A stretch of DNA of 64,000 nt from NCBI GenBank assembly GCA_029964075.1, contig CM057144.1, positions 2,069,281-2,133,280 of the forward strand, given 5' to 3'. The notes below the pieces were generated by a model. It ran no database searches. It saw only the letters and a list, made by a program, of their open reading frames with translations, and was not told the DNA's origin. The position numbers and the translations under genes were made by a program. Shown piece by piece: positions 1 to 64,000 of the stretch (position 1 is its first letter; the number at the start of each line of letters is the position of its first letter). Source of the stretch: Patiria pectinifera. Its lineage: Eukaryota > Echinodermata > Asteroidea > Valvatida > Asterinidae.

Positions 1-477
1 TTCGCCAACTCCAGCGATCGCAAGAAGCACTCCCACGTCCATACTTCGGACAAGCCTTACAACTGCAAGATGCGAGGCTGTGATAAGAGCTACACCCACC
101 CCAGCTCCCTCCGGAAACACATGAAGGTCCACAGCAAGTCTCCCCCACCCCCGGGGGTCTTCGAGCCGGCTGCCACCTCCCCTACCACCTCCTCCGACTC
201 CTCCCAGTCCCAGGGTGGGGGCGGTGGGGGCGGGGGACAAAGCGGTGGGGGTCAGAGCGGAGGAGCGCCTAGCGCGGGGCTGGGTAGCTCCATGCCCCCA
301 GCACCCAGCTTGTCCAGCAACGCGGGGACCAACCTGAGCGAGTGGTACGTGTGTCAGACGGCCGGGGGAATGCCCACGCCGCCGAGCAACGAACCCTCGC
401 CCGTCAATAGCGGCAACCATCACTCGCTGAGTTCAAGAATCCCTCCGCACTCCAGCAACAATACGTCAAACTACTGA
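1..477 (+). CDS. Zic: Zic-family C2H2 zinc-finger transcription factor, 3' end (partial)
   Basis: The frame is open from base 1 to a TGA at 475-477 and is cut by the window start. It encodes the end of zinc finger 4 ([14 protein letters not shown]), the TSDKPY linker and complete finger 5 ([21 protein letters not shown] then MKVH), which are near-diagnostic for Zic/odd-paired proteins. Finger 5 has CX4C spacing; to my knowledge this is the invertebrate state, while vertebrate Zic proteins have CX2C. After the fingers come a proline run, a Ser/Thr-rich stretch, a Gly/Gln tract and the conserved motif NLSEWYVCQ, the counterpart of the C-terminal NxNEWYV of vertebrate Zic. Zic proteins are nuclear DNA-binding factors in neural and mesodermal patterning. 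The ATG at 70 is internal to finger 5 and is not the start. Upstream exons with fingers 1-3 lie outside the window. Confidence 0.94.
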
Positions 478-3400
478 ACTCCAAAATAAAGCACAAACAA
501 AACTCATCAGTCACCAACCAAATTGAACCATAACTGGTCGACGGAGAGGAGTGCTACAATTTAAACACAAAAACTACGGGTAACGATTGGACAAAACGAT
601 TGGTAAAAATATCGAACTTTAGGCGGAACCACAGCCGCGACGCCTTCTCGGCTAAAAAGGGCGCCATTCTATAGATTTTGGAGTGAGAGTGTTTGAAGGT
701 AGAGAAAGCGGCCATGTTGGAGTACAGATCTCCATGTTGAAACTGCCCGGCTTGAGTAGGTGGTGTCTTCTTATTCACTATACACATGAATCGAGACACG
801 TTTTCCGACCCTCATCCCGTGTGTCTTCATGGTAAAATCATGCTTCGCCAAAGCTGAACTGAACACCAGAGCAAGTCTCCGACATGTTGCCCAAACTGAG
901 AGAAATTAGAAGAAACTTGAAAGTTAGTTTGATACTTCCGTTTAGAGTCGCTTGTTCGGGTTGAGTCTTAACTGATAGAACGTGACATCAGGTGTGAAAG
1001 TTTGAGGGGGAAACAGGGGTTTCCTTCACGACAACAATTTCTGCACAAGGTTCACCTGCAGAAAACGTTCAGACATTAGTACCGGTGTATGTTCTTTTGA
1101 AAGTTAACGTATTTCAGTGTACTTTGCATTTTGAAAATCAGTACTTTTTTATAGAATTTAACGTAGACGGGATCCACTCGAGGTACTAATTTTTGTCTGG
1201 AAAGGGTATTGGAAAAAAATAAAATTCCCCCGAAAGTCGGATTGTACAGTGTCAAAACTTGAAAACACCGGTACATGGTTTGGAAATTGTGTTCGGTTCC
1301 AACGCTTGAGAACGATCGATTCGGTCAAACCATATGGAATGAATAAGTTTTACGAGTGGGAAGCAGTGACAGTGTTTTGGTTAACGGATTTTAGAGAAAT
1401 GGTCACTCCGTGGTTTCGAAGTATCTTATCTTTTGTATTACCTCTTGCCATAAAGTTCGAAAGCCACAAAAAACTGTGAATATGTCTTGTATAGTGTTTT
1501 TTTTTTAAAGATTTATAATTAAACTATTTGTTCATCAGAGAAGTCCGATTTTTACAACTTTTGTTTTAGCAATCATCAGATCTTTATACAGAGAAGGGAG
1601 GTTTTTTTTTAAAGGTTAGTAATCATTTACTACGCAATAAGTCAAGAGACAATCATGTATTAACCCATGTGCAAACTGTAAACTGTTTCGTTCCTTGTCG
1701 AATATAGTAAAAGGGTAATTTGGGTGGTTTTTCAGTCTGTTGAAAAAAACCTTCAGAGTGGTGACAAAAATCTCAATTTCCACAAATTTTATTTTCTAGA
1801 TTGAGGCATTTTTAAAAGCTATGGTAGGCACATGCCACAGAAACACTGATAACAACCGATTGTCTTTTCTTTTGATTTTACACACGTTTTGGGAACATTG
1901 ACCGATTTTTTTTTACATCCTAGAATAATACCTATAAGTACTCTTTGTCTAGTGCCCTGACGCCTACCCTATAATTCGTGCATTTAGCTGTATACAACCA
2001 TCATCAGTTTCTGCTTGGGCTTTGGAATAGTGGCCGGGTATAATTGGAGTAAACACAATCAAACAAACGATTTAAACATGGTTAACAACTTGACTGCCAT
2101 ATTTCTTCCTGTTGTAATTCGATCCCATCTTCCTCAATACTTAAAAGTCGAACTGATTTCTTCTCATCATGTAGGAGATTAATTGATCGGACGTACTCTG
2201 CTATGAGAAAATTGATGTAAATTATATAGATTTTTATAATAAATTATCCAATCAGTACATGCTATTCTCTGGCTCTTTTTATTTGTGACGTCGATTCGTT
2301 TGTCTTTATACATTAACACAATTGTCACTGACATGCTGACTTGTTCAGTTCGTAGAAGTCGTCGTAGAACAAACTGGACGAACGTTTTGCGTTGCAACCT
2401 TCCATGTGTTTCTATAACTAGATTATGCTTCATAATATATCCTCTGCAAAGCGAGCGTTGTTATACGTGCATGTGCTAACCAAACACGCTGTACTTTGTA
2501 TAGCAATCAAACGTTGAACGCCGTAACTAGAGCGTCAACAAATGCGGCCAAGGTTGCTTTTTTCTTTGACCAAACAGAAAGGACAAGTCTTACGTATTAC
2601 CTTTGTGTTATTGGCAAAGCCATACCCCATGTGATAGTCCATCGTGGTCAAAATATCCCCCAAAACGCACCACAACACAGCCTTTTCTCTCCGTTCGGCC
2701 GGACGGAAAATCGGCTCAGGGAAAATCGATTGTTCCGCTTATAGGTAAACGGAAACTGTTCGGGAAAAAACTAAATATGAACGAAGAGTTTTGCTCCAAC
2801 AAAACCCACACAGTTTTAGCAACGACAAGTCGCCAAATTTTCCCAATGGTGTACATATACGGCGTGAAATACCCTTTTCTTTTATGACGATTATCTTTAT
2901 GAAAATTTCACTTTGCCTTGTATAGCATTTACTCATCTACATGGCGAGTAGAAAAATTTGTTTATGTTATATATACCTTTAAAAAAAATAATAAACTTGC
3001 AATATTGAAGTAAGAAATATAAGCGGGGTAACGCAACATTATGTTCACAGAAAGACCATCTTTTAGGCCTATATCGTGAGTGAAATATGATTTATTGCCG
3101 GCAAAACTCTACAAGCGACGAAACAAAAAGTTCATGCAGTTGGTTGCTATTATATTCAAATTATTTCAATGAGCAATTTACTCAAAATGGTCGAAGCATG
3201 CATAACTCAAGACACAGCGAAGACTTGAGTGTGGATCCTTGGGGTTGCGAGCCAAAATGCGTTATCATCACATCTGAGAAAACCTCCGTGCTTATTCCCT
3301 TGGTGTGGTAAATGTCACTCCCATATCTTCGAAACGTTGGTGATCGCTGACTCATTCATTTTTTACCGCCCAGATTTGTTTTGATCCTCGCGCGTCGGCA

Positions 3401-3830
3401 AGAAGAAAGAACGAAAGCGGCGTCCGATACCTAGCACCTACCGGATGGTGTAGGCTGAACCCACAAGAAAACTCCAAGATTGAGAACAGGAGAAGGGGAA
3501 ATGTCTTCACGGATATTTTTTTCTTTGGCAGTGACGGCTAAAAAATATGAATGTATACCTGAACAGGTGATAAGCTTCTTAGCCCGGGGGCCAGGAAAGC
3601 CAATTAGCCGGGAGTAGAGGCGGACAGGCACCGCTCGATCCGCGGTCGAAACACCGGTCAAACGGGATTTGATTTTTTTGCTCGGATAATACCGCCGGTT
3701 TTGAAGTTTATAACTCGATGCTCGGTTTCATGTGTCAACTTCGCGGTAGAGTGTGGCACAACAACATCCCAATGGAAGTTTTTATCGGGTCTTAGTTTTT
3801 AAAAGCCCGGTGCTAATGCGTGTTTGATAT
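478..3830. other. Zic 3' UTR and proximal downstream DNA, no gene seen
   Basis: This is AT-rich unique-looking DNA without a credible coding exon. AATAAA words occur at 485-490, 1218-1223, 2238-2243 and 2990-2995. The first is only 8 bases past the stop and is too close to be the sole poly(A) signal, so the UTR probably runs to one of the later ones; transcript data would decide. Short ORFs here have no recognisable domain. Confidence 0.5.
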
Positions 3831-4170
3831 GACAGGGGCAGGGCGGTCGCGGAGGAGTTGTTTTCTCTCCGACCGCTGCGTAAACTCTTGCCGGTTTCAC
3901 GGAGGAGACAAAAACCACACGGGGAGAAGTGTTACACATCTCCATTCAGCGTCCCGTGGGAGGCCGTGTGACGGGTAGAACCCCCCTGCCGAGCCCGCCA
4001 AATGTTTGGCCGGGGATCGCTTGGCTGGCCTGGGCCCGGGCCGAACTTGAAAACAACAACAATATGACGGCGTGGACCGGCGGAAGTACGAGTCAGAAAT
4101 GTCAGGGGGACTTACCCGAAGAGAAACAGGGTTGGAGCGGTTACCCAAAAGTACTTATAAAAGTTGAGAA
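3830..4170. promoter_or_regulatory. GC-rich patch downstream of Zic, candidate regulatory module
   Basis: A GC- and CpG-rich island inside AT-rich desert. It contains a RUNX-like word (AACCACA, near 3914), a SOX-like AACAATA (near 4058) and runs of G/C. There is no coding domain in either of the overlapping ORFs of 83-85 codons. The regulatory role is inferred only from composition, motifs and position 3.4 kb past Zic. Confidence 0.25.
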
Positions 4171-4344
4171 TCGGGCTTGCTTATAAATTAACCACAACCG
4201 CGTCATATATTTTCATAGTTGGTCTTCCGACCCACAGTTAATTTTTCAAAAATATCGACACTTTTGTTCCCATGGTTTGTTGAGGTCAACTTAATTGCGG
4301 CAGTCAAGCATCAAAATAAATGAAATCAATTAAAAAGCGGCCCA

Positions 4345-4529
4345 TTTTTTAAATTGGCCATAACTCAATAAACATTTTTCCGATTGGAAAGATTTGTTTT
4401 CGTTGTTGAAAAGCTCATGAAGCACACTTGTGAAATATGTTACTATCAATATTTGCGATGTATTTTCGAAAATAATGTGAAAAAGAGGGCACTTTGAAAA
4501 TTCGGTTAATTTTGGGACACTCTGTATTA
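4345..4529. mobile_element. Truncated mariner-like MITE end
   Basis: The right edge reads GGGACACTCTGTA, the form seen at ends of Tc1/mariner-type elements (TA target). It is preceded by an A/T-rich internal region beginning near AAAAAGCGGCCC. I found no matching left terminal repeat, so this looks like a one-sided remnant. Confidence 0.35.
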
Positions 4530-5096
4530 CCATAGAACTGTTCCTTGCTCTATTGTATTACAGACCTAAACACATAGGTGACCAGTGTCATTGATGAGTT
4601 TGAGTTCTTTCTAAAGAATGCATATTTTAAACTTTAACGAAAAGGGGCGTCGCCTATGCGGAATTAATACACGTATGATGTTTATAGCAAACGGAAACCG
4701 ATATTTTTAAAAGTCTATTATTGAGGGGTGGATTCCTTGACGAACTACTTTTGTCACATTAAGAAATACAGGACGGTATAGTACCGTACACAAAACTTGC
4801 CGCGTCACAAATATCCAGGTCTTTGAATTTCGTCTCAGGCCCGAACGAGATGTACATGTAGCCTAAATGAGGCTCCTCAAATAATGTAAGTAATCTTATG
4901 CATTTACAACAAACGTTGGGAACCGCAAGTTGTCGGAAATAGAGACACGAACCAACAGGCAGAATTTGGGATACAAAATATTGGAATAACAAGGAAGTTG
5001 TGCAGTTGAAATTGGGAATTGTTTGGGGGCAAAACAAACTTGACTTCGGATAATAGGATAAGATAAACGTCCCTGGCCCTCTTCCACGATAGGTCC

Positions 5097-5246
5097 AACC
5101 AATGGGTGCAAACCTATGTTCCCCAATACCTATGTTCGGGCCCAATACCTTATGTTCCCTAATCTTACCCTAACCCTAAACCTAAACCTAACCCTAAGGA
5201 TTTTGGGGAACATAGGTATTGGGGAACATAGGTACTGGGGAACTTC
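5097..5246. repeat. Foldback repeat with an interstitial telomere-like core
   Basis: Bases 5166-5198 hold about five head-to-tail units of CCCTAA or ACCTAA. They are flanked by inverted arms: the left has repeated TGTTCCCCAATACCTA-type words, the right has repeated GGGGAACATAGGTATT words. The whole can fold with the telomere-like tract in the loop. It could be a captured telomere repeat, or a MITE whose loop resembles one by chance. Confidence 0.7.
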
Positions 5247-8200
5247 GGGCAGACTCCCAACCAACCATGATGTTGCTCTGTAATACGCCACCGTACCTCT
5301 TCTATACCCAGCTCTTCGCATTGTCTGATGGGGAGCCCAGAGCTTATCGAGCTTTGATCCCACCAATCATCGCCTCATTCCGGCCGTGTTGTCAAAGCAA
5401 ATCCCCAAACCTTGCCCCGGCTCTGGCTTGCGAAAACAGCCCCGTGGCTGTTGGCGTAGACGTCTACGGTTACGACGGGCAAACCTTCCCCCGGCGATAC
5501 TGCAACCGATCCGCTCCGGTCTCGACACCTTCTCGGTGTTTTGACCCCTCGGGCGCCGTAATCAAAAAAAAGTAGAGGGGAAACGCTCCAAACGAATCAA
5601 ACGTTTCTTACTTTTATTCCCCAAAACATTTTCTGGTTTACTTATCGTTTCTATGGCGCTGTTTCTTATGATCTATTAACCAACCTTCTGCCGAATGAAT
5701 AAACTTTGAAAGTACGCGATAATACAATGGGATAAGGATACCGCAATCTCCACTAAAATGCTTTCAGTTTCAACCGTGAGGTATAGCGCCAATGCTTGCG
5801 CAAGGTGCCGCTGATAATGTTTGTATACGAACATACCGGCACCCGGCTTTAACTGAACGCACATGTGTAAAGCACTCAATTGCGGGATTAAAGGGATTAA
5901 ATTATATTTACAGTTTGATCCCAGAGGAGAGCCGGCAACAAATTGACTGACAGCTTACAATACAAGGACGAGGTTGGGGTTCATTAAAAAATCTAAAATG
6001 CTTCAGATGGCTCGAAAATGGTTCGAGCGTTCGAAAGTCCTTGGGCTCGGGTATTTTAATGGATTTTCTGGCCTTTTATTTCTAAAGCTAAGATAAAACT
6101 TCAGCCCAGTTGATATGATTGCATATTCTCCTTTTCCCACTCATTCATGTTTATAGTTTCACCTGATGAAGCTGTTTCCTAATTAATTGACAAAAATGTA
6201 TTTTACATCCGAACTCAACTTTACGGTATTTTTTTCACTTATCTTTGAATCGTCTCCGCTGAATTTTGTCTTGAAGTTTGTAGTAACGTCTCGGTTTCAA
6301 ATTTCACTGTGCTTGGTATAAGGAAATAAGTTTTACCTGCCTCATGACCAGCAAAAGAATGAGAAATATGTTTTGACGCAATTTTGTTTGAATACCGCTA
6401 CCGTTGACGTCTCTTGAAATGAGAAAATAAAATTAGTCTAGCCATTTACTTTCTTTATTTATATCAAAAGTTCATAATTATAGAAAAGAGTTTTCTGCAC
6501 AAGCAAATACAAGTTGAGATTTGAAAATTCAAGTTAAAAACACCATGCATCTATCAAATATTGTCCGCATGGATGTCGTTTATGGAATAGTATTAAGCAG
6601 TATTTTTTAAAGCTTATCGGCAACATATGACCTCTCGTACATGTACTTGTTTTAATGTATAAAAGTCCATATGAGACATCTGAAGACGTTCTTTTGCTCC
6701 CATGGTAGAACCATGGAGCTATATAGCTCAATGGTAGAACGTACAAAGAGAATGTGTCTTCGTCCACTTGTGAGATCTTCTTAGTTTTTCTTTATTCCCC
6801 GGGCCTTGTCAATTTTTGGTTTTAGTTAGGAGGGGGAACGAGTCCTCACTCCCCTTTCCACCCCCTGGACCCAGACACCGTTTCCCACAGTATTCACATC
6901 TGGTTGGAATTCCCTTCCCCGTCACCCGACCCCTACTTCATCAGCAAACCTCAGTTCTCGATCTTGTTTATTATTGTCACTCAAGTAAACCCTCTCCCCT
7001 AGTTTTTTTGGTGCGATAATGCAGCTAGGTGTTAATTGGATGTATAGGAAAGATCCGGAAACTTCACACCGAGCGAAGGGTTTCGTTTTTCCGCGTCCAG
7101 AAAACGTGAGGAGATGTGATGTAATAGGCCTAACTGAAAATTTAATCCGAAGACAAAAAAGTTGACTTGATTCGAATTTTGCAATTTGAGTGACAAGACA
7201 GGGTCGCCTGTTGAAGGAAACACATGTCGATCCAACTTTTTTTTTTACTTTTACGTTTACTTTTTTTTTTACTATTTACTTTGACTTTACACGTGCGGAC
7301 CATGTGCCGCTCTTATTTTGTTTTTCGTCTACGATGCTTAGTTGTCCTCGCTTGTCGCGTTTGTAGCTCCCACAATTCCTCTGATCTCAACCCCCATCCC
7401 CGAAAAAAACTTGATTTTTTATTTACTTTATTATTTTTGTGTGTGTGAGAGAGTGTATTATTATGATTAGATTATGTTTGGTCCCGTGAGGGGCCAGACT
7501 TGGTGTCTCTGCGGTCCCTGCGGGCCCCGTGCCAATCCCCACGGATCAGCGACTCCGCACGGCTGACATTGACTAGGCAAAGGAAAAAGAAAAGTTAGGT
7601 ACGGAAAGGGGTCAAGGTCTCGTGGACGCGCTACCGCGGCGCTGCGCGGACTGTTTACTTTCCTACCACGCACATTATGCACACTGAATGCAAATGTGTG
7701 AAAGTTGCCGCGCCGTGCACGAATAGCCACCTGCCCGGGCTTGGCTTCTCAGTTTGCTGGCTGCTTTGCTCCCTTTTCCCGTGTCACCACCAAACTCCAA
7801 GGCTGCAGACTTCAAAATCCAACTTTTTGGCGGCAAATTGGGAGAAGAAAAAAAAATTGCTGGGCAAGAGGTGGCAAGAATCAAGCGAGTTAATTGGTGA
7901 GTTTAGGTAAGCGCGCGCGCGGTGTGGACGGGTCGTGGTTGGACGCGCGACGAGGCGATTGGCTGTTGGGTTGCGGGTAATGGCGGATGTTGCATGGCCA
8001 TAAAGTCAGTGTCAATTGTATTGCCGTGGCGATGACGTTTGAGGAAGTGCTTGCTGTGAACATGCTTGGAGTGTCTGGGGGCCCTGGCACGATTCAAAAC
8101 GAGATTGTACTGGATTCTTACGTCATAATTTAGCAACTCACACAGTAACGGAACAAGAAGAGTTGGGCAAGCTCAGCCATGGGAAGAGCGATTGGCTCCG

Positions 8201-9980
8201 CAAGTTTTTAGCTTTGAGAACAACGAACAAACAAATTTCGGCGAGAGTGAAAACGCATGACCTAGGTTATACGTGTAGAATGATTGTTAGGCATAGGCCT
8301 AGCAGATTCAAATGAATAAGTATTGAGCAGGAATCCTTACTCGTTTCAGCAAAGATGGAATGCCTTTTGGAGGTAATTTTACATTCAAATTTACAACTTG
8401 CCGGTAAAAAAAACGCGACCGTGCGCTCCTTACCTACAAGTACAATTAAAAAAAAAGTCATCTTGACTTTCGTGTAATTCTGGAACACTCTTAAGTATAG
8501 CTCCGTGATCAGTTTTCCGTGAACTGAAGGAGTACAACAACTTAAAGACGGTATGCATGCTTAAAGGCCTAATGTTTTACCCTATTCCAATCTTGTCAAT
8601 TTGAAACATGGAGGACAGTGATTATCGTGCGCGAGATCTTGTTTTATTTATAACATATTATCAAGATTGCTATTTAGGTTATTCCGCAAGGTTCCTCGAA
8701 CTGTTTGGTTTCTACTTCCTTGTGCTCTTCCTGTTAGATTTAACGGTGGTAAAATGGAGTAAAGTAAGAGTCTATATTTCGCATATCTCTTGGTAACTGG
8801 ATAAGTCCTGTAGTGCATAATAGCGCATCCTAAGTTTCCAGAGAAAGTCCCAGCCAAAATGCAAGCATCCTTCCCGTTCTGTGATCGCGTCACGTGGATG
8901 GCCTTATCGCGGCCGAGGGTGCAAATGTTAGACGGATTGGTTGGCGCGTTTCGCCTCGAGCTTTGTAAAGGGAGACGGGTGAGGGACAGACGAGAACCCG
9001 GGAAAGAGCGCGGGGTACCAAGGAAAAATATAGAAGAGTCCGGTGAATGAAGGTTACGCCGTATCGTGTTAACAGACGGTGGGCGTTGTTAAAGGGAACG
9101 CCATGTACAACTATACAATGCTTATTGGTCATCACATGCAGTCATGCAACATGTAATTTCACAATTGTTTGTGGCAGATTTGAAAAATGTGCCCCCGAAA
9201 ATGAAAATTTTGTTTTCATGCCTTTGGCACCTTAAGTTCGTTCCCAGCTTTGAAATTGATTGCTTCATGTCCTGGGGGAATGTGATGGCGCCCTACTCAG
9301 TATAAGTCACGTGTGTACCTTTAAAATGCACAAAAAATGGCGGGAAAGAATTAATTACATTTTGTTTCTGTACCTGAGGATTTGGTTCGGGCTTCGGTAG
9401 CTCGTTGGAGGACGCGGGCGCAGTTGTTGTTTGTCCTGTCGGTCGGGGGTGAAATTTACATTTCCGTAATTTTTCCCTACAGTTTTCTAACGGGGGAGAA
9501 ACACATTTATGCCTGAAACTCATGTGCGTTGATCGATTCGGTCAAGAAGTTTAACATTCTGATGGACAGATGGAGAAATTGCGCATTTTCTTTAGATTTA
9601 CACAGTATAACAAAGCAAAGCAATATGTGCAAATGTGAGATAACATCATCATGCAATAAAATCAGCAGCAACAACAAATTGGTATATTCACAGGCTTATA
9701 TGTAAATATAGCGCGTGTATACCGACTTTAAAATTTCTTATTTTTCTTACTGACATCCTACAGCACGGTAATCAGCTACAACCTCACCAGCTCAAAATCA
9801 TGGTCAAGATCAACAATGTATAACGTTCGTATTTTTTACAAGTTTCAGTTCTCGAATGAACCACAAAGGGAACCTAACTATCGGCCCAGGTCTGCATTGT
9901 GGCTTTGGGCGTGATCCATGGCTGCGCGGCATAACATGCATAAGTACAGGTTTATGGCTTCAGACTAGCACCCCTTAAAC
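5247..9980. other. Intergenic DNA, no gene recognised
   Basis: No ORF here carries a recognisable domain. There are poly-T/T-rich tracts at about 7235-7285, a GC-rich patch at about 7490-7660 and another at about 8880-9050. The word CCATGG repeats in inverted form near 6700-6718. Nothing else structured was seen. Confidence 0.4.
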
Positions 9981-10015
9981 AAAACAATTGACGAATTGGA
10001 GAACCGCCAACGTAG

Positions 10016-10087
10016 GGCTGGATGGCCGAGTTGGTAAAGCACGGAAACGGCTTTCCGGACTCGCGGGTTCGAACCCCGCTCCAGTCA
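10016..10087 (+). repeat. tRNA-like sequence (tRNA pseudogene or SINE head)
   Basis: The 7-bp acceptor stem GGCTGGA/TCCAGTC pairs fully with one G-U. The T arm is intact (GCGGG, loop TTCGAAC, CCCGC), and the A-box-like GGCCGAGTTGG is present. The D stem has a mismatch, and the anticodon arm forms five pairs only around a 6-base loop. It is therefore unlikely to be a working tRNA. Inverted copies of AAACAAAACAATTGAC-like sequence lie just outside it. Confidence 0.6.
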
Positions 10088-10429
10088 ATTTCTTTGTTCA
10101 ACTTTTCAAAAAATGTTTCTGTTCTAATATACAATGTAGTAAACTAGTAGAATAATGAGTGGTTTACTATCATGTGCGTGTTAAAACAGGGCAAGACAAG
10201 TAATTCAGTGAGTTAATTTTTTAATATGAACTCTGCTTTGAGGTTTTTTTTTTGTTAAGGCGTTATTAGATGTATTGTGAATTTCAGTAATTCGAGATGG
10301 GCTTGATTTGGCACCGGTACTCAATGGCGATGAGCGGAAGACCCTTTGAAAGTAGATTCATCTGTTTATAGGAATGTTAACAGTTATAATTATAGGATCC
10401 GTTGAGTGGAGAAAATTTAGAATTTCAGC

Positions 10430-10600
10430 TTTAGCCCCTGGGAAAACCCAGGATAGTCCGAATAACCGATCCGATTAAGCACAGACTTTTTACAAACCTG
10501 ATTAACCGGATCAGTGTGGTCGGGATTCGAACCCAGGCGACCAGATTTTGAAGGTATACTGCTTGACCTGACCACCTCTGTGTTAAAAAACCCCAATACC
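10430..10600 (-). repeat. tRNA-derived SINE
   Basis: On the minus strand a tRNA-like head carries the B box GGGTTCGAATCCC (plus-strand 10522-10534) with an A-box-like TGGTCAGGTCAAG upstream. A body follows, ending in the block GGGTTTTCCCAG. The same GGGTTTTCC block follows the tRNA head in the SINEs at 10,975 and 15,118, so these appear to be one superfamily. Confidence 0.6.
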
Positions 10601-10974
10601 GCTGCCCTACTTCGGTTCATTGACTTTTCACCTGTACTTTTGAGCAAGGTGGAAGTGTACCGTATCGCTATCACGTATATTCAGATCTTATTCCATCATT
10701 CGCTCTGCTCGATTTCTTCCTCACGGGCAATGTTTCATTCCGGTTGCTGTACTTTGACCCGCGCCGATATCGGTGTTTATGGAGCTCGTGCAGATGAACC
10801 TGCATGCTGTAGGAGGATTGTGTTAGCCGCTATAGAGGTGGGTCTAAGGGGAAGGTTCTAGCCCCGCCCCTTGTGCCGCAAAAATTAGGAAAATCAGGCG
10901 GAAAAAAAGACGAAAAATATGCCTGACAGCTACCCCTTGAGCTGAAGCTATGAATGTATCCGCTCCCGATAGGA

Positions 10975-11165
10975 GGCGTGTCATGTTGGTGGTTTAGACA
11001 GCGGTATTTCATTTGCTTGGCCTTCCACGGACTCACATGTGGCCCAGGTTCGAATCCCGTCAAGGCTGACGTGTGGATTGGTTTTTCGGTCGCCACCTGA
11101 TTGTGTTTTTATTTCTTCCTGGAAATTATTCTGGGTTTTCCTCAAACCCTTAAAATTTGACCATT
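10975..11165 (+). repeat. tRNA-derived SINE
   Basis: A degenerate tRNA-like head with the B box GGTTCGAATCC (11047-11057) is followed by a body ending in GGGTTTTCCTCAAACCC (about 11132-11148). It is the same type of unit as the minus-strand copy 400 bases upstream. Confidence 0.6.
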
Positions 11166-11169
11166 GAAC

Positions 11170-12440
11170 TGAACGCCCAACTCAAAGAGCTTTTGAGTTA
11201 ATTCCGTATTCAAGTACGTTTTGCCTGCCTAAGAAAAGAAAAACATTGAGTTTAGCAAAAATCTAAAGAGAAAGTTAATTTTCAGGAGGGATTTTTTAAG
11301 ATAAAACGGCGAAAATGCAATTTACAAGTGCATGTACTCGACAGTTTTTCTTAAAATGCCAACGATGTGAAAATTCATTGATATTTCATTCAAACAAAAT
11401 TGAAACATCGAAGAGGATTTTCCGACCTCCCCCCAGAGAATCTCCGCCCCAATCCCGCCTAGTGACGAGTCCCACGCGGCCAGACTTATAATCCAAAAGC
11501 TCTTGAAATCACAGAACACAATTATTGTTGTTTACATATGCCTCTGTTCTTGAGTTCGACGCCCGCTAAGCACCGTGCTCGAATCACTGTACTGACTCCA
11601 CATCTCTATTCTCCCTCCCTCCTTCAAAATGAAAGTTTCATCATCAGACATCTTGTAACTTGTCACAATCGTCTCCCCGACAAAACAAAAAAATACAGCC
11701 CTGTCAGATTCCACCCCTCAACCCACCTCGAGATCGAACATGACAGGAGTGCATTGTTGTCTCCCCCAATCGTGGGGATCTTTCCCCCGTTCAAAGGCCC
11801 ACTAAGGCACCCTTCAATAGGCTCTGGAGTGCCGCCCTGAAAGGCCCGCCCTTGCAAAAAAAAAATCCTTTGAAAATTATCGCTCCCTTGTGGCCGGAGG
11901 ATCCGTTAGGCCGTGGCTTGAGCCATTCAGGCCCCGCTAGACCGGTCTCAGTGACCGGTGAAGTGGGGTGAGGGGACCCGTGCGATTTAACACAACGGTC
12001 ATCAATATTTTTTTCCACAAAGGAAAAATTCAGGTCCCATTGAATTATCATTGGTATAATTTAGGGTCCTACAATCTCACAGACCTGGGAAACCCCTCAA
12101 CAAGTTGTGCCAGTCAGTGCCTCGATGTTTTCAGCCCTGATCGGTTGTAAGTACCGACAAATCTTTGAAAAAAATATCAAAATCTTCTCACATGCCTCGG
12201 ACTCGAGTGGTTGGAGAAGAGGGGATGTCATATTGGCGAAGATTGTAGTTGACAGGTACTTGCCAGCTGGCTTAACTAGGCTCACTTTGGCTTGTTAAGC
12301 GGGTGAACAATCCTGGGAAAACTGGTCCAGAAAGTTTTTGCGAGTCTTTCCGAAGGCTATAGTTTCATGCGCCAGGATCGCTGTGAGACTTGTACCATAC
12401 ACAAGGCTTTACATTTTGTAACGAATCCCACCGATTATGA
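11170..12440. other. Intergenic DNA, no gene recognised
   Basis: Moderately GC-rich DNA between 11,400 and 12,300 carries several overlapping ORFs of 60-100 codons on both strands, none with a recognisable domain. It is a candidate conserved non-coding segment only because of composition. Confidence 0.3.
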
Positions 12441-12447
12441 CTGTTAA

Positions 12448-12896
12448 AGGTAATTTTGCAAACATCATAAAAAAAACTACAAAGTTATTATGAAATACCT
12501 TACTTGACTGTAAGTGAATAACAGTCTCAAGCATCCTGTAAAATCATGGCACCTGGTGTGCTGTCATTTTCAAGAAAAGTGATATTTTTGTATTGAATTT
12601 CCAACGATGGTTGGCCGACCATCGTCTGCAAAAAACTTTGTTTTCAAATACTACCCCGGCAATTTACCAAATTTAGTTAGTCGACATTTGGTTTGAAACC
12701 AGTTACGTATCTGTAAAGGGTGCACGCCAGCTAGTTTGGTTCCCTGACCTCGTCGGGGACCAGACTACAAAAACAGCATTTTTTTCTTGGTTTTCTTCCC
12801 CAGCATTTATAAACACAAAACTTTAAACAAGTCAATGTAACAGTATAAAACTAACCCCGGAATCCGTCCATTGAAACCAAATGTTGTTAATTACCT
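12448..12896. mobile_element. TTAA-type MITE, copy 1
   Basis: The left end is TTAA|AGGTAATTTTGCAAAC and the right end is AATGTTGTTAATTACCT|ATAA, a slightly decayed TTAA target duplication. It aligns along its length with the copies at 42,377, 42,937 and 62,246, sharing CATCCTGTAAAATCATGGCA and a central palindrome at 12604-12625. The TTAAAGG terminus recalls T2/Kolobok-type MITEs; piggyBac also targets TTAA. There is no coding capacity. Confidence 0.75.
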
Positions 12897-14088
12897 ATAA
12901 TTAAATCAAAATCTTTAGTTACACATTTCCTGAGCTTTCTCAATGAAATAAATATGCAAACCGTTGCATTTAGTTTTAGCTTGTACCTAATTATGTGTTA
13001 ACATCAACTCAATAAATTGACTTGGCCAGATATTTCTCAAGCCTCAACTGAAAATTGACATGAAATTCGTGTTCTGACAGCAGAATTTTCAAAAATAAAC
13101 AAGGGACCACTTTCTTTTGAACTTGAAAATTAAAAAGGGGTGGAGGCAATACTGTTTTAATACAGTATTACATCATGAATGTTATTACTTATCTGTCACT
13201 TGTCAGAAATTCACCATATTGAAATGTACGTTTCCCATGTTTCATGGGTTACTTCTTGACTTGCCCAAAGTCACAACTCCGAGGCCTCAACTGTACGGCA
13301 ATAAAAAAAAAAGTTCAAGTTAACGCTTTACGCACCACTGCGCACTGCACACTGGACGATACAAAAACTCAATTCATATACGTCCAATTCGGCGAGGATG
13401 TAAACGATTATAATCGCTCAATAAGCCAGTTGCCCAACTTTCCACTAAAATAAATATCTCCCTCCCCACAATACCCACAGGCGAATAAAAAAGGAGCCCT
13501 TTTTTTATTTGCTCTTTTTTATTTACAAAACGAAGTTGTTATTTTCTTTGGAGTGAATCGCAGACTCCGTGTCGTCGGTGACGGCGCTAGCGATGGCACG
13601 CTATACTGCCCCGCGATCTGCACCGGGACATTGGTGAAACCTAGCCGGTATTGTGCCGGCCTAGCCAAGGGGGATAATAGGGGGGCTAGAGCCGCCTGCG
13701 TTCAGTCCTCGCCGGTTAGATCACCGGCATACCGTTTCGCAACCCAGGCGTATAGTAGTTTTTTCAGAGGTACGATTGACCTTGACGCTCCGTGTTGTTT
13801 CTTTCCTATTTGGTTTGTCTTGGGGTTTTTTCTCCCTTTTTCTGGTAGCAGCGTGCCAGGGCGATAAATCGGGTGAAATGGTGTGATCTCGAACTCTTGG
13901 AAAAAGAAACGACACCCAGATGAACCGTGCCACGGCTCGATCAAGGAGAGATGATTTATTGTTTGGACAAAAACAAGTGTGAATAGATATGAGTTTCCAG
14001 AATTTGAGCTGGGAACGCTCTCTCTTAACTCCAAAGACCGAAAATCCACTCCATTCGAGTGAAGATTCACTCCCACAGTCGGAAACTA

Positions 14089-14224
14089 GGGACTAGACAT
14101 TTTAGAGTGAAATTCCTTCAATCGTAAAGATCGAGTTTTCACTCGAGCTTCGACTGAAGTGGTTCATTTTTTCATTATTTCAATCGAAAATGAGAGTGAT
14201 TTTCACTCTATAACGTTTAGTCCC
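14089..14224. mobile_element. Short TA-flanked MITE
   Basis: Inverted ends GGGACTAGACATTTTAGAGT and its counterpart (GGGACTAAACGTTATAGAGT read on the other strand) are flanked by TA on both sides (14087-14088 and 14225-14226). It is 136 bp with no ORF. A diverged relative with the same ...TTTTCACTCTAAAACCGTCTGG... right side lies at about 28,110-28,275. Confidence 0.7.
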
Positions 14225-14229
14225 TAATT

Positions 14230-15115
14230 TCACTCTTTGGAATTAAGGGAGCGGGTAGGCAAAGATCATAATACAGTGAGTATAAGCACACACATCTACC
14301 TGAACAGTGGCGCTATACCATCGTTGTTGTAGAATATTATAAAAAGATGCACCAAAACGTAACATCACATTTCATTAAAACGAAAAAAATCAACGCCGTT
14401 TGCCTAAAAATTGAGCTTCCCTCGTCAGTTTGAATAATTATTATGTCCACATGCATCGAGATCTGAAAATTCATTCTCTGTAGTTAGACCATTTTCCCTG
14501 CTCATTGATCTGACCCATACATCCTCACTACTCCAACAAGCCAGGACTAACTCCACTCCCCCGACCGGGACCCGGGTCCATTCATCGGCGGGGCCGTGCC
14601 GGCGGGCACACGGTGCCCGATCAGGTGGAAAATCACCGTGGCGGGTATAGACGCAACACTCATCGGGGCGTAGTTGATCTTGCCCCACTCGGTGGTGATG
14701 AAAGTAGTGCTGGCGGTGGTTTTCTTTTCTTCCCTTTTTTTCCATTTTTTAATCCACATTTTCTCGTGACAATAGCCGACCTTTTGGTTGAATGGAAAAA
14801 TCTCTTTGACCATTGTCGTTCGGCATCAACTTCAAACTGTGTAACACTGAGCTTAGTCCGTCCTGACGCCGCGGGCTTGCTGTTTTGCCGTCAAAACTTT
14901 GTTACATAAAAGTTACTCAATTCTTTGCGTTTTTGAGCCGCACTCGTGCCGTGCGGGAAACCTGTCAAGAATCACTCCACACGCCACTTTTGAGCACAGT
15001 TTCACTGAATTTTCTCTCGTAATTAAACCAATTCGGGTTCCCATAAGTGCACTGTTTTTCGTTGTCTCGAGAGCCTTCAGATATCTTACAATTAGAAGAC
15101 ACTGAATGGACAGAT
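14230..15115. other. Intergenic DNA, no gene recognised
   Basis: A GC-rich patch at 14,520-14,700 contains overlapping ORFs of about 100 codons on both strands with no domain. The rest is AT-rich. Confidence 0.3.
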
Positions 15116-15117
15116 TT

Positions 15118-15290
15118 TTTTTTCTAGAGGTGGGAAGAAAACCCTTGAATGAAATTCCATCATGGAAAACCAATGGAATGGGGGATGATAACTCAAACTA
15201 CATCTGGCCTAGACGGGATTCGAACCCGCGTCATTGAGTTAGAAGACGAGAAAAGTACCACTGCGCCATTCAAACATCCCTCTTACTGAC
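15118..15290 (-). repeat. tRNA-derived SINE with conserved tail block
   Basis: On the minus strand the tRNA-like head has the A-box region TGGCGCAGTGGTA, the loop CTTCTAA (Arg-TCT-like) and the B box GGGTTCGAATCCC (plus-strand 15215-15227). The body ends with GGGTTTTCTTCCCACC and then an A run. The last block resembles the GGTTTTCYYCCCAC domain shared by several animal SINE families. Confidence 0.65.
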
Positions 15291-16779
15291 AGGGTTTTAA
15301 CCAATAATATCTCGACGACAACCATTTATTAGTCAACACCTCTGCATTCTTGGAGTGTGTTTGACGCTGAATAACTAATTGCTTCCTGTATATTACACTT
15401 TGTAAACACTTCAGACAAATCATACCTTGTGCCAACTCCATAATATATTGTAAGCATACACATTGTGTGAATGCTGATGGCGCCAATCGGGCTTATATTT
15501 TTACTTCAACGGCGAAAACATTAATCACAGTGATATACACTGGATCAAATGATAGAATAGATGAAAATTGCAATCACATGGAAATGGCGGTCTAAAGCAA
15601 CCTGCCGAAGAAACTCCAAATCCAATCGCGGAGGTAGGGACATTTCTCTCCAGGCGTAGCAGCAGAAGGACAATTTTGGCAGATGACAGCTATAACATTC
15701 GGCCTGACAAGCAGACGCGAGGAATCCGTCACTCTCGATGCCAAAAAGCTGTTAGTTCCTGTACCAAGTCTTCATTATGTGGCGCGATCTCCTAACACCT
15801 CGTTGGGCAATTTTACAGGCAATTTCTAATTCGAAGCGTCAACGTGTAATCTTGACAACTTTGACCAAATTCACGTCGTTGGCACCTTGTGAAAAAAAAG
15901 GCTTAACTTTATATGAACAGAGGACGGACCATGTACGATGTGGTACCAAACTGAGGTGACTCAATGCTCGAAAAGTTTTGAGTTCCCGGTGTAAGGTGTG
16001 GCTTGATTGATTTATTCTGATAAGTGGCTCTTGGAAACCATGCTATACAAACTTCCACGGAACGAAAAGAGACTACTGAAATGACTTACTACGTTCACGG
16101 TCACTGAGTTTCCGTCAACCGAAAATGTCAACCGAATGTAGACGCTGATCAAGTCAGTAAGGCATTATAGACTGCAAGTTCAGTCTGATGTGCCGACCGA
16201 GCAAGCTTTACCATTTGGGCCTACTAATTTGTAGACCCTATTAGCTACGAAATAAAACAGTTTCAACTTCAACTTTTGTGTTTACTCCTCGTTGAGCATA
16301 ATGTTCGTTTGTCTGAATACGTACACGGCATCCATTTTGAGTTATATAAAAAAAAGTTGTCACCAGATAAAAAGCGTTTTAGAGGTCTACAATGTAAGTC
16401 CCCAGCAGCTATTATGGACAAATCAGATTTTTTTTTCTTCGTTTACTAGTTCTGTGTAAAAGAGGAAGGAAGATAGATCTTGATTCTTTAAACAGTTTCC
16501 AGTAATCAGTCCATGTTGCTTATGATTTATGGTTTGTGACCATGATGATGAACATGAGGTCATAAACACGTGGTCATCATGTGGTCATCTCGTGCATTTA
16601 TGAACTCAAACCGGACGAATTCCAGTCTCGTATGCACATCTACTCGCGCACCCAGCTACACGACTGCGTAACCCTTCAAAAACGCAAGACAGAAAAGAAA
16701 TTAAATGAAGGAATGTTTGTCCTCCAAGCCATCTTGCAAAATTCCCAGACATTGGGTTTATAAGTCTTCAATCCCGGGT

Positions 16780-17060
16780 AACCGAGCATAACACCGTGCT
16801 GGATGCAGACGAGCCGACCGTGCTTAGCCGTCTGCCCCTCCCAGCCTCATTAAGCCCGCTGAGGACAAGAGAGGAAGATTTCCGGTAGTGAGAGAAATTC
16901 CTCCATCACCGACAATTAAAACCTCTTCTCCCTTTGATGACTCGCTCCTTCGTGTCATCTCAACAATAACACCGTGACGTGTCCTCCTCCTAGCCCCGAG
17001 TGATTGGCAGCCGGGACACAATGGTCGCTAATGTCAAGTAAAAACAAATCCTAGTGCCTC
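16780..17060. promoter_or_regulatory. Candidate regulatory module in the Zic desert
   Basis: GC-richer unique sequence with a TCF/LEF-type word CCTTTGATG (16931-16939), a SOX-type AACAAT (16962-16967) and several homeodomain-like TTAAG/ATTAA words. There is no coding signal. Regulation of Zic by this segment is an inference from location. Confidence 0.25.
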
Positions 17061-17299
17061 TTCGGGAAAAAACCGCACCCGCAAATAATGTCTTGTTAAA
17101 ACCGGGTTCCTTGTAAAATCCGCTCATTGATAGATGGATGATTGGGGGTGACACAACGCGAGGCAACAATGGTGATACCACGTAAATACATCGGGTATTC
17201 AATAATTATTCGCATTGATCGGGTATTCGGCATGCGGGAGTGACGGCCATAGGCTTAATGCCAGATAAAAACAATATTCACGACGCCATTTTTGGTAAT

Positions 17300-18480
17300 T
17301 GAAAGGTTATTTTTTGCGACGCATTGTTTATTCCAATATTTACCACATTTTCTTTGAAGTATAGTTGTACTCCTATTCGTGCTTGTGATTGTAGATCGTT
17401 TCATATCAAAAACTATAACATTTCACGAGCAAGATTGGTGCATGTATAATATAGATTGATATTGCCAGTTTGTTGCCATTTTGGGCATCGCAACGCATTT
17501 TTCTTCCTTCTTAAAGAAAGAAGTTGTCTAAAAACAACTTAGTCAAATTATTGACTGGTTTTCCCAATTCTTGAAAAAACTAGCTGGATTTGACTCCAAT
17601 TTTAGTTATTTGTATAGCTATATTTTCCTATAGTCCATAATACTGAATGAAAAGATCTAGTCAGTTTGACTGATTTTCAGTTGCACCCAGCTGACCCTGA
17701 ATGGCTAGTCAAATCTAACTGGTTTCTAGTCAAATCTGACTGTTTCTTTTAGAGTGCAATGACATTGTTTTGTTTTTTTCATTCGTTGCATTTTTTAAAT
17801 TTGAAATACTTCATCATATTGAGCGTTGATGTATCACAGATTGCTTATCAGAAAAAAATAGGACTTTAATTACCTTTAAATTCGGTGCATTAATAGTGTA
17901 TTCTCGTGTATAATAATCGGGACATGTTCTGAGGACAAGAAATAAAAACGGAGATAGTAATAACTACAGAAATATCATGAAGCACTTTAATGGAAAACAA
18001 TATCAAAAGTAGCGTCCCATTTGTAAAAAGACCAAATCATACACATTATTGAACAAGATTGTTACTCATTTCTCAGGTATTCCTGATAGAGTCCTCGCGT
18101 GCATCCACTTTGACAATTTATCCGGTCTTTACGGCCGCTGAAAAGCATCTTCCCGTGACATCTTTCATCTTCACCTATCTCACTTCCACCCCTCTTCATC
18201 ACACCCGATCCTCCCTGATCGATCCCCAAAAGTCGACGGTCAGTGACCCATCATTTTGGCAACAACCCATTTTTTTTAACCGAAGGTTTTAGGTCATTAA
18301 GGGACGGACCAACTGACCCAATGCAACCCGGTAGAAAACCCACAACCCTTTTGCGCCATTCACGGTGCCATTCGTGGCCTCATAATTGAGATACCCGTTA
18401 TACAATCAGGCTAACAATGCTCAGTATTTCACAAGTGGGTGATTAGACTGCCCAAGAGAGGAAAAACTCTACTACGCAAC
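17300..18480. other. AT-rich intergenic DNA, no gene recognised
   Basis: It holds repeated words such as CTAGTCAAATCTRACTG between 17,530 and 17,760 in both orientations, suggesting an old inverted-repeat element that I could not delimit. No coding exon was found. Confidence 0.3.
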
Positions 18481-18820
18481 TAGAAACTCCGTCTTATGAC
18501 GGTGAGCTCGGGGATGGCTACACCGGTCGCAAGTTCAACAATCCCCGGGCCGACACCGTGTCTGCTCCGCCGGTGAATGACGGGAGTAATGAGGTCGGAG
18601 AATCGATACATCTTAGCATACCTATGGTCGGCACCGGGACCCATCAATCAATCAGGCCCATCGTATAATTGGTCCGAATTGGGATGTATAAGTCAGGTAG
18701 TTTTCACGGCCCGTCCATCAGAGAGAAGGATAATTGTTTCAATGTCAAGAGAGCATCATTCCATCAAAGATTTCAATTCCCATCAAAATCCACTTGGAAT
18801 GAGGAGGGAAACTTAGCAAA
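18481..18820. promoter_or_regulatory. Candidate regulatory module with a Hox/Pbx-type site cluster
   Basis: The word ATCAATCAATCA (18643-18654) gives overlapping TGATTGAT sites, the classic Pbx/Hox composite. It sits in GC-richer sequence with further AATTG/TAATTG words. No ORF with a domain is present. Confidence 0.25.
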
Positions 18821-19499
18821 TGTCAATAAATGATGAAATTTTGACTTGAATTAAAACTTCACATCGTATCAATATTCTGTGCGTTGAGGCATGCGCAATT
18901 GCAGCCAAGGAGCCCGTTTTTGGCGGAGTCAAAATTTCACACAACATAAGACTTGGACACTTCACAAAAAGAGCAAATTTAACATCGTTAAATGGAGAAG
19001 TACGCTGCATTTAATCATTCTCAAAGATCCTGACGACAAAATATGGGAGAAATGTTTTTGGAAGGAAGGGTAATTTGCAGGTGTCATCCATTTAAGTCTC
19101 CCTCATGTTTCTGCAGTTCTAAAAATCATGCTTTAAGATTAAATGTCTACATCGGTCCCTAAAATGGTATAGGCTTGGTTTGGGTACAAATTTACATCCA
19201 TCGGATACAAAATTATTCAAAACTTGCTAAAAGCAAATTAAATGTAATCTGGGCAATACAATCTGGAAACTTCTTTCGTATCAAAGTCAGTTTTTGTGTG
19301 TGTGTGTGGCATCTAATCTTTCAGAACAATTATATAATTTAGGACTACACTATGTGTTTCTCTAGTTGCCCAAGTTTTTTTAAGATTCAAATCTACCACA
19401 GTTATAAATTAAGATCGATCATTTGCGGTTTGGTTCAACTTTTTTTTGGGGGGGCGGTGGTGGGAATTGGTCAACCAATAAAATCTAGGTTGTTGTCGA

Positions 19500-20320
19500 G
19501 CATGGACTGATTGAGCGATGGCATGTGATGTCACGGTGTATTACATCCTCTAATATTGCGAGGAATCCGGCAGTCAATTACCGGGGGATTTGCTTTATTG
19601 CATCTTGGCACCAGGTGGGACCGGTCACCGTGCCCGGTCCATACCAGAACATGGATGCGCCGGCTGGCTCGTTTAACATCACTCAACAACCCCCCACCCT
19701 TCAACTTCTCCACATCTTCACAGAAGACAACATGATGTTCATGAATGCTTAGATGTTCCCATGGCTCGGTTAAGTCCAGGCAATGTTCCTTGATCTGTAT
19801 GGCCTCTCCTATACGATGGCAGAAATAGTTCTCCACAATTATCGAAAGTATGCCGCGGATATGCCTTCCGTGGTGTTCATCCATCTACAAATTCCGTCAC
19901 TTCCTTGCCTTTTCTGAGCACCCAAACAAGATTCCGTTAATTACCGACCCGTCAATCAAGTTGAGATTTGCTTGTCCGGGTTTATTTGGGACGACAGGGC
20001 CCCCTGCGGGGACTATAGGGCCCTCGTTATGGGCCTAACACACACCCTCTTCATCAGCCATTGTAAAGCGCGGCCCTTAGCTTGGGATCCGAGCCCTTTG
20101 CGTCCTTCGTGCGCAACCATCCGTGCAAATCCGGGGGTTTAAAGAATTTGTCACTCGGGCTAGTAACTGTCACCTCTTGGAATGGGAAAGAGGGAAAGTC
20201 TTTATTATCGTCCCGTCAGTTTCGGGAGGGACACCTCCCCTAATTGCTCAGTGACAGGGAGATTGGGAAAACCAAACAGACTAAAATAAACGGTAATTTA
20301 AGGGGAAGGAGTGGGGGAGA
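19500..20320. other. GC-richer unique intergenic segment, no gene recognised
   Basis: It contains a 117-codon ORF on the minus strand (19884-19531) without any recognisable domain or splice context, an E-box CAGGTG near 19,613 and CDX/Hox-like TTTATTA near 20,199. It may be conserved non-coding DNA. Confidence 0.25.
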
Positions 20321-20766
20321 GTTATGACCGGAAGCGTTTGCTTGTCTGTAATGACCGTATTAAGAGGATGAGTTCAGACTCTTCGTCAGAAGAAAGAAAA
20401 TGTTTCTCTTCGGTTTAGGAAAATGTTTATTTGGGTTTCCTGCTTGGTTTACCTGCCTGAGGAGGTGGATTTTTTCTGTCTTTCTTGCTTTTTTTTCACG
20501 GTATGTTTGCTGTTAGATTGAAACTTTGACCACAGCTAAACGAAATGCACAGACTGGGGCTAGGATTGAGCGAATAAGTGTGAGTGGTTTATTTGCGAGT
20601 TTCGCAAGGCTTCTCGGCCCTCTATCGATGATCGTAATTGGTGTCATTATTGAAAAAGTGGCCTTGACCACCAGTGATACATGCAACCCTTTTGAAAAAG
20701 GGCTATTTTGTTGCTTTTCCGCCTTGCAAATACTACAGCGTGTCCCCCCTCCCAAGGTTGTGCAAT

Positions 20767-21190
20767 CAGATATCCTTTAATCTTTCAAAAACTACTAAAC
20801 ATGAGTATTTCATCTTGATGGAGCATAAAAATTATACTCTTGTGTATAATTAAGTAAAAATATCATGGTAAGCCGTTCATGCAAACCAGATATCTAACAT
20901 ATTATGGCCATGGGTTTTTACCTATTCCAATGGGATGGGATTTACACAGTTAACTTAATTTACATCAGAGTGAAAAGGCCCATGACAATCTGATGCACTG
21001 ATATCACTAACTGTGTAAATCCCATAGGAATGGGTGCAAACACATAGCCTTTTACAATCTGTTAGATCTCTGGTTTGCATGAACGGATTTCCATAGCATT
21101 TTCACTGATTGTACACAAGTGTATAATGAATATGCTCCACCAAGATGGCATATTTATTCTAAGTAGTTTTGAGAATTCAAAAAGTATCTG
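20767..21190. mobile_element. Large foldback MITE
   Basis: Two inverted arms of about 200 bases meet near 20,985 with almost no spacer. Paired landmarks are CATCTTGATGGAGCATA (left) with its complement near 21,140, CCGTTCATGCAAACCAGA (left, 20872) with its complement near 21,085, and GGGATTTACACAGTTA (left) with its complement near 21,010. It has no ORF. No clear target duplication was found. Confidence 0.75.
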
Positions 21191-21789
21191 TATACTTGCC
21201 GAACACGGTCGAATTTCAGTTTCAATTTAATTTCAATTTCATATATAGTGGTCCTTTCGATGAGATTTGTCTGCTTACACGCAACACATAAATTGGTAAA
21301 TACTTAATTAAATCCAAGTCCATTAAATAGACAAGTTGAAATATAATCAAACTTACCATAACAATTACATTTTAGCATATCAAGCATATCGAATAACAAA
21401 AAGCAAAAATCATGAAAACAAGACTGTTTTGACTTGGCAAAAATTGATGAAATTAAAGATGTCATAGCACTGGTTATACATGCGAAAACTCAATTATTGT
21501 TGGTCCGCAGATAATTTGGAATTTTGTAAAGTCAATAAACTATTTTCTTACTTTTTTCATTCGATGTCTATAATATTAAAAAACGAATAACTTTTGTATT
21601 GCTTTACATAAAAACGAAGTCAATTTTCCTAAGATTTGCTAACTCCATTGTGGAATATAAAAATGTGGAAATGAAGATATTTCCCCTCAAAATCAGCAAA
21701 AAAAGCTTAATTGAAAAGTGTGGGAAAGTTGACCTTTCATGTAACAAAATAGCCACGTGTTATTTGCATCTTGAGCTCATTTAGGTTGT

Positions 21790-22050
21790 CCAGGTGACCG
21801 GTGCTTTAGCCTCGCCAGGGTCGCGTCCGGACCCGCTGTCCAGGCCAGGCCAGGTTGACCAGCCGTACCGTACAGGCTTGGGCTCGGCCCTCGGGCCCGG
21901 TTGACTGGAGGGTTGGGCGAGGCCTGGCAAGCACGCCCCGGCAAGGTCACCGGGGACAGCGTGGCGCGGCGTGGCTACCCTGGCTCCCAGCGGTCGAGCT
22001 TCCGCAATTTAGCACCTTGCCTGTCCCCGATCGAGTTGGTCAGGATTTTT
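21790..22050. other. Strongly GC-rich unique island
   Basis: A sharply bounded patch rich in CCAGG/CCTGG and CGGGCC words, inside AT-rich DNA. A 66-codon ORF spans it without a recognisable domain. It could be regulatory or a non-coding RNA locus; nothing decides. Confidence 0.25.
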
Positions 22051-22059
22051 TTTAATTGA

Positions 22060-25000
22060 GAATGCCGCGCCAATGCACTCGAATCCTGTGACCAGAAATG
22101 ACCCTTTATTTTCCAACGATTAGGAATTCAACACCTGGACGTATATGGGCTTTATTTTAAAATACGGCTTTCGATTGGGCTCGGAAACTCCTCCAAATTT
22201 CAACTTAGTAACAACGAATACACAGACGTTACGATCATGCCCATCTCAGCGCCTCCAAATTGAACTTCGCTTTAATGTATAAGGTTTATACAATTCGGTT
22301 GCTCAGCTCAGGAACAATCATGTTTTTTATGCCTAGATTATTTTCGTTTTTAACACAATCTACTACCGACATTTGGTCTTAAGCTGGTCCCAAAAAGACT
22401 TACCAAAAAGTCGGCCAGGTTTATTTTTTGGCCTTCCCTGTTTCAAGGGCATGCGCAGTGCATGGGACTCCACTCCAGATGTTCTTCCCAGCATGCACCG
22501 CAGCGGGATGTCATAACACGGCTCACCTGGTTCTGAGGTGCCGTCCGGCCCGGAACAGACAAGATTGGAATTCTACACAGCTTGCGGACTTATGTACTGA
22601 AGTACTAGGCACGTCGGTAGGTTTGCATTTCCGTAAAGCAGCACAAGAATTTCGTAGGCCGACGAAATTCTGTTCTTCGTTAATTCTCGTCGGGGTAAAT
22701 GTATCAATGGGGGCGCCCTTTATATTTGGACAACTTTTTGTTTTTGGGCCTACATTATTGTTCTTTAATTACAGCTTGGAAAAGTGGTGTGAAGATAGGC
22801 CTAAGTGCCGGGAGGAAATATACTTAGATGAGTTTTTACCAGCCCAAATACTGGATATTTTGTATTTATTTATTCCAACTTGTGCACAAATAATAAATTT
22901 GTAATGTCTAGCCGCTGTTACCACTAACGCATACATATCTCACCATTGATATCGTTACCAAAAAATACATTCGGCTGAACTATCGAACTCGACAAAACAC
23001 TCAAGGTACAACTTTCAAAACGAAATAAGTTAAATTAGTTGTTTTTAGACGCTAGTCTTTACTTCGCATAACACCTATTTAGCGATTCAGAGCACCGTGC
23101 ATAACAGCGCCCTCAGCTGTGAAATTGTAAACAATCGATTATCAAGGGAGGGCGCTGTAGGCTGGTCACGCAGGGGGCTTGGTGTCCGGTGCACGCACGT
23201 TATGCGCGTAGGTCATCAAGTGCGTTTTCCCATCACAAATCCTTCAAACTTGCTCCGTCTTTCCAGTCCTGTGACGTGCTTTTTGCTGAAATCGACACCT
23301 AAGCCCATAAGAGAAGAAAGTTGGCCCATTTCCAATCGTATACCGATACACCAATCCCACGCTCCGAGACCTTTGCTAGCGAACCATCCCCCAGACATCC
23401 CAGGTATCACCGATCATAATCCAGCCAGATGCCAGACAGTCGGCTAATTAACCGACTCCTATTACCAGCTCTTGAAGGGGAACTTCCACACTCGGCCTGT
23501 TTCATCTTGGACCCAGTTCACCGTCAGAATGCCGATCGGTTCCAGAGGGGGTGCTATCGAGGCTTCTTACGTCATTGTGACGTAATATCGAATCAGAAAC
23601 CAGATTTCAGAAGCGAGGTATTGAGATTCATTCTACCTAAAATCTGGGCTGGAGGCGAATTGTAGTGATTTTGAAATGTACTTATCGATCCTCTGGGGAA
23701 TTGTTAAGTGAAGTGTCAAGTCTACCTCGAAATCATCAATATTTTATTAATATTCCAGTAAAATAAGCTACTCCTCTCGAACATTTTCTTTTCTTTAGAT
23801 AAAAGTCGTTTCGTTTTCACAACATGGCAACTCAAAGATGCATGGGCCCTATTTTTGTTTTCATCTTTTCACCTGAATGAGTTGCTTGTAGGCCTAAGAA
23901 CGAAACTGTTATTCTTTGAGCCAATTTTGATACCATGATGCATCATGACAATACTCTCAGTCCAACTCTATACTGTGGTGACGCAACTCGGTAGCGAATC
24001 GAAACCCATGACTCGCCCGTCACCGCTCGGAGGGACGAAGCACTTTTCATTCTCGCACTTACGTCATGATAATAGGTTCGTGTTTCGGCGTTGGATAGTC
24101 GCTCGACAAACATCTCGGAGGTAGTAGGGACCGTCTTCACAAAGTTTCTAGGCCAACGAAGAGACTATCATTACCTTTCATGGCACTGATTCTGTTAAGA
24201 GGTTTTTGTGAAGTCTTTTGTGGTTTATGTCCCTGTTTTAATCCCTTAACTATGATATCGCTGTCAACTTACTTCTGTCGCTGGTGAAAGTTGTTAACCA
24301 AAAACTCATTCTGGCATAGGCGAATCCGGGCATGCTATCAATTCTATCACGAAGTTGGCCCCCTTCAATGGCGGCTGAAGCATTGTGCAAGCTATATTGT
24401 TCAGATAATCCTTCATGGGGCAGTAACTTTGCACATTTTCGATGCGAATGTGACATCATTATAACATTCTCGACAAAATTTGTCCGAGTTCAAACGTGTT
24501 CAAGTTCATCTTGTGCCGTTCGCTCTTGACATGATCAATCATGCTGCCACCATTTCAGTCATGTTCTCTGTATAATACAGTACTGAATGATAATGTTTTT
24601 AAGCAAAACGGAACCAGACTATTTTTCCTTCCAGCCTCGCTTTGGTTACGTTGGTTTGCATGGGAAAACATGAAGTTGGCCGCAACATGACAATGGTGTA
24701 AAGGTTGTCTCAGGGCTGAGAACGAGTCTTGGTATTGTACTGTATAAAAGCTAAAATTCTCCAGAACATCATTATTTTGATTGCTTCTCGTTATTATACC
24801 AGTGCATTTTGCTTGTTTATGGCTGACTTAATAAGTACGACTTGAAAGTGGAACAAACGATCCCTGCAGGAAGCCGGGGGCGCTTGCACTTTCCCCGCGG
24901 CAGCCATCTTTGCCGACTGTCTGATATCACCGTCTTGTTTGTACGCGGGGCCCACGAATTATGCCGTCTTTTGCTGGGGTTTCATATTGCCAACCGCCTG

Positions 25001-25730
25001 TCAGAGATCGTTAAGAGTGGAAACAGGCGAGCCATCTGAGCAGAGACCGGGGCGTACAAGCAAAATGCCCCGCCAAAAAAATACTATCAGCCACCAGTCT
25101 CTCCAAGGAGAGAGAATGAAGTAATTTTGCCGACCAGGTGTTACGTGTCAGGGCTCCGCCGACGCACGTCGTCCCACGCCGGGACAAAGAGCCGAATACT
25201 ACCGCCCTATAGTCGTGTAAAAGTCGGTGCATGACTGTGCGGTCTCGTTGCCTCATCGTGCTATAAAATTACTCATCGCTTGTAATCGATCTTTGATATT
25301 CGACGATACATTTCTCGTAACCCAAGACTTCCAGAGTGGTTCAGTTGGACCAGGTGGGGGCGGGAAGAGACACTCGATGTCCAATTTGTCTACTTTCTAT
25401 GCAAATACCACAAGTCAAAGTCGGTAATATGTTTTACAGTTCGTTTTGGTGAAAGCTAGATCGGATTCAGAAAACATCTGCCATTTTTGTTCTCTAAAGG
25501 CAATACGACTTAGACTAAAATTGCAGCATTATGCGAGAAATATAGGATAAATTAGTGAGTATACATGCAGTCCTTTAGTAGGAGCTCCGGTGACGTAAGT
25601 GTTATCAAGGACGGTGTTGCGGAAAAATCCGGAGGTTTTCGGATGCAAGAGGAGTCTTGCCCCTAAATTATAGTCTCGCCATTGTGATGTGGATTAAATC
25701 GAACACCATATATTTTTTTTGTCCGACTAG
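22060..25730. other. Intergenic DNA, no supported gene
   Basis: A 158-codon ORF (22428-22904, plus) is the longest here, but it shows no domain, no repeat pattern and no splice context. A GC-richer patch occurs at 24,840-25,230. No RNA gene was recognised. Confidence 0.3.
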
Positions 25731-25731
25731 T

Positions 25732-26217
25732 CAGGGTCCAGACCAGTAAATAGGCCCTAAAATTTCTTACACCGGCCAAATCGCGATTTGCCATCAAATT
25801 CTTCGGTGTAAGAGCATTTTGTTTGGCCATGAACTTGCGGGTTGGTAAAAAAGAAGCCTAGGGTGGAAGCCGTGTACAGGACTGTGGGCTTGTATTTCTG
25901 TGAAATTTGGATGAAATGGGGCCCTAAATGCGCTCTTTTTTGCAATGGAGCGTAAGCATTATTTTTTTTTCTAAAATGGCGAAGGGCTTCAGGACTATTT
26001 TTAGGGGTGATCATCTTCGGGTGCAAATTTCTCCCAATGATCATAGGATTACCCCAAAAAATTGACCAGAAAATGAAAGATAATGAAATAAGCTTTAATT
26101 TGATGCGTGTTTTGAACGCCTCAGAGAGTTGTAAGTATTTTAAAATAATTTTGGGAAGTGCGAGTAATTTTACCACTAAGGTCTATGGCACTATTATATA
26201 CTGGTCTGAGACCCGGC
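25732..26217. mobile_element. Probable MITE with inverted ends
   Basis: The left end CAGGGTCCAGACCAGTA matches the complement of the right end (CCGGGTCTCAGACCAGTA), so the ends are inverted with small differences. The 486-bp interior has a 139-codon minus-strand ORF without a domain. The target duplication is unclear. Confidence 0.4.
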
Positions 26218-26759
26218 AGGATCTCAGTCAGTGAGCCAGACTACATAATTTCTGCAACGAACAGCGCCACCAAGCGTCCATTTATGTCCGCACCGCTCCA
26301 TCCTCTTTTCAAACAGTTTTCCTGTCTGCAACGTAACCACTTTTTGGATAGGAGCAATATTTCTGTACTTCACCACTTTTACAAAGGTTCCACCGCCGCT
26401 CGCTTTTACAAATCTGTAGTTCAGTGGATTCAGTGTTTCAAATATTTCTCAGAACATGATTCACCATGACTGTTGGGATCGCACGAAGTTTGGTTCTCAA
26501 TATTTCGTTATTAGACAGATGGCCCATTTCTTAATAATGCCGTTGTGATGTCATTTGGGTTTTAAGAGGGTATTTGTATACACACGTCTTTGGAATTTTG
26601 TTTTTGATGAGTCCGTTGTTTGGAAACCGCAGCGCAAATTTTGATCTAACTAAATAAAAAAGGTTGCATCAACTTATGCCAAGGGTCAGGCGTGTTACCT
26701 CATTCCAAACAATCACCAAACCTTAGTCATCCCATGGCAAACTTTCCAATGACTGCAAA

Positions 26760-28030
26760 CTCGCGCGGTTATTACTAGGAAGTTCACGTCGACCCCTTCG
26801 GCCCGAAACCCAAGCCGCATTTTACGATCAGCCGCCCGCCTCAGTCCAGCGGGTAGGCAAATCAAAAGTGATGCTCGCCCAGTCGGGGCGGTAATTTGCC
26901 CACGGTCGCCGAGTCACGCTAGGCCCCGGGCTGGAAGAAGAGTGCTTTGCCCCCGGAAGAAGCCCACCCGTGCTGGGTTTGCTCCCGTGACGGGTTTGAA
27001 GTCGTACAATCTGCGCCTGCGCTCGTGAGCATCGGACCATCGTTTTGTGGAGTGATCCGATATCACGCAATGCACATTGAGTGGAAGCAATGCTATCACG
27101 ACAGCAATCTATGGACGTTCTCTGAGGTAGCCCGTGGGAAAACACAATATCGTTGACTTGTTGAGGTGAATCATTTAAGAAAGTTAGGGCCGTTGTGATT
27201 TGGCGTACCACCCACTAATACGGCAAAGCAGTACAGCCGGTCGCCCGTACTTTTTTTATCCCGATCATTATGGTCTGAGGTTTGAGGGAAATCATTAAAA
27301 AAAAGAGTAAAACTTAATATTTCATTTTGAGGTCATGTTCTTAATTTTCCAAGGATCAAATAAAAAACTGGACTTCTCAACGCCATTGAATGTTCAAGGT
27401 AGCTATAAACCGGAGTCAGTCAAACAATAAAATAAAAATGGCCTTTTAACTGGTACCGAATGGGCAAGGTACCTTACGCAAAACAACCGTCAATATCAAG
27501 ACCCTAAAGGGCCTTCTATAATAAAGATGCTACTTTGATTCCTAAATATCGATGTTAAATTATGTTCCCATAACGTAAAAACTTGGACAACAATCTTCGC
27601 TGTAAAATTGAAGTTGTAGCTATTAAAAGACTGTCATTCATTTTTATTTTTAATAGGTATGCCTACAACATGCTATGCAAAAATGAAATCGACAGTTATG
27701 GGGGAAAAAAGAGTTAATAAAATGTGAAGGCAACTTGGTGGTACAAAAAGAAAGGAATTGTTGAAATATTCATTGTCTTAATTTACTTAATTGCCGAGGA
27801 TTATATTATTATTTGCATCGCCAGCTGATATGTTTCTCGGAGCGGGTCGCAGCCATCGGCATGCCGGTATAACGGCGCGTCACGCCGCGATCGCTCACCG
27901 GGCCTGTTCCGAGCCCGGGGCCGCGGGCCGCGGCTTGGCGCAGCGTGGCGGAGAGGCTGCAGCATCAGGGTCCGGGGAAAACTGAATGAATAAACCCATG
28001 CAGGCCGTCCCGTCGAGAAGGGACGGATCA
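26760..28030. other. Intergenic DNA with two GC-rich patches
   Basis: 26,760-27,020 and 27,830-28,020 are rich in G/C and CpG. The second includes CCGGGGCCGCGGGCCGCGG. Between them is AT-rich DNA. No exon is supported on either strand. Candidate regulatory DNA by composition only. Confidence 0.25.
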
Positions 28031-28109
28031 TCCGAAGGACAGAGTGGAGTGTCTGCAGGCCGAGAGAAGTCGGGGAGGCCCGTGGAACCTTGTTTCCAAA
28101 GAGAGGAAA

Positions 28110-28275
28110 ATCATTTTATTTGGGTGAAAATGTACTCTCACTGAAACATACGGACAAGACGTAAAACTCATTCGGTCGACCACAACCGACTTTTCACTCG
28201 AGTTTCGAGTGATTCTTTCCACACAACTTCAAGTCAAAATTGCACTGATTTTCACTCTAAAACCGTCTGGTCCCC
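28110..28275. mobile_element. Diverged relative of the 14,089 MITE
   Basis: It shares the core TTTTCACTCGAG and the right side TTTTCACTCTAAAACCGTCT with the 136-bp element at 14,089. The left terminus is too diverged to place. Confidence 0.4.
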
Positions 28276-28279
28276 TTTT

Positions 28280-30715
28280 TCAACCTTCTGAATTCAGAAG
28301 GGGAAAAAAGGATTCAATCAGATATTTTAACCGCCAGACCACATCTGATAACAATTCCCTGATGCGACTTTGAATCTAATTTTCTTATTTATTCTTTAAA
28401 TCCTTAATGCCCATTTAATGCCCATTTACAACCACATTATAATTTCAGAATTATGGGCAAGACAAAGCCAAGGTATGTTTCCATCTGTCAAAAGTGTATG
28501 ATAGGTTCGTCTTCTGTTACCCCTGCCCCCTAAAAAAAACCCAAAAAACAAATGATTATTTTCCCCCGAGTTCTACTGACCCATTGCCGTGACCCAATTC
28601 CACCTCACCATGCCATCATGCCTAATGGCCTCCGACAGATCCGCCTAGTAAAACAGAAACGCATCACTAAGTTTTGCGGCAATTTCATTTCGTGACAAAT
28701 TAAAGATTCATCTCGCGTTGATGCGCGTGACAGAGCAAAGGCGGCTTTCAAAGGAATCATGAGTTCCCTGGTTCCAAATCGCATGCATCGCAGAATCCTT
28801 CGGCTATGTATTTGGATCCCTTTTCGGACCAGAAACGGAAGACTTCTGGCATGAATTAACATCGAAACAGCGGTGAACAAGATTTGACTTCAATCAGTTA
28901 GTAAATCGTATACAAGTGGAAGTAACTTAAATCAAAACAGAAAACAATAAGTAACATTAACATCATTATCGGTGTGATTTATCGTAATTTAATGACGAAG
29001 TTGTCCACTACACTGACACCGGTATAGTGCTAATCGTTATTGTCCAGTTAATTAAGGACAAATGTGGACCTATAATATCACATTTGAAAATCAAAGTGAT
29101 ATTGGGCTCTCCATTTTGTGGACCAAGAAAGTTTGTTCAAAGACACCAACCTTAAACAAAAACAAAATCGAACCGAGTCCAACTGGCCGGGAGTTTGCTG
29201 CCACCTATAGTTCGCCAGATGTCTCGCATTATGATCGATAATTATGATACAATAAACCTCATTACTGCAACTCCACGGGTTTGTTCCCAGGCGCATCACC
29301 GTCAATTCAAGCAAAATTAGCCTAATCCTTAAAATCCGGTACGAGAGTGTCAGTTCATAATGGGGGCAAGTTTCGGTAACACGCGTCCGATTTCGCACAA
29401 TTTCACTTGACAATCCTCTAACAACTTCCCCGACCTTCCGACATCTTAATTGCTGACGATTAATTTTTGGTCATCTTTTTTTCTTTCTTCAATTCACCAA
29501 CGAGAGCTTTTCAGGAAATGTCCAAGATGTCCTCGAGTTTATCCCCGAGACAATGCCCAACAATTGGGAGGCGCACGCGACCCCACTTGAGCTGTAGTGG
29601 CCGGGGGAAGGCACTGCTCGTTGAACGGCGCTCGCGTTTGTCCGCGGAAAGTGGACCAGGGATTTCCACGCACGCGGGCGTGCTGAGATTCACCGCGTCG
29701 GGCCACTCAACCGCCCCGTCGGTGCACCGCCCCAAGGCCCCGGGAAGCACGGTGGTTTGATGGCTCCTTGATTGCCGAGGTGTAGACCTATCACTGGCTA
29801 AGAGGCGCTTGAAACCGCCAGCGTGGTGTCCATTTTACCATTCTTGAGGCAGGCTTATCAGAGATGTTATTAAAATCAAACAAGGAAGACAGCATGATGT
29901 TTCGACCCGGATCTTTCTCAAAGCTCTTTCTGAAAAAGCATGTCTGAGCATTCATTATTAAGACGGTTGCTGAAATTTCAAGTCTCAGCACATTTCTCGT
30001 AACACTTTCATTCATACATCATATTGCAACTACTAACCCTTAACTGCCCGCAGCGGTGTCGTGAAAGTTGCAATGCTTGAACATTATTCTCTTGGTTTTT
30101 ATTTCGACAAAAGAATCACATAAACAGCTCAACCCCACGGGTTTGGTAGTTTGCTGTTTTCACTATCAGCTTTACAAAGCAAAAATCAAATACATGTATT
30201 GCAATCATTCAATAATTGTTCATAAATCGACGGCTTCGTGCTCCATTTTATGTTTTGAAAAAAGATTGAAATCAAACATGCTCCAACGGATGTCTTCGTT
30301 TCCGAGGGTTAAATTTGAATTAATAAACTTTTTTAGGATAACCCCTGCCACCCGAAGTATAATAGCACCTCTTCTGTGGTCCCTATGGAAGCCTACGAAA
30401 AGAAAAGCTGCGCTGGCCACTGAAATTGGTTCTTAAACAATGCTTTGTAGTCCAGTTTACTAGACTAAATAGAAACGAAGCCCACCCAAGGCAGCCATGT
30501 GTTTTTTCACGGTGAAGCTGCAAAGAACACTACGATCACACAGTAGAGGCCAGCACTGAGCCAAACATAGTGCCAGTGAAAAGGTCATGGATCATGGGGG
30601 CGCTCATCATCATGGTCGAATGGGCGGCAAGAACAGTTAAAACATGGTTCAGTAAAACAGTGAAGGAACTAAAAAAAACACAACAAATTCCACAAGTTAA
30701 AAGCTGTTGGCGTAG
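28280..30715. other. Intergenic DNA, no gene recognised
   Basis: Mostly AT-rich, with a GC- and CpG-rich patch at 29,500-29,770 that resembles the other isolated islands of this desert. No domain-bearing ORF. Confidence 0.3.
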
Positions 30716-30720
30716 CTAGT

Positions 30721-31255
30721 GCAGAGTTGTAATGACTCGAGTCAATGACTAGACTCAAGTCCGATTCGAGTCACAATAGTTGGTGACTCGACTCGAGTCC
30801 CTTTATGGGTAAATGACTCGACTCGAGTCACTGCGAGCAAATGACTCGACTCGACTCGAGTCCCTCATCAGAAGACTCGACTCGACTCGACTCGAGCGAA
30901 GGCTAATAAGACTCGATCATCCCAAAAATGAAAGCGGAACTTTGCGACAAATATTTGCAATGAGGTAAGGGTGCAAATTTATGTTCACGTCAATTGCGAA
31001 TACAGTAAGGTACAGCGGTCGCTTGTGATGTACAAACATAACATGTCACAGACTCCCATCCATTATATAGTGTTCAAATATTTGTGACTCGAATTGACTC
31101 GAGCTAAATATTTGACACGACTCGACTCGACTACACACTGTGACTCGACTCGAGACGACTCGACCTTCTTGACCTAATAACTGGACTCGACTCAACTCAT
31201 TAAAATGACTCGACTCGACTGAGTCACACAAATCTGTGACTCCTTGAAACTCTGG
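30721..31255. repeat. ACTCG-rich palindromic low-complexity element, possibly hAT-like
   Basis: Two blocks (30,735-30,910 and 31,085-31,225) consist of interspersed GACTCG and CGAGTC words that pair with each other. The outer edges read CAGAGTTGTAATGACTC (left) and, on the other strand, CAGAGTTTCAAGGAGTC (right). CAGAG...TTG-like ends fit hAT, but no clean 8-bp duplication is visible. Confidence 0.5.
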
Positions 31256-31398
31256 TAGCAAAGTCCTTTTTTTTCGAGGGAGATTTACCCAAAATAATTG
31301 CAAATTCTAGAATCTTTGCGCTTGAATTTTCTTATTCAAGGGGTCCGGAATCGCGCCACCATGCAGGGGTGAACTTTCAGGCTCTGTTATTGCGGGTC

Positions 31399-31829
31399 GC
31401 GAATATTTTATTTACACAACTATCTGGGGGTATCCATTTTTCAGGCGACTTGAATCACGGTTATAGGATTGTAGAGTGCCGCGTAGTCGAGCACCGCCGT
31501 TGCCTAGTGGTTAGGCATGCTGGCTAATGATCGGAGGTCTCGAGTTCGATTCCTCGCTCTACCAACAAAGATTTTGCTCTTTTTTCAACAATTTTAAGTT
31601 GAATCTTAAAAACGTTATTTTTCAGTCGGATACTACTTGTATAGCAGCAATTTCCTTTTTCTTTTCCTGATCTGAGGCTCTGGAGGATTTTTTTTAAAAA
31701 GGGAAATAAAGTCCGAAATCCGTACCAAGTTGAAAAATAGTAGACTCCACTCAAGCCTGGTTATAAAAACCAAGCCCCATAGGAAAGCGCACAAAGTACC
31801 CCAGATAGTTGTGTAAAAAAAAATATCGC
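31399..31829. mobile_element. MITE with 9-bp target duplication and an internal tRNA-like segment
   Basis: Inverted ends of about 34 bp share TTTACACAACTATCTGGGG (left, 31411-31429; right copy on the opposite strand at 31799-31817). Both sides are flanked by the identical 9-mer TTGCGGGTC (31390-31398 and 31830-31838). A 9-bp duplication fits Mutator-like elements. Inside, 31,494-31,565 is tRNA-like: TTGCCTAGTGGTTAGGCA gives the A-box region and GAGTTCGATTC the B box. Confidence 0.8.
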
Positions 31830-32637
31830 TTGCGGGTCCCACAGCACCTAACCTTAGCTAGCTCGGCAGTTCATTTTTCCATTTTGAGATTACGAATCAA
31901 TGGGAAAAACATGTTAGCGCCCTCAATAGTTGACCTATGAAAACTCCCTGCACGATATCTGGTACCCTGGCCTTGTTATCATTTTATGAATGCAAAACGC
32001 ACAGGTGCCAGTCTACCGTGGTGAGTTTGTATGGCGGCGTGGTGAATTTCTTTCAAAGTTTGAAGTGGATTTACGGACTCAGTGGCTTTATAATCCTGGC
32101 CAGGAAGGGTAATATTGTCCTTATGTTATAACAGTAATTGTCAGTGGTTCTTGTTTTGAGTATAGAGTAATTCGCCAGCTTGTAATAATTACGTTTTCAG
32201 ATAATCATGGGTCTATTTTAACATAATGACAAACATGACAAACCACTAACCAGGCAACTTGTGCACAAACCTATGGGGCGGAGTCCCGTTACAACTTTTA
32301 TTTGCTTCCTCCTCCTCATTGACATTGACTCATAATATCAAGAATTATGATCTTTTAATGCATTGTTGCATTGTTAATTTGAAATGTACTCATCTGTTTT
32401 TAAAGCCTAGAATTATTTATTAGGCCTAATTTTTTTAGTCCGACATGTCCGAGTAACTAAATGTAGGAGAAGACTCTACGAGTACGAATTGCCTTTTTTA
32501 ACATTTGGACATGACGGGCGATGATAGAAGTTTAGTACTTTTTTTAGCAGAGTCCTAGGTTCATAGCCGTATCGCGTTTACCAATATTTTTTTTGACCAT
32601 TTTCACTCGTACTCGTAGGCTAGGCCTACCCCCAATC

Positions 32638-32780
32638 AAAATCTTCAGATTTCATCCCAAAAACAGTCTTCAACACTGTTCAAATTGCCTTTCGCTCCGT
32701 CGCTGTGCCTGTGGGCTTAAGTGGGAATTGAAAATACAATACAGTTTGAAGACTGTTTTGGGGGTGAAATCTGAAGATTT
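32638..32780. repeat. Long near-perfect hairpin
   Basis: The left arm (32638-32688) begins AAATCTTCAGATTTCA and continues CAAAAACAGTCTTCAA; the right arm (32724-32780) is its complement, with a loop of about 35 bases. It lies 250 bases before the RRM gene. It is probably a foldback MITE; a small-RNA precursor is possible but less likely given arm length. Confidence 0.65.
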
Positions 32781-33027
32781 CACCTGACAGGCCTATATTA
32801 AAATAAATACAATAATTTTGGTTGGCTTTATTCGGGGGATGCAAGAATACCTGTACATACATATTTCACTCTCTATAACTATAATATTGCACTTGTCTTC
32901 GACTTGTATAATATTGTTACATGTACAGCTCTAGCAATATATTCTTGTATCCTCTAAAAAGCATTCCAATGTTATTTCACCGATGTTCGTTCCATGCATT
33001 GCATGCTTCCCCAAACTTGCATTACAG

Positions 33028-36000
33028 ATGGACGGACCGAGGAACAAGATCCGCATCTCCAATCTCTCTGCCGCTGCAAGCCACTCCAAGGTCTCTCACA
33101 TTTTTAAGAAATTTGGCCAGATTACAAAAGGTACAGTGGTTAAGTCAGTGCCGATCATGTCTCTGTATTTTACATTAGTCATTAGAAAGTCCAGACTAAA
33201 TCGTCGCCGTTTTCACAAACCGACACGCACACGCTGTGTGGTGTCAGTTCGTGAAAACTGCGTAATCAATCTTTTCGGATTCACGAACTGACACGCCGGT
33301 GTGTGCGCGCACTTTGCACACTGACGCGTACAATTTGTGTAATAGAATAATTTTCGTTTTCACAAACTGACACGCAAGCATGTGGCGGAAATACGTTTCG
33401 GAGAAAAAAAAGCTTTGGAAGGTTTGACACGAATTTACTCCATCCGTATACATTGTACTTGTGGGCTTACACAAGATTTATTTAAAAACCGTATTACTGG
33501 TGAAATGTTAGTGTGTGCATGTTAGCACCGGGTGTCAGTTCATGAAAACAAAATAATACGGTTTTCTAAAGTGCGCGCATGTGCCAGGCACTCGCGTGCA
33601 ACTGAGTGTCTCAATTTGTGGCGTCGGTGACGAAATGAACACACAAAATGTTGTAAAAAGTTGATTAATGTCAAATGTTCAAACATAATTTCACCCTCTG
33701 GAGTACATGGGCTCCTTGCGCAAACAAGGGAGGGCGCTTTTCAACCACTTTCAAGAGCAGTGCGTTCGCATACGGCCTGGTGTGCGTAAAGTGCAAAGTA
33801 CAGTGAAATCTCGATAAGTCAAACCTTGGGGGAATCGGCTCAAATTATGAGTTGAGCAGAGTTTTGAGTTATCCAATGGATATTCTATTCAACAACAATT
33901 GACGGGAATAGGTTTTTACTTTGAGTTCGAAGGGTTTTTGAGTTAACAGGTTTTGGCTTATCGATATTTCACACTTTCTTATTCCGAATGTGGACAAAGC
34001 CATAACGTCTTCGTATCGATGTCAGGCATCATCAAAAATGTGTTCAAATGTCTCTCCCAGTCTCCCCCAACTCTCCCTTTCTTGCCGTTGAAGGGGGTAC
34101 TCGTGCACAGAGCCGACAGTGTTTTATTGTTGACAAATTAAGGGCTACAGTGCCCAGCCTCTCTCGTTTAATTGACATCAGGTTGAGTATTTTTACCTTG
34201 TTGTTCCTCCAGTTTACATCCAGCGTCAGGGTGCGACATGGAACTGTGGCGGCCTGGCCTACGTTGCCTACACGGACGCCGAAAGCGCTGCCAAGGCAGT
34301 GGACGAGATGAACGGAGAGGTATTATTTACAATGTTTTGTATTTCTTAATCTTTCGTTTGTTGGATTTTTTAAAGCAAATTCCAAAAGAAAAGTTAAGTA
34401 ACATTTGAAAGTATTCACGAGATGGAATTTGCGTCAGGGTGATGTAAATTTTATTAGGTTTTGCCCTTCACCGACGTGTAAACACTGTATACTCAGTGTG
34501 TTACCACCGAGTGTAAGTTAGAAAAAAATCACTCAGGTGGGACTCGAACCCACCAACCCAGCCAACCGACTTTTCTTTCGGCAAGCTTGGTGGTCGAATG
34601 GTAAGACGTCTTCACTAGAATGCAGGAGGTCGCGGGTTCGAGTCCCATCTCAGTAATTTTTTTTTCTAACTTTTACTCCGGAGGTAACACACTGAGTGTA
34701 CAGTGTTTATACGTCGGTGAAGGGCAAAACCTAATATTAAACATTTGAAAACCCACCTAGAAGTTTTTTTTGCAGGACTGCGAAAGGCAGAGCCTCACCG
34801 TTATTACTGAAGATGGGGCTTAGTACATTTTTGTGTGTGAGATTCTTGAAAGTTCCTTGACCCTAACCCTGCCAGACTCAACACAGTGCATCAGGTGTCA
34901 AAAGTCTGTGGGACCTTGCTGCATTGAGCCATCAACACCAGTGCATAAACGACCAATTCTGAAACAACGAGAGCTAGTCCCATTGAACAATGCTACAGCT
35001 GTATCCAGCTGCATTTGGTGACCACGGACTCTGAGGCAGTTTGGCCTTGAGATTTGTGACCTGATGGATCTTGCTACACTGGGCAGGCTTGTCATTTTGA
35101 CAGGTGTTGCATGTTGCTGCATTTGGCAGGGTTCTAGCCAAAATACCCTGAGTTAGGGTTATTTAAATGTGCAAAAGGAGTTGCGGTTTATTAAAGAAAT
35201 TGCAGTGAATTTCTTTCTGTGCTCTTTCAGATGTTTGATGAGACCATCATGTCTGTGGAGCTTGTCTCAGACCATGAGTTTCTTCACCACGTGAAGACGA
35301 TGCCTGCCTCATCCATGGTTGATGGTGCGTCTAAACCATCGAGAAAACAAAAGTAAGACGTCTAATCCCCACAATAGAGACCAAATACTTAGGAGCCATA
35401 TCGTTAATTATTATTAATATCAGGCTTCCAGTGTTAAAAATACATTAGCGTGTCATATGCTTTTGTAAAAAATACCCGGAAGACTGCAGTACTATGTCAG
35501 TAAAAGTACCCGGATGAGGACAGTATTATTTTTGATATTGTCTTTCTCTGTGTGTTTTTTCTTCAAATTTCACTGGTTCCCACAATATCAAGAGCATAGA
35601 AGCTCACAGTTGTAAACCAATCAAAAGAGTGTAGTGCTCGGTTCCGTCACACACGATTTATTTCTTTTATTTATTTTCCTAAATTTGAAATAGTTTTGTG
35701 CTGTATTTCAGGAAAGCACCAGCGCCGACCAAACTGACGGCCAAAGACATAGCACTGGCACCAAACTCGGAATGGGAGCCCTACATCCCTCCATCTCAGT
35801 ACGGGCCCGTCGAGTACCCAGCAGTAAAGAAGGAGGCCCCCTCTGACAGCCCTCAACCTCCCCCGCCTGGGACAACCCCAAAAAACAATTCTTTTACCAA
35901 AAAAAATTACTCGAGACACGAGGAACCGCAGAATAGGAAAACACAGGCAGCCTCTTTAGTCGGTGACGCTCGTCAAGAATCGAAATACAATCCGGAAGAT

Positions 36001-39000
36001 CGTGGTGGCAGACCGTCACTCAGGGGTACTTACAAAAGTGCCCCAAAACACCCTGTCCCCAACATTTCCCATAAAGGGGACCATTATGATCCACCCTCCA
36101 CCCGCGGCGACCCCCCACGCAAGACGGCTGCCAATGACTCACTGACCCAGAATACACTCAGAGGTGACCGGCGGTCATTTGGAGATGACCCTTACAGGGA
36201 CCCAGTTTACCAAGACCCTCCACGCAAGATGGCTACCAGTGACCCGCTGACCCAAAGGTCACTCAGAGGTGACCGGCGGTCACTCGGAGATGACCCTCAC
36301 TGGGACCCAGTCTACCAAGACCTACCGAGGTCATCCAGGGCTGACCATCACACTGACCATTCCAGAAACCACAGAAGCCACCCCCGCAGTGACCCAGAAC
36401 CTCCACTTCGTTCTCTACTACCAAGACGAGATTATGAAGGTACATGTAGGCTTGAACAAGTCCGCTTCGGAATCGATTCCAAAGTCGAGATCCAAAATGT
36501 GTAAACTTTTCTTACAAGAAAAGCCTCCATGCAGAAAAATTCGCCATTTTTCTGATTTTTCTGAACAATGTTCGGTCGTTTCTCGTACATGTGACGGTTC
36601 AAATTGATTGCACTTTGTCCTTTTTTTATCAGAGCATTTCTTGCACCTCATTTTGCCATCCTTTGTTGGATGTTGTCCATAATTTTTACCAAGACGCTTT
36701 CTTTGTCTCAAAGATGACCCTCACCTGGAGAGCGACCGAAGGCGACATGACCGGTATGACGCTCCGAGGAGCAGAGATTACGAGTATGAAAGGTTTCCGG
36801 CAACCAGCCACAGAGGTAATTTTTTGGTTGACGTTTGACATTTGTAACCTTTTACGCAGATAAAGGTGCATCATAATTAATACCCCTGAACAATACGGTA
36901 GGCCAATGAGAATACCCCTATCTCAGGCAATCTCAGCTTCCTAGGGAGCATACAGCTCGAAGCTGCCATGTAATGTTAACCAGCTAAATCCAACACAACC
37001 ATCTCTGGCCTCGCAGGTACCCATTTACTTCTGAGGGGATAAGCAATGTGTGAAAAGTGCCTTGCCCATGGACACACCCATCACAAACCCAGGCAGGCCT
37101 CGAACCCACAACCTGCAAATTTCCCACATTATCTTGAGTCCAGTGCACCAGACCATGCACGAGGCCGCTGGGCAACTGGTGATCGGTTCCCCTCAAGTGA
37201 ATGGTTTTCTGTTTGGTTTTAGAGCGTTCACCGTCGAGACATCACTGGGACCTGGACCCCGTACCGAGCACCTCCAAGCGCCGCGTCTACCCTGACGACT
37301 ACATTGAAGGTAATTTCGCTGTTTTCTCAAGAAGCATTTCTAAAAAATGGCATCTCTTATTAATCTCCTAGCGTATCACTTAATCGTGAAACGCTCCCAT
37401 GGACCTGTACTGCGCTCGGCTCCGAGAGATTTAAGTCAAATTAATCACAAGTCAAACTAGAAAGCACTCCGAGAGCGCAAACCTCTGCCAAAGCTTAACA
37501 ATTCCCCGCCATATTGTCCTGTTCACAGACAAACCAACCAACCATCTGACCAACAAACAAACCAACGCCGATTTAAACATAACCTCCTTGGCGGAGGTAA
37601 TTAACTGTCCATCACATAACAAGTCACAAGTTAAATCTGACCGTTTGGTTCACAGGTTAAAGGATGACGAACGAAAGAAATGCGTTTGTCACACTACATG
37701 AGTGATTTGAATAATTCTTGTACTAAAAAAAAACCTGGACCACAGCGTGTAGAACGCCGTGGTCCAGTGGTTACGGTGTTTGACTCATGTACGAAGGTGC
37801 GTGGGTTCGAACTCTGCCAGGAACATGGTGTTTGTGCCCTTGAGCAAGACACTCAACTTCAATTGCCTCTCTCCACCCAGGAGTATAAATGGGTACCTGT
37901 GAGGGTCGAAGACCGATTGAACGCTGATATCGGCTGCCGCGTGGTCCCGTGGCCTGATGAACGGGTTAATCATTGTAAAGCGCTTTGAGATCATTGATAC
38001 GATGGAAAGCGCTATAAAAGCACAATTATTATTAATATTATTACATTAAACCCTTAAGTCGCTGTGGTGTCCAAAATATGCCTTGCTTATTACTCATGTT
38101 AGCATTTGAAACCACCAAGCACACTACAGGGTGAGTAAAAAAAACCGAAACCAAAATGTCCGAACCATTGTTTTAGTGAAGTTCTGCATGTAGCACTTTC
38201 AAAATCTAGGATATGAAAGCGCAATTCATAGGCTTTTTTTAGTACAAGAATTATTCAAATCACTCATGTACTTTTCAACTTTCAAGTTTCAACTTTTAAA
38301 CACAACCACCGTTTGTAGGTTCTGTCCACGGATCACAAAACCATTCAGTGTTCTTTCGGCGAAACAAAAACAAATCACATAAGGATGTGTTTGAATTGTT
38401 TCGTTTTGCTAAAAAACACGCAACTTTTTTGTGATCCCTGCACAGAACTTTGAAACAGTGGTTGTGTTTAAAACTCTTTAACTTGAAAAGTACATGAGTG
38501 ATTTGAATGATTCTTATACTGAAATAAAGCTTATGAATTGGGCTTTCATATCCGAGATTTTGAAAGTGCTACATGCAGAACTTCCCTAAAACAATGGTCC
38601 CAACATTTTTTTTTTCTCACCCTGTATGGTTTTATTGATTCATTAGTGAATAAACACAATGTAATACAGTGCAGTACAGGGGCCAAAGGTTTGAATAGTT
38701 TTCATCTTTACTTGAAATTGAAGAACTTGTGATACACTTATGCTTGACCTTTAAAGATTTGTGATGACTTCAAGTGTGAGAGTTACAAAGTAGTTTGTCC
38801 TACTCTTATTTCCATGAAACCCTGAAGTCCCACGTGCCCGTCTGTACGACGACGACCCCCTGCGACGAGATCCCTACCCTAGGGATCCCTACCCCCGTGA
38901 CGACAGGAGGGACCTAGACCCAAGGGAGGAGAGACTCTACCGGGAACCGGTCAGGGATGGGTACCGAGAACCGGACAGGGTAGACGATAGGTATTCACTT

Positions 39001-40318
39001 GAGCGAGACCGAGCTGATGCCTGGGGACATGATGACCGGCGTCTGTCAGACGGTAGGCTCTACCGCGAGCCTGAGAGGTTGGTATCTCTTCTGAATCAGT
39101 GTACAGTAGGACGCCGCTATAACGAACATCGCGAGATCCACAAAAAATGTTCGTAATAGCGATCATTCGGTATAGCGATTTTAAGCTGCCGGTGCTCCGG
39201 TACTCACTTTTCAATAAATGGCGCCCTTCAGAACTGCATGCCCTGGTAGTTACTGAAAGACCACTTCGAACATGTGCCGACTATTGAATTATGTAATTAC
39301 ACAGATTGTGAGCTTACTACCTATATCGATGGGTGGTTTTCCCCTTCTATGCCTTGGGGAAGTAATAGGCACTTGTCGCTCTTCTGTTGACGGTTTTCAA
39401 CAACAATGTTCAGTTGGTTTTGTACACAAAAATCGGGAGCTTAGGATGATGTTCGGTATAGCCCAATGTTCGGTATAGCGGTGTTCGGTATAGCGACGTT
39501 CCACTGTATATGTTCTATTTGTCCCATAGAGCTAGGACCCAAGGAGTCGGAACTCTTGGGCGATTTACATTTTGACCATTAACATTCCAATCCCTCGGGA
39601 ATGTCCCATAGTTAAAGCACTGTGACCACAAGCCTGGACCATTCATTGCGTGACTGCAAGCGGCCTTTGAACACGATGATCATCGCCGCCTTTTTAGTTG
39701 GTTACCAACAACCTCCCTTTATGCTGTTTAATCATGTGACGTCGTTGCTCTTATTTTGAAAAATGTAGTTTATGACAAGATAGGATTTAACAAATGCGCA
39801 ATTGTTAGATGTGAGTTATATATTCAAGTTATCAATGTGCAGTTGTTGGTCGATGAAAGCACTATCTGTCCCTGTAATTTGAAGATGAATTGGATTTTTT
39901 TTTCAGATAAGTTATGTCTTTTCGGACATTTGAATTGGCAATACATCATGTATAAAATGTGATTTTTTGGGGGGGGGGAATTTCGTAAGATTTCACACTA
40001 AAGGTAAAGAGCTTTCTATTGTTGCTTTCGAGAGCGGCGACCATCCTTTTACTTTTGAAGTCTTGGGTCCTACCTCTACGGTTAAAAGCGCTATATAAGA
40101 ACTTATTATTAATATTAATCATTGCGCTGATACTTTTGTAAAGGAAACCATTTTGCCTCGATTCTCCATCCTGTTCATCCTCTCTCAATGACCTCTCTCA
40201 CATTCCCAGAGCGTCATCCCAAGAGTCCCGAACCCTCGGTATCGACCGGCCGACCTACGACTACAGCCTGGAGACCACCTTGGGCGCCGACCGGCCAACG
40301 TACGACTACAGCCTCTGA
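33028..40318 (+). CDS. RRM protein with arginine/aspartate-rich tail, 8 coding exons, 535 aa
   Basis: Coding exons join in phase: 33028-33130, 34213-34319, 35231-35352, 35712-36439, 36714-36815, 37223-37309, 38828-39077, 40210-40318 (TGA 40316-40318). All introns are GT-AG and the coding sum is 1605 bases. Residues 7-85 form one RRM: IRISNL is RNP2, GGLAYVAY is RNP1, and KAVDEMNGE the alpha-2 region. RRMs bind RNA; the target is unknown. After it come a Pro-rich linker (DSPQPPPPG), a 35-residue repeat twice, and a tail packed with RD, DR, DP and RE words, like the charged tails of splicing-associated proteins. The C terminus repeats DRPTYDYSL twice. The ATG follows an AG acceptor (ATTACAG), so a 5' UTR or further upstream exon is likely. 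I do not recognise an ortholog. Confidence 0.85.
33209..33549. repeat. Five copies of an 18-bp motif in both orientations
   Basis: GTTTTCACRAACTGACAC-type copies lie at 33209-33226 (+), 33241-33258 (-), 33280-33294 (+, shortened), 33356-33373 (+) and 33532-33549 (-), all in the first intron of the RRM gene. The first two form a hairpin. TGTGTGC words occur between them. Confidence 0.7.
33801..33973. mobile_element. pogo/Tc1-like MITE in intron 1 of the RRM gene
   Basis: The left end CAGTGAAATCTCGATAAGTC is preceded by TA; the right end reads GGCTTATCGATATTTCACAC, the inverted form with small changes. CAGTGAAA...CGATAAG ends are typical of pogo/Tigger-like short elements. Confidence 0.6.
34454..34734. 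mobile_element. TA-flanked palindromic MITE built around two head-to-head tRNA-like pieces
   Basis: Ends TTAGGTTTTGCCC...GGGCAAAACCTAA are perfectly inverted, flanked by TA (34452-34453 and 34735-34736). Arms exceed 85 bases. Each arm includes a tRNA B box: minus-strand at 34539-34551 and plus-strand at 34634-34646 (GGGTTCGAGTCCC). It lies in intron 2 of the RRM gene. Confidence 0.8.
36109..36318 (+). repeat. In-frame 105-bp tandem duplication in the RRM gene
   Basis: Two adjacent 105-bp units (36109-36213, 36214-36318) encode 35-residue repeats sharing DPPRK, SLTQ/PLTQ, LRGDRRS, GDDP and DPVYQ. A third partial unit starts at 36319 (DLPRSS). Base changes between units include silent ones, so the duplication is not brand new. 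It extends the disordered tail without breaking the frame. Confidence 0.9.
37012..37190 (-). repeat. tRNA-derived SINE with conserved central domain
   Basis: Read on the minus strand: a tRNA-like head (TGGTCTGGTGCACTGGACTC, B box GGGTTCGAGGC), then the shared block CATGGGCAAGGCACTT and AAATGGGTACC. Same family as the copies at 37,760 and 40,583. It sits in intron 6 of the RRM gene. Confidence 0.7.
37760..38045 (+). repeat. tRNA-derived SINE, full-length looking
   Basis: The tRNA head (GTGGTCCAGTGGTTACGG, B box GGGTTCGAACT at 37803) is followed by the central block CCTTGAGCAAGACACT...CCACCCAGGAGTATAAATGG and a LINE-type tail TGTAAAGCGCTTTGAGATC...AGCGCTATAAAAG, ending in an ATT microsatellite. 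Such 3' tails are shared between SINEs and their partner LINEs. It sits in intron 6 of the RRM gene, before the exon at 38,828. Confidence 0.8.
38127..38624. mobile_element. TA-flanked foldback MITE, copy 1
   Basis: Ends CAGGGTGAGTAAAAAAAACC / ...TTTTTCTCACCCTG are inverted and flanked by TA (38125-38126, 38625-38626). The interior is a long imperfect palindrome with AGTACATGAGTGATTTGAAT on both arms. It is homologous end to end with the copy at 43,781. Tc1/mariner-type by target and termini. It lies in intron 6 of the RRM gene. Confidence 0.85.
39104..39506. mobile_element. pogo/Tc1-like MITE close to a splice donor
   Basis: The left end CAGTAGGACGCCGCTATAAC and the right end (other strand) CAGTGGAACGTCGCTATACC are flanked by TA (39102-39103, 39507-39508). 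CGGTATAGCG words repeat near both ends. It starts 26 bases after exon 7 of the RRM gene ends at 39077. Confidence 0.85.
40070..40115 (+). repeat. SINE tail fragment
   Basis: AAAAGCGCTATATAAGAAC followed by TTATTATTAATATTAATC matches the tail of the 37,760 SINE. The head is missing. It lies about 100 bases before the last RRM exon. Confidence 0.55.
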
Positions 40319-40582
40319 AACAAGTGCGAATCAGTGCAAGCCGGCGGAGTGCCTCTGGGGGATGCTGGAGCCCATGTTGGTGCTCAGAGGATGCCATGAA
40401 CTTTTCCGACACAGTGCCTGTTAGTCAGGGTTCCAACAGTCCTGGAAAAATCCTGGAAAATCCTGGAGTTGGTCTTGGCAAGTCTTGGAAAAGTCAGTGA
40501 ATTTTGTTATTTTACACAGAGTCAAGGAAAAAGTCATGGAATCCCACACGACCCATACGTGATAACATTTTCATTTTACATA

Positions 40583-40870
40583 TCTATGGGTGGATGAGTG
40601 TGGTCTAGTGGTTAGGGTTCGTGACTCATGATCAGAGGGTCAGGGGTTTGAACCCAGCAGCTGGTCATATGTTGTGTCCTTGGGCAAGCCGCTTCACCCC
40701 AACTTGCCTCTCTCCACCCAGGAGTATAAATGGGTACCGGCATTAGCTGGGAGTAACCTGCGATGGACTGGCATCCCATCCAGGGGGAGTAGAAATATTC
40801 TCAGTCGTTTCATGCTACTGAAACCGGAGATAAACGCCGGCCTGATGGGCCACATTGGCACGTGACGGAC
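40583..40870 (+). repeat. tRNA-derived SINE with a different LINE-type tail
   Basis: The tRNA head (GTGTGGTCTAGTGGTTAGGG, B-box-like GGGGTTTGAACCC) and central block (CCTTGGGCAAGCCGCTT, CCACCCAGGAGTATAAATGG) match the 37,760 SINE. The tail instead reads CCTGCGATGGACTGGCATCC, resembling 3' ends of L2-clade LINE-related SINEs. It lies in the 3' flank of the RRM gene. Confidence 0.75.
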
Positions 40871-41191
40871 TTTTACTAACTTTTTACTTTTTTACATTGA
40901 TCATTCATCTTTGTAATTTGCCATTCAAGTATCATTTAGAATTACTTCAAAATCTTGTTTTTTATTTTGTTGGGTAGGTAGACTGCTATTCATAATCTTG
41001 GTGGATGAACGGCGTTAAGGATTGCATCAGAATTATAAAAACATAGATGTTGGAAGTTTCAGGGACAGAAAAAAAGAATGGACCCCTAATTTGATAGAAT
41101 TACTCATATGCAGTTTCTATAGTGGTGGTGTTTAGAGATCTGTAGTACCTTGAAATGTCACGAAAATGGTGGCAGGATAAGTTATAGGTGC

Positions 41192-41329
41192 CAGTGATGT
41201 AGGTCTCGAGACCGGTCTCGGTCTCGGCCTCGGTCTCTCTTGAAGGTGTTGGTCTCGGTCGCGGTCTCGGAACTCCAGATCTCGGTCTTGGTCTCGGTCT
41301 CGGACTATTCTGTTTCGACTACAACACTG
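41192..41329. mobile_element. 138-bp hAT-like MITE filled with a GGTCTC repeat
   Basis: Inverted ends CAGTGATGTAG and (other strand) CAGTGTTGTAG fit hAT termini. The flanks are the identical 8-mer ATAGGTGC (41184-41191 and 41330-41337), a clean hAT-type duplication. The interior is almost wholly GGTCTC/GGTCTCGG-type repeats. Confidence 0.85.
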
Positions 41330-41915
41330 ATAGGTGCTTGGGGACATGTATTGTTTGACTTGATCAAGTGGGAGGATGGGATGGCTTTGAGGGAGGAGAG
41401 GCGGAGGCAAGGGCAGATCTAAGAAAGGGGGGCACCTGGGGCCCATGGAACACCAACACCCCCCCCCCCCCCCGGAACATTTTTAAATATTTGTTACTTT
41501 TTTTTTAGTGATGTCACAAAAAACTGCAGCTGATGCGTCCACCAACCACAAAACTCAAAACAAAAACATCTCCCCCCCCCTCCCCCCGGGTCCAAAAACT
41601 TTTTGGACCCACGTTTTTGGGGCACACAGTAATTACAATGGAACAGCACCCCCACACTGTGGGCATGGATGTCATGACCTCTGCCCTGTTTACAATTCAG
41701 GTCATGACATCCGGGGTCTTGTGTTCTATCGGTTAAGCTTTGTAGACTGGTGATGAATGTGTGATGGTACAGGATACTTGGGGTCTCTCCCCAAAATTGT
41801 GGTATGGATCCGGCCTTAGGCGGAGGCCATCTTGTTGATGGTAATGAAGGCACACTGCCAAGACCTTTATTTTCAGTGTGATGACTGGCCATTGTGTTGT
41901 AAATAGGTCCCTAAG

Positions 41916-42062
41916 CAGTGGTGCAACTAGGGTTAAAATTCTGCAGGTGTGTGAGGTTGCACACATTCTCAAGGGGGAGGGGGCACTGAAGGCAAATGAT
42001 GTATTTTCTTTTTTTGGGGGGTGCATGGGGGGAGGGCACATGCCCCCATAGTTACGACACTG
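41916..42062. mobile_element. hAT-like MITE
   Basis: Ends CAGTGGTGCAACTAGGG and (other strand) CAGTGTCGTAACTATGGGG are the common hAT form. The flanking 8-mers TCCCTAAG and TTCCTACA agree at 5 of 8 positions, consistent with an old duplication. The interior is G-rich. Confidence 0.65.
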
Positions 42063-42376
42063 TTCCTACAATGTAAGATGCAAAAGAAACAGCTTAGATA
42101 GAGAAAGTGGTCATGGAAAGCCCTTATTTAGTCCCAGAAAAGTCGTTAAATTTCATTTTAAGATTTCTGTGGGAATCCTGAGAATTCCTGACCGTAAACG
42201 TTCTATTTCTTAAAAAAATTTAGAGACATGAAGATACAATGTTACCGTACAAAAACTGCCCCCTCAAAAAAAAACACCCAAAAAAACATGGCCGATTTTT
42301 AAATGAAAAACAAAAAAACAGTGCTATTATTTGTATTAACTTTTTTCTAGGAAAATGTCTTTTCCGTTTCCATCTG

Positions 42377-42932
42377 AAGGGAATATACAACGTTTGCAAA
42401 TATAAAAACGAAATTACCAAATTATTATGAAATACCTTGCTGGACTGTTAGGGGAAGACAGTCTAAAGCATCCTGTAAAATCATGGCACCTGGTGTGCTG
42501 TCATTTTCAAGAAAAGTGGTATTTTTGTATCGATTTTCAACGCTGGTCGGGTGACCAGCGTTGGAAAAAAAACTGGCTTTTTCAAATGCTGCCACCAATT
42601 CAACATTTACCATATAGTTAGTCTGAAATTTCTTCTGCAATCGATTTCACACCTATGTTGTATGAATGGGTACAAGCCAGCTAGACTGGTTCCATGACCT
42701 TGAAATTCCCTGAAGTCTATAAATTGCTCCATTTCCATTTAAGTGGGGTCAGGGAACCAGAGTACAAGAACAGGATTGTTTTTTCTTGTTTTTTTTCCAG
42801 CATCTACGAACCCAAAACGTCAAACAAGTCAGTGTAACAATACTTGCCATACAGTACTACTCCCCCCCCCCCCCGAAAAAAAACCCATTCATTTCTGAAA
42901 ATTACAGCAAAAGCAAATGTTGTATATTCCCT
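42377..42932. mobile_element. TTAA-type MITE, copy 2
   Basis: The left end AAGGGAATATACAACGTTTGC and right end GCAAATGTTGTATATTCCCT are inverted. The right flank is TTAA (42933-42936), which is also the left flank of the next copy. It holds the palindrome CAACGCTGGTC/GACCAGCGTTG (42538-42563) and a second inverted pair CTGGTTCC...GGAACCAG. Non-coding. Confidence 0.85.
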
Positions 42933-42936
42933 TTAA

Positions 42937-43449
42937 AGGGAAAATACAACATGTGCAAACATCAAACAATAAAACTACCAAATCATTTTGAAATACCTTG
43001 CTGGACTGTTAGTGAATGACAGTGTAAAGCATCCTGTAAAATCATGGCACCTGGTATACTGTCATTTTGAAGAAAAGTGGTATTTTTGTATCAATTTCCA
43101 ACGCTGGTCGGCCGACCAGCGTTGGAAAAAACTGTTTTTTTTTCAAATACTGGCCCCAATTGACCATCGCACTTGTTTGCAATCGATTACACACCTATGA
43201 ACGGGTACAAGCCAGCTAGACTGGCTCCCTGACCTTACAATTGCCCAATGTATGTAAACTGCTCTGTTTCTTCTTATATGGAGTCAGGGAACCAGACTAC
43301 AGGAAAATGATTGTTTTCCTTGGTTTTTATAGCATTTTCGAACCCAAAACCTCAACAAAGTCAGTGTAACTATATTTGCTATATATTTCCAACCCCCAAT
43401 TCCATCCATTTCTGAAAATTACAGCAAAAGCAAATGATGTATATTCCCT
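42937..43449. mobile_element. TTAA-type MITE, copy 3, head-to-tail with copy 2
   Basis: The left flank TTAA (42933-42936) is shared with copy 2; the right flank TTAA is at 43450-43453. It contains a perfect 34-bp palindrome at 43095-43128 (arm TTTCCAACGCTGGTCGG). Same order of internal landmarks as copies 1 and 2. Confidence 0.85.
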
Positions 43450-43780
43450 TTAAGGATTGCAACCTTTGTGTGTATATTTTGTTTTGAGAAAGTTGGTTTC
43501 GAATCTAGTATTATTATTATCATAATCCCTTTGACATCTTCCTTCTATTGGGAATCGAAAGAAGAAAAAGTGAAAGTTGAAAGATTGTGTACTTTGACAT
43601 TCTGTTTGTATATATATACATTGCTGGCTTGCACTGCAGTCGGTTTTGTATACACTGACCTCGTGTGCACACACACACTGACTAAAATACACTGTTTATG
43701 TCATAAAAAGATTGAAAGTTAAAAAAAGAAAAAAGTTGATTTGTATACTCTAATTGTGCCATGCCTCTCATTTCCCGATA

Positions 43781-44272
43781 CAAGGTGAGTAAAAAAAAAC
43801 CGAAACCCAAATGTTGGGACCATTGTTTTCTGGAAATTCTGCATGTAGCACTTTCAAAATCTAGGACATAAAAGCCCAATTCATAAGCTTTCTTTTAGTA
43901 CAAGAATCATTCAAATCACTCATGTACTTTTCAAGTTACGGAATTTTAAACAAAACCACCGTTTTAAGGCTCTGTCCACGGATCACCAAAAAGTGTGCGT
44001 TCTTTCAGCAAAACGAAAACAATTCACACACATCCCTATTAGATTTGTTGAAAGAACACTGAACTTTTTTGCGATCCGTGGACAGAACCTTAAAATGGTG
44101 GTTGTGTTTAAATTTCCGTAACTTCAGTACATTAGTGATTTGAATGATTCTTGTACTAAAAGAAAGCTTATGAATCGGGCTTTCATATCCTAGATTTTGA
44201 AAATGCTACATGTAGAACTACCCTAAAACAATAGTCCCAACATTTGGGTTTCGTTTTTTTTTACTCACTCTG
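43781..44272. mobile_element. TA-flanked foldback MITE, copy 2
   Basis: Ends CAAGGTGAGTAAAAAAAAAC / ...TTTACTCACTCTG are flanked by TA (43779-43780 and 44273-44274). It aligns along its length with 38,127-38,624. Confidence 0.85.
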
Positions 44273-44274
44273 TA

Positions 44275-45060
44275 CAATGTATTGTTTTAACCACAAATCT
44301 CAGAAGTCCACCCTAACACGCATTGGTTCCCCGGTATTTAAAATCTTGAATTGCACAAAAACAAAGTACCGGTTGCCTTCAGTGCCCCCTTGACAAATTG
44401 GTGCACCCAGGTAATGTGATACACCGTGCCCTCTGGAGACATGCACTCAATAGGAAACAAAAGATTGTATACGTCTCCACAGGGCAATTTCTATAGATGA
44501 ATACGTCTCCACAAGGTTTTCACGAAATAGATCTGTGGATTTTTCTCAAAAACTAGGAATTTCCAAGGTGGGTTAATGTGTCGCAAATGGAAGAGTTTTA
44601 GAAAAGGGATATTAAGTGTTAAGATATTAATTCAGCCAAGGAAATTAATTCTGGTTAAAATAAGAGCATTTTGAAACTACACTTTCTAACTCGAAAACTA
44701 CTACACGAGAACAAAGAAATGTCTCCACAAGAATTTCAGTGTACATGCCCCGAGAAGTTTACCCCTAGTTACGTCGCTGCTAACACGCTTCAAGTATTTT
44801 TTGTTTCAAATGGAAAAGGTTCTATGATCTTAAAGTTCAACATTCTGTAGTAAACCAATGTACAGTGAAGTTAAACTCTGTAAAGAATTTTCAATGGACA
44901 AATAAACTGATGAGAATTTCCCATTACTACTGCCTGAAGTGCGCCATGACTTTTTCCTGGTTTTTTTTCCCATCGATTTTTCTGCTCGCACAAAACCAGA
45001 AACAATGTTCAAAACATACAATATTTGCATAACATTCACAGGATCCAACTGTGATCCAAC
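44275..45060. other. Intergenic DNA, nothing recognised
   Basis: AT-rich with the phrase GTCTCCACA repeated at about 44,475, 44,505 and 44,718. No coding or RNA signal. Confidence 0.35.
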
Positions 45061-45062
45061 AA

Positions 45063-46024
45063 AAGGGGAGTCAAAAAGAAAGTGACCGTAAAAAAAAAAA
45101 CATTTTAAAACTTATGTGGCTCGCTTCATTTCACAAAAAAATAACAGGGATAAAGTACATTTTGTTGACCAGTAATTGTGAAAATTCATTTAATTTGCAT
45201 GCGTTATTCCCAAGTAACGACTATTTTAATGAGATCACACAATTCAGCTGTCCACCACTGATCATTTACCGTTCTACGAACTGATGAAAACCCATTAAAT
45301 ACAATATAATATATAAATACATATATCAATATAATCGCCATCAATAGTCCAGAAGAAAACAAAGCAGTAGACTTGGTCCTCATAATTCAAAACACAAAAT
45401 CTGACATCAAAAATAAAGTTGAAGTATTGACTCAAATTATTAAAATCCCGTTTGTATTTCCGTGTGTGTAAACTGTAATTCTCACTGGGCTCAATAGCTT
45501 CCAATGGCATTCAATGAACAGCTATAAAAGTAGCTTCTTAATAATAGTAAAACATGCATAACTTCTGATGGCATGGGTCAATTTCTGTAGTTTTTATCCC
45601 AGATGAGTGGAAGAACATGTTCTTATAAGACATACCTCATGCCAAGGGCGGATCCAGAACACAATTTGGGGGGTGGGGGCCTAAAAAAATGTTGGTCCCC
45701 CCAAAAAGTGGGTCAAATAAATTACGGCGTGGGGCTCGGGGCCCGCTTAAGGGCCCCGATTTTTTGGGGGGATTCTAGATGCTCTGTGGTGCGATCTGAG
45801 GCAATTTCTGACCACCTTAACCTATGTTTTTTTGAGGAAAAGATGGTGGTGTACTCATTGCCTGCCTTTATTGCGATGCCACATAAAAAAAAATTGGTTT
45901 CGTTTTGGGGGGCTTTGCCCCCCCCCCCCCCCCTGGATCCGCCCTTGCTTTGTGCGTGTATTAAATTTGACTAGTTTTTTTTTTAGAAAAACATACTATG
46001 TCACTTCCTTTTTGACTCACCCTG
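45063..46024. mobile_element. Foldback MITE interrupted by a second element
   Basis: The left end (GGGGAGTCAAAAAGAAAGTG) and right end (CACTTCCTTTTTGACTCACC, then CTG and TA) are inverted. The internal segment with AGCTGTCCACCACTGATCAT matches, in reverse, the family member at 62,631-63,145. A separate element occupies 45,643-45,947. Confidence 0.65.
45643..45947. mobile_element. Nested hAT-like MITE
   Basis: Perfect 15-bp inverted ends CAAGGGCGGATCCAG. The flanking 8-mers CCTCATGC and CTTTGTGC differ at three sites, all transitions, as expected of an aged 8-bp duplication. The interior contains long G and C runs. It lies inside the 45,063-46,024 element. Confidence 0.7.
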
Positions 46025-46109
46025 TAGAGTTGAACCATGTACAGCAATGCCTCGTACATGTACTTGTCATTGGGATTTCCAGCCGTTATCACGAACAGAA
46101 GAAGGAACA

Positions 46110-46340
46110 TAAAATGGAACAGAAAACCAAAAACCAGAATACCAAAACAATCTTTGAAACATCTTTGGGGGTTTTTGTCTGACACAATATTACCCGGAAA
46201 CTATTGTTATTTCCGGAATTAAATGTAACTAGCCTATTATTATTATAATTTAACAGACACCAAAAAAAACTTTGAAACATTTCTTGGGATTTTTTGTTCT
46301 TGTCTGTCCAAGACGATAATACCTGGTAATTTCCCAAATA
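46110..46340. repeat. Direct repeat pair of about 110 bases
   Basis: CTTTGAAACATCTTTGGGGG followed by TTGTCTG and ATTACCCGG (46,155) recurs as CTTTGAAACATTTCTTGGG, TTGTCTG and ATACCTGG (46,270). Origin unknown. Confidence 0.5.
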
Positions 46341-46679
46341 TAAATTTCTAGGGAACTATTATAATAGTTTCCCTTAATTTATTAGGAAACTACTTCCTCC
46401 TCATGTGTGCACGCTATCCTGAATCATTTCTAGACCGAAAACGAAACTCTAATGTCCTGATCTGAAAAGGGTGCTCAAATCATTGTTGTGGACACTTAAA
46501 GACTACCGTCCGTGTGCTATTTGAAGCCCGCCGCAAACGAAAGCTATACGCGCTGTTCCAAAACTCATTGGAGGCCGTTTGCTCGGCACGTACGTAGTTG
46601 TCGTGTAGTCTATATGGTCTATGACATATGAGCAGATTCGCTGATTAATTAGGCAAGACAAGTGCCTCTTGACCTCTAG

Positions 46680-46915
46680 ATTTTGACCAATCAGTGGGCG
46701 TTTTCTATATCGGGTCTTCGGTCATTCACCCGTCGCGCGTCAAAGACAATGGATAAAATAAACCCGTGTCACCCGCTCTGTTTCATGTTACGCGATATGC
46801 ACCCGGCTGCTGTATTACAAAACACTGCATTCTAATTGACCAATCAAACCCTTTAGTCTGATTTGGGAATGTAATGACGTCACGATTTAGATAAAGTCGA
46901 CTCCGATTGGCGCTT
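46680..46915. promoter_or_regulatory. Promoter-like patch: three CCAAT boxes and a full CRE
   Basis: CCAAT at 46687-46691 and 46840-46844, its inverse ATTGG at 46906-46910, and the palindromic CRE TGACGTCA at 46875-46882, within 225 bases of CpG-containing sequence. NF-Y and CREB/ATF sites in this arrangement are typical of promoters. No transcript start or following exon could be identified. Confidence 0.35.
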
Positions 46916-47169
46916 GCGTGTGGCTTGCATAATATCTGCATAGCGCATGTATAGATATATCTGACGTTATACAGGAGACTTGGCTCCGTGGATAACGGGT
47001 GATACTCAGACTTGCTCTCGTGTGCGGCGGGCATAAAAGAGATTATCTGATTGCCATTTTCCATAGCAATGGAGAGTTATTCAGATTTGAATGAGAAATC
47101 AAACAAACAAACAAAATCGGCATAGGCCTATTTAGTGGAATTGCACCCTGGCAAATAATTCAGTTCAGG

Positions 47170-47400
47170 TCAGCCTGGTTCCCGCCCCAGTTAGAATCGA
47201 TAATGTAGGGACGGGAACCAGTCTGTCTTTCCTATTTTTCATTCAGTTGCAGGCGTCAAAATACAAAAACAAAAGCCAACTTTTTGTAATCGACAGCATT
47301 TGCAAAATGAAACTTAAAATGTCATGAAATATCCTACTTGATATATGAAAGGATCGTGCCTCCTGTGACATTATTGCGCCTAGTTCATGCTGTCATTTTT
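47170..47400. mobile_element. Probable diverged fragment of the TTAA-type MITE family
   Basis: It shows the inverted pair TGGTTCCCG...CGGGAACCA and the phrases GTCATGAAATATCCTACTTGAT and TGCTGTCATTTTTAAG, matching the order of landmarks in the copies at 12,448 and 42,377. Ends not found. Confidence 0.4.
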
Positions 47401-48400
47401 AAGCTCTAGCAGGAGCTTCTATGTCACTTGGTGGTCGGTCGCTCGGTCGGTCTGTCTGTCTGTCCCCGAAAATCGACCAAAAATATGGTGTTCCATATGT
47501 GCCATCGGCGTCGCATTTTTCGGCGTCGCGTTTTTTAAGCTCTGGCAGGGATCGTTTTGATAGCTTTCACATTTAGCCCTGGCGGGGTTCATTTCGATCG
47601 ATTTTCATGCAGTACTTCCATGCAAGACTTCTTGAAACACGGCCAGAGCTTATTGTGCACTCGCACTGGCGCTGTACGACACCATCCTCAAACAAGGTGG
47701 ACGCCATTTTGTCTAGTTGTTGGACGATATCCAGAAGGAGGAAATGTCCCCGAAATTGACCAGACGCATGGTGTCCCTCATGTGCCATAGGCATCGTATT
47801 TTCACCAGAGCATATTCTGCACTCGCACTTGTTTAGTATGAGGAGGAATTGTCATCATTTCCTCACGATGGCTACGGGGCCAAGCCCATCGTGCTTCCAA
47901 CGAAAACAAAACTGTGCGTCGACAAAAATAATTTTCACAGCTTTCTCAAAAAGAATGTCTACTGAGCTGAGTCAGCTGACCTTTCGACAGGTTAATTTTT
48001 GATAACCTGTTTCGAATTTATTGCATTGTTGTTTCCTGAAATAGAAAAGAGCAGTTTTCTTTTGCAGTGATGTTCACTCATAGGTAAAGTTGCTTAGGAC
48101 AATTTTTTTTTTTTTTTAAATATTCGATTATTTCAATTCTGCCATAAAGGATACATAATCGTAATCAAATTCACAATACATGTACATAGATATATTTACA
48201 ATAATAGTGAACATTAACTAAATGGTAGCATCTAGGTCCGGGGTGAAGCATAAGCTTTTGTTCCCCAGCCTATGGACAGACAGACAAGTGACAGACAAAC
48301 GTGAACAGACAGAGCAAAGACACCGGTGTAAGACAGTAATCAAGGCCGTTACTACCCCTATTACATTGCTTTAGAGTGCAATGAAAATAGAGTTTGTTGG
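47400..48400. repeat. Unclassified repeat with internal duplications
   Basis: A GGTC/TGTC short tandem repeat (47,430-47,465) is followed by two diverged copies of a block (47463-47520 and 47746-47801, both containing ATGGTGT and ATGTGCCAT then CATCG or CATCGGCG). A T-rich run at 48,104-48,118 and a GACAGAC-rich stretch at 48,270-48,310 follow. No coding domain. Confidence 0.4.
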
Positions 48401-48767
48401 TTTTCTAGATGCTGAGGAGCGCACTCAATAGGCCTATGGAATTATCCATGATCGTTCATGTTCGAACCCTATTTCCCTCAAAAATTCAAGCACCTACGTC
48501 AGCGTTATCATCGATCAGATGACACTATTTCTGTATCGAGAAACATTTCAGTTTCAATTCTTCCTTGTCTCTGGTTGCAGTGATAACCGCAGTACGAGGA
48601 AATCTGAAAAGAATGTTTGTTCGAGGAGATATTTTGTTTGGTTGAGAAATTGTACTGAATCATTTTCGGTTGCGTTACCATCATTTACAAATGTTATTTT
48701 CTTCTTTCCAATTCTTTCTTCAAAACTTTGGGTATTCCAGAATTGATTGGAGCACCTCTTGCCTGCG

Positions 48768-51700
48768 GACAAATTTGACTAAAAATGTAAGGCTAACCCC
48801 TTGTATTTTTTTCAATTTTGGCCAAACAATGAAATTGCTTGAAAGTTGCTGGAAAGCTGCCTGAAGGGCCCTAGAACACATTCCAAATCGTTTTCTGGAC
48901 AGATGAGCTATAACAAGGGAAATTTCGTCAAAAATTTAAGGTAAAATCACTCAAAATTGTTCATTTTTTTCTTCAAAAATGGATGATTTTTGCCCAAATC
49001 TTCACAATTATGCGTGTTAGAGTATTGATTGATGTTCCTCTTGCATCCAGATGAATTTCTGCCTTGTTTTGAGAAAAATCATTTTTTGGCCAAATTTGAC
49101 TAAAAATGTAAGGCTAACCCCTTGTATTTTTTCAATTTTGGCCAAAAAATGAAATTGCTTGAAAGTTGCTGGAAAGCTGCCTAAAGGGCCCTAGCACACA
49201 TTCCAAATCGTCTTCTGGACAGATGAGCTATAACAAGGGAAATTTCGTCGAAAATTTAAGGTAAAATCACTCAAAATTGTTCATTTTTTCTTTAAAAATG
49301 GATGATTTTTGCCCAAATCTTCACAATTATGCGTGTTAGAGTATTGATTGATGTTCCTCTTGCATCCAGATGAATTTCTGCCTTGTTTTGAGAAAAATCA
49401 TTTTTTGGCCAAATTTGACTAAAAATGTAAGGCTAACCCCTTGTATTTTTTTCAATTTTGGCCAAAAAATGAAATTGCTTGAAAGTTGCCGGAAAGCTGC
49501 CTAAAGGGCCCTAGAACACATTCCAAATCGTTTTCTGGACAGATGAGCTATAACAAGGGAAATTTCGTCAAAAATTTAAGGTAAAATCACTCAAAATTGT
49601 TCATTTTTCTCTTCAAAAATGGATGATTTTTGCCCAAATCTTCACAATTATGCGTGTTAGAGTATTGATTGATGTTTCTCTTGCATCCAGATGAATTTCT
49701 GCCTTGTTTTGAGAAAAATCATTTTTTATCCAAATTTGACTAAAAATGTAAGGCTAACCCCTTGTATTTTTTTCAATTTTGGCCAAAAAATGAAATTGCT
49801 TGAAAGTTGCTGGAAAGCTGCCTAAAGGGCCCTAGCACACATTCCAAATCGTCTTCTGGACAGATGAGCTATAACAAGGGAAATTGCGTCGAAAATTTAA
49901 GGTAAAATCACTCAAAATTGTTCATTTTTTCTTTAAAAATGGATGATTTTTGCCCAAATCTTCACAATTATGCGTGTTAGAGTATTGATTGATGTTCCTC
50001 TTGCATCCAGATGAATTTCTGCCTTGTTTTGAGAAAAATCATTTTTTGGCCAAATTTGACTAAAAATGTAAGGCTTACCTTTTACATTTTTTTTCCATTT
50101 TGGCCAAAAAATGAAATTGCTTGAAAGTTGCTGGAAAGCTGCCTAAAGGGCCCTAGAACACATTCCAAATCGTTTTCTGGACAGATGAGCTATAACAAGG
50201 GAAATTTCGTCAAAAATTTAAGGTAAAATCACTCAAAATTGTTCATTTTTTCCTTCAAAAATGAATGATTTTTGCCCAAATCTTCACAATTGTGCTTGTT
50301 ATAGTATTGATTGATGTTCCTCTTGCATCCAGATGAATTTCTGCCTTGTTTTGAGAAAAATCATTTTTTGGCCAATTTTGACTAAAAATGTAAGGCTAAC
50401 CCCTTGTATTTTTTTCAATTTTGGCCAAAAAATGAAATTGCTTGAAAGTTGCTGGAAAGCTGCCTAAAGGGCCCTAGAACACATTCCCAATCGTTTTCTG
50501 GACAGATGAGCTATAACAAGGGAAATTTCGTCGAAAATTTAAGGTAAAATCACTCAAAATTGTTCATTTCTTTCTTCAAAAATGGATGATTTCTGCCCAA
50601 ATCTTCACAATTGTGCGTGTTAGAGTATTGATTGATGTTCCTCTTGCATCCAGATGAATTTCTGCCTTGTTTTGAGAAAAATCATTTTTTGGCCAAATTT
50701 GACTAAAAATGTAAGGCTAACCCCTTGTATTTTTTTCAATTTTGGCCAAAAAATGAAATTGCTTGAAAGTTGCTGGAAAGCTGCCTAAAAGGCCCTAGAA
50801 CACATTCCAAATCGTTTTCTGGACAGATGAGCTATAACAAGGGACATTTCGTCAAAAATTTAAGGTAAAATCACTCAAAATTGTTCATTTTTTTCTTCAA
50901 AAATGGATGATTTTGCCCAAATCTTCACAATTATGCGTGTTAGAGTATTGATTGATGTTCCTCTTGCATCCAGATGAATTTCTGCCTTGTTTTGAGAAAA
51001 ATCATTTTTTGGCCAAATTTGACTAAAAATGTAAGGCTAACCCTTTGTATTTTTTTCAATTTTGGCCAAAAAATGAAATTGCTTGAAAGTTGCTGGAAAG
51101 CTGCCTAAAGGGCCCTAGCACACATTCCAAATCGTCTTCTGGACAGATGAGCTATAACAAGGGAAATTTCGTCGAAAATTTAAGGTAAAATCACTCAAAA
51201 TTGTTCATTTTTTATTTAAAAATGGATGATTTTTGCCCAAATCTTCACAATTATGCGTGTTAGAGTATTGATTGATGTTCCTCTTGCATCCAGATGAATT
51301 TCTGCCTTGTTTTGAGAAAAATCATTTTTTGGCCAAATTTGACTAAAAATGTAAGGCTAACCCCTTGTATTTTTTCAATTTTGGCCAAAAAATGAAATTG
51401 CTTGAAAGTTGCTGGAAAGCTGCCTAAAGGGCCCTAGCACACATTCCAAATCGTCTTCTGGACAGATGAGCTATAACAAGGGAAATTTCGTCGAAAATTT
51501 AAGGTAAAATCACTCAAAATTGTTCATTTTTTCTTTAAAAATGGATGATTTTTGCCCAAATCTTCACAATTATGCGTGTTAGAGTATTGATTGATGTTCC
51601 TCTTGCATCCAGATGAATTTCTGCCTTGTTTTGAGAAAAATCATTTTTTGGCCAAATTTGACTAAAAATGTAAGGCTAACCCCTTGTATTTTTTTCAATT

Positions 51701-54700
51701 TTGGCCAAAAAATGAAATTGCTTGAAAGTTGCCGGAAAGCTGCCTAAAGGGCCCTAGAACACATTCCAAATCGTTTTCTGGACAGATGAGCTATAACAAG
51801 GGAAATTTCGTCAAAAATTTAAGGTAAAATCACTCAAAATTGTTCATTTTTCTCTTCAAAAATGGATGATTTTTGCCCAAATCTTCACAATTATGCGTGT
51901 TAGAGTATTGATTGATGTTTCTCTTGCATCCAGATGAATTTCTGCCTTGTTTTGAGAAAAATCATTTTTTATCCAAATTTGACTAAAAATGTAAGGCTAA
52001 CCCCTTGTATTTTTTTCAATTTTGGCCAAAAAATGAAATTGCTTGAAAGTTGCTGGAAAGCTGCCTAAAGGGCCCTAGCACACATTCCAAATCGTCTTCT
52101 GGACAGATGAGCTATAACAAGGGAAATTGCGTCGAAAATTTAAGGTAAAATCACTCAAAATTGTTCATTTTTTCTTTAAAAATGGATGATTTTTGCCCAA
52201 ATCTTCACAATTATGCGTGTTAGAGTATTGATTGATGTTCCTCTTGCATCCAGATGAATTTCTGCCTTGTTTTGAGAAAAATCATTTTTTGGCCAAATTT
52301 GACTAAAAATGTAAGGCTAACCCCTTGTATTTTTTTCAATTTTGGCCAAAAAATGAAATTGCTTGAAAGTTGCTGGAAAGCTGCCTAAAGGGCCCTAGAA
52401 CACATTCCAAATCGTTTTCTGGACAGATGAGCTATAACAAGGGAAATTTCGTCAAAAATTTAAGGTAAAATCACTCAAAATTGTTCATTTTTTCCTTCAA
52501 AAATGAATGATTTTTGCCCAAATCTTCACAATTGTGCTTGTTATAGTATTGATTGATGTTCCTCTTGCATCCAGATGAATTTCTGCCTTGTTTTGAGAAA
52601 AATCATTTTTTGGCCAATTTTGACTAAAAATGTAAGGCTAACCCCTTGTATTTTTTTCAATTTTGGCCAAAAAATGAAATTGCTTGAAAGTTGCTGGAAA
52701 GCTGCCTAAAGGGCCCTAGAACACATTCCCAATCGTTTTCTGGACAGATGAGCTATAACAAGGGAAATTTCGTCGAAAATTTAAGGTAAAATCACTCAAA
52801 ATTGTTCATTTCTTTCTTCAAAAATGGATGATTTCTGCCCAAATCTTCACAATTGTGCGTGTTAGAGTATTGATTGATGTTCCTCTTGCATCCAGATGAA
52901 TTTCTGCCTTGTTTTGAGAAAAATCATTTTTTGGCCAAATTTGACTAAAAATGTAAGGCTAACCCCTTGTATTTTTTTCAATTTTGGCCAAAAAATGAAA
53001 TTGCTTGAAAGTTGCTGGAAAGCTGCCTAAAAGGCCCTAGAACACATTCCAAATCGTTTTCTGGACAGATGAGCTATAACAAGGGACATTTCGTCAAAAA
53101 TTTAAGGTAAAATCACTCAAAATTGTTCATTTTTTTCTTCAAAAATGGATGATTTTTGCCCAAATCTTCACAATTATGCGTGTTAGAGTATTGATTGATG
53201 TTCCTCTTGCATCCAGATGAATTTCTGCCTTGTTTTGAGAAAAATCATTTTTTGGCCAAATTTGACTAAAAATGTAAGGCTAACCCTTTGTATTTTTTTC
53301 AATTTTGGCCAAAAAATGAAATTGCTTGAAAGTTGCTGGAAAGCTGCCTAAAGGGCCCTAGCACACATTCCAAATCGTCTTCTGGACAGATGAGCTATAA
53401 CAAGGGAAATTTCGTCGAAAATTTAAGGTAAAATCACTCAAAATTGTTCATTTTTTCTTTAAAAATGGATGATTTTTGCCCAAATCTTCACAATTATGCG
53501 TGTTAGAGTATTGATTGATGTTCCTCTTGCATCCAGATGAATTTCTGCCTTGTTTTGAGAAAAATCATTTTTTGGCCAAATTTGACTAAAAATGTAAGGC
53601 TAACCCCTTGTATTTTTTTCAATTTTGGCCAAAAAATGAAATTGCTTGAAAGTTGCTGGAAAGCTGCCTAAAGGGCCCTAGCACACATTCCAAATCGTCT
53701 TCTGGACAGATGAGCTATAACAAGGGAAATTTCGTCGAAAATTTAAGGTAAAATCACTCAAAATTGTTCAATTTTTCTTTAAAAATTGATGATTTTTGCC
53801 CAAATCTTCACAATTATGCGTGTTAGAGTATTGATTGATGTTCCTCTTGCATCCAGATGAATTTCTGCCTTGTTTTGAGAAAAATCATTTTTTGGCCAAA
53901 TTTGACTAAAAATGTAAGGCTAACCCCTTGTATTTTTTTCAATTTTGGCCAAAAAATGAAATTGCTTGAAAGTTGCTGGAAAGCTGCCTAAAGGGCCCTA
54001 GAACACATTCCCAATCGATTTCTGGACAGATGAGCTATAACAAGGGAAATTTCGTCAAAAATTTAAGGTAATATCAGTCAAAATTGTTCATTTTTTTCTT
54101 CAAAAATGGATGATTTCTGCCCAAATCTTCACAATTATGCGTGTTAGAGTATTGATTGATGTTCCTCTTGCATCCAGATGAATTTCTGCCTTGTTTTGAG
54201 AAAAATCATTTTTTGGCCAAATTTGACTAAAAATGTAAGGCTAACCCCTTGTATTTTTTTCAATTTTGGCCAAAAAATGAAATTGCTTGAAAGTTGCTGG
54301 AAAGCTGCCTAAAGGGCCCTAGAACACATTCCCAATCGATTTCTGGACAGATGAGCTATAACAAGTGAAATTTCGTCCAAAATTTAAGGTAAAATCAGTC
54401 AAAATTGCTCATTTTTTCCTTCAAAAATGGATGATTTCTGCCCAAATCTTCACAATTATGCGTGTTAGAGTATTGATTGATGTTCCTCTTGCATCCAGAT
54501 GAATTTCTGCCTTGTTTTGAGAAAAATCATTTTTTGGCCAAATTTGACTAAAAATGTAAGGCTAACCCCTTGTATTTTTTTCAATTTTGGCCAAAAAATG
54601 AAATTGCTGGAAAGTTGCTGGAAAGCTGCCTAAAGGGCCCTAGCACACATTCCAAATCGTCTTCTGGACAGATGAGCTATAACAAGGGAAATTTCGTCCA

Positions 54701-57700
54701 AAATTTAAGGTAAAATCAGTCAAAATTTTTCATTTTTTTCTTCAAAAATGGATGATTTCTGCCCAAATCTTCACAATTATGCGTGTTAGAGTATTGATTG
54801 ATGTTCCTCTTGCATCCAGATGAATTTCTGCCTTGTTTTGAGAAAAATCATTTTTTGGCCAAATTTGACTAAAAATGTAAGGCTAACCCCTTGTATTTTT
54901 TTCAATTTTGGCCAAAAAATGAAATTGCTTGAAAGTTGCTGGAAAGCTGCCTAAAGGGCCCTAGAACACATTCCCAATCGATTTCTGGACAGATGAGCTA
55001 TAACAAGGGAAATTTCGTCCAAAATTTAAGGTAAAATCAGTCAAAATTGTTCATTTTTTTCTTCAAAAATGGATGATTTCTGCCCAAATCTTCACAATTA
55101 TGCGTGTTAGAGTATTGATTGATGTTCCTCTTGCATCCAGATGAATTTCTGCCTTGTTTTGAGAAAAATCATTTTTTGGCCAAATTTGACTAAAAATGTA
55201 AGGCTAACCCCTTGTATTTTTTTCAATTTTGGCCAAAAAATGAAATTGCTTGAAAGTTGCTGGAAAGCTGCCTAAAGGGCCCTAGAACACATTCCAAATC
55301 GTTTTCTGGACAGATGAGCTATAACAAGGGACATTTCGTCAAAAATTTAAGGTAAAATCACTCAAAATTTTTCATTTTTTTCTTCAAAAATGGATGATTT
55401 TTGCCCAAATCTTCACAATTGTGCTTGTTATAGTATTGATTGATGTTCCTCTTGCATCCAGATGAATTTCTGCCTTGTTTTGAGAAAAATCATTTTTTGG
55501 CCAAATTTGACTAAAAATGTAAGGCTAACCCCTTGTATTTTTTTCAATTTTGGCCAAAAAATGAAATTGCTTGAAAGTTGCTGGAAAGCTGCCTAAAGGG
55601 CCCTAGAACACATTCCAAATCGTCTTCTGGACAGATGAGCTATAACAAGGGACATTTCGTCAAAAATTTAAGGTAAAATCACTCAAAATTGTTCATTTTT
55701 TTCTTCAAAAATGGATGATTTTTCCCCAAATCTTCACAATTATGCGTGTTAGAGTATTGATTGATGTTCCTCTTGCATCCAGATGAATTTCTGCCTTGTT
55801 TTGAGAAAAATCATTTTTTGGCCAAATTTGACTAAAAATGTAAGGCTAACCCCTTGTATTTTTTTCAATTTTGGCCAAAAAATGAAATTGCTTGAAAGTT
55901 GCTGGAAAGCTGCCTAAAGGGCCCTAGCACACATTCCAAATCGTCTTCTGGACAGATGAGCTATAACAAGGGAAATTTCGTCGAAAATTTAAGGTAAAAT
56001 CACTCAAAATTGTTCAATTTTTCTTTAAAAATGGATGATTTTTGCCCAAATCTTCACAATTATGCGTGTTAGAGTATTGATTGATGTTCCTCTTGCATCC
56101 AGATGAATTTCTGCCTTGTTTTGAGAAAAATCATTTTTTGGCCAAATTTGACTAAAAATGTAAGGCTAACCCCTTGTATTTTTTTCAATTTTGGCCAAAA
56201 AATGAAATTGCTTGAAAGTTGCTGGAAAGCTGCCTAAAGGGCCCTAGAACACATTCCAAATCGTTTTCTGGACAGATGAGCTATAACAAGGGAAATTTCG
56301 TCAAAAATTTAAGGCAAAATTACTCAAAATTTTTCATTTTTTTCTTCAAAAATGGATGATTTTTGCCCAAATCTTCACAATTGTGCTTGTTATAGAATGG
56401 ATTGATGTTCCTCTTGCATCCAGATGAATTTCTGCCTTGTTTTGAGAAAAATCATTTTTTGGCCAAATTTGACTAAAAATGTAAGGCTAACCCCTTGTAT
56501 TTTTTTCAATTTTGGCCAAAAAATGAAATTGCTTGAAAGTTGCTGGAAAGCTGCCTAAAGGGCCCTAGAACACATTCCCAATCGATTTATGGACAGATGA
56601 GCTACAACAAATGAAATTTCGTCCAAAATTTAAGGTCAAATCAGTCAAAATTGCTCATTTTTTCCTTCAAAAATGGATGATTTCTGCCCAAATCTTCACA
56701 ATTATGCGTGTTAGAGTATTGATTGATGTTCCTCTTGCATCCAGATGAATTTCTGCCTTGTTTTGAGAAAAATCATTTTTTGGCCAAATTTGACTAAAAA
56801 TGTAAGGCTAACCCCTTGTATTTTTTTTCAATTTTGGCAAAAAAATGAAATTGCTGGAAAGTTGCTGGAAAGCTGCCTAAAGGGCCCTAGAACACATTCC
56901 AAATCGATTTCTGGACAGATGATCTATAACAAGGGAAATTTCGTCGAAAATTTAAGGTAAAATCACTCAAAATTGTTCACTTTTGCTTTCAAAATGGATG
57001 ATTTTTGCCCAAATCTTCACAATTATGCGTGTTAGAGTATTGATTGATGTTCCTCTTGCATCCAGATGAATTTCTGCCTTGTTTTGAGAAAAATCATTTT
57101 TTGGCCAAATTTGACTAAAAATGTAAGGCTAACCCCTTGTATTTTTTTCAATTTTGGCCAAAAAATGAAATTGCTTGAAAGTTGCTGGAAAGCTGCCTAA
57201 AGGGCCCTAGAACACATTCCCAATCGATTTATAGACAGATGAGCTATAACAAGGGAAATTTCGTCCAAAATTTAAGGTCAAATCAGTCAAAATTGTTCAT
57301 TTTTTTCTTCAAAAATGGATGATTTCTGCCCAAATCTTCACAATAATGCGTGTTAGAGTATTGATTGATGTTCCTCTTGCATCCAGATGAATTTCTGCCT
57401 TGTTTTGAGAAAAATCATTTTTTGGCCAAATTTGACTAAAAATGTAAGGCTAACCCCTTGTATTTTTTTCAATTTTGGCCAAAAAATGAAATTGCTTGAA
57501 AGTTGCCGGAAAGCTGCCTAATTGGCCCTAGAACACATTCCCAATCGATTTCTGGACAGATGAGCTATAACAAGGGAAATTTCGTCCAAAATTTAAGGTA
57601 AAATCAGTCAAAATTGCTCTTTTTCCTTCAAAAATTGATGATTTCTGCCCAAATCTTCACAATTATGCGTGTTAGAGTATTGATTGATGTTCCTCTTGCA

Positions 57701-59240
57701 TCCAGATGAATTTCTGCCTTGTTTTGAGAAAAATCATTTTTTGGCCAAATTTGACTTAAAAATGCAAGGCTAACCCCTTGTATTTTTTTCAATTTTGGCC
57801 AAAAAATGAAATTGCTTGAAAGTTGCCGGAAAGCTGCCTAAAGGGCCCTAGAACACATTCCCAATCGATTTCTGGACAGATGAGCTATAACAAGTGAAAT
57901 TTCGTCCAAAATTTAAGGTAAAATCAGTCAAAATTGTTCATTTTTTTCTTCAAAAATGGATGATTTCTGCCCAAATCTTCAAAATTATGCGTGTTAGAGT
58001 ATTGATTGATGTTCCTCTTGCATCCAGATGAATTTCTGCCTTGTTTTGAGAAAAATCATTTTTTGGCCAAATTTGACTAAAAATGTAAGGCTAACCCCTT
58101 GTATTTTTTTCAATTTTGGCCAAAAAATGAAATTGCTTGAAAGTTGCCGGAAAGCTGCCTAAAGGGCCCTAGAACACATTCCAAATCGATTTCTGGACAG
58201 ATGAGCAAGAACAAGGGAAATTTCGTCGAAAATTTAAGGTAAAATCAGTCAAAATTGTTCATTTTTTCCTTCAAAAATGGATGATTTCTGCCCAAATCTT
58301 CACAATTATGCGTGTTAGAGTATTGATTGATGTTCCTCTTGCATCCAGATGAATTTCTGCCTTGTTTTGAGAAAAATCATTTTTTGGCCAAATTTGACTA
58401 AAAATGTAAGGCTAAACCCTTGTATTTTTTTCAATTTTGGCCAAAAAATGAAATTGCTTGAAAGTTGCTGGAAAGCTGCCTAAAGGGCCCTAGAACACAT
58501 TCCAAATCGATTTCTGGACAGATGATCTATAACAAGGGAAATTTCGTCGAAAATTTAAGGTAAAATCACTCAAAATTGCTCAATTTTTTTCTTCAAAAAT
58601 GGATGATTTTTGTCCAAATCTTCACAATTATGCGTGTTAGAGTATTGATTGATGTTCCTCTTGCATCCAGATGAATTTCTGCCTTGTTTTGAGAAAAATC
58701 ATTTTTTGGCCAAATTTGACTAAAAATGTAAGGCTAAACCCTTGTATTTTTTTCAATTTTGGCCAAAAAATGAAATTGCTTGAAAGTTGCTGGAAAGCTG
58801 CCTAAAGGGCCCTAAAACACATTCCCAATCGATTTCTGGACAGATGAGCTATGACAAGGGAAATTTCGTCGAAAATGTAAGGTAATATTACTCAAAATTG
58901 CTCATTTTTTTCCTTCAAAAATGGATGATTTTTGTCCAAATCTTCACAATTATGCGTGTTAGAGTATTGATTGATGTTCCTCTTGCATCCAGATAAATTT
59001 CTGCCTTGTTTTGAGAAAAATCTTTTTTTTGGCCAAATTTGACTAAAAATGTAAGGCTAAACCCTTGTATTTTTTTCAATTTTGGCCAAAAAATGAAATT
59101 GCTTGAAAGTTGCTGGAAAGCTGCCTAAAGGGCCCTAAAACACATTCCCAATCGATTTCTGGACAGATGAGCTATGACAAGGGAAATTTCGTCCAAAATT
59201 TAAGGTAAAATCACTCAAAATTGCTCATTTTTTTCTTCAT
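48768..59240. repeat. Satellite array, about 33 monomers of about 320.5 bp
   Basis: The landmark TAAGGCTAA or a close variant recurs at 48788, 49109, 49428, 49749, 50069, 50391 and onward to 59052, with spacings of 319-322. Every monomer carries ATGAATTTCTGCCTTGTTTT, TTTTTGGCCAAATTTGAC, GGAAAGCTGCCTAAAGGGCC and CTTCACAATTATGCGTG or close variants. The left edge begins abruptly at ACAAATTTGAC; a degenerate half-unit precedes it (48,690-48,767) and another follows it (59,241-59,370). It is AT-rich with no credible ORF. No autonomous element is visible in it. Confidence 0.97.
49109..53594. repeat. Two tandem copies of a 7-monomer higher-order unit (about 2,243 bp)
   Basis: Variants marking single monomers recur 2,243 bases later in the same order: the 6-T GTATTTTTTCAATT at 49,130, GTTGCCGG with TTTTTTATCC (49,490-49,733; 51,730-51,973), GTGCTTGTTATAG (50,295; 52,536), TTCATTTCTTTC (50,565; 52,806), CTAAAAGGCC with GGGACATTTCG (50,785; 53,027). 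Landmarks at 49428, 49749 and 50069 map exactly to 51671, 51992 and 52312. Confidence 0.9.
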
Positions 59241-59370
59241 TTTTTTCCTTTTAATTTGCGCTGAACAATGCAATTGCTTGACACTTTCAGGGAAGATTTG
59301 CGGAGGGCCAGAGAACACATTTCAATTTGACTTCTGGACCGATGTGCTATCTTGGGCAAAATCAGTCAAA

Positions 59371-60430
59371 ATAAGAATTTAATTAACATTTTTTAGAACG
59401 ACAGTTCAGCTTAAAAGTTAAAAATTCAAGTTAAAATGTCACATTCTCGTCCTGGCAATATGCAGTATCACATTTCATATCAATACGAGCAAATTGGAAA
59501 GGAAATGAGTATTGTTTGAGAAAGCGTGGCCGTTATTTTATTACAATGATCATGAAAACATGTACTGTACGTTGGAAATAACACCAGATATACACGATAT
59601 AAATCCATTACTTTTGGTGGATTCTGGGGGACTTGGTCCAGTAGGCCTGGTGTGAATATATAATGATGGAGTATGATGGACTTGAAACAGCAAAAAAGTT
59701 TCCTATCCAGTGCTTACTATTGGAATCGACGTAGGAAATAAAGTATAAGCACTGGGGACAACGTCGGACAATGCTCAGTTTGAGGGTTTTCTGTTCAAAT
59801 TGTGAACCCAAAATGTGCTCATTGAAACCGTTTTGTGAGAAAACTTTGCTCATTGACCCACTTGTCATGTATTGAAACAACGAGTCACCAAATATAAGAC
59901 AATTTACGACCGTACAGCACAATATCCAAAATTCTGGCCAATTTTTTTTGTGCTGAAATAGCTGTTACATTGAGTGTTCTGCCTGAAATGACGTCACACT
60001 GTTGCTCATGAATATGCAAAGTTTAATTAGCATAAAAATAGATTACACGATCCCTAAAGGCGCAGAAAAAAGATGGCGGTTAATACCGGCCAAGTTATAA
60101 CTATAACTTACAACATTTATAATGCAAAAAGTTACAAAAGTTTCTTCGGTATTACCAGTTTGTCTTTTTACATTTCTGTTTTTTTGTTTTTTTACAATAA
60201 ACGCGTATCAATACCTTTTTGTGTCATACTTAGTAGCATTGAACTAAAAACCGAACAGAACAAAATACGTCAAAAGTGTATTTAATGCATGATGCCATGC
60301 TGATGTATGCTTTCTTACACGTCAGTCTGTGTTCTATTATTGAAAGTGTCCAAATAATTATTACCATTTTAAAATCTGTGGTCTTCTTTTGTTAACTTGT
60401 ATATTGCAATTTCTAAATACTTAATACATT
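59371..60430. other. Intergenic DNA between satellite and membrane-protein gene
   Basis: No supported exon. A 104-codon minus-strand ORF (59922-59608) has no domain. A compact motif cluster occurs at 59,989-60,030. Confidence 0.35.
59989..60030. promoter_or_regulatory. Motif cluster: CRE, POU octamer-like and homeodomain sites
   Basis: TGACGTCA at 59989-59996, ATGCAAA at 60014-60020 and TAATTAG at 60024-60030 fall within 42 bases. This density is enhancer-like. It lies downstream of the minus-strand membrane-protein gene. Function is inferred only. Confidence 0.3.
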
Positions 60431-60436
60431 TTTGTT

Positions 60437-60442
60437 TTTATT
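60437..60442 (-). other. Candidate poly(A) signal of the membrane-protein gene
   Basis: AATAAA on the minus strand, about 300 bases past the stop codon of the gene that ends at 60743. It is the first canonical signal after a plausible 3' UTR. Confidence 0.45.
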
Positions 60443-60742
60443 AGAGCTAAACAAAAAAATCTTTGCCTGCCCTTTCCTGATTTCTGACAAGAGAGGGCGC
60501 CGTTATGTATCATGACTCAGAGCCGACCTATATAAATAGAGAGTTGCTACATGAGGTAATGTTTTTGTCCAAAAATGTGGAAAATATTTTGTTATGAGAT
60601 AATTACTAGCCTAGGTTAGTTCAATGGAATTGTCAATAGCGTTAAGAACACAGAGTTGAAAATATGAAAAGTGCCATTTGTCGAAACTCTCTCCATAAAA
60701 AGGCCTGCGACTCTGTTATGACTTTAAAATAAAAAGGGCACC

Positions 60743-61588
60743 TCATTTTGTAAACAGCTGGAAGGTCCCGGCAATTTTGGCGTACAGGGTCGGTTCTTGT
60801 GTCGAGATAACCCCCTCGTTCACTTGGACAGTTGGGCCGACTTCAACTTCAGCGTAGGCGAGCCCGCGGTTGTGTCTTGACCGTTTGAGAGAGTCCTTCT
60901 TACGTTGCGACTTCTTGGGCGGCGGCATCGGGCGGGGCCCGAACTTGGGCGTGTTCCACTTGGACTTGGCCCTGGAAGAGTAGACGAACTCCTCCCCTCC
61001 TTGGTTGAGCTTCATCGACACTCCCTTGTCCTCACAGGTGTCCGGAGTCGACTTGGCTGGCGGCGCTGCCCCTGATGGCACGGCTGGCAACGGCTTAGGA
61101 TGATTGGCCGGCTTAAACGTTTTTGATTCAACCACGGGAGAGTCTGGCAGGCGATCGTCTTCCGTCCGCTCTCCTTGTGCTGTTGTCTCGATGTTCTCGG
61201 CAATCTGATCGCCATCGTCGTCATCATCGACCGTGGAAGAGAGGAAGATCCCCGGCGGGGCTCCTGCGAAGCTCCCCGGTTGGGTGACAGCGTGCCGCTT
61301 CCGCCGGGATCTCCGCCGTCGAACGCAGCATACTGCGGTCAAAAGAACCACCAGGACCAGCAAGGCCAGCGTTAGTCCACCCACCACGGGAATCCGCCAG
61401 GTCTCCTCTTTCAGCCAGTCCAGCCAGACGTCAAGAAAGAAGGGAGCAGTGGTCGACTGGGAGGTAGATGTAGCCGCTTCATTGGTAGTTGCGATCTCAT
61501 GAACCGTTGTGAACTCCGAGGCGTCAACGGTAGACATACTACTATTATTCATTGCGCTCTCCGTAGCAGACGCCACTGATTGTTGCAC
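60743..61588 (-). CDS. Single-pass membrane protein with ITIM- and ITSM-like tail, 3' coding exon
   Basis: 281 codons when read from a GTG at 61588; the first ATG is at 61552 (codon 13). The frame stays open upstream without ATG, and TTTTCCTTCAG, a good splice acceptor, ends at 61640. The true exon probably begins at 61639, with earlier exons elsewhere. Residues 1-60 are Ser/Thr-rich with NSS, no signal peptide. Residues 66-89 are a membrane helix (VVGGLTLALLVLVVLLTAVC) followed by RRRRSRRKR, giving an outside-N topology. The tail has an Asp run, Pro-rich KPLPAVP and RPMPPPKK (SH3-type), and two tyrosine motifs: LAYAEV (243-248) and TLYAKI (267-272). These fit the ITIM and ITSM consensus, known to recruit SH2 phosphatases or adaptors. 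Family not recognised; an immune or adhesion receptor tail is an inference. Confidence 0.75.
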   Translation of the reverse strand: MQQSVASATESAMNNSSMSTVDASEFTTVHEIATTNEAATSTSQSTTAPFFLDVWLDWLKEETWRIPVVGGLTLALLVLVVLLTAVCCVRRRRSRRKRHAVTQPGSFAGAPPGIFLSSTVDDDDDGDQIAENIETTAQGERTEDDRLPDSPVVESKTFKPANHPKPLPAVPSGAAPPAKSTPDTCEDKGVSMKLNQGGEEFVYSSRAKSKWNTPKFGPRPMPPPKKSQRKKDSLKRSRHNRGLAYAEVEVGPTVQVNEGVISTQEPTLYAKIAGTFQLFTK

Positions 61589-61639
61589 AAGCTGATGATG
61601 CGAGTGTGGAGCGAATAGCGCAACAGTTTGAGCTGACTT

Positions 61640-62240
61640 CTGAAGGAAAATGCCTACTCTGTTTCTCTATGTGAATGATTTTGAGCTATGCACTCAACTG
61701 CATTCACCCGGCGTGCCACCCATCAAATTCAGCGTTCATATAGCCGACCATTCTTAGTTAGACAGCTTAGTTTAGTACAGCTGATAACAGCTGAAATCGA
61801 TTCCGAGTGAGCCTTCCAAGTTGTCTTGAACGAAACGCTTGACCAAACAGCAGCATGAATCGCATTCTAAAGTATCCGTCAGTCCAAACGGATTCTGTTC
61901 GCTGTTTGTTTCAACAACCTTGCCTTATTCAAGTGAGACTTCAAGCTCTCTGCATTGGACTTTATAAATCACTGCATGTGAGATTTTTCTCCTTCCTTGT
62001 CACAAAGGTTCTACTGTCACTTTCGAAGCGGTTTGTAAACATATTGGCGTTTAGAAACCACGCAGTAACTGTCGGATGGGAGCCCTATTTCAACAACTCC
62101 GCTTCTGATGTGATGCTTTTCCTCGTCGAAAAAAAAATAACAGCGCCCTCTGTCAAGTTTCTATAGTCTAGTTCCGAGACTGAAACATTCTGACTATTCT
62201 GAAATTAAAGTATTAAGTCAGGCAACCGTCATATTCAAAA
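61640..62240. other. Upstream flank or intron of the membrane-protein gene
   Basis: No preceding exon could be recognised on the minus strand. A 103-codon plus-strand ORF (61855-62166) has no domain. Confidence 0.3.
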
Positions 62241-62245
62241 TTAAA

Positions 62246-62368
62246 ACCAGCATCTACAAGCCCAAAACGTGAAACAAGTCAGTTCAATAATATTTGCTAA
62301 AGCATACATATCCTCCAAATCCATTTATTTCTGAAAAACGCAGCAAAATCAAATGTTGTACATTCCCT
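62246..62368. mobile_element. TTAA-type MITE, partial copy 4
   Basis: The right end GCAAAATCAAATGTTGTACA...TTCCCT followed by TTAA (62369-62372), with the internal phrase CCAGCATCTACAAGCCCAAA, matches the right part of copies 2 and 3. The left half is absent. Confidence 0.7.
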
Positions 62369-62630
62369 TTAACTGTACAAGTGTATTACACAACAATATT
62401 GATTTTCAATTTTAATATATAGATCCACATTAAAAAAAAATCAAGCTGCATTTTACCTTAGTGCATTCCGCTGTAGAAAATGTATTAAACTTCAACATTA
62501 ACCTTAAAATTAATACAGATTATTAAATGTTGTATACACCTTGAATGCACATAGCCAGTTTATTAAAAAGTAACACAAGAAGAATTAGGCATTTTACCCA
62601 TAATTTATAATGGTAATATACAGGGCAAGT

Positions 62631-63145
62631 CAAAAAGAAAGTTACCGAATTTTTTTTTTTTAAATATTCAAAAGCAATTAAATTTGAAACACCAATGAAG
62701 TATATCCGAAAAGAGCATCTTCTTCCACCCATCTCAAAAAAGAAAAGAAAAAAGAATTACTGAAATTGATCCATGCTATCAAGAGTTATGGATGTTTTAC
62801 TAAAAAAAACCAATCTGTATGGCTGTCCATGGAATGTCATTAGAAGCTATTGAGCTGGGCCTGTATTAGTTACAAATTAAATGCTTATGTTTCATTGAAG
62901 TCAATATCGGCATTCATCGGTTCGTAGATTGGTAAATGATCAGTGGTGGTCAGCCGAGTTTTGTGGGGTTTTTTTTATTGAAAAAGACAAAACCTGCAAA
63001 TTGAGTATGTAAATTACGTGAAATGTTCACAGTTAAAAGTCAATAAGATGTACTTTATCCTCATTTTTTTTAATGTGAAACGGAGCAAGCCAAATATTTG
63101 TAAAGTATTGTTCAAATAGGGTAATTTTCTTTTTGACTCGCCCTG
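62631..63145. mobile_element. Foldback MITE of the GAGTCAAAAAGAAAGT family
   Basis: Ends CAGGGCAAGTCAAAAAGAAA and (other strand) CAGGGCGAGTCAAAAAGAAA are inverted, with TA before the left end and CA after the right. The interior AATGATCAGTGGTGGTCAGC matches the element at 45,063 in reverse. Tc1/mariner-type. Confidence 0.75.
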
Positions 63146-63214
63146 CACATGTATGATTAACAAAACAAAATGTACTTCAATGTTTACTTGACATCCCTTC
63201 ATCAATTGTTAAAC

Positions 63215-63385
63215 TGTTATTTATTTTATTTATTTTATTTTATTTCTTTCTGGTAATGAAACCAAGGATTCCTCAAAAGTACCCTAAGGCCAAAAAAAAA
63301 AAGTCTCCGGTTTCTGGTATGGAGCTTGCCCCAAAAGTGGTGCGGCGACGCGGCTTTTTTTTTTTTTTTTTTATTTTTTTTTTTT
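63215..63385. repeat. Low-complexity T/A-rich tracts
   Basis: A TTTTA/TTTA repeat at 63,216-63,247 and a long T run at 63,355-63,388 bracket a short GC-bearing segment (GGTGCGGCGACGCGG). No gene signal. Confidence 0.6.
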
Positions 63386-63664
63386 TTTGTCAATGTGATG
63401 TGATGAAATGAAATGGTGCCCGACTTAGACTAAACTTAGTATGTAGAGAGAGCACATAAATCATAAAGAAAATTGTCGTTTAGTAGGCCGGCACAGGGTC
63501 TAGTAGTGGCCGTAACTTGCAGGATTGCGCCAACCTCGATCTCCCAAGTGTTCCATTGGCTGAAATGATATTCAGATATTGCGTATAATTTGTTTAGTGA
63601 CTTGGTTCATTAATTTGGTTCATGAGATTTCAGGCATTTGACCAAATTAAGACAGTTAAACGGC

Positions 63665-63800
63665 ATGGGCGTCGCCAGTTTTTTTCAAGGGGGAAGCAAA
63701 TTTTCGCCAAAAATTCCTTAACTTTTTCATTATAATCTCAATTTATCATTTTATTCGAGCGTGAGCAGGGGAGCATTTGCCCCCCCCCCATCAACTAATG
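63665..63800. mobile_element. Possible hAT-like element fragment
   Basis: ATGGGCGTCGCCAG followed by a G-run and, 110 bases on, GGGGAGCATTTGCCCCCCC, a form common in hAT non-autonomous elements. The right terminus was not found. Confidence 0.3.
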
Positions 63801-64000
63801 TAAAATCAGGCCAGTGTCGAAGAGAAAATATGCCTAAAGCCCGGTTTATACTTCAAGCGAAAGTAAAAGTGAAGCGAAATTCCTGACATCAACAATACAT
63901 TAAAAGCGCGTCTACCATTGTTGACATGAAATTTGCTGTGTGAACCTGGCTTTAGACCAACTGGTAGTTATGAATAAATTGATGTGATCATGTGATTTTT

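Follow-up and report, generated by a model that had tools for sequence, protein, structure and literature searches.

The window analysed here, a stretch of 64,000 nucleotides from Patiria pectinifera (contig CM057144.1), contains one satellite array on the forward strand at positions 48770–59239, for which Tandem Repeats Finder gave a period of 321, 32.6 copies and 96% matches. Monomers were delimited by cutting at a conserved 50-bp box (49350–49399, forward strand, in monomer m02), which is exact in 29 of its 32 occurrences in the array and carries one mismatch in the other three. This yielded 33 monomers of about 321 bp in head-to-tail order, of which 31 are full. Decayed monomer remnants lie on the same strand at the left edge (48717–48776; 72% over 60 bp) and at the right edge (59240–59371; 69% over 134 columns). 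A search of 47500–60000 for inverted repeats of at least 40 bp, with a 20-base seed, found none, which rules out an inverted-array organisation there. An array of coding or RNA genes is ruled out as well, since the tripled consensus has no frame open all the way through and Rfam at gathering thresholds gave no match in the array. Nine of ten open frames searched against Pfam were without a match, and the tenth, at 60746–61666 on the minus strand, matched only below the family's cut-off; the placement between genes given in the preliminary description thus gained no support. The repeat has the properties of satellite DNA, namely non-coding head-to-tail arrays, a single monomer family, several loci and concerted evolution, and this small array belongs to a 321-bp echinoderm satellite family. 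A bindin gene in the assembly points to an echinoderm host; COX1 had no match there. The array itself probably has no specific function. An echinoderm-directed literature search returned no paper on this satellite among the matches listed.

Seven adjacent monomers of the array are present as two adjacent, in-register and near-identical blocks, delimited by a monomer matrix and by alignment. The first copy (m02–m08) occupies 49081–51323 and the second (m09–m15) 51324–53566, both on the forward strand. Global alignment of the blocks, 2243 bp each, gave 9 differences in 2244 columns (99.6% identity), and neighbouring monomers are about 96.8% identical; the preliminary description had expected more than 98% at offset 2243 and a lower value at 320, as observed. 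Pairwise differences between corresponding monomers, in order, were 0, 0, 0, 7, 0, 1 and 1. The few bases by which the blocks were said to differ are therefore nine, with seven in one cluster at 50076–50096 (50076, 50080, 50081, 50084, 50085, 50087, where a T is extra, and 50096) and two scattered, a T indel at 50911/53153 and an A/C difference at 51214/53457. When the register is left open, the blocks are bounded on the left by a difference at 48974/51217 and on the right by one at 51370/53613; given this ambiguity of the breakpoints, the span of 49109–53594 proposed earlier is right. Mean monomer differences were 10.3 at offset 1 and 7.7 at offset 7, and at least 10.0 at all other offsets up to 31, offset 32 being a single pair with 9. 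Offset 7 had a z of -6.1, and none of 1000 randomised monomer orders was as low, familywise too. The repetition observed at an offset of 2,243 is real.

Alpha-satellite higher-order arrays contain many unit copies. In the window array, the blocks form a tandem multi-monomer unit with copies more alike (99.6%) than neighbouring monomers (about 96.8%), as in higher-order repeats (HORs), but there are two copies only and no homogenised array of many. After removal of m02–m08, offset 7 had a z of -2.2 and a familywise p of 0.34; because the signal is not significant without the first block, we count two copies and one duplication. These two results together resemble a first HOR step and not an HOR array. 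Of the higher-order structure claimed earlier, the recent duplicated block thus stands and the HOR array does not, the rest of the array having no significant periodicity. Overall, the data support a recent in-register tandem duplication of seven monomers as a first step of higher-order repeat formation.

The clustered differences separate m05 from its sister m12. Their description as private to the first block holds within the array, where m05 is the sole carrier among 31 full monomers, but not in the genome. A 34-bp string covering the cluster is exact in 12 monomers of C234, a 58.8-kb contig that is unplaced and filled with satellite, with no other exact copy among the matches listed; a control search with the reversed pattern gave no match. 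The clustered block difference is the exact sequence of another subfamily of the same satellite, on another contig. The smallest transferred tract is the stretch of seven differences in the block alignment (50076–50096, forward strand), and the largest, of about 63 bp, is set by a 64-bp exact match of m05 (50055–50118, forward strand) to five monomers in the sampled part of C234. The closest sequence elsewhere in the window array is at least six edits away from this match, the flanks are native, and m05 is the strongest foreign-tract case of 331 monomers in 13 arrays. The C234 and C19 arrays form one subfamily (4.4% divergence between them, 4.1–4.3% within), and the window array diverges from them by 15.1–15.6%, with 15.6% for C234. 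Inter-array gene conversion leaves foreign variants linked together over a short stretch of an otherwise native monomer, as is seen in m05; a tract of 21–63 bp was probably copied between arrays. We infer that the transfer ran towards m05, and the likeness of the unplaced C234 to C19 suggests a donor on another chromosome. Among the minor variants of the window array, 19 of 66 exceed 20% in another array; variants are thus commonly shared, so some matching tracts will be old shared variation or recurrent T-run change. In our judgement, classical gene conversion usually involves tracts longer than 21–63 bp, which leaves room for template switching.

At the monomer start, in the register used here, folding indicates an imperfect hairpin-forming dyad of 70–80 bp (49081–49150, forward strand, in m02), with the equivalent place present in other monomers. 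The dyad was present in all 13 array consensuses folded (-17.4 kcal/mol in the C234 consensus), and no paired changes on both sides of a dyad pair were seen across these 13. The transferred tract of m05 falls inside it. A scan of 331 monomers gave 20 candidate foreign tracts in 18 monomers; 11 of these tracts, in 10 of the monomers, lie in the first 85 columns. Enrichment in the dyad region had p values of 3e-6 for these 11 of 20 and 0.013 for 3 of 5 tracts with at least three edits, both computed against an expected share of about 12% that is rough and hand-derived from the recovery of implanted tracts. This recovery was 0.80 and 0.68 in the first 85 columns versus 0.96–1.0 in mid-monomer. 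The first eight arrays alone had 7 of 7 candidate tracts in the dyad region, and the enrichment fell with more arrays. It is doubtful that the dyad is a hot spot of very short exchange, of tens of bp, between arrays on different chromosomes; if it were, local template switching would keep a shared structure-forming segment in a family with array-specific bodies. Exchange limited to well-matched segments, or a recurrent T-run change, would mimic such a hot spot.

The box had at least 1216 matches genome-wide. This is a lower bound, as the matches listed contain no mismatch-free one even though the window alone has 29 exact copies; another genome-wide listing likewise left out the window array. 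Arrays were present on at least 11 large contigs. Within-array divergence in the 13 sampled arrays was 2.6–8.4% (12.2% in C6) and between-array divergence 4.3–22.3%; in the pairs C11/C16a and C19/C234, the two arrays come from different contigs and yet resemble each other almost as closely as monomers of a single array do. Multi-monomer periodicity at p<0.05 per array, uncorrected across arrays, was detected in 6 of the 13, with periods of 7, 7, 15, 15, 2 and 2. Seven as a special unit length is ruled out by the periods of the other arrays (7, 15, 15, 2 and 2). C16b was significant at offset 1 only, reflecting neighbour likeness, and periodicity was not significant in C1 (p 0.06), C13, C19, C16a, C5 and C15c. 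At C5:9.30 Mb, a locus with a single box, decayed monomers lie inside a longer unit. The non-monomer part of this unit has long matches only within C5:9.30–9.36 Mb and scattered pieces of about 31–41 bp elsewhere; a transposon origin is ruled out to the extent that no dispersed carrier element was found from this unit.

The arrays are regionally grouped on six of six large contigs with at least two arrays among the matches listed (Fisher p 1.8e-7 versus uniform placement, from a non-random sample biased to similar arrays, with positions entered by hand and close neighbours merged). Those on C19 span 6 Mb. The grouping is consistent with a pericentromeric location without being proof of it, and it lends some indirect support to the earlier likening to centromeric arrays. 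The window array is a peripheral member of a family with arrays grouped in one region of several chromosomes, possibly around centromeres. Local duplication of arrays would equally give regional grouping.

The CENP-B box core is NTTCGNNNNANNCGGGN. This core has 0 matches on both strands of the window array, and its best site in the consensus of that array, the only one considered, misses 3 of 9 fixed letters. Both the missing motif and the form of the array, just 10.5 kb with only two block copies, make it quite improbable that we are dealing with a true higher-order array selected for centromere function, in which the seven-monomer unit would be functional. The significant period, moreover, differs among arrays, and the regional grouping on six large contigs, which speaks for centromere selection, comes from a non-random sample and would be the same after local array duplication. 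The conservation of the dyad in all 13 folded consensuses also favours such selection, as excerpts of PMC9070824 report dyads at the centromeres of several species, with dyad-less ones such as human carrying CENP-B sites.

The explanation we consider likely is a recent duplication of m02–m08, followed by acquisition of the m05 tract from a monomer of the C19/C234 type, both being ordinary satellite turnover. Monomers 2–8 would have been doubled when sister chromatids or homologues exchanged out of register, or through a break-repair event or replication slip with the same effect; in the part of PMC2834710 that treats it, the textbook source of higher-order repeats is unequal exchange of units of several monomers. 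The duplication appears recent because only two scattered differences lie outside the cluster. Afterwards, ectopic gene conversion over a short tract, or else template switching, would have copied the 21–63 bp into m05. In the reverse order, the transfer would precede the duplication and m12 would later have been converted back by a neighbour, so that inter-array transfer would still be needed. An artefact is unlikely, be it that the assembler created the second block, by expansion or collapse of the array, or that polishing with reads of commoner C234-type monomers wrote the m05 cluster. Satellites are error-prone in assembly, reads of the donor type could be misplaced from the unplaced satellite-filled contig of 58.8 kb, and the part of the monomer that holds the cluster is among the better conserved ones, where mis-mapping is easiest; yet the two scattered differences show that the second block is no pure copy, multi-monomer periodicity recurs in 6 of 13 arrays, and polishing would have touched m05 alone among 31 full monomers. 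Barely tenable is an origin of the cluster by hairpin-templated mutation within the monomer, one dyad arm being copied onto the other. All seven changes lie in the dyad loop and 3' arm, and 50084 and 50085 improve, by eye, the complementarity of the 3' arm to the 5' arm, but this accounts for 2 of 7 changes, the remaining five do not follow the other arm, and C234 monomers match all seven within the 64-bp exact match.

With duplication followed by transfer as the preferred reading, one array gives a dated order of events, a seven-monomer duplication and then, most likely, a short transfer from another subfamily. The recipient can be seen together with its unconverted sister copy and the donor, and such cases are useful for measuring the length and place of satellite exchange tracts. 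The results also provide a starting description of an echinoderm satellite, with its monomer, dyad, subfamilies and map positions. The locus is a well-resolved example of familiar repeat turnover and no departure from known satellite biology. As described in part of PMC2834710, primate alpha satellite HORs likewise consist of a repeated multi-monomer unit with units far more alike than neighbours; the present case differs in its two copies, its 10.5-kb array, its neighbours about 97% alike and its lack of the CENP-B core motif. Sections of PMC3694981 report mixed simple and higher-order arrays in Meloidogyne, also an invertebrate satellite with conserved boxes, in which shuffling between array types occurs and T/A/C-tract boxes lie near exchange points; there the units join quite different monomers (32–86% identity), whereas here all monomers are of a single 321-bp family. 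In Tribolium castaneum, satellite arrays that are short and euchromatic or dispersed, as far as portions of PMC5844308 and PMC3411249 describe them, resemble the present array in lying in assembled chromosome outside large blocks. The macro-dyad satellites of Tribolium madens, which lie in putative pericentromeric regions, share the hairpin potential, but, according to extracts of PMC13081366, they form inverted arrays over tens of kb, whereas the sea-star family has a 70–80 bp dyad per monomer and the window is without inverted arrays.

A single tandem array of period 321 spans window positions 48770-59239 and was cut into 33 monomers, 31 of them full and each 319-322 bp long. The G+C content is 34-35% over the array versus about 37-48% before it (2-kb steps). 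The monomer consensus has no reading frame open throughout, Rfam gave no matches inside the array, and no inverted pairs were found in a search at the array. Decayed monomer pieces lie at the left (48717-48776, 72%) and right (59240-59371, 69%) edges, in keeping with a weakening of homogenisation there. To the right of the array, the closest candidate gene is a 307-codon open frame on the minus strand (60746-61666) with a TM_ErbB1 membrane-segment Pfam match below the cut-off. Elsewhere in the window, Rfam identified a tRNA gene at 10016-10087 (41.7 bits). A 271-codon open frame (35689-36504), to which Pfam assigned no family, contains two 105-bp copies (36109-36322, 86% matches) that are possibly a coding tandem duplication. 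Two short tandem arrays, at 5112-5163 and 5203-5243, consist of 16-bp units; those of one array are close to the reverse complement of those of the other, and the pair may mark the termini of a small element.

Pairwise differences between monomers m02-m08 (49081-51323) and m09-m15 (51324-53566) are 0, 0, 0, 7, 0, 1, and 1. Aligned over 2244 columns, the two 2243-bp blocks show nine differences, seven of them clustered in m05 (50076-50096) and two scattered, and are 99.6% identical (99.9% without the cluster). Offset 7 gave z -6.1, with 0/1000 monomer-order shuffles as extreme, and near-identity at this offset extends from 48975/51218 to 51369/53612. These values confirm the recent seven-monomer duplication at offset 2,243 proposed in the preliminary description. 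The higher-order structure also proposed there holds in that the seven-monomer unit is doubled, but not as a long array: with the first block removed, offset 7 is still best at a familywise p of only 0.34 (order shuffling). What the two blocks record is a single tandem duplication in register rather than an extended higher-order array.

The m05 cluster had been thought private to the first block; its exact 34-bp string also occurs on C234, an unplaced satellite-filled contig. A pattern search of the assembly (613.5 Mb, 1020 contigs; the window occupies 2069281-2133280 of contig C16, which is 17.66 Mb) allowing up to 3 mismatches returned 95 matches, and the reversed pattern, used as a control, returned none. 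Among the matches listed, the exact ones were one in the window and 12 on C234; the only match with a single mismatch was on C234, and the remainder, with 2-3 mismatches, were on C19, C209, C234, C16 (762926), and C124. In the 18.8 kb of C234 examined, the 34-mer was present nine times and the 64-mer that encloses it (window 50055-50118) five times; both were absent from seven other arrays sampled alongside, the window array's own copies excepted. C234 monomers diverge from window monomers by a mean of 15.6% and form one subfamily with those of C19 (4.4% between; 4.3 and 4.1% within). Since m05 is native at diagnostic alignment columns 14 and 79, which flank the cluster on both sides, the foreign tract measures 21 to about 63 bp. 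Outside the cluster m05 equals its sister monomer m12, so the tract either entered m05 once the block had been duplicated, or predates the duplication and was later overwritten in m12. Either order would require inter-array transfer.

Eight arrays were compared (209 monomers, 221 after recutting), then 13 (331 monomers). Across the 13, divergence was 2.6-8.4% within arrays (12.2% on C6) and 4.3-22.3% between them. Offset periodicity (familywise p<0.05 per array, uncorrected across the 13) was detected in the window array (7), C11 (7), C234 (15), C6 (15), C8 (2), and one C15 array, C15a (2); a further C16 array, C16b, reached significance at offset 1 only, and six of the 13 were not significant. 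Candidate foreign tracts, defined as exact matches of at least 30 bp lying at least 2 edits from all of the monomer's own subfamily, numbered seven in 221 monomers (7/7 within columns 0-79) and, in the wider scan, 20 in 18 of 331 monomers (11/20 within columns 0-85). The strongest was m05 (6 edits); next came C15c_08 (4 edits), with a 125-bp tract at columns 54-179, mostly outside the dyad described below, and C234_26 (4 edits). Implanted tracts were recovered in 1387/1600 trials, and recovery was lower at columns 0-80 and 240-280 than in the columns separating them. Because single variants are often common to arrays (19/66 minor variants of the window array are shared), 2-edit tracts are weak.

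Among the matches listed, arrays occur on C1, C3, C5, C6, C7, C8, C11, C13, C15, C16, and C19 and on the smaller contigs C124, C209, C234, and C840. At least two arrays each, grouped within spans of 0.3-6.0 Mb, lie on C5, C6, C8, C15, C16, and C19 (Fisher p 1.8e-7 versus uniform placement, for this biased sample of listed matches). Given that bias, and since local duplication also groups arrays, pericentromeric location is put forward as a hypothesis only. At C6:11927185-11934403 and C19:17155726-17161604, several copies contain matches that are interrupted near base 199 or base 158 of the query, as if truncated monomers alternated with full ones in a composite unit of another kind. At C19:15704606-15708611, minus-strand matches directly adjoin plus-strand ones near 15706366, an inversion point within the array. 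Decayed monomer relatives at C5:9298900-9301949 and C5:9334331-9336275 sit, at about 1.5 kb spacing, in a longer unit with two copies about 34.4 kb apart, and may represent an earlier phase in the family's history. The assembly gave one Bindin match, on C11 (PF02084, E 1e-33, above the cut-off); Bindin is known from echinoderms, and the source of the DNA was accordingly treated as one.

The monomer contains an imperfect inverted repeat, or dyad (columns 1-70, centre 35), whose loop and part of whose 3' arm are covered by the m05 cluster. DNA folding gave -20.4 kcal/mol for the m02 piece (z -6.1, 200 shuffles) and -20.5 kcal/mol for the m05 piece (z -5.6); three other monomer pieces gave z 0.5, -2.2, and -1.1. 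Self-complementarity with arms of 30 and 40 exceeded 200/200 consensus shuffles. The dyad region folds in 13/13 array consensuses at -15.4 to -22.9 kcal/mol, against window medians of -4.5 to -6.1 kcal/mol along the same consensuses, with standard pairs in 361/387 pair cells. No two-sided pair changes were found across the 13 consensuses, so conservation of structure is indistinguishable from conservation of sequence. Between subfamilies, columns 0-80 and 240-320 are better conserved and the middle least.

Among the papers listed by echinoderm-directed literature searches, none was a satellite study of this lineage. Higher-order repeats are described as originating by unequal exchange of multi-monomer units, and conversion as occurring in centromeric satellites (PMC2834710). 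Some centromeres are described with dyad symmetry and others with CENP-B sites (PMC9070824), and other reports treat macro-dyads in satellites (PMC13081366), boxes and array shuffling in nematode satellites (PMC3694981), and models of satellite turnover (PMC8122249). The doubled block and the m05 tract are a clear but ordinary example of known satellite turnover.
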